From: Charina bottae
Lineage: Eukaryota; Chordata; Lepidosauria; Squamata; Charinaidae
DNA: 64,000 nt
Assembly: GCA_023362775.1 (NCBI GenBank)
Contig: JALMGJ010000003.1
Location: 47,633,916-47,697,915 of the forward strand
Direction of reading: 5' to 3'
Within the stretch, counting starts at the first letter, position 1; every line of letters begins with the position of its first letter. The notes under the pieces were generated by a model. The model saw nothing but the letters and a program-made list of their open reading frames with translations. It searched no databases and was not told the origin of the DNA. A program made the translations under genes and the position numbers. Shown piece after piece: positions 1-64,000 of this stretch.

Positions 1-3000
1 TCATTTTCTGTTCCTTGGATGGGTAACTTTACCTATTAACCATTTAATGGGTGAAAGCTTCATGTGCATCCCCACCCCAGTCCGGTCTGTTGCATGCCCA
101 GCACACATGAATGAGAACATACGAGGTGCCTAAAGTTAATCTTGGATGCTTTTTTGAGATTCCTGCCAAATGGCTTTTTTACATTTATGGCACTTAGGGA
201 CACATCACCTGCTTCTTGAATCTGCCTTCCCAGCATGTTTAAGTGGGTCCCAGTTCAATCCCTTACCTCCTCATCTATTTGCTAATTTGTTTATAAATCT
301 GTGAGCATTTGCAAGACATAAAGCCCAATATTAGTGTTTGGTTAACATCTGTCCCTTCTTCTGCATATAGCGCGGTGGGGAATTGCTTTGCTTCGCCAAT
401 GATATCTCAAGTGCAAAGTTGATGAGCTACTCCAAAGGTGAATTTAAATATGGAAATGTTATATTATGCAGTAGGGTGAGCATGGTGTCAGATTTAATGA
501 AATTATATTTTGGCTATTTAGAAGAATCCAACGGATAAATAAAGGAAATATGGAAGATTTGCTTTAGCTTGTTGGACTATTCATCTATATCAGCCATGAT
601 GGTGGCCCTATCCTAATTCACTGGTATTGTAGCCCATCATCACTGAAATAAAAAGGGTTGAATGGGAGAGACTTTGAAGAATAGTCCCTTTTGTCTGATT
701 TGCAGAATTTCTCCTTATAAGTCCTGAATTTAGACTAATTACAATATTTTACTTAAGATCTGGTTTCCTGATCCTTTAACATAGGGTTATTAAGTATGAG
801 TGTAAACATGTTATTACATTGTAGGCATGTAAGTAAATGATACTTGGAATTTGGTGGTGGTGGGGATTTTTGCTCATCCATGTCACAGGGTGCATGAATA
901 TTGTAATGCATGAAACAAGATATGTTCAAGAATGGGAAAAGTTCTAGTAGGATCTCAGATGCTTCCCTTACCTTAGGAGGTTACTTTTGTATCTTGTATA
1001 TAAGTTACACATGAGCTGCTGCTCTTGTGTTTTTAAAAATATAGTGTGTAGTTTCTGGTCAAGCCATAGTAGATTGTCCAGAATTCAGGTCACAGGTAGA
1101 AGAGTTTTCTCTAGCACTTGAGCTAAATTTTGACTGCAGGGACAGTCACTGACTTCAAACACCTCCCTACTCATACGTGTGCAATGCATGCAGTGCATGT
1201 TAAAAGGAGGTGGGGCTCTGATCGCCTGGTTGTGCCTGCCATTTTAAAGTCTGGGGCCATCATTGCTGATGCCCCTGTCCCCCAATCACTTTGTGTTTTG
1301 GACAAACATTCATTGAGCATGTTGAATTAATTATATTTATGCACAGGCATATGTCTCCTGGAAATATGTGGTAAGTTAGTATTTAATATAGCTATATCCT
1401 TATTCTCAATTTGAACTACTGTACGTGGAGAGCAACTGAGGTGGAATGAATATTACATAATATAAAAAAAGAGTTAAATTCCAGGGAACACCATCTTCAC
1501 AGGTCCTTACAGAAGTCCTAAAGCATCTGTTGAGACAGAGTCAGGTTGCAAGACAACATGGCACGGTTCAGCAATGTTGTGATCTTTTGAAGACCACCAA
1601 TGCGCCATGAAGAAGTCACTATGATTTGTTTTCCCAGTTGATACCTGGCATTTGTAATGGACTTCAGCTGTCAGAGCTTTACCACTGTATGCACATCTCC
1701 TCATTTCTGACATGGATATTCATGCTCCTTAAAAAGGGCGGGATTAAGTCCTGGAAGAGTGAGCGAAATGGGCACCCTTCTGAGATATTTGTTTAATATC
1801 TACAGTTGGCAATAGAATTGTTATTGCACAGATTTTGGTAATTGGGACTGGCACTTGGAATCCTTACTTGAAAACATGAACTAAGGAGCTCCTGGTTAAT
1901 ATCTAGTATTCTTCAAATAGAAAATTAACATTTCTTTTCAAGCAACCACACTTTTTTTTCCTCCTGGAGATATCTGATCTGACCCATAGCTTAGGGTATT
2001 TTCCCTCTGAAGAAAAGAGTGAGAACAAATTAAGGCAAAAGAATTTCTGGATTTCTCTTCCAAAAGCATTTCAGCACTCCTGGCTACTAATCCCACTGGC
2101 CCTATCCATCATCATTGATAGTTTGAGAACCAATTCATTTATCACATGGCTCTAACATTGTCACCTAGAGCTCTGGATACATAGACCCAATTTCTTGGAT
2201 TTGGTCTTTCATGTGGCCTCTTCCCTGCTGGCATCCACTCAATCACTCCTCTTGCCATCTGAACTTCTTCTAAGCTATCCATATGTCATACATTTCCCAA
2301 CCACCTGGTGGTTGGGCTTGCAGTGCCGACTTCTAGTGCTACTTTATTGCTCCTTTGTTTGCTCCCATATACTTTGAGTGTCATCAAAGAATCTACAGTG
2401 CAATGACTGAAACACTTTTGGAGACTTTGCTGATGATTCCATCCATTTAGATACTTTAATTAATTACATCTATTTATTATATCAGTTCTATCAATATGTG
2501 TTAACATGGAATGTAATATAAAACAATAAAACAAAACAATGAATTCAAATAAATACACTTGGATAAAAACGAAACAGTGACTTAACTACTGACTCTGAGA
2601 CCCCAAAGTTTAAATGCAACTCAAAGTTTTGACCAAGATATCAAAATGGAGCAAATGTTTATGCTGCCCTTGACACTGAGGAGGATATTCCACAATTGTG
2701 GTTCAACTCCCTCTCCCCCCCAAAAAAAATCCTTTTCTTGTATCTCCATATAATTTACTACTCCCCATAATGGGATACAGAGAAAAGTCCCCTTGGCAGA
2801 TCATAATACTCAAGCAGGATTATATACAGAGAGATATTTTGATTCATGGGAAATCCCAGTCATATCTTCTCTGCACCATCATCCCAGGAAATACTGTGCC
2901 TTGTCTACTCCTTCAAATCTTTTTTATATTGGATAAATATCTTTATAATTTTCTCCCCATCCCAACAGGGACTTGGGGATTTACAGTGACTTTTAGCAGG

Positions 3001-4680
3001 TTGAGGCTTATAAAAATTTGAATTATTCCATGTAATATACAGACCATCTTTGTAACCAAATGCTAGAGGCATCAATATAATAATACTGTAGTTTTTTAGT
3101 TACAAGATTGTTAGAGTAATAGTAGTTACTCTACTCTTAGGGTTTCCCAGTATAAACTGTTGAATGAAACGATTCATATGAATATAATGTCAATGTTATT
3201 GTATTATATAGTGATAACTGCAGTTGAATTGATGTAATTTAATGTAGTTCTGCTTTTTGTCCCTAAACACTATTGTCTGAGTTGCTTTGAACACACTATT
3301 GGTGTACCGTAAAGTGCAATATAGAAATGCACTATCCCCTGTTACCATTTTGTCTTCTAACTTATATTAGTCCCTACGAAACAATTCATGGTTGGTGAAA
3401 TGTTCTCCGTGGCAGCCCGAAACTTGGTCCTTTGGAGGTTTATGGTAGCATGATTAAAAATGGTCCAAGCCCTGGTCCAAATAAAAAAACTGCAGCTTTG
3501 GATTTGAGAAGAGCTGCTGTGAGGACACAGTAGTTATGGTGGGGAAAAGAAGTAACCAAATAGCTTCTCTATGGTGGAAGTTTGAGGTGGGTTGGCCCTT
3601 TAAGGAGGAGGCATCTGCTTTCCAATATTCCTGGATTTCCCCTGCTCTCTGTTCAGCTAGAGGTGCCTTGATTACAATTAATATTCCTTGCTGCAGGGGA
3701 GAATCAGCTGTAGCATATTCCTGTTAACTGCCTTTTGCTCTCTGACCATTCCTCTCATATAATTCTTGATAAGTTAAGTAGGACCAGCCAACATTAACCT
3801 TATTACCAATGATGGTTTGAGCAATCCTACAGTCCTGAGGTATCATAGAGATCTCTCAGGAACAGGGAAGCCAGTTTTCACACAGGATTAATTTCACTGC
3901 CTCTGACCTTTAAGCTACAAATTGCCTTTAAAAAAAAAACCTGACAGTAATTTCTGCTCCTTTTTGTTTTTGCTTTTCATTCACAAGTATGCCAGTTTGC
4001 CATACATTTTGAGATACTGATGAAAGATAGTATTGGATTCAAATGTATGCATTGCTTAAATATGCTCTATTGATTAGGACTATTAAGGAAATCCACAAAA
4101 TGAATAATAGGTAGACTGGATCCAAGATAATTTGGACACATAGAAAGGAAGGGCTTCCTCTACTCTTCCTCTGCCTCTACTCAGAGAAAGCTCAGGGATC
4201 TGGCAGAAGTTCCAAATGGAGCTTTCCAAATGGGCTCCAGAGGTTTTATGATGATTAAAAAAAAATCTGTCCAGTACTTTGAAGACTGTCTGCATGCTCA
4301 GAGAAAGGACTAATAGGGAGTAACTGGCTTTTGTCTGGAGGAGGGGACGGTTAGACTTGGCATGTAGGATTATGGTCAGTTGATGATTCATAACTGGTTA
4401 TGTCTTCCTTTGCAGCCATTTTATGCATTTGCAAGCTCAAGGGCTTACTGTGTGTTCCCCAAATTTTCAAATGCACCCAAAGGGTTTGAGACACCCTATG
4501 TATTAAATTTATCTCCCTATCCTAGGGAATAATATGGAACGACCGTGCAGCATAAACTGTATTACCTGTGTACAGTTCAAAATAATATTTAATATTAGAC
4601 AACCCATGCCCCTTTCGGTCATCATTTCAGAGATATTTCCTTACCTAAACAGAGAAATAGAATGACCATGGGTGGGCAAA
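1..4680. other. unassigned AT-rich intergenic DNA
   Basis: No convincing gene is visible. All open frames are short (about 107 codons at most), have no recognisable domains, and lie in both strands at the density expected by chance. There are short homopolymer runs (poly-A near 2717, 3930 and 4258) but no clear repeat family. It may contain ancient repeats too diverged to recognise by eye. Confidence 0.6.
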
Positions 4681-4689
4681 AAAGCAGTG

Positions 4690-5150
4690 GGAGCAGGAGC
4701 AACTTCTGACTTCCTGCTGGCTTCCCCATTGACTTTCCCTGTGGGAAGCTGGCAGGGAGCATCAGAAATCTTCCTCCCTCCCTCCCTCCCTCCCTGGTAA
4801 GTCTCCCCCACCTGTGCACCCTCCCCCAGTCCCTCTGTGCTCATGCCACACTGCCCACTTGGGCACCCCCGTGTACCCTCCCTGACCTGCACCCTCGTGC
4901 ACCCTCCCTGACCCTCCCTGACCCATGCCACACCATTCATGCACCCCCTCAGTCCCTACCTCACCCAGCAGCAGCCACTTACCTGCCTGCTGGCCTTGGA
5001 CTTGCAACTTCCTTCCAGCTACCCCATTGGCTTTGCTTGTGGGAAGCTGGCAGAAAGCATCGGCAATCATGATTGAGTTTAGACTTCTTGCTAGCTTCCC
5101 CATTGACTTGTGGAAAGCTGTCAGGGAGCGTTGGAAATGATGATCATGTG
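4690..5150. repeat. GC-rich degenerate repeat with three related ~50-bp units
   Basis: A roughly 50-bp unit containing CCCATTGACTT, a GGGAAGCTGGCAGGGAGC-like stretch and a final G/C-A-A-A-TC/TG segment occurs near 4722-4772, 5019-5070 and 5093-5140. Between the units is a C-rich stretch with (TCCC)n at about 4776-4797 and repeated CACCCTCCCTGACC-type phrases. Overlapping antisense open frames of up to 172 codons here follow from the low-complexity composition and are not credible genes. The arrangement is typical of the inner part of a non-autonomous DNA transposon, but no terminal inverted repeats were located. Confidence 0.55.
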
Positions 5151-5339
5151 ACTGTGTCTGACCATGGCTGACCACGGCAGAGTGGCCACAACTTTGCCAC
5201 ATTTCTATCCCATGGGAGTAATGAGTCCTGGATTTTGTACACGTTCTGTAAGTTAGTCCATTTGAGGTACCTTGGTTCAAAAATGGTTGCCCTATGATGC
5301 ACTGTTTCGCCCAATTGAAGGTTACAAACAGACAAACAG

Positions 5340-6733
5340 ATAAGAGAGTTTTAGTAGTATATAGATAAACTCATCTGCACACAAAAGTCAGGACAATGTA
5401 GTGATTAGATTATTGGAGATTTCCAGAGTCAAAATCCTCTCAGTTATCAAGGTCACTGTTACTATTCCTAGCCTGTTATTAGTCTAATCTACCTCACAGG
5501 ATTGTTATAATAAAATTGCAGTGGGCAGAAGAACATCTGGCTTAAGGGATGAGGGCAACAAGGCAGTGATCAGTCATTATTACCAAAAGTGCTTTACTGT
5601 ACAATTATACAGTATACTAAACATACTGGAAGTTCACATAGTAAAAGACTGAATTCTTATTTGCGTCATTTTTCAACCTTCAAGACTTCTTTTTTTAACC
5701 TTGAATCTTTCTCCAACCTAAGTATCTATCTCCACTTGAACATTAAGTTCTTCATATCACCCCTCCTGATCTTACCCCTCCCCGATTGTTTGTCTTTGTT
5801 AGTACTTTCTTGACTCCTTTATTGCTTGCACCTCTTAGACTTTTATTACTTTTACTATCTCTTTTCTTCCCTCTCTCCCTCTTTCCCCGGAATCACTTGT
5901 TCTGCTTCTTTCAGCTTCTCTCTCCAAGCGTCTGGGTCTGAGGTTGGTGGCTCACCAGAAAGACAGCCGTTGTCTGTCCTCTGTTGATATGACACCTCCT
6001 TCCCTCTCAGCCTTCACCCATCTCTCAATGGCTTCAGTGGGAACCCTCCTCCGAATGAGTTTAGGAACCTCTTTTGCTGGCCTCCTTCTTCTGGTCCTGG
6101 CTCTTCGTGAATTCTGCATTGCTGCTTTCCAGCTTCCCCTTTCTCAGGCCATGGCAGCTATCCCCACTCTTAATGAACTCTACCTAACAGTCAGTTGGGA
6201 AAACCACGAAGTTGTCCCACTCTGATCTTCACTCCCAGGTCAGCTTTGCCTGGAACTTCTGAGGCTTTCGGTTTGCTGGATTGCTGATTACAGCTTCTGT
6301 GCTCCAGTCTTGCCTGCAACACACACACACACTCCAGTAATAGTCTCCCTACCTTAGTTCAGTACTTCATTCTCTTTCTTCTGGGAATGTCTTCTGAATC
6401 TTGAGGTACTCGCCTTCTATGGGCTTTGTGATTTCTGTTTTTTCTCTCTCATTTTTTCTCTCTCCAGCCATCTCCAGCTCACAGTTTTGATGCTCTCACA
6501 AACAGCAGCTCCTTCTCTTTCCAACAGCTCTCTTTCAGGTAGCTGTCAATTTTCCCTATTCTCATCTTTATCTCCTGCTTTCAGAAATATGCTGGTCTAT
6601 ATGCCACAGGATATGCGTTCCACCACTCACAGGTGGCTAATGGCCTTGGTGAGAGGCACCCTTTCACAATTCTCTTGACTCATAGAAATCAGTCTAAAGC
6701 CATGTTAACAGCCCTGTGAATTTCTACCCAAAA
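5340..6733. other. unassigned intergenic DNA, pyrimidine-rich
   Basis: Nothing gene-like is supported. From about 5660 to 6600 the plus strand is rich in C and T, with a short (CA)n at 6319-6334. Open frames of 60-93 codons here show no domain signature. Confidence 0.55.
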
Positions 6734-6735
6734 TA

Positions 6736-6959
6736 CAGGTAGTCCTTGTTTAGTGACCACAATTGGAACCGGCAACTCGGTTGTTAAGTGAAGTGGTTGC
6801 TAAGTGAAACTGTGACTGTGCTTATGACTTCAGCTTTCCATTGCTTTACAGACCTGCGAAGGTCATAAATGCGAGGATTGGTCGCAAAGTTATTTTTTCA
6901 TCACCATCATAACTTCAAACTGTTGCCGTCCGAGGCAGTCATTAAATGAGGACTGCCTG
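6736..6959. mobile_element. TA-flanked non-autonomous DNA transposon (MITE)
   Basis: A 224-bp element begins CAGGTAGTCCTTG and ends AATGAGGACTGCCTG, giving imperfect terminal inverted repeats of about 15 bp. It is flanked on each side by TA (6734-6735 and 6960-6961), the target duplication expected of Tc1/mariner-type transposons. The same terminal sequence bounds a much larger element at 45543-46668, so the two belong to one family with different interiors. It has no coding capacity. The superfamily is inferred only from the TA duplication. Confidence 0.75.
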
Positions 6960-6961
6960 TA

Positions 6962-9220
6962 TGGCTATAGTAGGAAAGCTTCAACGATATGGTTGTGTCC
7001 TAACTCCTGAACTGCATGTCCAGCCTGGAACTTTTTATATGCAGAGCATGTGATCAACCACTTGGCCAAGTTCTTTTCACAAATTAAATATTTGTTAATG
7101 CTTGCAAATATTGCTACTTCTGTGCCTGAGACATCGCCGAGAAACAAACAAACAAACAAACAAAGAAAGGTCAAATCTTAGACAGGGACAAATCTTGATC
7201 ATCACCATTCAAATTATCTGAAAACAAAATAAAATAATATTTTTTTAGATGTAAGCTGAAATCCTATATTCATTTACCTGGGGATAAGCCTCATTGAATT
7301 TTAATGAACATTAAAATTCTGAATAGATCTGGATCATATTGTACATGAGCCACCAGCTGAGAATGGGTAAGAACCAGGCAAGAATGGGTAAGGAGGATCA
7401 TGGATCAAATGGTATTATTCTGGAAAAAGCAATTTTCCCCAGTAAAATGGAATTATTCTGGAAAAAGCAATTTTCCTCAGTAAAATGGAAAACAATATAA
7501 AAGTAATCTAAAGCCACTCCATGCTTAGCATTGTAGTTGCTACAGATGCAGGCTGTTTCTTACCATTTTTCCTACAGCCTTTTTTTTTCATCCCAAGATG
7601 GTACCTTCCAGATGTACAGGATTACAACTCTCATCAGCCCCAATCAGCATGACCAAAGGCCAGTTGTTTCTTAACAAAATAGCCGTGTTTTCAGGTACAC
7701 AAGTCTGTTTGCCCTCACTTGTGGGATGGAACTGATTCCTTCACGACGGTGTAATCTTATTTTTTGAGGTCTCACTCTTTCAATATGGCGGCCCGGCAAG
7801 TTTAATTTGCTCTCTGCTATTTGACATCCTCTCCATTTTCTTAAAAAGGGAAAAGGGTTTAAAACATTTTACATTGCTGCTTGGCTTTTTCTGCTGTTCT
7901 GCTATACATGGGAAACTATTACTGATATCATTGGAAAACCTCCTCAAATTTCTAGGAAATTAGGCAAGGTTGTTGGAAGCTGCCTAGGGCTTCTCAAGGA
8001 ATAAGGTAAAGTCTAAAAGAGACCCAACTATCCTAAAGAAATAATACCAATTTAGCCCAACTATCCCAAATAAACAATACTAATTATTCATAATGCAAAT
8101 ACTAATTATTCATAATGCAAATACTAATTATTCATAATGCAAATACTAATTATTCATAATGCATATTTAAGATGTAAACTGTGCAACGCTGATTCTAGAC
8201 ATTTTCAGAGGCAACAATCCACGAGAATGCTTCTTTTAGAGCCTTTATGTTCTATAGATACTAACCCCTTGTTGGCCTCCTTCTGCTACGATCATTGTCT
8301 TTCTTTGTGCTTTTTTTCCCATTGGTAATCCTTTTCCTTGAGTTAATTATTTAATTTAATTTTCATGAGAAACTTCCTAGCCTGGGGGTGTTTTTGTTAC
8401 ACTAGCTTCATTTACTGAATGAAGTAAATGTTCCATTTACTGTGCAATACTTCTGCAATCTGGAAAATCCATTTTATCATCAAGTTTCCTCCGTTTGTCC
8501 TGATATTCTGATAAATCAATGCTTTCCCCTGCTATCCTGTTCTCTTTCTTTCGTGCCACCTTAATTCCTGTGGCCCAAGACAACCATTTTTAATACACAT
8601 GATTGGTACATGCTGTTGCTCCTGTTGAGCACAATTGCCAACCTTTTCACTTGGCTTATAAGATTCATCTTGCGCAATGTCAACAAGAACCCATGATCAT
8701 CTTCATTGATTATTAGATTGGTTTTTATGGATGAAATTCTTTTGGCTTGTTCTTTGTTGTTAGTCACAAAGTAAAGGAAAGAAGGAGTGTCCATCTCCAG
8801 AAAATACCATTATTTAAACTGCAGTCTTCTACCTGCTTATTTGCTGATATTTCCCTCAGCAGGTCTTGTTCTGGGTTAACTGTATCTAGGAAGCAGTTGT
8901 AAGAAGGGTTTAACACACTATTAAATGGTTATTTCAGCTCACAGTGGCCTAAATTAAGAAGAGCTTACAGCTCACAGCTTGATGACCAGGCAGATGTTTA
9001 TCATGGTGAACTTCTAAAAATACTTCTACTTGTGTTTTGTTGTGGCTTTTTTATTATTATTACTAGCCACTTTAATCAATATACTGTTGGGAACACAGGC
9101 TATACATATTCAAGAGAGAGAGGATGAAAGGTAAATGTCCTAAGTTAAACCACATTTTGCCTTTGAGTGGCTTGATGGGACTAACATCAAAAGCAGCATG
9201 GGCGTGCCATGCCTCAAGCC
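6962..9220. other. unassigned AT-rich DNA with short tandem duplications
   Basis: This stretch has no supportable gene. It holds an (AAAC)n tract near 7142-7165, a tandem duplication of about 38 bp near 7408-7490 (the phrase TATTCTGGAAAAAGCAATTT occurs twice), a short region at 7590-7665 resembling a dispersed MITE or LINE fragment (TTCCAGATGTAC, TTACAACTCTCATCAG), and the 22-bp minisatellite listed separately. Confidence 0.55.
8077..8163. repeat. 22-bp minisatellite, four units
   Basis: Four nearly identical 22-bp units run head to tail, each containing TAATTATTCATAATGCAA. The unit junctions create three perfect ATGCAAAT octamers at 8093-8100, 8115-8122 and 8137-8144, alternating with TAATTA homeodomain-type sites. 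The unit identity suggests recent expansion. Any binding role is inference. Confidence 0.9.
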
Positions 9221-9224
9221 CTAC

Positions 9225-9311
9225 CCCTTTGAACCGCCCAGGGTCCCTCCTTGTGGGGGAGATGGGCGGGATATAAATGTAATAAATAAATAAATAAAAA
9301 TAAATAAATAT
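9225..9311 (+). mobile_element. CR1/L2-type LINE 3' tail
   Basis: The sequence contains GAACCGCCCAGGGTCCC, then GGGCGGGATATAAATGTAA, and ends in a (TAAA)n run. The same block appears in reverse orientation at about 63665-63740, showing it is a dispersed family. The ending is typical of LINE 3' ends in squamates, and the short TAAA tail fits the CR1/L2 style better than a poly-A tail. Only the extreme 3' end remains. It abuts the 3' end of the minus-strand LINE that follows, so one insertion probably landed beside the other. Confidence 0.65.
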
Positions 9312-11910
9312 GCGAACAATGCTGTTCATTCATTGGCGATCACCCGTAGCCGAGTAAGATTGTCTTCCAAAGGTAAAATTTTAATGGTGAATCCGTAAGT
9401 GGCTATAAAGGCCAATTCTGGATCCGCACAACCTCCCGCAATGAGGGCATAGGTTTCCGGGTGGGAGACGGTCATGATGAGGGTTTGCCTGACGTGCCTT
9501 CCTTTTAGCTCTTTTCTCCTTTTCGCCCCGTACTCATGCTTCTTCAAAGTCCATAGCGCCATTAATAAAGGATGACCTCCAATTGAAACGCTCATGAGTT
9601 AGGGCTTCCCAGTTCTCAATGCTGATATTACATTTTTTTAAATTAGCTTTGAGAGTATCTTTGAATCTCTTTTGCTGTCCACCAATATTCCGTTTTCCAT
9701 TCTTAAGTTGGGAGTAAAGTAGCTGCTTTGGAAGACGATGGTCAGGCATTCGAACAACATGACCGGTCCAGCGAAGTTGATGTTGGATGATCATTGTTTC
9801 AATGCTGGTGGTTTTCGCTTCTTCTAATATGCTAACATTAGTCCGCCTATCTTCCCAAGTAATTTGCAGAATTTTTCGGAGGCAGCGTTGATGGAATCTT
9901 TCAAGAAGTTGGAGGTGGCGTTTGTAGAGGGTCCATGTTTCACAGGCGTACAGAAGGGTTGGTAGTACAATGGCTTTGTAAACAAGCATTTTGGTCTCCC
10001 TGCGAATGTCCCGATCCTCAAACACTCTACGCTTCATTCGGGAGAAAGCTACACTCGCAGAGCTCAGGCGATGCTGAATTTCAGCGTCGATGTCGGCTTT
10101 TGTAGATAGATGGCTGCCGAGATAAGAAAAGTGATCGACATTTTCTAGTGACACACCTTTAAGCTGGATTGATGGCGCTGCAGAGGGATTGGTTCGAACT
10201 TGCTGGTAAAGCACTTTGGTTTTTTTAATGTTAATCGAGAGGCCGAGCTTTTCATATGCTTCTGTAAAGATGTTTAGGATAGTTTGAAGATCTTCCTCGG
10301 AGTGTGCACAGACTACGTTATCATCAGCATATTGAAGTTCTATAACAGAAGTTGCAATTACCTTATTTTTTGCTTTCAGCCTACTAAGATTAAAAAGCTT
10401 TCCATCTGTTCGATATATAATTTCTACACCAGTAGGAAGTTTCTCTTCAACAAGGTGCATAATCATAGCGATGAAGATAGCGAATAAGGTTGGAGCAATA
10501 ACACATCCCTGTTTAACGCCGGATTCCACTTTAAATGGATCGCTTTGAGAGCCATTGTTATTCAGGATTGTTGCCATCATGTCGTCATGGAGTAACCGCA
10601 AGATGTTCACAAATTTATCAGGGCATCCGATTTTCAGAAGGATGGTCCAGAGAGCAGTACGATTTACAGTATCAAAAGCTTTAGTCAGACCAATAAACGC
10701 CATGTACAGAGGGCGGTTTTGCTCCTTGCATTTTTCTTGAAGCTGTCGTGCAGTGAAGATCATATCCACTGTTCCCCTGGAAGGGCGGAAGCCATTTTGT
10801 GTTTCAGGGAGGATGTCTTCTGATTCAGATAGGAGACGGTTTGCAATGATCTTTGCCAGGATTTTGCCTGCTGTGGCTAGAAGGGAGATGCCTCGATAGT
10901 TTCCACAGTCTGTTCTATCACCCTTTTTAAAGAGAGTGATAATTATGGCATCCCTAAAGTCTGCTGGAATCTCCTCCCTCATCCAGATTTTTTCGATGAG
11001 CTTATGAAGTTGTCGTGTAAGTTCAGGCCCGCCTTCTTTAAAGACTTCAGCAGGAATCCCATCAGGTCCACTAGCTTTGTTATTTTTCATTTGTTTAGTG
11101 GCTTTGCTGACTTCCTCCAAACTAGGGGGTACTGCAAGCTCATTTCTTATTTGTTTTTGCGGGATTTGCAAGAAGACTTCATCAGCCACAGTAGAGTGAC
11201 GATGAAGGAGATTGTAGTAATGCTCTTTCCAGCGCAGTGCAATAGACTCTTTGTCCTTTAGAAGTTTAGCACCATCTACTGAGCGTAAGGGATTTGTACC
11301 ATGGTTTGTTGGTCCATAGATGGCCTTTATGGCATTAAAAAAGCCCCGTGCATCATGAGCATCTGCAAAATGTTGGGTTTCTTGGGCTTTTTTTATCCAC
11401 CATATGTTCTTAAGTTCTCTAGTTCTTCTTTGAACTTCTGCCTTTGCACTGGCGTAGATTTTTTTCTTAACGGCACAGTTAATATCTTTTTGCCATATCT
11501 GGAAGGCTTTCCTTTTCTTGTCAATAATATGTTCAATCTCACTATCGTTCTCATCAAACCAGTCCTGATGTCTCTTAGTCTGGTATCCGATAGTTTGTTC
11601 ACAGGCTGAAATAATAGAAGTCTTCAATTTAATCCAGTGTTCCTCAACATTTCCAGGAAGTTCCATAGGCAGATGTTCCTTGAGAGTTGATTGAAAGCAA
11701 GCTTGTTTAATAGGATCTTGAAGGGCCAGTGTATTCATTTTACACCTTGGTTTTCTTCCTTGGAGCCTACGATGAGGGACAATCTTTATGGCCATCGTGG
11801 ATCGAATTAATCGATGGTCTGTCCAGCAGTCATCGGCGCTCGTCATGGCTCTGGTGAGAAGTACATCACGGCGATCTCTAGCACGGACAAATGCTGTATC
11901 ACATGTAGAA
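9312..11910 (-). mobile_element. 5'-truncated APE-type non-LTR retrotransposon (LINE)
   Basis: This minus-strand element runs from about 11910 (5' break inside the endonuclease domain) to 9312, and ends next to a (TTTA)n run. It holds the end of the apurinic-type endonuclease, a full reverse transcriptase and a C-terminal zinc finger, followed by a short 3' UTR of about 70 bp. No target duplication could be identified because the 3' side merges with another LINE tail. The clade is uncertain: the C-terminal LRWTGH region and the APE end resemble RTE-like elements, but phylogeny would be needed. Confidence 0.85.
9381..11909 (-). pseudogene. LINE endonuclease/reverse transcriptase ORF, catalytically damaged relic
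   Basis: The frame is open from about 11909 to 9537 on the minus strand and encodes the last motif of an APE endonuclease (TSADDCWTDHRL, about 11846-11811), then a reverse transcriptase with fingers motif KASGPDGIPAE, GNYRGISLLAT, GFRPSRGT, motif C LQYADD, and the C-terminal LRWTGH region. Motif A reads FIGLTKAFD where the family has an aspartate in place of G, so a metal-binding catalytic residue is missing (codon GGT near 10698-10700). A single in-frame TGA at 9534-9536 is followed in the same frame by a CCHH zinc finger (CPHCGRLC...HLRIHH, about 9384-9449) and a TAA at 9381-9383. The TGA probably arose from a CGA arginine codon. The first in-frame ATG (11844-11846) is internal and not a true start. 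It was probably a competent LINE that died through truncation and point mutation. Confidence 0.85.
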
Positions 11911-12711
11911 AAGGGGGAACTTCCGATTTAGCACCACTGCTTTTGTCACTTTGAAACCCCTCCTCCCCTCCTCCCCTGATACTGCTGGATGGGCTTTTCT
12001 CAAAGCATGAACAGGACTGGTATTGATAATTAGGTGGAAGTAGGACATAGACCCACTAGGATAAAAGTGATTGGGGGCAGAGGACAATAAGAAAAAAATT
12101 GAGGGCCTTTTTCATATAAAATCAGATCGATCTACTTATACACTCATAGATGTATGTATGTATAAACGACTGAACAACAAAAATCTGTATATACATACAT
12201 ACAGTATATACATGCACTCTCTCACACACACACCCTTCAGCACACAGCTCTCAAGGAGAATGATTTACGTAGGTGATTTATGTAGCATTGAACAAATTAA
12301 CTAAAAGTTACAGCACTTCTCTTGCTGAGATCATGGTGCTTGTAGTCCTATACCTCTGCAGAGCAGTAGGATGGGAAGATGGAGTTAAGAGTTAGTGTCA
12401 GGCTCCTTGGCAGCTGCCTCAGAGCTGACCTGTTTCTTTCTAAGCTAGATTCCCATAGAGTTGTCTTTAGCAAGATTCACTGAGATGAAAGGGATGGGAT
12501 TACAAGAATTTCAGCAGCTGAACTAGTTGCCATTTAGAACCAGTTTATCCGCTAATACATTAGGATGGGTCCTTTTTTAGTTTCCTTCCAACAGCCTTGC
12601 TCTGACCCTCCAGGGAGGTAGTTGTTTTCATTGGTAACAGAGAAGATTGCAACTGGCTTTAGTTTACCCAATGGTTTACCCAATGGTCCCCGAATCTTTA
12701 TTAATCTAGGG
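11911..12711. other. unassigned intergenic DNA
   Basis: No gene is supported. A mixed (TATG)/(CATA)/(CA)n simple repeat region lies at about 12145-12235. The rest is unremarkable. Confidence 0.55.
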
Positions 12712-12829
12712 CAGTGTTTCTCAACCTTGGCAACTTTATGATGTGTGGACTTCAACCCATCATGCTGGCTGGGGAATTCTGGGAGTTGAAGTCCACACAT
12801 CATAAAGTTGCCAAGGTTGAGAAACACTG
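12712..12829. mobile_element. hAT-type palindromic MITE
   Basis: This 118-bp element starts CAGTGTTTCTCAACCTTGG and ends with its exact reverse complement. The arms pair for about 47 bp around a short centre containing CATGCTGGCTGGGG. The flanks ATCTAGGG (12704-12711) and CCCTAGGG (12830-12837) match at 6 of 8 positions, fitting the 8-bp hAT target duplication (nTCTAGAn-like). Related copies are at 29146-29215 and 44791-44870. Both arms share a CATAAAG variant where the other copies have CTTAAAG. Confidence 0.88.
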
Positions 12830-12837
12830 CCCTAGGG

Positions 12838-13682
12838 ACTAGCCGTTACCATTATTGGCAGTCATATAGGGGAAAATGAACCTTTCCCAGTCAAGGAAAG
12901 ACAAAATGGGGCTGGCTAGTCCATTCATCTAAGAGATGGCTTTTGATTTTTGCTATTTCCCATAACTAAAATGGAAACTCCAGCAACACTTTAGGGAAAA
13001 TGTTAATAATTATAAATAACCAATAGTACATATCATACAGATTTTACCAATTTAAGGTTTGTTTGCTTAAAACATCTTCCCCCTAACTTTCAGAAAACGG
13101 ACAATAAAATAGAGTTTATGCTTTGTACTTACATGTTGCTAAATATTCAACATTCAAGATCAATATTTTAAGACATTCTTCTCTAAGCAGGTGCCCTCCA
13201 GGTGTGTTGTGGATTCTGGGGAAATTGGTATTCCTAATACATCTGAGGGGTTTCAGGTTAGGGAAACTTGCTAAGATAAAGAAAATAATGTAAATTATTT
13301 TTGGGGGGGGGGGTAAAGGAAGCATCTTTTTTTTCCTGTATGTATGTTACAGGCTTCTGATGAATATTCTGTTGTAACAGAGGCTTGAACTAGTTACTGT
13401 CAACTTGCATTTTTATATTGCAGTTTTTTATTGCCAATCTGGGCCTCATCCAATGACATTTGATATCATTTTTCATTCAACAATAAATGTTATAGTCCTA
13501 TTAACTCTACCTCTTTTGTTTTCTTAATGTTTTCAATGATACTATATATTTTAAAGAAAGAGAATGTGAAATTAAGAGATTTTTTCAGAATAAAGAAGTC
13601 AACAATTTAACTTTATTTCTCTAACAGATAACCAGCTGGCAGAAGGCTAACGGACTTGAACATCAAAAGTTTATGCACGTAT
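12838..13682. other. unassigned intergenic DNA
   Basis: No gene is supported. A degenerate repeat-like segment near 13186-13270 (CCCTCCAGGTGTGTTG) distantly resembles 7590-7665. A G-run lies at 13304-13312. Confidence 0.5.
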
Positions 13683-13694
13683 ACTCATTCAATT
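13683..13694. repeat. left target-site duplication of the BovB insertion
   Basis: ACTCATTCAATT at 13683-13694 is repeated exactly at 16891-16902, immediately after the 3' tail of the BovB element. A perfect 12-bp copy fits target-primed reverse transcription and fixes both element ends. Confidence 0.92.
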
Positions 13695-16600
13695 CCCCTT
13701 CATGGATCACTGCCTTGTCGTGGCGAAGGGGCTTGCGTAACTCAATGAAGTCAGGTCAAGAAGAACAGGTCATGATGGAGAGTTCTGACAAAACGTGGTC
13801 CACTGGAGGAGGAAATGGCAAACCACTCCAGTATCCTTGCCAAGAAAACCCATGGACAGTATCAAAAGGCTAAAAGATATGACGCCGGAAGATGAGCCCC
13901 TCAGGTCGGAAGGTGTCCAAAATGCTACTGGGGAAGAGCGGAGGGCAATTCCGAGTAGCTCCAGAAACGGTGAAACGGCTGGGCCAAAGCCGAAAGGACG
14001 CTCAGTTGTGGATGTGTCTGGAAGTGGAAGGAAAGTCCGATGCTGTAAAGAACAATATTGCATAGGAACCTGGAATGTAAGAACTATGAATCAAGGTAAG
14101 CTGGATGTGGTCAAACATGAGATGACAAGATTGAACATCGACATATTGGGAATCAGCGAACTAAAATGGACAGGAATGGGCAAATTTAATTCAGGAGACC
14201 ATTATATATACTACTGTGGGCAAGAATCCCTTAGAAGAAATGGAGTAGCTCTCATAGTCAATAAAAGAGTGGGAAAGGCAGTGCTGGGGTACAACCTCAA
14301 AAATGACAGAATGCTTTCAGTTCGAATCCAAGGCAAACCATTCAACATCACAGTGATCCAAGTCTATGCCCCAACCACTGATGCCAAAGAAGCTGAAGTT
14401 GACCGGTTCTATGAAGACCTACAACACCTTCTAGAACTAACACCAAAAAAAGATGTCCTTTTCATCATAGGGGACTGGAATGCTAAGGTAGGAAGTCAAA
14501 AAATAACCGGAATAACAGGCAAGTTCGGCCTCGGAGTACAAAATGAAGCAGGGCAAAGGCTAATAGAGTTTTGTCAAGAGAACACGCTGGTCATAGCAAA
14601 CACTCTTTTCCAACAACACAAGAGACGACTCTACACATGGACATCACCAGATGGTCAATACCGAAATCAGATTGATTATATACTTTGCAGCCAAAGATGG
14701 AGAAGCTCTATACAATCAGCAAAAACAAGACCTGGAGCTGACTGTGGCTCAGATCATGAGCTTCTTATTGCAAAATTTAGGCTTAAATTGAAGAATGTAG
14801 AGAAAACCACTAGACCAATCAGGTATGACCTAAATCATATCCCTTATGAATATACAGTGGAAGTGAGGAATAGATTTAAAGGATTAGATCTGGTAGACAG
14901 AGTGCCTGAAGAACTATGGATGGAGGTTCGTAACATTGTACAGGAGGCAGCAACTAAAACCATCCCAAAGAAAAAGAAATGCAAGAAAGCAAAGTGGCTG
15001 ACTGATGAGGCTTTACAAATAGCTGAGGAAAGAAGGGAAGCAAAAGGCAAGGGAGAAAGGGAAAGATATAAACAACTGAATGCAGAATTCCAGAGAATAG
15101 CAAGGAGAGATAAGAAGGCCTTCTTAAATGAACAATGCAAAGAAATCGAGGAAAACAATAGAATGGGGAAGATTAGAGATCTCTTCAAGAAAATCGGAGA
15201 TATCAAGGGAACGTTTTGTGCAAAGATGGGCATGATAAAGGACAAAAAAGGCAGGGACCTAACAGAAGCAGAAGAGATTAAGAAGAGGTGGCAAGAATAC
15301 ACAGAAGAACTATACAAGAAAGATCTTAATATCCCTGATAAATACGATGGTGTGGTCACTGACCTTGAGCCAGACATCCTAGAGAGTGAAGTCAAGTGGG
15401 CCTTAGGAAGCATTACTAACAACAAAGCTAGCGGAGAAGACAGTATCCCAGCTGAGCTATTTAAAATCCTAAAAGATGATGCTGTTAAAGTGCTGCACTC
15501 AATATGCCAACAAATTTGGAAAACTCAACAGTGGCCACAGGATTGGAAAAGGTCAGTTTACGTTCCAATTCCAAAGAAAGGCAATGCCAAAGAATGTTCA
15601 AACTACCGTACAATTGCACTCATTTCACATGCCAGCAAGGTTATGCTCAAAATCCTACAAGCTAGGCTTCAGCAGCATGTGAACCGAGAACTACCAGAAG
15701 TGCAAGCTGGGTTTCGAAGAGGCAGAGGAACTACAGATCAGATTGCCAACATTCGCTGGATCATGGAAAAAGCAAGAGAGTTCCAGAAAAACATCTACTT
15801 CTGCTTCATTGACTACGCTAAAGCCTTTGATTGTGTGGATCACAACAAACTGTGGCAAATTCTTAAAGAGATGGGAGTACCAGACCACCTTACCTGTCTC
15901 CTGAGAAACCTGTATGCGGGTCAAGAAGCAACAGTTAGAACCGGACATGGAACAACCGACTGGTTCAAAATTGGGAAAGGAGTACGACAAGGCTGTATAT
16001 TATCACCCTGCTTATTTAACTTATATGCAGAGTACATCATGAGAAATGCCGGGCTGGATGAATCACAAGCCGGAGTTAAGATTGCCGGGAAAAATATCAA
16101 CAACCTCAGATATGCAGACGATACCACCCTAATGGCAGAAAGTGAAGAGGAACTAAAGAGCCTCTTGATGAGGGTGAAAGAGGAGAGTGCAAAAGCTGGC
16201 TTGAAACTCAACATTAAAAAAACCCAGATCATGGCATCTGGTCCCATCACTTCCTGGCAAATAGAAGGGGAAGAAATGGAAGCAGTGACAGATTTCATTT
16301 TCTTGGGCTCCAAGATCACCGCAGACGGTGACTGCAGCCATGAAATTAAAAGACGCTTGCTCCTTGGAAGGAAAGCTATGGCAAACCTAGACAGCATATT
16401 AAAAAGCAGAGACATCACCTTGCCGACAAAGGTCCGTATAGTTAAAGCTATGGTTTTTCCAGTAGCAATGTATGGCTGTGAGAGTTGGACCATAAGGAAG
16501 GCTGAGCGCCGAAGAATTGATGCTTTCGAGCTGTGGTGCTGGAGAAGACTCTTGAGAGTCCCTTGGACTGCAAGGAGGTCAAACCAGTCAATCCTGAAGG

Positions 16601-16890
16601 AAATCAACCCTGACTGCTCATTGGAAGGACAGATGCTGAAGCTGAAGGTCAAATACTTTGGCCACCTAATGAGAAGAGAGGACTCACTGGAAAAGACCCT
16701 GATGCTGGGAAGGACTGAGGGCAAAAGGAGAAGGGGACGGCAGAGGATGAGATGGTTAGATAGCATCACCGATGTAATGAACATGAATTTGAGTAAACTC
16801 CGAGAGACAGTGGAGGACAGGAAGGCCTGGCGTGCTATGGTCCATGAGGTCACGAAGAGTCGGACACGACTGAACGACTGAACAACAACA
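13695..16890 (+). mobile_element. full-length RTE-BovB LINE
   Basis: The element is about 3.2 kb: a short 5' leader beginning near CATGGATCACTGCCTTGTCG, one long ORF, and a minimal 3' end of only nine bases (AACAACAAC-type) after the stop codon. Perfect 12-bp target duplications (13683-13694, 16891-16902) bracket it. The near-absence of a 3' UTR beyond the ORF and the ACAACA-type tail are typical of BovB. Intact ends, uninterrupted ORF and perfect duplications point to a recent insertion. The truncated copy at 54.2-54.8 kb is close to it in sequence, whereas the 32.7-35.9 kb copy is a diverged relative. Confidence 0.95.
13795..16881 (+). CDS. BovB LINE endonuclease/reverse transcriptase, intact ORF
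   Basis: The frame is open for 1028 codons after a stop at 13786-13788. The position at 13795 is a GTG, and the first ATG in frame is at 13852 (1009 residues), the more likely start. Numbering from 13795: an APE-type endonuclease (about residues 88-330) keeps N94 in TWNVRT, E122 in ISELKW, D227 and N229 in GDWNAK, and D320-H321 in SDHELL. A linker rich in Lys and Arg follows (about 340-480). The reverse transcriptase (about 530-830) has NNKASGEDSIPAE, motif A FIDYAKAFD with D673, RQGCILSP, and YADD at 773-776. The C-terminal region (about 835-1028) has YGCESWTIRKAERR and LKVKYFGHLMRR and ends KSRTRLND. The protein would nick target DNA and copy its own RNA at the nick in the nucleus, and could also mobilise SINEs sharing its 3' end. 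No lesion is visible. One oddity is S550 where the second copy has G. Activity is inferred, not shown. Confidence 0.95.
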   Translation: MVHWRRKWQTTPVSLPRKPMDSIKRLKDMTPEDEPLRSEGVQNATGEERRAIPSSSRNGETAGPKPKGRSVVDVSGSGRKVRCCKEQYCIGTWNVRTMNQGKLDVVKHEMTRLNIDILGISELKWTGMGKFNSGDHYIYYCGQESLRRNGVALIVNKRVGKAVLGYNLKNDRMLSVRIQGKPFNITVIQVYAPTTDAKEAEVDRFYEDLQHLLELTPKKDVLFIIGDWNAKVGSQKITGITGKFGLGVQNEAGQRLIEFCQENTLVIANTLFQQHKRRLYTWTSPDGQYRNQIDYILCSQRWRSSIQSAKTRPGADCGSDHELLIAKFRLKLKNVEKTTRPIRYDLNHIPYEYTVEVRNRFKGLDLVDRVPEELWMEVRNIVQEAATKTIPKKKKCKKAKWLTDEALQIAEERREAKGKGERERYKQLNAEFQRIARRDKKAFLNEQCKEIEENNRMGKIRDLFKKIGDIKGTFCAKMGMIKDKKGRDLTEAEEIKKRWQEYTEELYKKDLNIPDKYDGVVTDLEPDILESEVKWALGSITNNKASGEDSIPAELFKILKDDAVKVLHSICQQIWKTQQWPQDWKRSVYVPIPKKGNAKECSNYRTIALISHASKVMLKILQARLQQHVNRELPEVQAGFRRGRGTTDQIANIRWIMEKAREFQKNIYFCFIDYAKAFDCVDHNKLWQILKEMGVPDHLTCLLRNLYAGQEATVRTGHGTTDWFKIGKGVRQGCILSPCLFNLYAEYIMRNAGLDESQAGVKIAGKNINNLRYADDTTLMAESEEELKSLLMRVKEESAKAGLKLNIKKTQIMASGPITSWQIEGEEMEAVTDFIFLGSKITADGDCSHEIKRRLLLGRKAMANLDSILKSRDITLPTKVRIVKAMVFPVAMYGCESWTIRKAERRRIDAFELWCWRRLLRVPWTARRSNQSILKEINPDCSLEGQMLKLKVKYFGHLMRREDSLEKTLMLGRTEGKRRRGRQRMRWLDSITDVMNMNLSKLRETVEDRKAWRAMVHEVTKSRTRLND

Positions 16891-16902
16891 ACTCATTCAA
16901 TT

Positions 16903-18332
16903 AAAAATAAACTAATATATCGGCACATGATACACTCCTAATTATGATTTCAAATTATGATCATAATTAATACAACCACTGTACTTAAATTATATGTCTC
17001 TGGTAATAGAAAACAATGGCCAGAAAAATGCACCTGAATGTGGTAGAAGGCTGAGAGATGTGAGGGTTTAATTGTCAAAGCTGGGTACATGCAGACATAT
17101 ACACAAAAGTAGAAGAATTCTGGAAAGTGGAGACCTTCAGACATGAGTCAGGCAATAAAAATGCTTCCACACATTTAAAAAGCCTTTTGTCACAATCCCC
17201 CAAACCAAAATTTTTATGTTTTCTTCTTTGCTTTACATCCCACTATTGCAAGGCTAATTATCATCTAAATGATATCAATTATTCCTGTGCCCTTCTATCT
17301 AGACCAAGCCGGATGTGTTCCAAATATGGCCACAACTAGATTATAGTGTGCAGAAAAATCAAAAGAATAATTATGTTTTAAGGGGTAATGGTATTCATTC
17401 CCACTCAGTTTGAATCACTAAACAAAAGCAGCAGTGTGGCCTATTCTAGGCAGCTGTGCTGAATAATAAAGATTTGGAGTCCTTTGTAGGCAGGAGGAAA
17501 AATAAGTCTTTGTCTACTTTACTTGGGATATTCTACCAAACACCCATGTGTAACTGTAAAGACATTTGGAGTTGCAGCAGGCTAAGGAAAGTTTGCACAG
17601 ATAAACAGAGTTATTCTAAATTTTGTGCCTACTGAGGAGTGAGTCACGAAGTGCTATTGCATTGCTTTTGAAAATATATATGCAAATCATCTCTCCATTA
17701 AATAAGCCTGTTGTATTTCTGAGGCTTTGTTAAGTCATATGAAAATGAGAATAGCAGATCATAAGGATATTCATCACCATTCTCCGAACAAGTGCAACAC
17801 TGGGGGCAGAACTATGTCAATTCACACCCTCTGTCTCCATTCTATTTTTACCTCTGGATCAGAAACTTTACTGTCTGAATGTTTATTGGTTGTACTTAAT
17901 CTGCCTTTTAACGATGAGATCTTGCATCATGAATGTGCACCTTATACCTAAAGCAGAATGCACAATCTACAACCTCTTCCAGTCTTGGATATATGGCCTT
18001 CGGAGGCCCTCATTTGCAATTCTGAATCTGTCCTGTTGATCACTTTGGCTTATGTCTAATTGTTGCGGGATTTTTTATTGTTTCTTTTGTTGGGCTTACC
18101 CAGCTACACCCAAAGGGCAGAACCAATTATATGTTTCTATAAGCAGAAGCAGTTTCTCTCAATGGGATAGAAAAAAAGGATTCCACTTCTCCATATGACT
18201 TCCATGTTCTCCATTGGATCAGATTTTTTTTAGTGCATGTGAAAAATAGTCATTGGGAGAAGAAAGAAAGGAGTGCCCATTGCAATGTCAGATCCTACCC
18301 ACATTTTTAATTGTGCACTATGAAGTATTGAA
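16903..18332. other. unassigned AT-rich intergenic DNA
   Basis: No gene or clear repeat is seen. Open frames are below 75 codons and lack domains. Confidence 0.55.
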
Positions 18333-18342
18333 TAATGTTTCA

Positions 18343-18656
18343 AAGCGGGGCACGACGGCTCAGTGGTTAAGATGCCAGGCTTGTTGATCGGAAGGGCGGC
18401 GGTTCGAGACCCGAGCGCCGCGTGACGGAGTGAGTTCCCCCACTTGCCCCAGCTCTTGCCAACCTAGCATGCAAATGCAAGTAGATCAATAGGTACCACT
18501 TCAGTGGGATGGTAACAGCGTTCCGCGCGTGTCATGCCGGCCACATGACCATGGAAGCGTCTTTGGACAGCGCTGGCTCTTCGGCTAAGAAACGGAGATG
18601 AGCACCGCCCCCTAGAGTCGGACACGAGTGTGCCAGGGAAAACCTTTACTTTACCT
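18343..18656 (+). mobile_element. tRNA-derived SINE with BovB-like 3' end (Sauria-SINE type), copy 1
   Basis: The tRNA-related head (GCTCAGTGGTTAAGATGCC, then the B-box-like GGTTCGAGACC) is followed by the body phrase AAATGCAAGTAGATCAATAGG, then CCTAGAGTCGGACACGA and a CCTTTACTTTACC tail. A perfect 10-bp target duplication TAATGTTTCA lies at 18333-18342 and 18657-18666. RNA polymerase III would transcribe such a unit, and a BovB enzyme would integrate it. It is not a functional tRNA gene. Confidence 0.92.
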
Positions 18657-18666
18657 TAATGTTTCA

Positions 18667-20990
18667 TTACCAAACAGATCTAGAGTTCTGTTGCATGAGA
18701 ATAACAGAGTATACTCTTTATCATGTCAAAGCATTCTTGGAATGAAATAGGCATGATCCTAAAGCTGACATAGAAACATTTGAACCATAAAGTTATAATT
18801 TAGCAAAAGAACCAATCTGGCATTTTGGTCACACTATTTCACAAGATACTGTAGATTCCTGGAATTGGAACAGTTTTGCTCATTTAAATAGATATAATAG
18901 TTAACCCTGACATGCTGATAATTTACACTTTTATGAGGAAGGTAAATTTCAAATATGTGATGTCATGTAACAAATTAGCATCCAATACAAGTCATAAGCA
19001 TGAAGCCATTGGAAGCTCAAATATTTTCTTTATAGACGAATTTCAGAGCCAAGTTTGAAAGACTACCTTTATTGGACTAAATGCAGAATATTGACAAACA
19101 AGCTTCCTGAATATAGGTTTTTTTTCAGAATCAATCACATTCTGACCTGCAGAGGAGTTTTCTGTATCCCTAAAGCTTGACTGTCAATATTCCAGCTTTA
19201 ACCCAATAAAAGGTATTATTTGAAACTTGACTCTACGTTTTGCCTCACCAATAATAAAGGCAAGTAATTAAAAATATTGAGTTAGCTAACAAGACGCTTA
19301 CTGAATTGTGATGCACTACAAACCACATTCTTTCCAAGTGATCTATTATATTGCTCCCTAAAACATACAATGGATACAAACAAAAAGAAATGTAAACTGG
19401 AGAAAGAAGGGGGAAAAGCAATTTCCAAAGATCCATTAAAGCATGAGATGCCATCCAACACTCTTTCCATTCTGTTCCTTGACATTTGCAGTAATGCAGG
19501 AAGACAGTCCCAGCAAGGATATTATTCAGAGGCAGCAATCGCTGAATACTTAACGCCATCTGGAGTGTTGACCTGAGAAATCTTGGTTCCAATATGCCTG
19601 TTGCAAAGGTAACAGGGAAATAAGATGTTTTGCATGGCTAATTTTTCTGGAATATAGTATGCTCAAAGTAGGGCTATCATATCTGACCTGCAAATATTGG
19701 GATGGCTGCTAGATGGCAGAAAATAGCTAGAGTTTAAAATGTCTCTTTGGTGCCATCAAGTGGTAGTCTGTTTTTGCAGCTCAAAAATAGTAGCCCTAAC
19801 TAATGGGCATTGTTGGGAAGCAGGGGAGACCCTTATTCAACAGAAAGGATCTTTTCCTCTTATAGGAGACTCATTTGTGCCACCATATGGAACCTGTTAT
19901 TACTTTTACAATGTATTTTCAGACACACATATACACCGGCACACACAATATTGATATAATTGAATTAGAACCATTAAAGCTGTGTCAGCATGTATGGCTG
20001 TTGCAAAACCAATGTTGCACTGTCAAACCACAAGCTCCACCCCTTTGTGACATCACATGCACATATGAAAGGGCAGAGCTTGTGTCACAACAGCGCAACA
20101 CTGTTTTCGTCATTTTGATGAAAACATGGGATACTGTAGGGCTGACAGATACTATGGATGTCTGATACTAGGTCTAGATTGGATTTTTTAAAAAATAGTA
20201 CAGGGTGTTTTGTGCCCAAGAATCCCAGCCTGTCTATATTCCCACTGTGATAGCTGTGATACCACAACTATGTTGGCTGTATCGCTTTTCCTTGTATTTT
20301 TCTTGTGATCAGCCAGAGAATGTGAACTTTGAGAACCTACTCAACTCCATTGTTACACAAAAACTAGAATAGGAGTTGCTAATTCAATTCCCTAATCCAG
20401 TAATTTCATGTAGATTCTTTTTGGGAAAATGTGGAGTCCCTAAAGGGGTCAATGCAATCAGTTTTGAATTAAAAAAAATATTCTTGGTTCAGGTCTTTAT
20501 CTGATTTCTACAAGTCCTGTGAACTCAGTGTTTATGATTTATTGGTATAGTTTGCTTGAAGTATAGGGTGTTTTTTTTTGAAGCTCTACAATTTTCCTAT
20601 CAGTTCTTACAGGCTGCAGTTATTTTATATTTCTTGATGTCTATATCTTGTGGTAGTGTGATTTTTAGGATGTAACTTTATTTGTCTCTGACTTAGAAAT
20701 TTATCTGAACTAGAATATCTTCATCCACTATAACCATTTGCCCTGTGTTTTAGCTTATGAATCTTATCCATTCTTTATTACTCAAACTAATTAACTCTTC
20801 AATTTTATCTCACACTCTAAACATTATAATTTCACTGAATTTTGAAATTCTTTCCTGTTTTAATCTGACATTATGCTTAAACAAGGTTTCCTTTTCTCTG
20901 CTACAATTTATTAGGTGCAAATTACAATATTTCACTTCCTGCCCAATCATGTTGCAAGACATTCTTTCTAAACAGGTAAGCAACAGTATT
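18667..20990. other. unassigned AT-rich intergenic DNA
   Basis: No supportable gene. Frames of up to 115 codons on both strands near 19245-19592 overlap each other and carry no recognisable domain. A short CA-rich tract is at 19922-19947. Confidence 0.55.
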
Positions 20991-20999
20991 TATTATTTA

Positions 21000-21110
21000 T
21001 TCAATTTATATCTTGCCTTTCTGTTTATACAGTGGTCTACGTGGCTAACAGCAATTAAAAATACAAACGATAAAGCATCTGAATAAAAGCAATACAAATA
21101 AAATCAAGGA
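21000..21110 (-). mobile_element. possible CR1/L2-type LINE tail
   Basis: The plus strand reads TTTATTATTTATTCAATTTATATCTTGCC, the reverse complement of the GGCGGGATATAAAT-TAAATAAATA style of LINE 3' end, followed by CTGTTTATACAGTGG and an AT-rich stretch. It is degenerate, so assignment is tentative. Confidence 0.4.
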
Positions 21111-21495
21111 AAAAAAATAAAATCAGTATAATTAAAATCAAAATAAGTGCAACTAACGTTGAAAAGCATGGTGAAAGAGTTGTTTGTTTGCTTGGGGGGT
21201 GCCATTTTCTTAAATACTGAGCAAAGGGTGAAACATACCTCCTTAGGGATTGAATTTTATAGCCTGGAAGACACACAGGAGAAGGCTCCCTCTGTATGTC
21301 CAAGAGCAGGGCTTTTGACCGAGGTGGAGATCTTCAAAATGTCACCTCCTGCTGATCTAAGTAACTGGGAAAGTTCATAGCAGGAATGGCATTTCTGCCA
21401 GATAGTCAGGACCTAAGCAGTTTAGGGCATTAACACTAGCATGTGTTGGATGATCAGGGGAGGCCTTGATTTTGATTTCAATGATGCTTTCCATG

Positions 21496-21661
21496 TCTAT
21501 GAAGGTTCTCAGTCATCCAGGTGGAATTGTCTGTAGCTTGAATCATGTCAACTGGATTTCTATTTTCTCAGTGGAAACGTTGGATAAGGATTGGATAAGG
21601 ATAAGGAGTGAAACGTTTCCACTGAGAAAATAGAAATCCAGTTGACATGATTCAAGCTACA
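21496..21661. mobile_element. palindromic Penelope/hammerhead-type insertion, copy A
   Basis: The insert is bounded by a 13-bp direct repeat GATGCTTTCCATG (21483-21495 and 21662-21674). Inside, 21531-21580 and 21613-21662 are perfect 50-bp inverted arms separated by about 32 bp containing GGATAAGGA repeats. The left side has an extra non-paired piece (TCTATGAAGGTTCTCAGTCA). The right arm contains GAGTGAAACGTTTCC, resembling the GAAAC half of a hammerhead core. The same element with a different centre is at 50988-51172. It has no coding capacity. Assignment to a Penelope-like 3' end is inference from the GAAACGTTT context and from the fragment at 43.7 kb. Confidence 0.8.
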
Positions 21662-21674
21662 GATGCTTTCCATG

Positions 21675-21790
21675 GACATTTTAATTGGTTGTATGTTTTT
21701 ATTGGATTGCTGTAAGCTGCTGTGAGTCTTTATTTATTCGGTGGCATACAACTAGAATGGATGGATGGATGGATGGATGGATGGATAAAT
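21675..21790 (+). repeat. LINE/SINE-like tail with (GGAT)n microsatellite
   Basis: TGTAAGCTGCTGTGAGTC followed by TTTATTTATTCGGTGGCATAC looks like a degraded L2/CR1-type 3' end. It runs into about six GGAT units at 21757-21785 and a short TAAATAAATAA tail. Confidence 0.5.
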
Positions 21791-24700
21791 AAATAATGCG
21801 TCTTCTTCTTTGGACACGTTGGCAGTCATAAGGGCACAGCCTTTCGGTCATGGCGCCTTTTGAGCATAATTCTTTCCGCAGAGAAGATTATTCAACTCCC
21901 GTTTAATTTTAGAAAGTTGACAATGACTCTTTTTATTTCAGTGGATGCTTGCAGACAGTTGCTTCACAAAGTTGCTATTATTTCATGGTAAGTTTTTAAA
22001 AGTACAGCAGCATGTTTTTTATCCATTCCCTGGGAACAAAAGAGTACCCCAAATATGAAATTAGCAGTCAAGAGACCATAAAAATGGATCTAGATTTTCT
22101 CCTACTGCTCCCCTGCCTTTTCCTCCCAAAACTCCAGTACTGTACAGGGTTCAGGTGACTACAATTTGGCCTTTTGCAGATTGTGTCCTCATCCCTAGTC
22201 CCTACAGATTTGGAAAAGAAATTTAACCTTGCCCAGTCCATATAGTGTGCTACTTCAGCCCTTGCAAGTTACCACATATGCGTTGTCACTGACACAATTT
22301 CATTCATGTTGCAGTTGAATCCTGTTACGGTAACGCTGGATACCACAAGGGGCAGTACTCACAGTTGGAAAAAGTTGTGAACAACTCCAATTTTCTTAAA
22401 GCCAGCAAATGAAATAGTTCTCTTTACTATTTTTATATCATTGTCACTCTTCCTCCTGATTATCCATTCTTTTAATCCTCCCACCCACCTGTCAGTTTCC
22501 CTTTTAATCTGATAATATCTTGCCCCTCTGAGCTACCCCTGGAACATTTCTTGGGATGCACATCTTTGTATTTTTTTTTTTTTAAAAAAGACTATTCTGA
22601 ATCCATATGAATTGCAGGATTAGCCTGATAATTAGCTCTGGTGTAAGGATGGTGTGGCTTTTACCTTATTTGCAGAATGTCTGGGAATCACAGAAGCTGA
22701 TGTCCAAGGAATCTGGAGGTCAATAAGAACCATTCAATAATAGTTATTTTGGAATAGACACATATTACTGTAAAGAATCTGTGGGAGTTTGGCAGCTTTA
22801 ATAAATGTAAATAAAATAATAAATACATCTAAATGGGGGTAAGCATACATAACAAACTACTTGCCCTGTTTCTAATCCAGCATATCAACGTGATGAGCAA
22901 GCCAACCACTTTTGTATTTCTTTTACGTTAGTAATGGACATGGCTTCCAAGGAATCAAATACTTAACATTAAAAAAAATCTCTCATGGGCATTTTAAAGT
23001 ATCATAGAGAAAGGAAAACAGTGAATAGAAGATCCTTTGTCTACTTTGTGAAATCTTCATCTTCAAGCAAAACTTAACCACCAAAATATTAGAATGCGTG
23101 CACAAAACGTCATTGTCTCTAAAACTAATTAGTGTTCTGCTGTCTAATGCCAAAGCCTACATGATGTCTTGACCTTTTTGCATTATTGTATCTGAGGTTG
23201 TGCCATAAAACAGGGGGAAGCACAAAGTGCCTCCAGGGAGGCTCAAAGGTTTACACTTTTAAGTAGTTCAAGTGAGGGGAACAATGTGGGCAGTGTATCA
23301 GCCTTCTTTAAAGATGCTCTTGATTAATCGTGGCTACAAGGAAAGTAATGCCACAACAAAGATCCGTAGAGACACATCTCAAGAATTGCTCACTTTTTCA
23401 AGGGGGTGCATCCAAATTTCAACATGCCATATAACTTTATATTTTAAAAAATACTGTGAAAATGGTGGTCGTCTTATACCCACTATAACCTTATCCAAAA
23501 ATGCACATTCGTGTATGAATACAAACATTTTCTTTTTGCTAACACTTCTAAACTGATCCAGCAGCTATGCTGAAGAGCAGAAATGTCTAAAATAAGTAAT
23601 GAAGTAATGCATCTGGTTTCAAATTGCCACTGAAACACGGGCAGCCAAATGTCCTGACCAGCATTAGTAGGATAAAGAAGCACTAGTAATTTACGTCTCA
23701 GCCAAATTCAGCAAAGAAAGACATCCAGATATTGTAAAGAATAAGAAAGATCCTTAGTAAGAATAAGTTTCTTAGAAAAAAGCCAGATATTCTACATCCT
23801 ACAGTTCCTGAGTTATTCAGTGGCTGGGTGCAACCCTTATGTTAAGTCATGGTTTGTTTATCCTGAGTTTGCAGACTAAGCCATAAGTGGCTGGATTCAC
23901 ATAAAAAGCCACCTGTAGCTAAGAATAATACTTTAACACTACTGTATGTTGAATCCCATTCTGTACAGTAAGCGGGGGGCTAAAAGCTGTCTATGGCCAT
24001 CGTAACTTCCACACTATAGTTTATTGCAGCTACAAGCTTTCATGGACTAGAGTTTACTGCATTAGATACACTGACTCTAATCCAAAAAGGGTCATGCAAT
24101 ACTATTTTTAGTTTTAAAAACACTGTAAGACACTTTGCCTTCCTTTTACCAGTAGTTACAGAACTGTAAATCTTTATGCCCATCATTTGTATGATTAAAG
24201 TCAGCTTTTCCTCATTTCAGCATTTGAGATCCCTGTGATCCATGGCTTTGGAAATTAAGACCTAGTTATAGTATTATTGACTTTCCAATGCAAACCTCAG
24301 CTTTCTCTTAGTCAGAATTAACCTCTCGGGTCAGAAAGGCTGAGACAGACCTAAACAAGAAGATAATATTTGCAATTATGTAATTCAGCAGGATCAAAAT
24401 TAAATATTTGTTAATTATAAAGAGTGTGCTAGTCATGTCAAACCCCACCTCCCTTTTCAGTGGTGTTGTCAGGGGAGTTAAGCCAGTCTTTTTTGCAGTT
24501 AGTTTTAAGACCATTAAATTATCCTCATTTGGAATATATTTGTAGAAGATTGCAGCCCATCTAAATTGACCCTGAAGGAAGACTTATTTCATTAATAGGC
24601 TGTCTTGTGCTAATGCATAAAGCTAGAAAAATATATCTATTAAATTTTTAATGTCCAAATGATGTTTCTGGCTTTCTTCTTAATTACAAAGCAAAATGAG

Positions 24701-25378
24701 CCTGAAGTGCAGTATGTCTAAGAAAAAGTAATCAATTTAATCAATCTTCAAGGAGAAAAAAAAATTAGGAGTTCTAAAATTATGGACATACTTGGGTTCC
24801 AGCTTTATTGCACTGGACAGAAATGTGATAAAAGGATGCCAAAACAATATTTTTTTTTATTAAATTAATATTCCACATGAACATCTGCTAATATTTCCCA
24901 TATTAAAATTCAGGATTTTAATGCATGGATAAGAACTTTCTATTAAATCTGGCATCTGATAGTCAAATATGAAAATAGATGGACAAAATCTCTCACTCTC
25001 CCCCCTGCCCCCCGTTTTGCCTTTGTAGAATGTTTAAAAAAATAAAATGGAATAAAGGTGAAAGCATAACTGCAAGCTTAACATATATTGCTTGTTACTT
25101 CTATACATTTCTGCTGCAAAATCATAAACAACACCCTCCCCAAATAGGTACTGCTGAAATTCAGCATTTGGTCATTGAATTTGAGTAGCATGTTCTGGAG
25201 GGGCCGGCTGTGTCCCATGAAAGACGGATGGCCCATCCTTGCTCTAGTGCAAAATGTAGATGATCAGAACTCTACAAATGCATGACAGCCGGGTATTATT
25301 GTCTGTGGTCTTTGTGGAATATAAACACTCTCTATGGAAATCGTATGGCACATAGAAATTTTCAATGTACTGATAAAA
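21791..25378. other. unassigned AT-rich intergenic DNA
   Basis: No gene is supported. The block has poly-T at 22570-22581 and scattered AT-rich tracts. Open frames do not exceed 94 codons and lack domains. Confidence 0.55.
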
Positions 25379-25812
25379 TATCATAGAATCTTGGGTTGGA
25401 AGGGACCTTGGAGGTCTTCTAGTCCAACCCCCTGCCTAAGCCCAAGGCAGGAATCTTCATACCATCTTGGACAAATGGCTGTCTAACCTTTTCTTGAAAA
25501 CCTCCAGTGATGGAGCACCCACAACTCTGGGAGGCAAGCTGTTCCACTGCTTAATAGTTCTCACTGTCTGGAAATTCCTCCTTATTTCCAGGTTGGATCT
25601 CCCTCTGATGAGCTTCCACCCATTGCTTCTTGTCCTACCTCAGGTGCCATGGAGAATATATCAACACCCTCTTCCCTGCGTCAGCCCTTCAAGTATTAGA
25701 AGACTGCTATCATGTCTCCCTTCAGTCTTCTCTTCATTAAGCTAAACATACCTAGTTTATACAAACATACTTTTAGCCGTTCTTCATAGGATTTAGCCTC
25801 GAGACCCTTTAT
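25379..25812 (-). mobile_element. CR1 LINE 3' UTR fragment
   Basis: The plus strand starts ATCATAGAATCTTGGGTTGG and continues AAGGGACCTTGGAGGTC, the reverse complement of the classic amniote CR1 3' end, which finishes in ATTCTATGAT-type repeats. About 430 bp of the 3' region is present, extending to CTTCATAGGATTTAGCCTCG. A 92-codon frame on the plus strand here is antisense to the LINE and not a gene. The 5' part of the element is missing, as is usual for CR1 copies. Confidence 0.88.
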
Positions 25813-26137
25813 AGATTTACTCTGTACAATGATTTCCAGATCAGCATGATCCCAGGAAAAGAAAAGGCTTTACTCCAACTGAGAAGCTGCAATAGACAGT
25901 TCTTAAAGCAACTGTTTGTTATCAAGAAACCAAAAGCAGTTACTTTTATCCATGTGGGTTGGATAAAGTTCAATACAGTGCATATTTCTGTACCAATGCT
26001 ATAAAGCAAGGCCCAAATATTACAAAGATATAATTCTCATGCAGGACCAAATCATAAATGCTGGACTGGATGGACTGAATTCAGATGCCTTCTAAGACAT
26101 TAACTATGTACCCCTATATATTTCTGTGCCCAGCTAG

Positions 26138-26575
26138 GTGGTAGCACCTAGCTAACCTTGGATGATTTTGAAAAACTAAGTAGGGTCTATAGAACGGACC
26201 AAGAAACAGATGCCACATAGACCTAAAACTACTTTTATTAAGATTGGCTACAGTAACAGAACCTTGCAGGTCTGAGTGTGCTTCCCCTGCTCCCTCTTTT
26301 ATCTATTGTGTGAATTGGGGTGGTGCCTGCCTGAGATGTTTTCATAACCCTCCCCCCGTGTCTGGGCTTCTGCAATGTTTATCTCCTTGTTGCCTTGATA
26401 ATGGATCTTCCCTCTCTCCATGAAGGTCATCCTCTTTACTCTCTGCAGGGTTAGATCTGGTCGATGGGTGACCACCTGGAAATGCCAGAGATTTCAGTCT
26501 ATCAAAGTTAAAAAAAAGATCCCAGAAGAAGGCAAGGGAAAACCACTTTTATATTATGCCAAAACCAGTCCAAGT
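26138..26575 (+). mobile_element. 5S rRNA-related SINE split by an LTR-like insertion
   Basis: The left piece (about 26138-26186) has AAAAACTAAGTAGGGTC, matching the AGCTAAGCAGGGTC internal promoter region of 5S rRNA. The right piece (about 26447-26575) resumes with GTTAGATCTGGTCGATGGGTGACCACCTGG, matching the next part of 5S. Between them about 260 bp is inserted, flanked by AGGGT on both sides (26182-26186, 26447-26451). It is not a 5S gene, because the 5' part is missing and the 3' part continues into SINE-like sequence. Confidence 0.65.
26187..26446 (-). mobile_element. candidate LTR or other insertion inside the 5S SINE
   Basis: The insert carries an AATAAA signal on the minus strand (CTTTTATT near 26228-26236 on the plus) and C/T-rich sequence. 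AGGGT repeats flank it, as for a 5-bp target duplication. Clear TG...CA ends are not seen, so LTR identity is tentative. Confidence 0.4.
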
Positions 26576-26579
26576 TCCT

Positions 26580-28560
26580 GAAGTCACCAGGAACTGAACT
26601 CATCTTGAACAGTTGACTTTAAAATTATGTCTGATTGTAAGGATCTACTCCCAGGTAAATGGAAATAGAATTTAAGCCTTAACTTGTTAATTGCTTGCTT
26701 AGGAAAATCTCTCTGTTTTAGAAGGCTCTGTTCCACAATGATTTGGCGGTCTGCTATCCCAAATTTTTCATAACAAAAACAAGATGCAAATGTTATGAAC
26801 AAACAGACAAACTTACAACTTTATTTGCACATCTCTTTTCAATACCATCCAGTTAACTCATATATTTTGGTATTTAATTCTCATTCGGTTTGGGGCATAT
26901 TATTGGTTCTACAACCTGATATAGGTTTATTAGCACTTTCAGATATTGCACTCTCCTCTTACATTTTAATGTTTGTTTAAAGAAAAGACATCATTTTACA
27001 ATGTAACCTGGGAGCTCCACTGAGAAATTGGAATGGTGTGATGGACATTCTTGTTTATGGATGTCCTTGTGAGGTCAAATTGAGTCTAGTTGAAACTGAA
27101 GGCATGCCAAAAAGGCTTCTCCTAGCAGAAATTAATTTTATACCTCACATAATACTAACAAGTACATTTCCAAAGGGACCTTCCAGAAACTCTAAAGAGA
27201 TGCTCCGGAACTTAAAATACCTTTAATTCCCAAGGCTTCTCCTGTAATTGAATTACCCAATATAGAAGCCAGGAAGAGAATAGAATGCTGGTGGTAAGGT
27301 GGCATTGCTTAGCACTTTGAAAACTTTATGGGATGTAAAGATAAATAATTGAATCAGAACACATGCACATACACCCATTCATTTTCCATATACATTTCTG
27401 CAAAGGCTATGTATGAGTGGCAAATGTGATGAAAAACATTCTAAAGTTTATCATTAATCTTCAGCAAGGAAAAAAAAAACACTTAACTGCTCTAAAAGGA
27501 AAGCACACATATAGTTCACATCAAAAGAATATCACTCATTCTTTTGTTTCAGTATATATTCCCATTAATTTGGACTTTTGGTATGCAAGTCTGTAAACAG
27601 CCTATTAAGCATATGAAGCTTATGACTTGACTGTTTTAGCAACAAGTATTTGAAGCAACAGTTTTAAAATGCCTCCCATTTAACACAGCTTGTATTTCAT
27701 TACAAACTACCAAATCTCAGCTGTTATGTGAGAATTGACAGCTGTATTTTTCTAGCATTAACTAACGCTATGGAAAAAATATTGACAGTGTTTCCTGAGC
27801 TTCTGTCACAAGTTTGCTGGAAATATTGTCTCCCCTTCAATGAGCTGCACAATATGGATATTGCCAACTGTGGGCTACAAGCTGTTTCTTTACTGCAATT
27901 AAAAAAACAAAACAACATCCTGGGGTGGTTATGGTGGAAAATGATGCACCAGACTGGATTACTGCCAACAAACAAACTCAGTGCTTTTCAGGAAACCCAT
28001 AACTTGAGTCCTGTCAAAACTATACTATACAATGTCAGATGCCTTAACTCTTTTCATTCCAACTGATTGTTTAAAAAATGAAATGGTATCTGACCTTGCT
28101 TTTCCCTCCTCCCTCCCCATCACTTTTCCTCGTGCATCAAGTCTTTTTTACTGAATGTTGGAAGGCAAGAACTGTCTCACTACTAAGCCATGTTTTCTTT
28201 TCTTTTTTTTTGCTAAAGGAGAGGATAAAAATGCTTCATATAAACAACATTTGCTTTCCATGCTGTTCATACCTTTCTTTACCAATGACAAAAATAAATA
28301 AAGAAATCCTGCAACCTTTGAGAAGGTGAGTGAATGGGTAAGGGTTATGGGAAAGTAGGATGGGGAGGCTGGAGGAGAATACACAACCTGGAAAGGATCA
28401 GGTTGACATGGGGGAGGTATCAAGGGGCAGAGATGTCTGCAGGATCCAACACTTGTGTCAAAATGAGGGAAGCAGCATTGTGCCAGAAGCTCTGTCCATT
28501 GTTCTTGCGTGTGAAATCATGCTGCACATACCCAAAGGTTTTGACACAAGGTTTAAAGGG
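26580..28560. other. unassigned intergenic DNA
   Basis: No gene is supported. A 112-codon frame at 27728-28066 is overlapped by an antisense frame and has no domain signature. Confidence 0.5.
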
Positions 28561-28568
28561 AAGCAGGG

Positions 28569-28903
28569 GGCGTGGTGGCTCAGCGGGTAAAACGCCAGGC
28601 TTGTCGATCAGAAGATTGCAAGTTCGGAGGTTCGAATCCCTAGCCCTGCGTGCGGAGTGAGCTCCCGCACTAGCTCCAGCTCTTGCCAACATAGCAATTC
28701 GAAAGCATGCAAATGCAAGTAGATGAATAGGTACCACTTCGGTGGGAAGGTAACAGCGTTCCGCGCGTGTCATGCGGCCACATGACCATGGAAGCGTCTT
28801 CGGACAACGCTGGCTCTTCGGCTAACAAACGGAGACGAGCACCGGCCCCTAGAGTCGGACACGACTACACAAATGTGCGGGAGGAACCTTTACCTTTACC
28901 TTT
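28569..28903 (+). mobile_element. tRNA-derived SINE with BovB-like 3' end, copy 2
   Basis: GTGGTGGCTCAGCGGGTAA opens the tRNA-like head and GGTTCGAATCCC is a good B box. The body phrase AATGCAAGTAGATGAATAGG and the 3' motif CCTAGAGTCGGACACGACT follow, and the tail is (ACCTTT)n. A 15-bp target duplication (TTTAAAGGGAAGCAG against TTTAAGGGGAAGCAG, one mismatch) flanks it. Compared with copy 1 it retains a complete ATAGCAATTCGAAAGCATG segment. Confidence 0.92.
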
Positions 28904-29040
28904 AAGGGGAAGCAGAGGAAGGTGGAAATGTGGAAGAAGCAGCAGAAGGAACAAGATGAGGCCATTGAGAATCCCATTTAAAAATGAGCAACAAGTAGCT
29001 GTGGAGGAAGAAACTTTGTGGCATCATGGGAGCAAAGGGA

Positions 29041-29072
29041 CATTGTAGGACAGACAGACAGACAACCCCACC
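29041..29072. repeat. short (GACA)n tract
   Basis: GACAGACAGACAGACAA, a four-unit simple repeat. Confidence 0.8.
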
Positions 29073-29145
29073 TTGCCACATCTGACCCAGGAGCCCAGTT
29101 TTTGCATTCCTACTGTAGAATGAGACTTTGTTGGGTGCCTTAGAG

Positions 29146-29215
29146 CAGTGTTTCTCAACCTCAGCAACTTTAAGATGTGTGGACTTCAACCCCCAGAATC
29201 CCCCAGCCAGCAAGA
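29146..29215. mobile_element. half copy of the hAT palindromic MITE
   Basis: CAGTGTTTCTCAACCTCAG then GTGTGGACTTCAACCCC matches the left arm of the element at 12712-12829 and ends near the palindrome centre (CCCAGCCAGCAAG). The right arm and right terminus are absent. Confidence 0.8.
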
Positions 29216-30645
29216 AATCTAAATGGAACCATCCATAAGAGATGACTATTCAGCCTCTACCTGAATAGTTCTAATGAAGAGGAGCCCACCATCTCTTTGG
29301 AGAGTTAGTCCCACTATTGAACTACCTTATTAGGATTGGGTGGCCAGAGGTCCTGGTTTTGTTGGGACAATCCCAGTTTTGTGGAAAGGCATCCTGGGCG
29401 CCAGACACATCCTCCAAAAACAGAAAAATGTCCTAGTTTTCAGGAGCCTGTCCTGGCTAGCTGGCTGACAATAGCAGAGTGGGCAGCAGAACTCGGAACT
29501 TGCAGAAACAACAGTAGGTTTGTGTGAACTGCCGTGTGATAAATAGCTTTTGCATTGGCTGCTCATTGTATCTATGCAAGGACTTGGGGTAGAGTAAGCA
29601 GTGATGCGATAGGAAGCCAACGTTGTAGAAATGATATCAGTTAATCATTGCCTGGGTTTGTTTCATTCATCACGTTGTGGGTACCACCTGATGGAATGGG
29701 AGATGGGGATGGAAAACCGTATCTGCTTCATGGATGAAGAGAGGCAGCAGCTGAAGGCACATTTTCTTACCGTGCTGTTGATATACAACCACAGCTTTTG
29801 GTCATTTTAATTTTAATTAGAAAATGGTATGATGAAAAGTTTGACTGAGCTTGTACAAAAACCAAAGCTCTAGAAGGGTGAACCTTTTGGCATGGTTGTT
29901 CTGAAAAGCGACACTGTGTCAACTGATCCTTCTAACAGAAAAGATGTTCAGCTGAGACTGTGAGCCAGCAAAGGTAACCATTTTAAAGTTTATCTCTCTG
30001 CCAGTTGAAGCTCCTGCCATACTGTATGGAGAAATATGGAAGGACTCTTGGAAAATACAATTTACAAGAAAAAAGCGATTGGATTTTTTGCTGACAGCAC
30101 AAATACTAACTTCGGTGGTAAACTAAGAGCAAGGGGAAAAAAAAAACCCCACATTTTCTGGAAACTGAAAGAAGCAAAGCCTGAAAACTCTTTAACTGGA
30201 GTGTGATGTGCAGTTCACATTGTCCGCAATGCAGTGCAAAGTGTTGCTGGCAAGCTACATCTCGCCACTGAGTCCTTAATTAACCAGGTATACACAAATG
30301 TCCATGTTATACTGTCAGAACCACTTAGTTGAAGGTACGTTGTGATTTTGGAATTTCATCTGCTTCTCAACATGACCAAAACTCACTGGCTTTTTGCTGA
30401 TGTTGCAGTGGGCAGGATGCTGAAGTCCTTTTCAGCTCTCATATGAACTGCTCCCAGCAATGGGCAGCACATTTTAACGAACTGCTGACTTCCTTGTCGA
30501 CCCCACTAGACCAGATCCCTGCTTGGAAAGAGCAAAAGCATTATCTCTAATTTGTAACTGCAAAATGGCTATATCAGTGCAACATTCATTTGAAGAACTA
30601 ACACATGCAAAGAAATATTGTGCAGTCAATGTAGCAGAATTAAAC

Positions 30646-30667
30646 GGGGGGGGGGGGGGGAGGGGGG
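30646..30667. repeat. poly-G tract
   Basis: Fifteen G, one A and six G in a row on the plus strand. This could form a quadruplex and is also prone to sequencing length error. Confidence 0.9.
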
Positions 30668-31064
30668 AGCAGTAGATGTATGATAGACAGAAACTTTTAC
30701 CCATTTTGGAAATATGGGCATTACTTTCAAAATCATTTGCCTTCTAGTCCAATTTACCAGGTGTCTGCCTGGTATGAATGTACTTGCAGAGGAGATTTTC
30801 CGAGTTTGAATAACACCTGCACAGATAGGAGGGACCAAATGGATTTGGCAACCCTAAATTCATTGCTTACTTTGGTGATCACAGCTGCTATTCTGTAGTC
30901 TACAATATGCTCTTAAAAAACAAAAGTAGGCTTTAAAAATAATTCTAGAAATAAGTACTTGTCCGGGGAATAGTCTAGGGCAGCGATTCCCAACCTTTAG
31001 TGGTATTGTTTTGGGAGATAATACATTCTAACAAACATGTAAAATCTGATCAAGTCAGGTTGTG

Positions 31065-31092
31065 TTGTGTGTGTGTGTGTGTGTGTGTGTTT
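31065..31092. repeat. (GT)n microsatellite
   Basis: About 13 GT units. Confidence 0.95.
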
Positions 31093-32035
31093 GTAGTTTT
31101 TCCCTGGTTCTCTTGGGATATTAAGTGTGTTCATTTATAAAAATTAATGTGTCCCTGTTTTTACTCTCAAAAATCTGGTCGTCCTATGTTAGGAATTTTT
31201 TCCCCGCAACAGGAATCTGCCTTTATTCTATATCCTGTCCTTTCAATCAGGGGTTTCATTGCTGTTGTCATTGCCTTCAAATGCTGCAAAGTGTATGCCT
31301 CAGTTTTTAAATTTTATTTTGAGGGTCTTGTCAGGGAAGTTATATATAAAATAAGACTTTTAAATTTTGGTGCTAGAATCTAGGGTGGGGATGCTGAGTG
31401 TGGCTGAGTGGTTGTGGTGACCCCCTTTTGCCTAGCAGGTTTTTTTCCCAGCGTCTTTAATGCCTAGAGTGGGGATTACATCTACATGTGTACTGTCTCT
31501 GTACAGTTCTTTTACTATGAACAAAACAAAACAGTTGTTTTACTTTACTCATTATCCCGACAACAAGAATAGCCCTCAAAAGCAACTTATCCAAGGCCAC
31601 AGAAAAAGAGGCAAAAATAACTGGTCAGGCTACAGTGGAAATTATCAAATGAGAGTGAATTATTGGCTTGAAGTTTCTCATCCTATAATCAGGCCACTGT
31701 CCCCTGGTATCCATGTCAGCAAATGCATTTTGTTGCAGAGCAAATGGTACCTCCCCATTTGTAAGGGAGGTTGGTCTGGACGTCTTCAAGGCAGTGGATG
31801 TGGAATGATATGTCAATGCAGTGGAACGAGAGCAAAATCTCTAAGATCAAACCAGCTATGGAGACTGGCACCAGATACGTGTTTGCAAGCTAATATGAAA
31901 TATGTGTATGACAATAGTTTAGTTTTCAATAATTTTGTAGACATTCAATTACCTAACCAGTTTAAGTCAAACCATATAGTATGTATCCTGTTTTATTGTA
32001 GGTTGCTGCAGCAGCCTTTGGGTGGGAGGGTATAA

Positions 32036-32672
32036 ATGTAAGAATTAATTTAAAAACTTTCTAGTTGACTAGAACCCAGTAAAATTCACAACATGTGGTG
32101 CTGGATTAAAGTGTTATTGGAATATTATTATAACAATTTAATTAAAAATACACATTCTTCATTTGATTAATACAAAACTGAAAAAGTCGTTTTAGTGGCC
32201 CCTCTCAATGATTCTACATTATACAGTTTTAAATTAATCAACCACTAAATTGTGCTGAATACATTTTTCTGTGCAGAATACATTAGCCTGGACGGTGCCC
32301 ATATTCAGTTGCGAGGGTGCTTTATACCTAAAATATTTTTTAATCTGGAGAAAGCAGAGAAATATTAGAAAACATTAGAAGTATTAGAATACAAGGTTTT
32401 ATGCAGGCAGTATGTATCTAATAGATCATTTCTTGCTTTAGGATTCAGGAAATTAGTAAATGAAAATTTCTTTCACAGAAATGTGTATTACTGGAATATT
32501 TAATATTAAATTTATTGATAACTTATCAATAGATAAGTAGATATTATTTCTATGTTTACTTCTTTGCAATCTAGGGACTTTTTAAACAAATCTTATGCTA
32601 CATCTACTTGTGAATGCTTTAATAAATCAGACACTTTTCTATTTTATCAGTGGTAAAAATCTAATTCTCCAG
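32036..32672. other. unassigned AT-rich DNA
   Basis: No gene or clear repeat is visible between the LINE-like tail at 32.03 kb and the start of the second BovB copy. Confidence 0.55.
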
Positions 32673-35600
32673 CAAAGGAGATCGTTACCTTGTCATGGTG
32701 CTGGAGCTTGAGCACCTCAATGAAACCATGAGCTAAACCGTGAAGGGACAACCAAGACGGGAAGGTCGTGGCAGAGAGGTCAGACTAAATACGATCCCTG
32801 GGGAAGGTAATGGCAACCCACCCCAGTATTCTTGCCGTGAAAACTAAATGGATCAGTACAACCAGAGATATGTCGGTATACCATCGGAAGATGGGACTCC
32901 CAGGTCGGAAGATGGTCAAAATGCTACTGGGGAGGAACAGAGGATACGTTCAACTAGCCCCAGATGTGATGACGCAGCTAGCTCAAAGCCGAAAGGACGG
33001 CTAGCGGCCGACGGTGCTGGTGGTGAACAACGAATCCGATGTTCTAAAGATCAACACACCATAGGAACCTGGAATGTAAGATCTATGAGCCAGGGCAAAT
33101 TGGATGTGGTTATTGGTGAGATGTCAAGATTAAATATAGACATTTTAGGTGTCAGTGAACTGAAATGGACTGGAATGGGCCACTTCACATCAGATGACCA
33201 CCAGATCTACTACTGTGGACAAGAGGACCACAGAAGAAATGGAGTAGCCTTCATAATTAATAATAAAGTGGCTAAAGCAGTGCTTGGATACAATCCAAAA
33301 AACGATAGAATGATCTCAATTCGAATTCAGGGTAAGCCATTTAACATCACAGTGATCCAAATATACGCCCCAACCACAGATGCTGAATAAGCAGAAGTAG
33401 ATCAGTTCTATGAGGATCTGCAGCACCTACTGGATAATACACCAAAAAGAGATGTTATTTTCATTACAGGAGACTGGAATGCTAAGGTGGGTAGTCAGAC
33501 GACACCTGGAATTACAGGCAAGCATGGTCTGGGAGAACAAAATGAAGCAGGACATAGGCTGATAGAATTTTGCCAAGACAACTCACTGTGCATAACAAAC
33601 ACTCTCTTCCAACAACCTAAAAGACGACTTTATACATGGACTTCACCAGATGGTCGACACCGAAATCAGATTGACTACATCCTTTGCAGCCAAAGGTGGC
33701 GGACATCTATACAGTCGGTAAAAACAAGACCTGGAGCTGACTGTAGTTCAGATCACGAACTTCTTATTGCAAAATTTAGAATCAGACTAAAGAGAATAGG
33801 GAAGACCCACAGATCAGTTAGATATGAGCTCACTAATATTCCTAAGGAATATGCAGTGGAGGTGAAGAATAGATTTAAGGGACTAGATTTAGTAGATAGG
33901 GTCCCGGAAGAACTATGGACAGAAGTTCGCAACATTGTTCAGGAAGCGGCAACAAAAAACGTCCCAAAGAAAAAGAAAACCAAGAAGGCAAGATGGCTGT
34001 CTGCTGAGACACTGGAAGTAGCCCAAGAAAGAAGGAAAGCAAAAGGCAACAGTGATAGGGGGAGATATGCCCAATTAAATGCAAAATTCCAGAGGTTATC
34101 CAGAAGAGATAAGGAATTATTTTTAAACAAGCAATGTGCGGAAGTGGAAGAAGACAATAGAATAGGAAGGACAAGAGACCTCTTCCAGAAAATTAGAAAC
34201 ATCGGAGGTAAATTCCAGGCAAAAATGGGTATGATCAAAAACAAAGATGGTAAGGACCTAACAGAAGCAGAAGAGATCAAGAAAAGGTGGCAAGAATATA
34301 CGGAAGATCTGTATAGGAAGGATAATAATATTGGAGATAGCTTTGACGGTGTAGTCAGTGAGTTAGAGCCAGACATCCTGAAGAGTGAGGTTGAATGGGT
34401 CTTAAGAAGCATTGCTAATAACAAGGCAGCAGGAGACGACGGTATCCCAGCTGAACTGTTTAAAATCTTGCAAGATGATGCTGTCAAGGTGATGCATGCC
34501 ATATGCCAGCAAATTTGGAAAACACAAGAATGGCCATCAGATTGGAAAAAATCAACTTATATCCCCATACCAAAAAAGGGAAGCACTAAAGAATGTTCAA
34601 ACTATCGAACAGTGGCACTTATTTCACATGCCAGTAAGGTAATGCTCAAGATCTTGCAAGGTAGACTCCAGCAATTCATGGAGCGAGAATTGCCAGATGT
34701 ACAAGCTGGGTTTAGAAAAGGCAGAGGAACTAGAGACCAAATTGCCAATATCCGCTGGATAATGGAGAAAACCAGGGAGTTTCAGAAAAACATCTATTTT
34801 TGTTTTATTGACTATTCTAAAGCCTTTGACTGTGTGGATCATAAAAAATTGTGGCAAGTTCTTGGTGGTATGGGGATACCAAGTCATCTTGTCTGCCTCC
34901 TGAGGAATCTGTATAACGACCAAGTAGCAACAGTAAGAACAGAGCACGGAACAACGGACTGGTTTAAGATTGGGAAAGGAGTACGGCAGGGCTGTATACT
35001 CTCACCCTACCTATTCAACCTGTACGCAGAACACATCATGCGACGTGCTGGGCTTGAGGAATCCAAGGCTGGAGTTAAAATCGCTGGAAGAAACATTAAC
35101 AATCTTAGATATGCAGATGATACCACTTTGATGGCTGAAAGCGAGGAGGAGCTGAGGAGCCTTATGACGAAGGTGAAAGAAGAAAGTGCAAAAGCTGGGT
35201 TGCAGTTAAACCTCAAAAAAAACCAAGATTATGGCAACCAGCTTGATTGATAACTGGCAAATAGAGGGAGAAAAAGTGGAGGCAGTGACAGACTTTGTAT
35301 TTCTAGGCGCAAAGATTACTGCAGATGCTGACTGCAGCCAGGAAATCAGAAGACGTCTACTTCTTGGGAGGAGAGCAATGGCAAATCTTGATAAAATAGT
35401 TAAGAGCAGAGACATCACACTGACAACAAATGTCCGCATAGTTAAAGCAATGGTATTCCCTGTAGTAACCTATGGCTGTGAGAGCTGGACCATAAGGAAG
35501 GCTGAGCGAAGGAAGATAGATGCTTTTGAACTGTGGTGTTGGAGGAAAATTCTGAGAGTGCCTTGGACTGCAAGAAGATCAAACCAGTCCATACTCCAGG

Positions 35601-35890
35601 AAATAAAGCCAGACTGCTCACTTGAGGGAATGATATTAAAGGCAAAACTGAAGTACTTTGGCCACATAATGAGAAGACAGGATACCCTGGAGAAGAAGCT
35701 GATGCTAGGGAAAGTGGAAGGCAAAAGGAAGAGGGGCCGACCAAGGGCAAGATGGATGGATGATATTCTGGAGGTGACAGATTCAACCATCGGGGAGCTG
35801 GGGATGGTGACGGCCGACAGGAAGCTCTGGCGTGGGCTGGTCCATGAAGTCACGAAGAGTCGGAAGCGACTGAACGAATAAACAACAACA
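32673..35890 (+). mobile_element. second BovB LINE, near full length, diverged
   Basis: The copy starts near GGAGATCGTTACCTTGTCATGG (homologous to the 5' leader of the 13.7-kb copy) and ends GAACGAATAAACAACAACAAAC. It spans essentially the whole element but differs at many positions in both leader and ORF, so it belongs to a different BovB subfamily or is older. A convincing target duplication is not seen; only CTAATT is shared by the two flanks. Confidence 0.92.
32848..35881 (+). pseudogene. BovB endonuclease/reverse transcriptase ORF with one stop and one frameshift
   Basis: From ATG 32848 the reading frame gives an APE-type endonuclease (TWNVRSMSQGKLD, VSELKW, TGDWNAK, SDHELL) and a reverse transcriptase (NNKAAGDDGIPAE, FIDYSKAFD with its catalytic aspartate, YADD). 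Two lesions break it. A TAA at 33388-33390 sits where the intact copy has a glutamate codon. At 35214-35221 an A-run holds one extra A compared with the intact copy, shifting the frame. The C-terminal part (YGCESWTIRKAERR, LKYFGHIMRR, ending KSRKRLNE) then continues at 35231-35881. All recognisable catalytic residues are retained, so the loss is recent or limited. A product from this copy would stop inside the endonuclease domain. Confidence 0.92.
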
Positions 35891-36197
35891 AACACCTAAT
35901 TGCCTTCTTGCATACCAATTTTTTTTCTTACTTTCTTTGCATCTGCTGCTCAACAAATGAATCTCCAAAGAGAGATACAGTATGTTATGATACAGTGTCA
36001 GTTAAATTAATCCTGATCAATTTTAAAGTTCACATTCTTATTTGATGACTTTCTGGGGGATATACTAAAACTGAGATTGACTTTCAGTCCCCTTTGTTGT
36101 TAAAATGTTGCTGATTGAAAGCTTGAAAAATAAGACACTCTTACTGTCAGTTTAGTATCCTGTACTGCCTTATAACTGAATACACTAGCCAGTGTTC
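35891..36197. other. unassigned DNA
   Basis: A short stretch between the BovB 3' tail and the next hAT element, with nothing recognisable. Confidence 0.5.
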
Positions 36198-36205
36198 TTT
36201 TAATG

Positions 36206-36408
36206 CAGAGCTTTCCAAACTGTGTGTCGGGACACGTTAGTGTGTCGGCTGCAGTGTCTGGGTGTGTCGTGGCTGCTGCTGCCTCCGAGCCCTGCCAGGA
36301 TTCCATGCGGGTCCTAGTGCCTGCCTTGTGCCCTGCTGTAAGAGTGTGTCACGAAATGATGCATGTCTAAAAAGTGTGTCACCAACAGGAAAAGTTTGGA
36401 AAGCTCTG
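36206..36408. mobile_element. hAT-type MITE with perfect 8-bp target duplication
   Basis: This 203-bp element begins CAGAGCTTTCCAAACT and ends AGTTTGGAAAGCTCTG, a perfect terminal inverted repeat of 16 bp. TTTTAATG flanks it on both sides (36198-36205, 36409-36416), the 8-bp duplication expected of hAT transposons. The interior has repeated GTGTGTC phrases and no coding capacity. Confidence 0.95.
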
Positions 36409-36416
36409 TTTTAATG

Positions 36417-36722
36417 AATAAACTGTCACTAACTACTAGTCTTTGGAAGTGGACTCTAGCAGTTAATGAATTTACATCCACACAAATAGATTACATTTTA
36501 AATACAGCATTAAAATTAAAAAGCATTAAAAGCATATACTTTAGCTTTTGCACATGACAGTGGTCTATCTGCCAAGAAGTACTAATATTTGCTGCCATAG
36601 ATGGCTTTTCACTCTTTCTTTTAAACTTTGGAGGCCTCACTATAATTGTCTGGATAGGATGTTCACAACAAGGGCCTTTCCTCTTATAAATATTTTACAC
36701 TTCTAAATTACATAATATAGAC
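36417..36722. other. unassigned DNA
   Basis: AT-rich sequence between two hAT elements, with nothing recognisable. Confidence 0.5.
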
Positions 36723-36945
36723 CAGCCTTTCTTGACTGGGGTTCGGTGAAACCCTAGGGTTCCGCGAGAGGTCACTAGTGAGAGTTCATGGTTAAAAAAC
36801 ATAAACACGTTTTTTTAACTTCATGTACCACATAATGTTAGCACTCACAACGGTGGGGAATTCTTATGGGTCGTGACTCAGCTATAGATGTAATCATTTT
36901 TATGTAGTGGTTCCCTGAAAATATTTTCAAGGTTGAGAAAGGCTG
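36723..36945. mobile_element. second hAT-type MITE family
   Basis: CAGCCTTTCTTGACTGGGG at the left and GGTTGAGAAAGGCTG at the right form imperfect inverted ends over 223 bp. The flanks ATATAGAC and GTATAGAA match at 6 of 8 positions with the central TATAGA shared, as for aged hAT duplications. The interior differs from the 36206 element. Confidence 0.82.
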
Positions 36946-39712
36946 GTATAGAAAATCCAATGATGGTTGAGTCTCACCCAAGAAGCAAGGCCTTCACTCA
37001 ACTCATATGAAGGTCCTTCTTGTTTGTAAGAGCTGGTTCCTCCACATAGAGGTGGTATACAGTATACAGAGATAGTATGATGCCCCTTTGATCTTCTCCT
37101 CTCCTCTCCTCTCATTGAAATTGAATGATAGCTAATTGATAGCCCTGCATAGTCTCAAAGCATTTGTGAGATATTTCAGAATGGATATATTGATTGTAGA
37201 GCTTTTATAAACAGATAGCACTGTTGTGGGGAATTCATATCATTTATGAGTACCATAATAACGCATACTATTTATGAGTACTATATTCTGGAAGTGGGAT
37301 AATCTTGCTTATATGGTGTGATAATTTATGGAATTTACAAATGAAACTAATTGATGCATACATCTGGCAATTTCATCTAACACATGTAGTTTTTCTTAAA
37401 CTTAACATGTACTATAATTACAATTATTAATTTTTCATATTAGCTGGCAAATAAACATGACTTTGGCCATTGTTAAAATAAGCAAAATTAAACATTTTAC
37501 CAATGGTATTTTACCTTTAAAAATATTTTACACAACTCCTGCTCCTCTGAAGTGTACCAATCCATAAAAATAAGAGCAGAGCTTGTTTTATTCTTCCTAA
37601 TTGAGTGAAAGGAGTGATTTGGAGGCAGAAATCAAAGGATTTTTTTTTCTAAAAGCAGATGTTTGGATTTTTTTAAAAAATAAATGGTAATAATAGCAGT
37701 TGTAATAATAGTAACAATTTCCTTCCAAGATATTTGACAGATACATGGCTTTAATTGGTCAGAACCAAACAACTGAGATTTTGGTTTGTACCTATTTTCT
37801 AAAAAAATAAAGGATGATGGAAAAAGCAGAAACGATCATTTTTTCCCTTATGACAGTGGCAAGATAAGGATAGAAAATCATAAGTGCATTTCAATTCCTT
37901 TGCAGTTTGGAAATTTCAGTCCCTTGATGTTCGGTGGCATTTAAGCAGATAGCTGTGTACAAGATTGCTGCTTGTCTCAGATCCATATCTGGTTTCTTGA
38001 AATCGTATTTTTTTTTTCTTTTATTGATAATGTCAAATAAACATTTATTTCAGGTGCAAAGCCTTGGGTTGTGTTATTGAAAACCAGGGCACCGCTTACT
38101 GCCCACTAAGTGGGTGGGGAAAGGGTGCTGTGACCCTTTTACCCTTCCCACCAGTCTCCCTAACAGCTTTGGCCTTCAGGTCAGCTCAATTTCCCCTCTA
38201 CAGAGTGGCCATTACTGTGCTGGGCCATGATAAATGCTTTTTTGTAAGAGGCTGTATTGCCGTCAGCAAGCGCTAGGGAGGTGGGTACCCCGGGCCAGGC
38301 TGACAAAGCTACGAGACAGATAGACTCACATGCCCGTGCACAAAACAGCTGTTACCTAGCAACAGGATGGTGATCACAGAAAAAAATGAACAGGCATACA
38401 AACAAAAATGAAAAGGAGATAAAAAGAGTAAAAGTCTGTAGGGCTCAAAGGTTAATACTCCTCTGTCTAATAACTTAGTTTCAGAAAATTGCATTTTAAC
38501 CTTTTCAAAGCATTCAGGAGGGAGATTTCTTTCAAATTAAAGAAGATCTCATTTGTATCAAATTGGGGTGGTGGCAGTTAAATGAAGAATTTAGCTTTCT
38601 CTTGCCTTTCTATTTTGTTATTGACTTTCCTTCTTCCCCATTCTTCCCAGTTATTTCAGTTTCCTTCTTAATATTTATTTATATTTATGAGTAAGTACAC
38701 TACCCCAAGGCTGTGATGGTCATATTGTAAACTGGCACAAAAACCTGGGAAGAAATGTGAAAGCACAACCCATGCAGATGTCACAATCTTTAATGCTGTA
38801 GTCCTAAAATCAATCAGGGATGAAGAACAGGCTGGCTACACATTACATTTCCCATGAGAGTTCAGCCCCACTTTATGAAACTCGGGGGGCAATTTCAAAG
38901 CCTCCCTTAATGGTAGACAGAGAAAGCTATACAGGACATAAAGTACACATACTGAATTGTAAATATCTCTGGCTATTTTCTTCTATCTGTTGTTTCCTTA
39001 CTCTTCTTCTACACAATTTTCTTACACAGCATTCATGAGGATTATTTTCTCCAACTTCTTGGGCTTAATTGTATGGAATCCTTTAGAATTCTCAATTGTC
39101 AGAGCTCTCAGACTTCCTATAAGATTGTACCTTAAATCTCTCCATGGTCCATACAGGCTGTCCATAGTATAAGAGGAGGAGGAATCTCTTGGGCTGCATT
39201 TTAATGGCTAGTTAGCCCTGCAACCAAATGTTAATCCAGTTCCTGATTTCAGAAGAGAAACCTAGGAAGCTGCTGTGTAGTTATCACCTGTTTCCCAATC
39301 CAGCCAGAAACAGAATTTCACTGGTCCCATGCTTGCACTTTTTTAAACCACTTGTCTATGATTTTGTAAAAATGTTATTAAATATATATCATAGTTTTTT
39401 TCACCATTTGGTGTTCTGCTATCTTTCTGCGGTACTGCTTTTTTCCTTTCCCTTCTCTGGCTTCCATTTCCCTCTTTCATTCATTTTCTCTGTACTTGTT
39501 TTTTTCACTGTTCAAGATAGGACTTCCCTTTCTTTAATCAGTTCTCATCCACCTTCCTCCATTGTCTCTCTCCTCTTCTGTCAATATCTCATATTCCAGA
39601 CTTTTTCTCTTGCTCCCTCTCTTTTTGTTTTGAAATGTCACTCCTAAGAACTCCTAGTGCCATTTGGTGTCTGTCCATTTTGGACTGGTTACTCACCAGG
39701 TTTTAAGGTGGT
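36946..39712. other. unassigned AT-rich intergenic DNA
   Basis: No gene is supported. (TCCTC)n occurs near 37097-37113. A pyrimidine-rich frame of 139 codons at 39228-39647 is low complexity (S, F and L rich) with no domain. Confidence 0.55.
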
Positions 39713-39724
39713 CTCATGTCCTAC

Positions 39725-40006
39725 CTTTAAAAGGTAAAGGTTTTCCCCTGTACAGTCATGTCCGACTCTAGGGGCCGGTGCTCATCTCCGTTTCTTAGCC
39801 AAAGAGCAAGCGCTGTCCGAAGACGTTTCTGCGGCCAACCATCCCACCGGAGTGGTACCTATTTATCATTTGCATGCTTTCAAATTGCTAGGTTGGCAAG
39901 AGCTGGGGCGAGTGCGGGAGCTCACTCCATCACGCAGCGCTCAGGTCTCGAACCGCCACCTTCCGATCGACAAGCCTGGCGTCTTAACCACTGAGCCATT
40001 GCGCCC
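39725..40006 (-). mobile_element. tRNA-derived SINE with BovB-like 3' end, copy 3
   Basis: Read on the minus strand this has the GGCTCAGTGGTTAAGACGCC head, a B-box-like GGTTCGAGACC, the BovB-like CCTAGAGTCGGACATGACT and an AACCTTTACCTTTT tail. A perfect 12-bp duplication CTCATGTCCTAC flanks it (39713-39724, 40007-40018). The segment after the body phrase is shortened relative to copies 2 and 4. Confidence 0.93.
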
Positions 40007-40018
40007 CTCATGTCCTAC

Positions 40019-41452
40019 TTTACCCTCAAATAAATAATAAGTAGGCAGTTCTTAGTTGCTATGTCAAGTTAGTTCTAGTTGCCTAGTTGCCCTATCAGTT
40101 ATTTTTCCTTGGAAAAAAATCTCTCTCTCCTCTTTGCATCACACGTTTTGATTTTCTAATGGTTTCTACAGAATAGGCTTCGTAAGAGGCCATTATGTTA
40201 AACTGAGGAGATAATGATGCAGTGTTGACTTACCATCTGTGAGAGTATGAATGAATGTGTGTAAATTAGAAGCCTCCAAAATGTAATGAACCAACCACTC
40301 TGGAGGCCTGACTGAATAATATATTTTGGTCATGTGATCTAGTATAGGAGCAAAATTGAGTCCATAGGGTAAAAGATCAGAGCTCTCAACACCTATCTTC
40401 CAAAGACCCTCTTGGGATACTCACCCTATAGCTGCCTGATAGTGCTGCTATCATCCATCTTCAATGGAGATGCTTTCACCTTCTTGCAGATATTACTATA
40501 TGTTAATATCTATTTTTATATGAACCTCATCTTGTCAATTCTGTAACAGCCAATGCCTTAAAACTCAAATTAATCAATCATAAATACCTGGCATATAGCC
40601 TTTTCTCTACCCCACACATACCTACAGATCTCAGTTTCTCACAACTTAACCATTCATTAGGATGTATTCATCATTCTATTATCCCATATACAATCCTGGA
40701 GAAAATTTATCTATATGGTTGCTAAGAGTCAACACCGACTTGATAGAACATAATCAGTCAATACACATCAATATTAATAGGATTACTTTTTCCTCCAAGG
40801 AAATGTATATGATTTCCTCCTGAAATTTCTAATGGAAATATTCAGTATACTAAAACTTCCTAGAATATTCTACTTTAATCAGGGGTGTGTAGCTTACTGA
40901 GTTATGGAGGGTGCACTTAGGAAAGCTCAATGTGGAAGAATGATTTACAAGAATGTTGATTCAATGAAGTTTGCTCTTTGTTAAGTTTTATTTCACATAT
41001 TATCAGAAATTCCAAAAAGAATTTCTGAAGTCACATATCATGCATTTTGATCTTCCAACCAATAAATTTTATATTTAACTAATTTTCTGTTCCTGAGTGT
41101 ACAATTAGTAAATCAGTCATGTACATATTGGCAAAATTTTATCAATTTATTTTCAGAATTGCTAGTTATAGAATTCTATTGATCCAAAAATTGTTTTCCT
41201 AAGGAAAGAAACCTATATTCTTTTACTCATAGCAAAAATTACTCTGCCCAAATTTACTTAACCTGCTAAAACCTTCATTAGACCATTTGGATTTTTTCTT
41301 CATTCATTTCAGTTTCTTCATTCAGTTTTAGGAGGGATGTGGTGTAAGATAGATACACAAATCCCCAATCTCAGCAACACTGAAATCTTCAATTTTTCTA
41401 TAAATGTCTATGAACAGATTTGGAAATATTTAAACATGAATAATTCTGCATT
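40019..41452. other. unassigned AT-rich intergenic DNA
   Basis: Nothing gene-like or repeat-like could be assigned in this AT-rich stretch. Confidence 0.55.
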
Positions 41453-41464
41453 GCTGTTTTCATA

Positions 41465-41814
41465 GTAGGTAAAGGTAAATGTTCCCCCCGCACATTTGTG
41501 CAGTTGTGTCCGACTCTAGGGGCCGGTGCTCATCTCCGTTTGTTAGCCAAAGAGCCAGTGTTGTCCGAAGACGCTTCCACGGTCATGTGGCCAGCATGAC
41601 GCATGCGGAACGCTGTTACCTACCCACCGAAGTGGTACCTACTGTATTCATCTACTTGTATTTGCATGCTTTTGAATTGCTAGGTTGGCAAGAGCTGGGG
41701 CTAGTGCGGAAGCTCACTCCGCACGCAGGGCTAGGGATTCGAACCTCCAAACTTGTGATCTTCTGATCGACAAGCCTGGTGTCTTACCCGCTGAGCCACC
41801 ACGCTGAACATCAC
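41465..41814 (-). mobile_element. tRNA-derived SINE with BovB-like 3' end, copy 4
   Basis: The minus strand carries the tRNA-like head (GTGGTGGCTCAGCGGGTAA), a GGTTCGAATCCC-type B box, CCTAGAGTCGGACACAACT and a TTTACCTTTACCTAC tail. A perfect 12-bp duplication GCTGTTTTCATA lies at 41453-41464 and 41815-41826. It resembles copy 2 in the head region, suggesting the same subfamily. Confidence 0.93.
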
Positions 41815-41826
41815 GCTGTTTTCATA

Positions 41827-43639
41827 CTTACTTCATTTCCAGCTACTCCATTTTCCTCAGTTGTCTGATTATTTTAATCTTACATTCAACAATAGTTGTA
41901 ATTGACTTTTTGGAAGAATATTTGGGTGTTTGTGTGCCTCCCTTACAGTATTATTTTTTAAGGAAACTATACACTGTCTTACCCAGGTCCTTCATCTTGA
42001 GTATGGATGTATGTGTGCGTCATTTTCAAATTCTGAAATCTGGACTGTGTTGTTTATTCAAAAATACAGAAACATCTTGACTAATGTTGATTGTTATTGC
42101 ACATGCTCTTATATGAATTGTCAAAGATACAATATATAAAAATATTTATTGCTCAGAGCTAATTTGCAGAATATTTGTGGGGAAATTTTGAGATCAAATA
42201 AATTTAAGCTGTATACATTCACAACTATCTATCAAATATTGTTCAGTGAAGCATTGACAGATGTGAACATGCCTACACATGAATTCAAGATTTAGGTAGA
42301 AATTGACTAGATAGAATAAGTTTCCTATTGTTGGCCTAATTAACTGACTAAATTATCTTTCTAAATAAAATAAATAAAAAACAAGGCTGCTTTGGACTCA
42401 AAATGTATGCATTCTTTATTTACAGATCCTGAACTTGTCAGAATGGCTTTGTGTTTTATGTTTTACAAGTACATGACACCAAGTTAAAACTTTCTCAAGC
42501 ATTTTTTTTCTTATTTAATGATATTATTCTGTATTTGGTTGCCTGAAACTAAGTCCTTTGGATCAACAACAGTATTTATTGGGAGTATATACAGTATGTA
42601 TAGGCTTCTATTGATTTGTAAGTTTTATTATTATTTGACATTTAACATATTCTGTTTTGATTCCATGAATTCTGTCAGAGTGTACTTTGGATTTTTATAT
42701 GTCTTTTTGGTTTGCAGTTTCATATGTATGTAAGTGATTTTATCTGAGTAATGTATAGTAGGGTTTTTTATATATATAACTACAGAGTTGTTACAGTTTC
42801 TCTACTGAAAGAAACACTAAGATGAATAGCTTCTAATTCCTCACTCTCCAAATGCACTCCCGGGTCTTAAACTTCTATAAAAGTGATTTCAGAAAGTGTA
42901 TTGTGAAACATAGTAGAGATTCTCGGGATTTTTTAAAAATACATACATTCATAAAAGTTAACATAACAAGTTTGTTTAGGATTGAAGATGTATTTCAGTC
43001 AGTACAAGCATTTAAATACTTTAAGTACCTTAGCAATAGTGTCCAAAAAGGCAGTACTTCGAGTCTTACATTTCTTACATTTTAGATGTTTCCTTCCTTT
43101 TTTTGGTGTGTAATAATCTAGGAGACAATGAATAGCCTCTGCTAATTAATTAAAAGACTATAATTCCATCACAGAGTTGTGATGATGATGAGGCAATAAA
43201 CGGTGAGAACAAAGCTTGAGGGTCTTAATGACTCATCAGCCCCTTGACAGAAATTTAACCTTACAATCACAATCCCATTCATTATTTTCTGTGATATATG
43301 TTGCTTTGAACACATACGCAGAAAATGATGCCTCTCTCACTATAGCTAAAATAGCCACTGAGTCTTGCCAGCTATCCCTGTTCTTGACACTGGGATTTTA
43401 AAAAAGCAAACTTGTTTCCTGGTGTTGAGCAGACAGTTCTGTTTTGCTACAGGCAATCAGTGTTATGTCTTACAGCACTTTGTTTGGTCGGTGTGTAAAT
43501 GAATGAATGAATGGATAGCATATACACTGCCGGGAATTAATGAAAAGTATACAATGCATGGAACTGCTACATTATTTGGTTTAAATGTCAACTGAAAAAA
43601 TACTTATTATGTAATTTCCTTTCCTCAGCAAGATCTTGC
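41827..43639. other. unassigned AT-rich intergenic DNA
   Basis: No gene is supported. The block has a (TA)n stretch at 42766-42778 and GAATGAATGAATG near 43499-43511. Confidence 0.55.
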
Positions 43640-44230
43640 TTGAAGCAAGTTGCACCCAGAAATGCTAAAACATCTACGGAGTCCTCGGTGCTCTCTGAGC
43701 TTGGTTGTTTGCAGACGTTTCATTACCCAACTAGGTAACATCATCAGTGCAAATGAGTGTAGGGTTTGCTCCCTGTTTATATACACTAGCTTGCCCTGCC
43801 AGTGTTGGTGGGGGTGTGGTTTTCTCCTTGGTAGTTCCTTGATTAGGGTATTGTTTTCTGCTTGTTTGTTTGCCTGGTGTTAATCCCTGCTTATTTGGGT
43901 GTTGGCTGCTGGAGAGGATGTGTTCAGGTCTTTTCGTTTCCTTCTTAGCTTTTTTTATTGTCCATTTTGAATGGTGTATAAATATGGTTTATCTCTATAT
44001 GTCTATTGATGACTGATTTGTCTGAATGCCAAGCTTCCAGGAAATCCCTTGGATTTTTGGATTTACCTTGGTCTAGGATGCTCAGTTTCCCAGTTGAAAC
44101 TTGGTTGAGTCTGTCCATATGTTGTGAGACTAAGGAGTTTTCATTGTGTCTCTGATCGCTATTTGGTATTCATGGATGCACATTGCTAGTCTTCTGCCTG
44201 TCTGTCCTACATAGTTCGCACCTTTCACCT
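43640..44230 (-). mobile_element. Penelope-like retroelement, 3' part with GIY-YIG relic
   Basis: On the minus strand the sequence 44219-44184 translates as ANYVGQTGRRLA, the signature of the GIY-YIG endonuclease domain of Penelope-like elements. One frameshift later (near 44148) the frame continues [19 protein letters not shown] and then [21 protein letters not shown] (to about 43978), the usual sequence after that domain. The 3' non-coding part contains a hammerhead core at about 43706-43760 and ends near 43670 in GAGCACCGAGGACTCC. The reverse transcriptase part is absent (5' truncation near 44230). It is a dead copy because of the frameshift and truncation. Confidence 0.85.
43706..43755 (-). 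ncRNA. type I hammerhead ribozyme motif in the Penelope-like element
   Basis: On the minus strand TTGCA-CTGATGA is followed by a stem II hairpin (GTTACC...GGTAAT), then GAAAC-GTC-TGCAA. The conserved boxes CUGAUGA and GAAA, the GUC cleavage triplet and a 5-bp stem I (UUGCA/UGCAA) are all present, with the very short stem III known from Penelope-associated hammerheads. Predicted cleavage follows the C at 43714 on the minus strand. The motif is intact by eye. Activity is untested and minimal hammerheads may need dimerisation. Confidence 0.8.
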
Positions 44231-44790
44231 TCATCAGAACTATTATGGACCCAAGAACATTGAAAGGACCTGCAAAGAATCAAAATGACCCAGGTACATC
44301 TTAGTTGCATTTTACAGTGGACTCAGCTAGGTGACATGCATCTGTTTGGTGGCATGCAAATGAAAATTTAAGCAGCTGTTGGGGGAGGGACTTTGAAGCA
44401 GTAAAGACACCTTTTCCCTTGAAGGACCTGTAAGCAAAATGCTACATCTGCGGAACTGAGAAACTAGAAGGTGAGATGAGGCAGGAGTTCCTGCCAGACA
44501 AACAATCTCTGTAGAGTTTCAGTGAAATAAACAGAAAAGTTTAGTTTATTGATTTTGGATATACTACAGGTGAGCCAGAAATACATCAAGCTCAGTTGGG
44601 CTGAACACAGACAACAGTATGAGAACACAAAAAAGCAGAGTTGATTCCAAAGTGGTCCAAAGACCCCTTGTGGAAATTCCATGAATCATGCCAAGTTTCA
44701 GACAAATAGAAGCCGTAACAAATTTGGGTGGTGAACATGATTAATTAATCCCTTTGTAACATACAGACAGTAGAACGGTAAACTGTAGAC
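44231..44790. other. unassigned intergenic DNA
   Basis: No gene or clear repeat between the Penelope fragment and the next hAT MITE. Confidence 0.5.
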
Positions 44791-44870
44791 CAGTGTTTCT
44801 CAAGGCTGGCTAGGGAATTCTGGGAGTTGAAATCCACACATCTTAAAGTTGCCAAGGTTGAGAAACACTG
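44791..44870. mobile_element. hAT MITE, internally deleted copy with perfect 8-bp duplication
   Basis: CAGTGTTTCTCAAGGCTGGC at the left joins directly to the right arm (GTTGAAATCCACACATC ... GTTGAGAAACACTG). This is the family of 12712-12829 with most of the left arm deleted. CTGTAGAC flanks both sides (44783-44790, 44871-44878) exactly, so the shortened form itself moved or was deleted after a well-preserved insertion. Confidence 0.93.
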
Positions 44871-44878
44871 CTGTAGAC

Positions 44879-45540
44879 AGCGTAAAAGTGTCCTTTGGCA
44901 AGGAACCATCCCAGTTACAGAACAACAGCTTTTCCTTATTTCTTCTTTGAGTCAAAATTACACTAAATTTCCTTGGACGTCTGCTATATAAACAAGTATT
45001 TTAATTTTGGGATAGTTCTTAAAAACAGAAAATGGTAAGTTCATCTATGGCAAGTTCTATGATTTAAAGATGGTAAATCATAAAGCCCTAAAATCTCCCA
45101 CAGATTTTCTATAGAGATTAGAGTAAAAGAGAGTATTGCAATGGGCACTGAAGGTCATTTCCATACATCCCAATTTACTGCAGGCAAAAAACTTCACCAA
45201 AGGACAGGCTGGAACATCAATTATGAACTATTCCTTGTGATTGGAAAGTAGACCTATCTTCAACCCTTCTTCCCTTCCTTTCTCTTTCCACCCTGACATT
45301 TTATGGAGAAAGGGAAAGAACCTAAAGGTTTCTACAAAAACAGTGTCTACCTTTCTTCAGCACTCTACAGCACTGCATCACTCCTGAAACTTCCTACTTT
45401 GGCTTGGATCATTTTGTAGGGGTGCTATTTCATCTCACACAGCCAGAGATTAAATCTGAGTCAATATGGGATGTGCAATTCAAATAAATCTGATGCATAC
45501 TTTTGCAATAAATACTTACATGACCAGGCCCCTAAAAGTT
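44879..45540. other. unassigned intergenic DNA
   Basis: Nothing recognisable in about 660 bp. Confidence 0.5.
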
Positions 45541-45542
45541 TA

Positions 45543-46668
45543 CGGGTAGTCCTCAACTTACGACCATTTGTTCAGCAAGTTTGAAGTTATGGCAGCGCTG
45601 AAGGGACTTATGACCAGTCCCCGAAGTTATGGCTGTTGCAGCGCCCCTGGGGTCACGTGATCAAAATTTGGACGCTTGGCAGCCCACCCACACTTATAAT
45701 CACAGGAGTGCTTCAACTTCACCCACCCACCTCCCCCATCTATGCCCTTTTGGCCCCCTGTACTCTGTGGCCCCTGCCGCCCTAGCTGACCTTCCCCATC
45801 TTCTTGCTCCCGCTGCTGACCAAGCATGGCCGGCCTGGCCCTTCGCGAGGCAGCTGCTGGCCACATGAGGCTTCCTTCCCAAGGCTGTGCATGGCGGTTT
45901 CCTCACAAGACCTGGGGAAGATGGCCTCACGTGGCCAGCAGCTGCCTTGCGAAGGGCCAGGGCAGGCAGCCTCGTCAGCAGTGGGAGCAAGAAGACGGCA
46001 AAGATCAGCTGGGGTGGCAGAGCGCAGGGCAGCAGGGGCCTCGGAGCGCAGGGTGGTGAGGGCGGCTTGGACTGGGCTGGGGCTTCCCAGGGCATAGCGG
46101 CTTTGCACCATGCTGCTGGGCCGGGCTGGCGCTTCCTTCCCAAGGCGAGCTCAGGAAGGCCGGGGAAAGAAAATGTTGTGGCTCAGGGGCTTCTTGGCGC
46201 ACCACAAGCTTTTTGCAGCCCCAGAGCCGCAGCATGTCAGGAAGCTCCTTTGTGCCATGCAAAGCAGTGTGGTGCAAAGGGGCTTCTTGGCGCACCGCGG
46301 CTGTGGGCTGAAAAAAGCTTGCAGCCCCAGAGCTGTGGTGCGCCAAGAAGCCTGAGCCACAGCATTCTCTTTCCCCGGCCTTCCTGAACTTGTGCTGCAC
46401 TGCAGCACCCCCCTCCCCCAACTTGTGCACGGCCTGCACCAGCCCTCCCAGGCCTCCCCCGCCCCCTGCAGCACCCTGTGCTCCTTACCTGGGACTCCCG
46501 CCTCTTCCCGCTTAACGACCCACACGTCTTGGGGTTACAACAGCAACTGGGACTGCCCGGGATTGCCATCGCTAAGCAATGCGGTCACGTGATGTTGCGC
46601 TTTACGACCGCATAGCTTAGCAATGGAAATTCCAGTCCCAATTGTGGTAATAAGTTGAGGACTCCCTG
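45543..46668. mobile_element. 1.1-kb GC-rich TA-flanked DNA transposon with nested palindromes
   Basis: Ends CGGGTAGTCCTCAACTTACG and AAGTTGAGGACTCCCTG are inverted repeats flanked by TA (45541-45542, 46669-46670). Next to the ends are GACCGCATAGCTTAGCAATGG-type stretches. The interior is GC-rich and folds back on itself: 45830-45870 pairs with 45923-45963, and 46154-46203 pairs with 46337-46386. Many overlapping open frames of 60-166 codons on both strands arise from this composition and are Ala-, Gly- and Pro-rich without domains, so none is called as a gene. It shares its ends with the 224-bp element at 6736-6959. It is non-autonomous and the family is unassigned. Confidence 0.85.
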
Positions 46669-46820
46669 TACATGCACAGCTAGTAAATTTCTATACCCCA
46701 CATCAAAGATAACTTCTGCAGTAGGGTACATTTATGAATTGGTCCATGATTTTCTTATCTGCTATATCATCTCCATGTGACATGTGATACTCAGAATTTG
46801 CATTATTTAAATAGCTGTTG

Positions 46821-47126
46821 AAAGGGGTGTGATGGCTCAGTGGTTAAGACGCCAGGCTTGTCGATCGGAAGGTTGGCGGTTTGAGACCTGAGCGCTGCGT
46901 GGAGTGAGCTCCCACACTCGCTCGAGTTCTTGCCAACCTAGCAATTCGAAAGCATGCAAATGCAAGTAGATGAATAGGTACCACTGCGGTGGGATGGTAA
47001 CAGCATTCCGCGTGCATCATGCCAGCCACATGACTGCGGAAACGTCTTCGGACAGACGGAGATGAGCACCGGCCCCTAGAGTTGGACACGACTGTGCAGG
47101 GGAAAACCTTTACCTTTACCTTTACC
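46821..47126 (+). mobile_element. tRNA-derived SINE with BovB-like 3' end, copy 5
   Basis: GTGATGGCTCAGTGGTTAAG begins the tRNA-like head. AAATGCAAGTAGATGAATAGG, CCTAGAGTTGGACACGACT and (CTTTAC)n follow. The flanks TAAATAGCTGTTG (46808-46820) and TAAATAGTTGTTG (47127-47139) form a 13-bp target duplication with one mismatch. A short deletion is present after GTCTTCGGACAG compared with copy 1. Confidence 0.92.
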
Positions 47127-47139
47127 TAAATAGTTGTTG

Positions 47140-48224
47140 GAGAAAAGAAGCTATTCACTGTGAATGTATCCCTGCCCATTGCTAAAAAATAAACATCCAT
47201 CAGAAAAAGTACTTCTTTTAGCCTTGATCTTCTTGAAAAACTTTGGATTTCCCATAATGAAGCCAGAAATGTCTTTGTGTACTTTGCATGCATAAAGAAC
47301 TGACTTTTCATGATTTCATAATTTTTGTTATACTGCTAATCAGCAAAAGTAATTAAGGGCAGGCTGATGCTACATCAGGTGCTCATGGGGCTTCTCATTA
47401 CCATTCATGATTTGTCTTGGCTATAATTCACATCCCTTTACCAAATACCAACATATTAGTTAACGTGTTTAATTAAAAACGCGTGGGGGTGGGGGAATAC
47501 AACACCTGCAGATGAGAAAACACAGATGGATTTGCTTCTTTGCAGAAAGACAGTTTCATGTGAACTTGCCAGAGACTCAAAACAAAACTAGGTGTTAAAA
47601 TAACACTCCTCACTTCAATAGGGTCTCCATTCATGCCGGCAGAAACAAACATACCTTGTGTTTGTACACAGCTTGTTCAGCACGCTTAACCACTGGGCTG
47701 ATGTCTTTTGAAGACAGTGACACCCTGTCTTTCTATCAAAGACATCAGAAGGCCAAGGCCAAAGCTGGCTCTGCAGAATTATTGGTAGCTTAACATATGA
47801 AGTGTTGTATTGTTTTTAGCTTTGGGAAGATGAGAGACTTTATATTTCATTAATTGACTTTTTCTTTCATGTGGTTGCAAGTTTCAATTTCTTTGCTATA
47901 TTTCAGAATATTCATTCTTTTGCTTTACAATTGCTCTCCAGGATAAAAGGTATGTGGATCATGACTGGTACTATCCACCCACCCCACCACTAGGGCCAAC
48001 AATATCCAGGATTTTCAATATCATCAAGACTTTATTGAGTAGGTTGAATTCTTTCTTGCAATTATTGCTAGAGAGCAAGAGTATTTTTTTATTTGTAAAT
48101 ACCATATTTTCTGGTTGAACTTCCTGTGTAGTAGAATAAATGAGAGTAAATTACTTGCAAATTTTTATCTGCTTTCAATAACAAACCAGTCCATGCGTAT
48201 ATTTATTCCTAGTTACTATGTTTC
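47140..48224. other. unassigned AT-rich intergenic DNA
   Basis: No gene is supported. A (GTGGGG)-like tract is near 47484-47495. Confidence 0.55.
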
Positions 48225-48548
48225 ATGAGCCAGTTTGGTCTAGTGGTTAAGGTGCTGGGCTAGAAACCAGGAGACTGAGAGTTCTAGTCCTGCCTTAGGC
48301 ATGAAAGCCGGCTGGGTGACCTTGGGCCAATCCCTGTCTCTCAGGCCTAGGAAGGAGCCAATGGCAAACCAGGAATCTGAGAGTTCTAGTCCCGCCTTAG
48401 GCATGAAAGCCGGCTGGGTGACCTTGGGCCAGTCCCTGTCTCTCATCCCAACTCACCTCACAGGGTTGCTGTTGTGGGGGAAAGAGGAGGAGGAAGGAGT
48501 ATTAGCTATGTTCGCCACCTTGAGTTATTTATAAAAAATAATAATAAA
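48225..48548 (+). mobile_element. second SINE family (CORE/MIR-like body) with internal 102-bp duplication
   Basis: GGTCTAGTGGTTAAGGTGC opens a tRNA-related head. The body carries GGCTGGGTGACCTTGGGCCA, the MIR/CORE-like phrase, and the 3' part has CTCACCTCACAGGGTTG and GTTCGCCACCTTGAGTTATT, an L2-like tail. The section from CTGAGAGTTCTAG (48275) to the next CTGAGAGTTCTAG (48377) is a tandem duplication with period 102. This is a different family from the BovB-tailed SINEs. Confidence 0.85.
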
Positions 48549-48556
48549 GGCAGGAA

Positions 48557-48592
48557 AAAATTAATTAATTAATTAATTAATTAATAAAATAA
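48557..48592. repeat. (TTAA)n-type microsatellite
   Basis: TTAATTAATTAATTAATTAA follows the SINE tail and probably grew from it. Confidence 0.9.
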
Positions 48593-48599
48593 TAAAAAA

Positions 48600-49965
48600 A
48601 TTTATATCTTCTGCAATTATTTAACAAATGCTGCTTATTCTTCCATGTTTTAAACATAAACAAGTAAAAAAATTAAGGGAAAATCATGCTTAAGTAACAG
48701 TAAGAGGGTGGTATGCATGCTTTCTAACTCTGGATCAAGGTTTGGGGGCTTGGAAGGTGGAAATGAATGATGGCTTGATTGCTGTACACCCCTCTGTCTT
48801 GCTGTAGCCATACTAGTTTTATGCAGTTGACAGAAAGTACTTGCCAATTAGGTAGGTGATTCATACTGTTTTACCCACTTCATGGTATGATACATTATCA
48901 CAACATAATGCTTCCTTGGAACAATGCTTAAAAAACAATGACAAACATTTTCAGGGACAGAGGACCACGGAACATCTCCCTTCCTTATTTGCAGCTTGGG
49001 AACGGGACTCCAAAATTTAGAGATTTTAGCTAGACCTATAAAAACTGAATACAAGAACCTGTCATTGACCAATCATATTAACTCCCTCAGGCTTTCCTCA
49101 TAATTTTATATAACGAACTGTACTTTCCTCCCAAATCCAGAAGAACCACACCGAAAACTGATACAATTTGACCAGATATAACAATCTGACATGTAGAGAA
49201 GAATCAACATGGCTTTTGCCATAAATAAATGCCTTATTAAGCGTTTGGAGTACTTTAGAACATTTGGATACGGTGATCTGGTATAGGGGCTGTTGATTTG
49301 GATTTCAAAAAGGATCTGCAGAGTTTCTTACCAAGGATCCCTTAGCAAATCTAGCATTCAGTGGATGAAAGGAGAGGCAATCTATTTTATGGATTAGTAA
49401 CTAGATAAGCTCTAACAATGGAGGATTATGATCAGAAGGATATTCTAAAGATCTCCCTTTTGGAAACAGCAGTTTCACAACTGCTCTGGAGTTTGGTGAT
49501 GAGATGGCCAAATTTCCTGATGACATCAAATGGCTTAAAAAAGGGAGATGCAAAAATTTAAAGGACCTATAAATGGAAGAGGATGGCTAGTTGTAAATAT
49601 CTTAGTTGTATGGTTTTGCTTGCAAAAGAAGGGTGTTGTGGTTGAATTCTGTTCCAGGCAGATAAATACCTTTCTTCTCATATCAAGGAGAAAAGGTTCT
49701 TGTTTTCTAAAATGCAGAGTGGTTGCTGCGATTTCTAACTGGAAAGGCACTTCGTGGTGTGCTTCCTGATGTGTTCTCAAACACTACTTCAGGGACAGCC
49801 ATCGGATCTCCCCCTGCAGAGCATCTGAGCCCCAACGAAGAGACAGGAAGGGCCTTCTAATCTTTCCCTCGCAAAGTATCTCAGACCCGGTAACAAAAGC
49901 GGGGTGGGGAAGGAGACCAGGTAACTATTTAGAAGGACTTCGCTCCAAAATACATAACTGACTTC
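48600..49965. other. unassigned intergenic DNA
   Basis: No gene is supported. Both strands carry short frames without domains. Confidence 0.5.
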
Positions 49966-49969
49966 CTTC

Positions 49970-50650
49970 GGCGCGAGGCTGCCATTTTGCTTGGCCTTTT
50001 CCCCCCATCCAAACACAATCCTCCCCCCGCGCCTTGGCCGTCCTGCAGAAAAGCTCGCCGTCCTGCGAGGCGAAGCTAAGGGCGAGGCCCACGGCCTCTC
50101 CAGTCTATTTAGCAAGCTCTGAGATGTGTAAGCACATTATCTGCAAGGCTGGTAAATAGCGCTTAGGGAGGATTTGTGGGCCTGCGAAGAGGACAAAGAA
50201 AAATGTTTTCCAATCCATTATTCACTCTCTCCCGCCGCCTCTTTTGGGCCGCCTGCGGCTTCCTTTGCCCCTCCGCTTCCCCGCTCTGCTCGCTCGGGGT
50301 CCGCGCGCGCGGAACGTCTCGCCTCCAGGGAGCAGCAGAGATCGCGGACAGGCTGCTGCGGCTAATGGCCGCAATTAATAACTTGTCATCATCCGGACGA
50401 TGAAAGGCAAGCCTCGGCATCGGCAGGCCGCTGAGGGCGGGGCTTCGGCGGAGCAAATGAGGTGCAGGTGTGTTGTCCAGATTTAAGGAGCTCCGCCGGG
50501 CTGCCGGTGCCCTTCCCCGTGCCAAGTCCTAGGGCAGCAGTCGCGCCCCTTCTGCGAGCGAGCTTGCTGGCCGGCTTCCTGTCTCCAGGTGTGCCCACCT
50601 GGTGTCCTGCTCGCCTTGGCTCAAAGCGTCCCTCCGCAGCCTTCATTGGA
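49970..50650. promoter_or_regulatory. CpG-rich island, candidate promoter or enhancer
   Basis: CpG dinucleotides are dense (GGGTCCGCGCGCGCGGAACG, CCGCCGCCTCTTTTGGGCCG, GAGGGCGGGGCTTCGGCGG) in an otherwise CpG-poor window. It is not inside a recognised repeat. At 50361-50400 TAATGGCCGCAATTAATAAC combines homeodomain-type TAAT sites with GC-rich sequence. Short open frames of 60-120 codons on both strands are composition-driven. It could be a CpG-island promoter of a gene outside the window or an orphan regulatory island. Confidence 0.5.
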
Positions 50651-50659
50651 GTCTAATGC

Positions 50660-50970
50660 TAGGAAATCCAGGGTAGAGACAGAGCCCTTAATGCTAACCG
50701 GGTAACTGCTGGAGAGCTGTGCCTACCGGAAAAATGGGGAGCCCCTTTGAAGAAGCAGCAGCAGCAGGCTTTTGACATCTGTCAGCTGCGAGGTGCTTTC
50801 ATCAAATTAAAAAGGGACCTATTTGATGAAATAGTCCCCTTGCAGCCCTCCCTGGGGCGATGCTGAGAAATCCCTTTTATATCCTAAGCCAGTGGTCTTA
50901 ATGCGAACTGGGTAGTTGCAACAGGATGACATTCCTGTAGGAAGTGTGGAAAAGGGGTGGGGGCAAGGGC
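50660..50970. promoter_or_regulatory. candidate conserved non-coding element
   Basis: GACATCTGTCAGCTGCGAGG (E-box CAGCTG) followed by TTTCATCAAATTAAAAAGGG and the near-inverted TATTTGATGAAATAG form a dense motif cluster next to the CpG island. No repeat family is recognised. Conservation was not testable here. Confidence 0.3.
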
Positions 50971-50987
50971 AAACCACTTCCAAAAAT

Positions 50988-51172
50988 ATGTCTATGAAGG
51001 TTCTCAGTCATCCAGGTGGAATTGTCTGTAGCTTGAATCATGTCAACTGGATTTCTATTTTCTCAGTGGAAACGTTTCGCTCCTTATCCAAGGAGCAGAA
51101 GCTCCTTGGATAAGGAGCGAAACGTTTCCACTGAGAAAATAGAAATCCAGTTGACATGATTCAAGCTACAGA
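50988..51172. mobile_element. palindromic Penelope/hammerhead-type insertion, copy B
   Basis: A perfect 13-bp duplication CACTTCCAAAAAT lies at 50975-50987 and 51173-51185. The insert begins TGTCTATGAAGGTTCTCAG, runs through arms of about 70 bp that are near-perfect inverted repeats (centre GGAGCAGAAGCTCC), and ends ATTCAAGCTACAGA. Each arm contains the hairpin GCTCCTTGGATAAGGAGC followed by GAAACGTTTCC, resembling hammerhead stem II plus GAAAC without the CUGAUGA half. Outer ends match copy A at 21496-21661, but the central junction differs. It was inserted in the candidate regulatory region. Confidence 0.85.
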
Positions 51173-51185
51173 CACTTCCAAAAAT

Positions 51186-52490
51186 CTTGCCGAGAAAACT
51201 GCAGGGACTAGTCCGGGCAGCTGCCAGGAGTCAAGACTGCCTTGAAGGCACACCCCTACCCACCAGGAAAGTATTTTCATCAAATGCATTTCTTTTTAAA
51301 ATTTTCATTGAATGTCACAGGCAGGCCAAGTATGACTTGGCTTTCCTAATTACATTTTGGAGGTTGTGCTTTAAGAGGAGAGCCCATGCCAAGTGCTGTC
51401 TGTGTGTCTGTGATACCATAAATTATAGAATAACTTATTTTCAGACTGCTCGGCTGCCTCCTCTCCTTTCCCTTCCCGTAGGGTCAGTTCTGCTTGAAAA
51501 GAACCAAGTTTACAAATCTCTACTGGTTTGTACACTCCTATTATGCATACTAGGTTATGCATTTGTAACTGTCACCTAAGTCAGAGTGATACAGCGCGCT
51601 CATCTGACCCTATTCATTTAAATGGGTGCGTCTTGTTGACATTGATTCATGCTAGAAGTGATATCAATGCATTATAACTGCTGGGTGTCACACCGGCTGG
51701 TTATCCCTGAGAAAAGGGGGCAAATAGACCCTGGCAAGGATGGTCAGCAAGATTTGAGACTCTTTTCAGAGCTGGGAAGTGCAGGTGAAACTCCTGGGTC
51801 ACTGTGCTGCCCTCCCCCTTAACCCTGTCTCTCGGAACAGGATTAACATGCAAAGTACACTATTACTATGCATCTGGCTGGCCCAGGGCTCTGCCTTCCA
51901 GCTTATTAAAGAAATTGGGTCGAGGCATCGCCAGCGCTTGTTGCACCAAACCAAAGAGCAAAGTAAACACCATTATGCATGCATGGAAGTCTTCATCAAG
52001 GTGTGGCTGCTAATGTATTAAAGCCAAGCAATCTCTCATGAAAATAGCTCCCCTTAATAGCCTCTGTCTCTTTATTGTGCTTCTTAGTGAAACATAAATC
52101 ACTAATATGTTTTCCGCTGCAAAGTACTTTCTTTTCCCATTGTATTCACAGATTTAGTGGCATTTCAAATAGATAAACACAAGCAACATCTATCAACACT
52201 ACAAAAAGGGGGCCTTAATCAAAGCTCCGGGTCCCAGGTCTCAGCATCTCCATTTACCTTGAGATAAATCCATTGGTGTGACCACCACTGCACAGGGTGA
52301 CAAATCACCCTCGTCAGCTGAGCAGCGCCGGGGCTTATTGGCCTTTCTTTAAGTGGTCTTACCCTTCAATGAAAAGGATGGTCCTTGTCAAGCGGGACCA
52401 GATTAAAGTTAGACAAAAAGAAATGATCTGTTATTAGAAAACTGCGATTGAGAATCACAAAACAGGAAAGAAATATGAATAAGACTGTAT
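51186..52490. promoter_or_regulatory. repeat-poor candidate conserved regulatory block
   Basis: No transposon was recognised over 1.3 kb, unlike most of the window. Motifs such as TTTCATCAAATGCATTTC (51276), CCTAATTACATTTTGG (51345), CTTAATCAAAGCTCC with a TCF/LEF-like core (52215) and ATGAAAATAGCTCC occur. The composition is mixed with well-spaced T/A-rich cores, as in developmental non-coding elements. Frames of up to 130 codons (51187-51579) lack domains and are not called as genes. The regulatory role is inference. Confidence 0.3.
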
Positions 52491-52492
52491 GT

Positions 52493-52512
52493 GGGGGGGG
52501 GGGGGAGGGAGG
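52493..52512. repeat. poly-G tract
   Basis: Ten G, an A, then GGGAGGGG; low complexity and prone to length error. Confidence 0.85.
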
Positions 52513-54070
52513 GGTGGCTTTCTTCAATCCAAATGGGGGAATTAACTGTAATTCCTTGTATAGTTCAGTGGGTTGGCTCCCTGGAGATAATGAGGCATTT
52601 CATTAAGCAAATACCCAACCAGAGAAACGAGCAAGTGGTGGCACGGCTAGGCAACTGGGTCTGGAAAGATTTGGGGGCATCCCATACTGCTTAGCTGATA
52701 GAGACGGGCCAGCAAGACTGCACTCACTGTCTGTCTGGGTTGTGCTCATGAGTTCTGGATAGTCGGCCACGGAGTATTTTTTCATTGGTGCGTATCATGA
52801 AGGGGTCTGTGATCCAAGGGCAAAATTGTAAGAACTTCAGGGGGAAGGAACGTAACTAGATCCGATGAGGATCTGGAAGAGAAGACACACTGAAGTTTTA
52901 TGGAAACAAGTGCCTGTCTAATTTTGAGGCATCTGGGGGCAGGAGTCTGCTCATGTGGAAAGTTATTAGATCTAATACTAAATAAGCAGTCATGTGATTG
53001 TAGGCTTAGGTTGAGTTGCTATATGCATATTCATCAAGATCTTGGGATATAATAGGCACCGCTGGTTAAATATTACTTGGCAGAGTTTTCGTATCATTTA
53101 ACATCACCTCTGATGTTGAAATGGAAATAATGTACATGTTGAAGTTAATGATAATCCACCAGAAGGGAGAATGGAGTGGTGTCGGCAAGTGTGTGTGAAT
53201 CAAACTTGACAGTTGGATTCAATGCTCAATTCAGAGAGTGATCATCATCGGACAGCAATTGAGATCATATACAGCTACAATTTTTTTTCCTTTGGAAGCC
53301 ATGCATTCCTCACTCCATCCAAGATGAATAGAGACATCACCAATACAGAACTATGTGTATCAGTGTCCTTTATAGGACAGCAAAGATACGTCTTCTAAAA
53401 CTTTATAATTTCAGGGAGCAAGAGCTGTAATTCCTTGTAATTCTTCCTTAATATTAGCTATTCCATTCTGTGTATGTAGCTAACACAGCACAATGGTTTT
53501 ATACATTATATAAACTTCGATGCATGATTATCCATATGAAAATAAAGATGCAAAATCTGTTGTACTTATTTGGGAGCAAGTGCCACTGAACACCGAGAAA
53601 TTTGCTTATGAAAAAAGGTGCCTAAGATTGCATAGTTGAGAAGCTATTAGAAAAAGGGATTTGTGTGTCTTTATGAAAAGGTTATGATTGGATAGGCGCA
53701 CACTACCTGAAAAAAATTCAACCCCACCATTCTAGAGAACCTGGGCAAACATTTGCTAATCCAGTTGACCTGTTTGCTGAACAAATTCACCATGTGGGTC
53801 TGAGATTATAAGATGAAGAAAGAAGAAACCAAACCATTTCACAGACTAGCAAGAAGATGCCCTTTTACTAAACATTAAAAGCATTAGTGATTTTCATGGT
53901 GAATATGATTTCCATTTTGTCTGAGAGCTATTTAGGAAATACTAATTAACAACTCTTTTTTTTCTCTTCAAAAATTAAAACTTTTCTAGTACATTATGAC
54001 TGAGGTTGGGCTGGAGGATTTCTGTGAATGCTTTTTCTATCAATATAAATTGTGCAAGATTTAATATAGT
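52513..54070. other. unassigned intergenic DNA
   Basis: No gene or clear repeat is supported. Confidence 0.5.
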
Positions 54071-54074
54071 TCAT

Positions 54075-54180
54075 TAAATAATAATCATTTATGAAATGTA
54101 TATGCCACCTGACTCCCAATGACTCTGGGTGGTTAATTATTAACTTTATATTCCACCTTTCTGTTTGTATAAACAGCCAG
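54075..54180 (-). mobile_element. degraded L2/CR1-type LINE tail
   Basis: TGCCACCTGACTCCCAATG and ACTCTGGGTGGTTAAT, then TTTATATTCCACC, are reverse-oriented pieces of the same general LINE 3' end as at 63560-63650. A truncated BovB begins directly to its right and may have inserted here. Confidence 0.5.
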
Positions 54181-54183
54181 TGA

Positions 54184-54810
54184 TTGTTGTTGTTCAGTCG
54201 TTTAGGCGTGTCCGACTCTTCGTGACCTCATGGACCATAGCATGCCAGGCCTTCCTGTCCTCCACTGCCTCCCGGAGTTTACTCAAATTCATATTCGTTA
54301 CATCGGTGATGCTATCTAACCATCTCATCCTCTGCCGTCCCCTTCTCCTTTTGCCTTCAGTCTTTCCCAGCATCAGGGTCTTTTCCAGTGAGTCCTCTCT
54401 TCGCATTAGGTGGCCAAAGTATTTGAGCTTCAGCTTCAGCATCTGTCCTTCCAATGAGCAGTCAGGGTTGATTTCCTTTAGGATTGACTGGTTTGACCTC
54501 CTTGCAGTCCAAGGGACTCTCAAGAGTCTTCTCTAGCACCACAGTTCGAAAGCATCAATTCTTCGGCGCTCAGCCTTCCTTATGGTCCAACTCTCACAGC
54601 CATACATTACTACTGGAAAAACCATAGCTTTAACTATACGGATCTTTGTCGGCAAGGTGATGTCTCTGCTTTTTAATATGCTGTCTAGGTTTGCCATAGC
54701 TTTCCTCCCAAGGAGCAAGCATCTTTTAATTTCATGGCTGCAGTCACCGTCTGCGGTGATCTTGGAGCCCAAGAAAATAAAATCTGTCACTGCTTCCATT
54801 TCTTCCCCTT
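54184..54810 (-). mobile_element. 5'-truncated BovB LINE (3' end only)
   Basis: The plus strand starts TTGTTGTTGTTCAGTCGTTTA, the reverse complement of the BovB 3' end. About 620 bp of the ORF C-terminus is present. The sequence is much closer to the intact copy at 13.7 kb than to the 32.7-kb copy. A G-run (54832-54842) lies just beyond its 5' break. Confidence 0.93.
54194..54808 (-). pseudogene. BovB ORF C-terminal fragment with one in-frame stop
   Basis: Read from 54808 down, the frame encodes MEAVTDFIFLGSK, YGCESWTIRKAERR, then a TAG at 54533-54535 where the intact copy has a tryptophan codon (TGG), then RVPWTARRSN and LKYFGHLMRRED and ends KSRTRLND. Endonuclease and reverse transcriptase catalytic parts are absent, so it is non-functional by truncation as well as by the stop. 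Confidence 0.92.
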
Positions 54811-54842
54811 TTTGTTTGTTTAATCTTTCTTGGGGGGGGGGG

Positions 54843-55850
54843 GAGAAGACATTTTAAATTCAGAGTTGTCCTTTCTAATAAATAGGGTAGTCATGCCAAA
54901 ATTGCCTTTTTTAATTGGATGTTTAGCTGCCAATAATTTGCCTTAACAAAAGCAAAGAAAATGGCTAGATACTTTTATGGAATGGAAGAGATATTTGGGA
55001 GATGGAGACATGTCTTTGAATATATTTGGGGTGTGGATGAACTTTGAAGGTAGGTTGAGAGGAGAGAACAAAACTGGGATGTATTTTAAGATGCTGGCCA
55101 CTTCCCTAGAAATCTGATGTGGAGGAACTGAATATTTGAATGTATGTTCCTCCATTATGTTCCTCCTGTATTTTTGTAAATAATCATGAATATTTCAACA
55201 TGACAGAAAGCCTCCAGGAGTCTCATTTCAAAGGTTGAATGAGTGCAGTTTCCTTGAAACTTTTCATCATTCTAAGTATTGGAGTATGCATAAAACTATT
55301 TTCAGCTAAATAAGTATCTATACATACAGTATATACTCAAAAATAAGAAGGAAATGGCATTCAGTGGGACATACTTCCAGGTAAGTGAATATAGAATCGA
55401 ACTGTGAATGTTCAACTTGTTTCTTTGTTTTACAAAAGGAAGTGAAAAGTGGTGATAGACCAGATGTAGGATAATACATAGTTACTGGTCAGATGTGAGA
55501 ATTAATTCAGTCTTAAGTTTGGTGTAAGTCAGAACTTCCAGATAACCTCCATATTTCCATTTCTATTTGGAAATAAAGGCTACTTTTTTCTACATACCTT
55601 TCTACAGCAATAGAATTATAGAATTATGATGATAAATTTTCAACAGTTGTAGATGTCAGCTATAAAGTACAGGTTTAACATCAGAAGTTATCTTCCTTGG
55701 GCAGCTCCCAAAACTTACATGTTCAGAAGAGCCCATCCATAACAGTGTCCTCTTGAACCAACTTTCAGGTAGTGATGCTTCTAAATGGCAGTGGTAGCCA
55801 AGTGAATACTTAGGACCTGCACCATATGAACTCTCTGCCATCTTAGAATA
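54843..55850. other. unassigned intergenic DNA
   Basis: No gene or repeat family recognised. Confidence 0.5.
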
Positions 55851-55858
55851 CTGTAACT

Positions 55859-56115
55859 CAGGGGTCCCCAACCTGTGGGCTGCAGCCTGTTAGGAAGTGG
55901 GCCGCGGAGCTCCCGCCTGCAAACCCCGCCCCTGGTGCGCGCGATTGGCTCCCACCTGCAAACCCCGCCCCTTGGTGCACGCAATTGTCTCCTGCCTGCA
56001 AACCCTGCCCCCAGTGCGTGTGATTGGCTCCCACCTGCAAACCCCGCCCCCACGGTCTGTGGAAAATTTTTTTTCCCCAACCGGTCCCTGGTGCCAGAAA
56101 GGTTGGGGACCGCTG
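55859..56115. mobile_element. hAT-type MITE with internal tandem GC-rich repeats
   Basis: CAGGGGTCCCCAACCTGTGG at the left and GGTTGGGGACCGCTG at the right are terminal inverted repeats. Inside, a unit of about 35 bp containing GATTGGCTCCCACCTGCAAA and CCCCGCCCC occurs about four times. The flanks CTGTAACT and CGTGTAACT match apart from one inserted base, as for an 8-bp hAT duplication. Overlapping open frames of 71-126 codons here are tandem-repeat artefacts. Confidence 0.88.
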
Positions 56116-56125
56116 CGTGTAACTC

Positions 56126-57180
56126 AAATGCAGTGGTTGACATTGAAAACAGGCATTGCATTTGGGGAAAAGTAAGGTGACGGCCAACTAGTGCAGAGTG
56201 AAGCTACAAGCCAATTTGGCACATTTTCCATTTAGAACAGCCACTATTAGCCTACCCCTGACACTAATCTTCTCCTTCTCCATGCACCAACTTTTCTTGG
56301 CAAGTAGCAGCACTTCTGAATAAGAACCAAATGCTTGTGGGTTCCCTTAAAAATGCAATTGCCACTTGCTTTTTGGCTGATGATTTCATATCATAGATAG
56401 ATAAAGAAATGCATCAGTAGAAAATTCTAAATACTGTAATGCAGGATACAGAAAGGCCATTTTATATCCATTGTTGTTGTTGTTGTTTTCCCACCTTTAT
56501 TTGGTAATACCAAATAGTAATAAATTTGAAGTACTTTGCAAATTTCTTGGTTATATGGCACATGAGTTGATTTATGGGGCATAATGTAAGCATGACCATA
56601 GCCATATTTTAAGGAAAAAGCTCCATTGGAATTCCTCCCTGAATATTTGTTCTATGTATGGCCAGATGAGGAACCTATAGCTCCCTGGGTACAGTTGATT
56701 CTAATTCCCATTAGCAATAACCAATATTAGTGATAATATGGCCAATGGAGGCTGAAACCATATTTTCCAAGTTGGGAAAGGTTACTATAGGGCTACGGCT
56801 AAAATGGGGAGAAGTGAGATGACACTGCCTCTACATCTAGATTCCAAAAAAAGCTAATAAGCACCATAGTAGATCATTGTTAGAGGAAGAGTTGGATGGA
56901 GATTAGTGGCTTAGGCATTAAAAAGGAAATATTTTAGGCAAACATCTAAGAAACTGGACTAAGGATTGGTTGAAAGAATGAGAATTGGTTGGAATTAGGA
57001 TAAACATCAGAAGATACAAAAACCATTATTAAGTATTTTCTCACTGACTTGACCACAAACAATAGACAAGAATCAATCACACTTCCTCTTTTTAAGTCCT
57101 CCCTTCAACTGCCATTCTGTGAAAAAGTATTAATCCCCTTTCATTTTCCCCCAATCTCTGCTTATCTTTGCCACTGAATG
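56126..57180. other. unassigned intergenic DNA
   Basis: No gene is supported. A short (GTT)n tract is at 56471-56487. Confidence 0.5.
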
Positions 57181-57189
57181 TTATTAGAG

Positions 57190-58700
57190 CTTCACAGGAG
57201 TGCTACTGATATATAAAGGCTGTCTGACTGAACAAGAAATACCGAAATTTGGTGCTTTTTCATTTATTTCATTAAAAATAATATTCAATATGCTGTGTTG
57301 CCAATATGAAAAAGTCATCACCATACTAGTTTCAATAACTGGTTGCACCATCTGTAGCTGCAATAATGGCAACCAAAAGCTGTCTGAAATTGATTATCAC
57401 AGTGCTGTGTTGGAATTTTGGCCTATTCCTCCATGGTGAATTGCTTGAACTCAGTATTATCTGAGGTTTTTCTAGCACGAACTGCTCATTTCAGGTCCCA
57501 GCACAATATTTCTTGAGGATTTAGATCTGGATGTTGACTTGGCCATTTCAAAACATTGAGTAGGTTCTTCATTTATTCTCTTGTAGACTTCCTTGCATGT
57601 TTGGGATCATTGCCTTGCTTCATGACTTGTGATTCAGCTGATGGAGAGGTGGACTAAGATTCTTCGGCAGAATTTTCTGATACAAAGCTGAATTCATGCT
57701 GCTTCAGTGATGGTAAGTCATCCAGGTCCTGAGGCAGCAGACCATTCCCAAATCATGACACCACCACCTCTATGATTGTCAGCTGGCATGAGTTTCTTAT
57801 TGTGAAATGCAGTTTTGGGGTTTTGTGTCGTGGGATAGGCGAAGAAACAACGCTGAGCCAGGAAATGAAGCTCTAGATCTTTATTGTTCTACCTTACACA
57901 GAATCTTGCCAAACTAAGCCACGCTAACCAGTTCTCTGCGGAAAAACCCCAGGCGCCCTAAGGCGGATCCGGCCTGACTTTCTGGGCCGGGCGCCCAAGG
58001 TCCTCGACACTCTGAACGCGCTTCTCTCCCTGGAAAGCGCCCCTCCTTCCTCGCCTGCGATCTCCATAACATCTTGTCCTTGTAGCAGGAAAACTTTCAC
58101 TTTTAACTAATTTGTCCATGTGGGTTTGGAGGGCCAACTCAGTATTTTCTGTCCAACATGAGATAAGCATCCATGTTCTTAGGAAACCTGACTTCCTGCT
58201 CGCTTCTTTCCCATGAATCCAACTTTCACCCAATGCTTTTCTGATGGTGGAGTCAAGAACACTGACTAGCTAAGGCAAGAGACTGATTTTGACAGGACCA
58301 TCACTTTTGGGAAGAGTCACTGTTATTCCAAATTGCTTCCATTTCAAGCTATGTCCCTGTTATGATTCAGTGGAGCCCAGAGCTTTAAAAATGGCTCTGT
58401 AACCCTTTTCAGACTGATTGGCATCAATGATTTTTTTTATAGAGGGCTTCAGAAATTTATTTCATGCTGGGCATGATGTTCCTCTAGAATCTATGGGGTG
58501 AGGATCTCACTATGATGAATGGAGCCAAAGTATGTCAGATTTATATAGGGTAGGGCTGATTGTTTAATGAAGCACACACACAACTGGCCCTAGTTATCCC
58601 TTTAGGTGGATTAATTGAACTAATGGGATTAAAATTATTTTGTACCCAGGCACATTGCTTGTTGGATGACTTTGTTTATGAAGTAAAGGAAACAAGGGCC
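57190..58700 (-). pseudogene. Tc1-like transposase relic, interrupted by an LTR
   Basis: On the minus strand 57545-57510 reads WPSQHPDLNPQE, the signature around the third catalytic acidic residue of Tc1-type DDE transposases, and about 58260-58225 reads SVLDSTIRKAL, from the N-terminal DNA-binding half. The text order (N-terminal part to the right, C-terminal part to the left) fits one transposase of about 1.1 kb on the minus strand, split by the LTR at 57826-58071. Many indels and stops make it non-functional. The right end contains TTTTGTACCCAGGCACATT, a likely transposon end. Tc1-like elements of this style are abundant in fish and amphibians. Confidence 0.8.
57826..58071 (-). mobile_element. 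solo LTR inserted in the Tc1 relic
   Basis: The 246-bp insert reads TGTTATGGAGATCGCAGG at its 5' end and CCCACGACA at its 3' end on the minus strand, with an AATAAA signal near 57880. TG...CA ends and imperfect 5-bp flanks (TTTTG 57821-57825, TCTTG 58072-58076) fit an LTR retroelement. There are no internal genes, so it is a solo LTR. Its CpG-rich part contrasts with the surroundings, suggesting insertion after the Tc1 element decayed. The family is unassigned. Confidence 0.72.
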
Positions 58701-61690
58701 AACCTTTAGGGTTATTTATAGGCTCCATTTATACATAAATAGAATTCGCATGAAGTTCTGATAACTTTCAGTGGCAAAAATGTACAAAAATTCAGAACAT
58801 CCACATAAGAGCAGAATTTTTCACAGAATCGCATACTGATTTTTTTCCTGAACATTCCTAAATACACAGGTATATGCTCTCTCCTTTTTTTCTTACTCCC
58901 AGATAAACCCATGTATTCACAGATACACAACAATACAGTTCAAACACCCATACATCCCTCCTTTTTCCTCCTTTCCCCAGCTTTTTTTTTCCTTTTCATG
59001 TCGCTTCCCTTCTCTCCCCCTGCTCCAAGGCCTTTTGGAAAAAGGACCGAAGGTGATGGGTGGCTGCAAATCAGGTGCTTTGCTTTGCAGCTGCCAAACA
59101 TAAATTATACACAGCCCTCAATATCTTTTTTCACACACCCCTATGAAAGCAAATTAGAGATAGTTTTGTTTTGCAGATTACTGTATCTATTTGGCTTTAG
59201 GTGACTGAATAACTAAAATCTCTAAGATTTGGTTCTGATTACATTGCAGGTGGGAACTCCATTTTCACGTCACCTACTGGCTCCTTGTGTTTCCTTCTTT
59301 TTCCTGTAGCCAAGATCATTGCCTTGCTATTATCTTCCCATTCTCCTGTATAACTCCAATGAGTGGCTTTGTCATGTTCTTTATCCAGTGGATGCTTAGT
59401 TTCTTCCTTTGCCCACACACTCCACTGCAAAGAATGAAAGTAGACTGAAGGTGTCTGGCCATGCCTAACCTAGCTTTGTGGAGAAGAAATGGATACACCG
59501 TAGTCTGCTGCTAAGAATTTGAAGAATAAGGCTATGTGGAAGTACTCCAGTATGATGGCAAATTGGGACTAAACCCTCAACTGCTACCTTCCTAATCTGT
59601 CATCTGGAGCAGCTACGTCATTGTACCTAAAGGAGACTTCAATACAGTTGCCACCCGATCACCTGTTCTGTAGCCAGCACTCTAAGGAGGGCCTTAGAAA
59701 TTGCTGCCATTGCTTCATAATGTGTCACCCTGAGGAATTCCTTGTTACAAATGGGCAATTGGGTAGCTGCTAGCCAGGGAGTGAGTGGTGCTGCTGCTGA
59801 TTTCACCAGAAAAAGGATATAAAAGGAAAGAAGCATGCAGGGGAGAAAGAAGTAGTGATGGGTGTTGGATCAAATACTCCACCATGTTGAGTGCTCATCC
59901 CTAGTTTGAACCAAAGTACATAATTTTAGGTTAAATTGTTTTGCTAATCTAATTCTTATTTCTCTGCAGAAATAATTCTTTACATACAGTATATTTAAGC
60001 TTCCTTACAAATGCAAAAACGAAAGAAAATGAAAAATGACTCAAGCTGTTCCAAATGGAATGAAACTAGAATTTAGAAGACATCTGCTGCTTCATTTTGA
60101 GAGGGACCTGGTATTTGTATTTTAGGGGCAAAGGTGCAACCTTGTCTCTAAATACTGGTTTGTGCAATGATTATAAGACCCTGGCCAATATACTGAAGTG
60201 CTGGAATAAAGACATACTTTTTTTTCCAGGTTAGTATATATCTCTGTTTTATATTACTAACGAATACTGTATATAGCTTAGACGGCTTTTCATAGTTAAG
60301 TATATAAGTTTGCAAAATTAAATAAAATTAAAAAGGGTTACTTTAATCTGGCAACTAGTACTTTTTCCTAAAAGCATCCAATATGGGATCTGGAGATGTG
60401 AGATCACATATGTTTTCTGCTAAAATGTTTGTTTGTTATTTCATCCTTTCACCTGCCCCATTTATCAGGCTTATCCTGCTGTCGTGTCTTCTCTGGAAAA
60501 CAGTCCATAAATTCTGCAAAATGGAATTTTTGTTGTTATTGTTCAACACCTTCTAAGGAGCCTGAACCTTGCTAAGTCCTTGTAGTTGCTCAGACTAAAA
60601 GCTTTGGTGAGCCTTCTATTATTGTTAGCAGCACACATAAAAATGTATACAGGACAGAGCTAAAGCGAAATAGTTCAGTCCTGCAGCAGTCTAAATAGCC
60701 AACTGAAAGATGTAGACCTTTAATATCCACAGCAACATCAGGTATATTGATTTTTCTTTAAGTCTGGAAGAAAGCAAATTTGCCAAAGTATTGTTTCAAA
60801 CAACTATCTATTGTATTTGTTAAATATTTTGCCCCATTCTTTTCTGCAAACTCTTTTATTTGCTAAGTAAATCGTTTTTCATTCATTTTAGGATATAACT
60901 TGAAAGGTCCTCAACAGATGTAGTATACAACCCAGGCAGCAAAGAAATGTCTGATCAGCCTTTCATCCCAGAGCATTAGGGACAGATCTCTGCGGAATAG
61001 GTGTATGCATGAGACAGAGAAACCAAACAAAGTTTTTGGGATGAAAGTGGAGTGTTCTGACCTATGAATATATATTTTACAAAGTGTTATTGAAGGTTTC
61101 TCAGAATTTGTAGGTATCCTCTGTTTGAAAGGCTTACCTCTCCAAAGTTGGTTGAAAGATTTTTTAAAAAAACATGGCTAACTAAATAAATTGTGTGATG
61201 GGTTTTTCTCCCATGATCCATACATACAGGTCCAGACTTCTGTGCTCCCACAGTAGCATTCCTATCAGAGAGCTGAACTGATTTACCTTTTTCCTTATCT
61301 GCTGTGTAGCTGAAGCCACTCTGACACTTCACTGTTGTTATTTTGAAATGCTGAGGCTCCTTCTCTCCACTGGAAGGAACCCTTGTCTCACCCCTGTCTC
61401 CCAGCTTCAGATCCTGCAAGAAAAATGCTTACTTGAGGGTTTTGCAGCTCCCCCTCATTAGTCCAATCAAAACAGCAGGGGTGAAAATGACAAGAGTTTT
61501 ATTGGCAACTATTTGGTCAGTTCCCCCCTTTTCTTTAGCAGGGGCGAAGGCTGTGTGCACAGTGCTGGTGACTGGATTTTTTCACCTTAACTTTCCGTCC
61601 CTTGGGTGTGAAGTGGGGGAGAAGGTTTTGGTTTGGTTTGCTGCAGAACCTCTGCGTCTTGGGGTGACATGGTGTTTTGTTCTTTGTTCT
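58701..61690. other. unassigned AT-rich intergenic DNA
   Basis: No gene is supported over 3 kb. Frames of up to 110 codons show no domain. Confidence 0.55.
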
Positions 61691-61699
61691 CAGCATTTC

Positions 61700-61800
61700 A
61701 AGTTTGCAGAAGTGAAGATGATTGTAAGCCACCCAGAGTCATTTATATACAGTAGTGAGATGGGTAGTGTATAAATTTGATTAATAAACAAACAAACAAA
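61700..61800 (+). mobile_element. LINE/SINE 3' tail, L2/CR1-like
   Basis: GTAAGCCACCCAGAGTCATT followed by GAGATGGGTAGTGTATAAAT and AATAAACAAACAAACAAA is a degenerate version of the LINE tail seen elsewhere. The 113-codon frame covering it (61433-61774) is not credited as a gene. Confidence 0.6.
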
Positions 61801-61934
61801 TTACGGATCATCGTCAAAGTGCCTCTGGGGCTTTGGGGAGTGAAAATAATGGTAATGGTGGTGACATAAAAGTGCCCTATGTGGTGATTGAATTTAGCAG
61901 GAAAAACTTAAAGATTTGATAATACAAGCTGCAT

Positions 61935-62319
61935 ATGATAAAAAAAATAAATATTGAAGGGAGTGACATAAAAATCTTTAAGGAGATTCCAGGTAAAATT
62001 CTAAAAAAAAGAAAAGACTATTTTTTCCTAACTGAGGTTCTGAAGAGAAATAAAATGCCTTTTAGATGGGAAATTTTAGAAGGTGTAAGTGTAACTTACA
62101 AGGACCAAAGATATAAATTAAATTCAATAGACAAAGCCAAAGTTTTTCTCAAAAAATATGAAAAAGGAAACATACAAACAAATGGAATTAATGGCAAAAA
62201 AAAGAGGAAGGTAATAAAGATAATTTTAGGATTGAATCTCAAACCTCTAGTTCTAAAGACACAGAAAACCAAGTAATTTGAAATGTATTACGTGGAACAT
62301 TAATGGAATAAACGCGCCA
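61935..62319 (+). pseudogene. L1 LINE relic: ORF1 C-terminus and start of ORF2
   Basis: The open frame 61935-62276 ends in the pattern of the L1 ORF1 protein C-terminal domain (PFRWEILEGVSVTYKDQRYKL, then DKAKVFLKKYEK). Just downstream 62281-62319 reads KCITWNINGINAP, the start of the L1 ORF2 endonuclease. The fragment therefore preserves the ORF1-to-ORF2 junction, and the rest is lost on both sides. ORF1p is an RNA-binding chaperone of the L1 particle. This copy is non-functional. Confidence 0.85.
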
Positions 62320-63170
62320 GTTTCTTACCTCAGTTTCAAGATGCTTTAGTATGTCTTTGGCTCTGTTCTTTTTGTTTAGTAAATTTTATTAGATTTCAAG
62401 AAAATAATAAAAACTACAAAAAAAAACTACAAAGAAAGGGGAAAGACACTAAAAAAGTGTGTCTTGGTTGTGGAAGGCACTCTTGCTGTAGCTTTCTGCA
62501 ACCTTTCTTTCTTTTTCACTTTCAATTTCTAAACCTTACTGATTTTTCAAAGTATAGTTACTGTAAAATACAAAGTGTAGAATACAAAAAAGATGGAATA
62601 CAGACTTAAGAAAAAAAGAAAAACTATAAAAGTGCAGAAATAGATAGAAGGCATAGAAGGAAAGTGACTTCCGACCTTCCCCAACACAGATGCATATTAT
62701 ACAAATGTAGTCTCTTACCATTAGTTAAACGTTTAGTAATATTATTTCTATAAAGTCTCTCTGCAACCTTTCCATGTATCTTTGCTTCCCAGTCTTGGAA
62801 ACTGCATGGAAGAAGTTGCTTGATATCATATTTTGGAATTTAACATGCAGGAAGCCTGGAAGGTAGTAGGAGACATGATGTTACAATGAAAGATGGGACA
62901 GTTGTAGACATTACCCTCCAGGACCTGATAAATAAATAGTTCTCAGAGACTGTTTTAAATCAACATGGCTAACAAGAGCTAATAGCAAACTCCGGCCCTT
63001 AGGTCTCTTTGGAGGGCCTGTGTCCATTGAAAATGGCAGGAGTCATCTTAAGCAACGTATCTAGGATATTGATTTTCAAACCAGTCGAAGCCTAGTATCC
63101 AACCCCAAAGTTCATGGATTTTTCTCAAATGGGCACGTACCATCATCTTTTCTCTCTTCAATTCTAATTC
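62320..63170. other. unassigned A-rich DNA
   Basis: A-rich sequence (62395-62460, 62575-62640) with TAGTGACTTCCGACC-like text near 62663 may be old LINE non-coding sequence in minus orientation, but it is not assignable by eye. Confidence 0.4.
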
Positions 63171-63177
63171 TGAAATT

Positions 63178-63540
63178 TTGTCGGGCTTTCACTTTGGCCA
63201 GGTCGGAGGCACTACCCTCCACAGTCCTGTGGGGGCGGTAAAAAACATCCCTTTTCAGCAGCGGTTATGGCCATGTGGGGATGGCTCTGTGGAATCCCTA
63301 AGCCATTTGCTCCTTTGTTGCTCTCTTTACAGGGAATCTCAGAAGACATATATCGATCCCATTTTAAAGAACTACCCTGGTAGAGAGCCCAATGGTCATC
63401 TGTCACTTCTATCTGAACAGGACCATGTCATATCTTTCCAGGTTGTCTGATTTTGTGCCACCATTTGTTCTAGCCATCCTACCTGTGACTGAAGATTAGT
63501 ACAAATGTTGGTGATTGCCACTGTTATTTGTATTATTGTT
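63178..63540 (+). pseudogene. LINE ORF2 C-terminal fragment
   Basis: The open frame 63178-63450 includes RLWPCGDGSVESLSHLLLC, matching the zinc-binding C-terminal region (CPCG...HvLLxC) of vertebrate LINE ORF2 proteins, then stops. LINE-tail-like sequence and AT repeats follow. Assignment to a clade is not possible. It is a fragment without endonuclease or reverse transcriptase. Confidence 0.6.
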
Positions 63541-63544
63541 ACTA

Positions 63545-63660
63545 TATTAATTAATTAATTAATTTTATTTATTTATTTATTTATAATTCAATTTATATCA
63601 CCGCCCCATCTCCCCCGAAGGGGACTCTGGGTGGTTTACAGAATCAATAAATAATAAATG
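63545..63660 (-). mobile_element. CR1/L2-type LINE tail, copy A
   Basis: (TTAATTAA)-(TTTA)n then TTTATATCACCGCCCCATC and GGGGACTCTGGGTGG is a reverse-oriented LINE 3' end. Confidence 0.7.
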
Positions 63661-64000
63661 AATAAATAAATAATATTTATTTATTTATTTATCACATTTA
63701 TATCCCGCCCATCTCCCTCACAAGGAGGGACCCTGGGCGGTTATGCATATATATGCATATAAATACAAATAAATTAAAGATAAAATCCAAGAGGCAATAA
63801 AATTGTTTTTAAAATGGCTCTATGGGACCAGCCATCCCCAGGAGGAGCTGTTACCCTTCCCATCCCAGGCGAGGTGGCAGAACCAGGTCTTTAAGTTCTT
63901 CCGGAAGTCTGGGAGCGATGGGGCCTGCCTCACCTCTGGGGGTAGAATGTTCCAGAGGGTGGGCGCAGCCACAGAGAAGGCCCGCCTTCTGGACCCCACC
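63661..64000 (-). mobile_element. CR1/L2-type LINE 3' region, runs off the window
   Basis: (TTTA)n, then CACATTTATATCCCGCCCAT and GGGACCCTGGGCGGTTA match in reverse the tail at 9225-9311. The following sequence (GGACCAGCCATCCCCAGG ... GTTCCAGAGGGTGGGCGCAG ... GAGAAGGCCCGCC) reads as LINE 3' UTR and continues past 64000. Confidence 0.72.

Follow-up and report, generated by a model that had tools for sequence, protein, structure and literature searches.

In the 64-kb window analysed here (the whole stretch of DNA, with positions on the strand as given), a retrotransposon and its flanks occupy 13683-16902. Judged by its sequence, this is a full-length BovB (RTE-clade) LINE in a squamate genome, belonging to a family that is very young. 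Its main parts are as follows.

13683-13694, + strand: 5' target-site duplication ACTCATTCAATT, identical to 16891-16902, two copies in the window
13695-16890, + strand: full-length BovB (RTE) LINE, family A, 3,196 bp (domains, duplications, genome copies)
13852-16881, + strand: 1,009-aa main ORF, counted from its probable ATG (family B comparison)
14065-14757, + strand: APE-type endonuclease domain PF03372, residues 91-321 of the 1,028-codon frame
15568-16284, + strand: reverse transcriptase domain PF00078, residues 592-830 of the 1,028-codon frame
16882-16890, + strand: 3' (CAA)n-type tail (sequence; fetched copies)
16891-16902, + strand: 3' target-site duplication, identical to the 5' one

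The element is bounded by a perfect 12-bp duplication, ACTCATTCAATT, which begins at 13683 and again at 16891 and occurs just twice in the window on the strand as given; 3,196 bases, 13695-16890, lie between the two. Such an element is not a product of chance, since a search of the genome, in which 40 of 4,371 candidates were scored, returned 40 full-length rows, the window copy among them, that are 99-100% identical, and 3 partial ones. The initial annotation had described a full-length BovB LINE with identical 12-bp target duplications, and both descriptions are borne out, the first by the extent of the element, its open frame, its duplications and its catalytic residues. Its placement in the BovB/RTE group likewise agrees with the domains, the squamate and Bos relatives listed, the (CAA)n tail and the T|A target signature. 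Among the protein matches listed (120 of 825), identity was 77-84% for Podarcis, 64-87% for Varanus and 80-84% for Bos, these being mostly partial proteins under organism names as given by the sources. Fluke, rotifer and bacterial names likewise occur among those listed. Relatives of the element were absent from viral_contigs and limited to one locus at 24% identity in genome_contigs, while the matches in phages (2 records) and plasmids (117 records, 20 of them listed) were all below 60% identity.

An open frame of 1,028 codons spans 13795-16881. The initial annotation counted these codons from the last upstream stop; the open frame stands, but the nearest in-frame stop upstream has its end at 13788, so that the stop-to-stop length is 1,030 codons. 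The protein probably starts at the ATG at 13852, giving 1,009 aa, because family B (described below) has a stop codon directly before the homologous ATG; the GTG taken as the start by the ORF finder overlaps the 3' strand of the proposed helix P2 (13795-13802). Pfam matches to Exo_endo_phos (E 4.3e-17) and RVT_1 (E 3.4e-41) place an APE endonuclease ahead of a reverse transcriptase within a single ORF, as in BovB and RTE LINEs. No separate ORF1 was found, as no ATG-started frame that begins in the leader (13695-13851) exceeds 42 codons (12, 42 with two nested frames, and 26). The catalytic residues named earlier (N94, E122, D227, N229, D320, H321, D673 and YADD at 773-776) are all at those positions, and they are the same in 13-17 of 17 aligned relatives, a check from which Y773 was left out and in which the remainder are gaps except for one T at N94.

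A 5' leader, also noted in the initial annotation, is present. However, it is not featureless, and a putative ribozyme in 13695-13802 had been overlooked. An HDV-like self-cleaving ribozyme that would begin at base 1 of the element can be drawn from these first ~108 bases, with the following parts.

13695-13802, + strand: putative HDV-like ribozyme, predicted to cut between 13694 and 13695 (descriptor, A/B covariation, sub-threshold RF02682 match over 13695-13768)
13695-13701, + strand: P1 5' strand, 7 bp with 13725-13731 (descriptor, covariation)
13703-13710, + strand: P2 5' strand, 8 bp with 13795-13802 (descriptor, covariation)
13712-13724, + strand: P3 (3 bp) and 7-base loop L3 (descriptor, covariation, Rfam alignment)
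13725-13731, + strand: P1 3' strand (descriptor, covariation)
13739-13784, + strand: P4 domain, closing helix 13739-13743 / 13780-13784 (covariation)
13785-13794, + strand: J4/2, with the proposed catalytic C at 13789 and then AAA (sequence; role proposed)
13795-13802, + strand: P2 3' strand (descriptor, covariation)

As expected of an HDV-like ribozyme, P1 is about 7 bp long and its first base is the 5' end of the element, and P2 and P3 form a pseudoknot in which the 3' strand of P1 directly follows that of P3 (with a one-base P2 bulge in family B). In HDV-like ribozymes the catalytic C lies in J4/2 and is followed by N-A-A; the proposed C stands in the context C-A-A-A in family A and C-U-A-A in family B. 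For P1.1, which has one or two pairs in such ribozymes, just one clear pair is possible when read from the sequence, a G-C between L3 and base 38, and no covariation was seen there. As drawn, J1/2 of family A is one base, and the first base of the element is C.

A double-pseudoknot descriptor run on both strands of the window found a single match, which starts at 13695, where the element itself begins. The same descriptor matched 12 randomised 64-kb strands 0-2 times each, at any position, a frequency that is consistent with a plainer account: that this full-length BovB is an ordinary one and its leader lacks a ribozyme, serving as internal promoter and untranslated region, with a constant 5' end due to a sharp transcription start and helices that are coincidental. 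The Rfam results can be read the same way. Model RF02682 (HDV-type ribozyme) aligns over its whole length, 1-74, from 13695, with P1 and P3-L3 in the same register, but the match in family A, at 17.1 bits (E 0.22), falls below the threshold, which is a gathering score of 44; an unrelated minus-strand match in the same search was better (E 0.071), the family B leader gave no match, and an Rfam search over 3,401 bases did not list the match. A pseudoknot-free fold of family A does not show P1. Nevertheless, that the sole descriptor match in the window should sit on the element's first base argues against coincidence, as does the comparison of the two families below, and we consider the account without a ribozyme unlikely. 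The ribozyme core pattern has 9,704 matches in the element's own genome, against 0 for the backwards control, and 0 in viral_contigs.

The comparison draws on a second element in the window.

32667-35893, + strand: full-length member of a second BovB family (B), 3' end judged by eye, open frame split into three (covariation partner)

Families A and B are 76% identical over most of their length. At the 22 comparable helix pairs, seven have changed on both sides with pairing kept, one has changed on one side, 14 are unchanged and none is broken, in a test that covers two families only and in which P4, and P2 of family B, were placed with both families in view, P2 of family B needing a bulged base. 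Only 1 of 200,000 simulations left no pair broken. Seven double compensations without a broken pair, at this level of identity, argue against helices that arose by coincidence. A candidate third ribozyme family, sought by a pattern with an altered 3' strand of P1, was found at 5 places in the genome (backwards control 1) and was rejected, two of these being decayed family B copies without compensation and three unrelated. BLAST of both 5' ends against the fetched loci of more than 300 bases, with short pieces in L002 and L006 left out, likewise gave no third type of 5' end.

As regards the 5' ends of the copies, the start is identical in 28 of 28 fetched family A copies and in 29 of 30 fetched family B loci, the remaining one having T for C at +1, and 45 of 50 further loci have the first base of their family. 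Of these 108 loci, three have a stretch of 9 or more bases from the 5' region of the element directly adjoining +1, two direct and one inverted, and the other 105 have none. Upstream, every position between -10 and -1 varies in each of the three locus sets (28, 30 and 50). A sharp transcription start could also yield constant 5' ends. A base preference at -1 was considered as a ribozyme signature and discarded, as G occurs there in 1 of 30 family B loci but in 8 of 50 others. Among 23 family A copies there are 7 in which a single base separates +1 from the perfect duplication.

The family A copies fetched for comparison (28, window copy included, of 4,371 candidates) are all full length and open, and all carry the (CAA)n tail. 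Target-site duplications of at least 8 bp flank 23 of the 28, with A as the first base in 20 and T as the preceding base in 21 (read by eye). The initial annotation had proposed a search for near-identical copies; these exist at 99-100% identity, the opposite of a family with no copies within a few percent. Family A is active, or was until very recently. The window copy had also been put forward as a candidate source, and its open frame, catalytic residues and duplications are intact. However, it is the most diverged of the 28 fetched copies, with 12 changes from their majority where the others have 1-9, and it differs from each of the others at 13-19 positions against a mean of 8.4 among themselves, so that the nearest of the 27 is 13 differences away (28 of 4,371 candidates having been fetched). 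Its changed codons comprise 8 replacements and 4 silent changes, as against 51 and 71 summed over the other 27, a sum in which shared variants are counted repeatedly, and three of the eight replacements fall at well-conserved positions where 15-16 relatives agree. That it is the active source of the family is therefore very doubtful. The copy may itself not be active, and within our preferred explanation it is best seen as an older, slightly diverged offshoot, weakly supported as a source.

That explanation, which we believe to be probable, is of a young full-length BovB inserted by target-primed reverse transcription and bearing a 5' HDV-like ribozyme that has been kept in a second family. 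We propose that the element would be transcribed from a flanking host promoter, and that the nascent RNA would fold and cut itself just before base +1, such that the full-length RNA would begin at +1 regardless of the host sequence upstream. The ribozyme would remain on the RNA and be copied along with it. The single EN-RT protein, probably made from the ATG at 13852 downstream of the ribozyme, would nick a T|A site and reverse-transcribe the RNA starting at the (CAA)n tail.

A LINE copy on its own is ordinary, and among vertebrate LINEs BovB is the textbook case of horizontal transfer. It is possible, although we would put it at somewhat less than an even chance, that BovB LINEs generally have an active HDV-like ribozyme at +1, which would release their RNA from whatever host transcript contains it. 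If so, BovB would be independent of a promoter of its own, which would help to explain its success after horizontal transfer, and host genomes would hold thousands of potential self-cutting sites, as the 9,704 core matches here indicate. Section 16 of PMC13295347 calls the reason for the ready spread of RTE-clade LINEs in new hosts unclear; a 5' self-cleaving ribozyme, which would let the element travel within any host transcript and yet obtain its correct 5' end, would be a simple and testable part of the answer. The covariation between the two families pinpoints the exact bases for in vitro work.

Reptilian Bov-B, as described in the available portion of PMC13295347, has in common with this element a length of more than 3 kb, an RTE-type single ORF, a (CAA)n tail, duplications that are mostly A-first after T, and a C-run at the element start; the word ribozyme is absent from that paper's main text. 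Ribozymes of RTE LINEs are in print, and our literature search turned up no attribution of one to BovB. Among the matches listed, the full-length protein with the top score, from Podarcis muralis, is 84% identical, and there is therefore no near-identical protein among them. The HDV-like ribozymes of R2, R4/Dong, L1Tc and RTE LINEs, in the sections available of PMC3774820, PMC4908430 and PMC7936874, share the nested double pseudoknot, a position at the 5' end of a LINE, and cleavage at the base that opens P1, which is here predicted. In contrast to these, the present candidate occurs in two BovB families, with C as first base, a 7-base L3, a short J1/2 and P4 as the variable domain. In most species tested, R2 cleavage falls inside the 28S flank and not at +1 (PMC3774820, same sections). 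RF02682, HDV-F-prausnitzii, shares the 7-bp P1, 3-bp P3, 7-base L3 and CGUGG at L3/P3'; it differs in being named for a bacterium, and its match ends at 13768, before the proposed 3' strand of P2. That the leader holds a self-cleaving ribozyme from a different class, such as a reduced twister, is highly improbable: the available part of PMC7761336 announces forthcoming work on truncated twisters at the 5' ends of RTE elements, and a truncated twister could escape Rfam, but neither leader gave a twister match up to E 10 and the covarying pairs build an HDV-type double pseudoknot. With regard to the HDV-like fold that we favour, drz-Agam-2-1 constructs with a one-base J1/2 spacer showed little cleavage, and the same authors also place short J1/2 linkers with the fast ribozymes (PMC4908430, same sections). 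In the accessible text of PMC4035085, HDV-like ribozymes of trypanosomatids that are active are reported to have C1.

As a LINE, the copy in the window is ordinary in kind; the actual finding is its leader, which comparison of sequences supports well as a putative HDV-like ribozyme in a BovB element. We refer to the family of this element as family A, to a second BovB family in the window as family B, and to the first base of the element (13695) as +1. The features concerned, with the helices and joint of the predicted fold in element coordinates, are as follows.

13695-16890, plus strand: BovB element, family A copy, 3,196 bp, between two perfect copies of ACTCATTCAATT
13795-16881, plus strand: open frame of 1,028 codons, from ORF finding
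9534-11846, minus strand: LINE-like element with a 770-codon open frame and a reverse transcriptase domain
Bases 1-7/31-37, plus strand: P1, predicted
Bases 9-16/101-108, plus strand: P2, predicted
Bases 18-20/28-30, plus strand: P3, predicted, with a 7-base L3
Bases 45-49/86-90, plus strand: P4 closing helix, predicted
C95 then AAA, plus strand: J4/2, predicted

The perfect target duplications and open frame described in the initial annotation are borne out, ACTCATTCAATT occurring only twice in the whole 64-kb window, once on each side of the element, and all the catalytic residues it named are present in the frame, where Pfam identifies an APE-type endonuclease and a reverse transcriptase. 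Among solved structures, LINE-1 ORF2 proteins are nearest in sequence (E 1e-36), and the protein relatives among the matches listed include entries named Podarcis, Varanus and Bos, names that point to a squamate or a ruminant as host. Bov-B tails are of the (CAA)n type in reptiles and the (CTGAA)n type in cattle (PMC13295347); the (CAA)n tail of the window copy suggests a squamate. In the minus-strand frame of the LINE-like element at 9534-11846, no endonuclease was matched by Pfam.

Element bases 1-108 are compatible with an HDV-like double pseudoknot, a layout in which, according to excerpts of PMC4908430, the cleavage site is the first base of P1 and the core is made of L3 and J4/2. A descriptor of P1, P2, P3 and the J4/2 motif, composed after the fold had been seen, had a single match, at 13695, when the two strands of the window were scanned. 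Since 12 randomised strands with resampled base-to-base steps gave 0-2 matches each (8 in total), a match somewhere is unsurprising; a match on the element's first base is surprising. Family B, with its bulged P2, is missed by the descriptor. The single-base J1/2 of family A as drawn counts against this fold, except if the outermost pair of P2 is left open, given that drz-Agam-2-1 constructs with a single-base J1/2 showed little cleavage (PMC4908430, in excerpt). Rfam listed no HDV-type ribozyme in 3,401 bases around the element and had no match in the family B leader; with the 108-base leader alone, the HDV-type model RF02682 aligned from 13695 (model 1-74, 17.1 bits against a gathering threshold of 44, E 0.22), weak support for the ribozyme reading, and the same search returned an unrelated minus-strand match with E 0.071.

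Families A and B are 76% identical over query bases 85-3209 and about 68% over the leader. Among the compared pairs, 14 are unchanged, seven have changed at both partners yet still pair (P1 three, P2 two, P3 and P4 one each), one has changed at a single partner and none is broken; one family A P2 pair without a counterpart in B was excluded. In 200,000 simulations of independent changes, with the rate set to that observed, one run lacked a broken pair and 16 had at least seven double changes. The comparison spans two lineages only, and P2 of family B as well as P4 were positioned with sight of both sequences. Within families, pairing was kept in 643/644 cells (28 A copies) and 660/660 (30 B copies), all from near-identical copies chosen by similarity. 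A first look at the genome gave 944 family B candidates, of which the 40 scored had 99-100% identity across 193 bases of the 5' end. The family B copy in the window (32667-35893) is 76% identical to family A, with its open frame in three pieces. One further locus, L065, combines an A-type 5' end with a P4 arm like that of family B, possibly an older or recombinant leader.

The 5' ends are constant. All 28 family A copies share the same starting bases and an open frame, and 29 of 30 family B loci share the first base (T in the other), complete ends being favoured among the latter because the query starts one base inside the element. In a less biased set of 50 loci found with an internal core pattern (10 taken mostly for an unusual 3' strand of P1, 40 in listing order from contig C1), 45 have the family's first base and five differ, two of them also at base 3; two of the 50 share a flank. 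No position from -10 to -1 has a constant base in any of the three sets (28, 30 and 50 loci), the commonest base reaching at most 21/28, 15/30 and 23/50. The core pattern occurs 9,704 times in the genome (4,841 and 4,863 by strand), and the backwards pattern, as a control, 0 times. In 3 of 108 loci (L009, L090 and L028), +1 is immediately preceded by a piece of 5' sequence from the element itself. At L009 (L009:80-121) about 21 bases, and at L090 10 bases, form a direct repeat abutting +1, suggesting that the cDNA started a second time on its own 5' end; at L028 / L062 (G000:C154:4007300-4012700) the piece is inverted before a full-length copy, as may occur in twin-priming-like events.

Ribozymes in RTEs are already in print: active HDV ribozymes at the 5' ends of RTEs and other LINEs are reported in the portion consulted of PMC7936874 (citing Ruminski 2011 among others), and reduced twister ribozymes in RTE were announced as in preparation in a section of PMC7761336. 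In open-licence literature, the scope of our search, no link between BovB and a ribozyme was found, neither in the portions consulted of PMC3905857 and PMC6850104 nor in PMC13295347, in whose main text the word 'ribozyme' does not occur.

Family A is strikingly young. The search for near-identical copies proposed in the initial annotation covered 1.80 Gb in 278 contigs and gave 4,371 candidates, of which 40 were scored; the 43 rows listed comprise 40 full-length copies at 99-100% identity, window copy included, and three partial ones (99, 100 and 88%). Our sample of 28, the window copy and 27 of the other 39 full-length rows (99.4-99.6% identical to it), represents the top-scoring extreme of the family and is uninformative on the proportion of broken copies. 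Two pairs, L002/L004 and L013/L024, are identical across 3,196 bases with different flanks within each pair. A 5'-truncated family A copy at 54184-54810 on the minus strand, 97% identical to the element over 627 bp, has diverged further than the full-length copies of the sample. At L060 (G000:C227:2919496-2926087) about 100 bases separate two family A copies that share one orientation, and the second begins near element base 119.

A script found duplications of 8 bp or longer in 23 of the 28 copies, seven of the 23 with one extra base before +1, and none in L004, L009, L013, L024 and L028; at the L009 and L028 junctions there is sequence from the 5' region of the element itself. Read by eye, the duplication begins with A in 20/23 and is preceded by T in 21/23, matching the A-after-T signature reported for reptilian Bov-B (PMC13295347).

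The window copy had been proposed as a candidate source element. Its open frame, catalytic residues and duplications agree with that proposal, but it lies 12 differences from the majority sequence (1-9 in other copies) and 13-19 from each other fetched copy (mean among the others 8.4). Its changed codons comprise eight replacements and four silent changes, as drift after insertion gives; the other 27 copies sum to 51 replacement and 71 silent (shared variants counted repeatedly), an excess of silent changes that suggests descent through working elements. Three of its replacements, none at a catalytic residue named in the initial annotation, fall where 15/17, 16/17 and 16/16 relatives with a residue agree, one relative sharing its residue at the 15/17 position. 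The window copy is probably not the main source of family A.

The GTG that opens the 1,028-codon frame sits inside the proposed P2. Because a TAA directly precedes the family B homologue of the in-frame ATG at 13852, this ATG, which would give a product of 1,009 aa, is the likely start. Small upstream ORFs lie within 13702-13895, some overlapping the start of the main ORF: the ATG at 13702, in the same frame, terminates after 12 codons, and the remaining leader ATGs open a 42-codon frame, with two others nested in it, and one of 26 codons.
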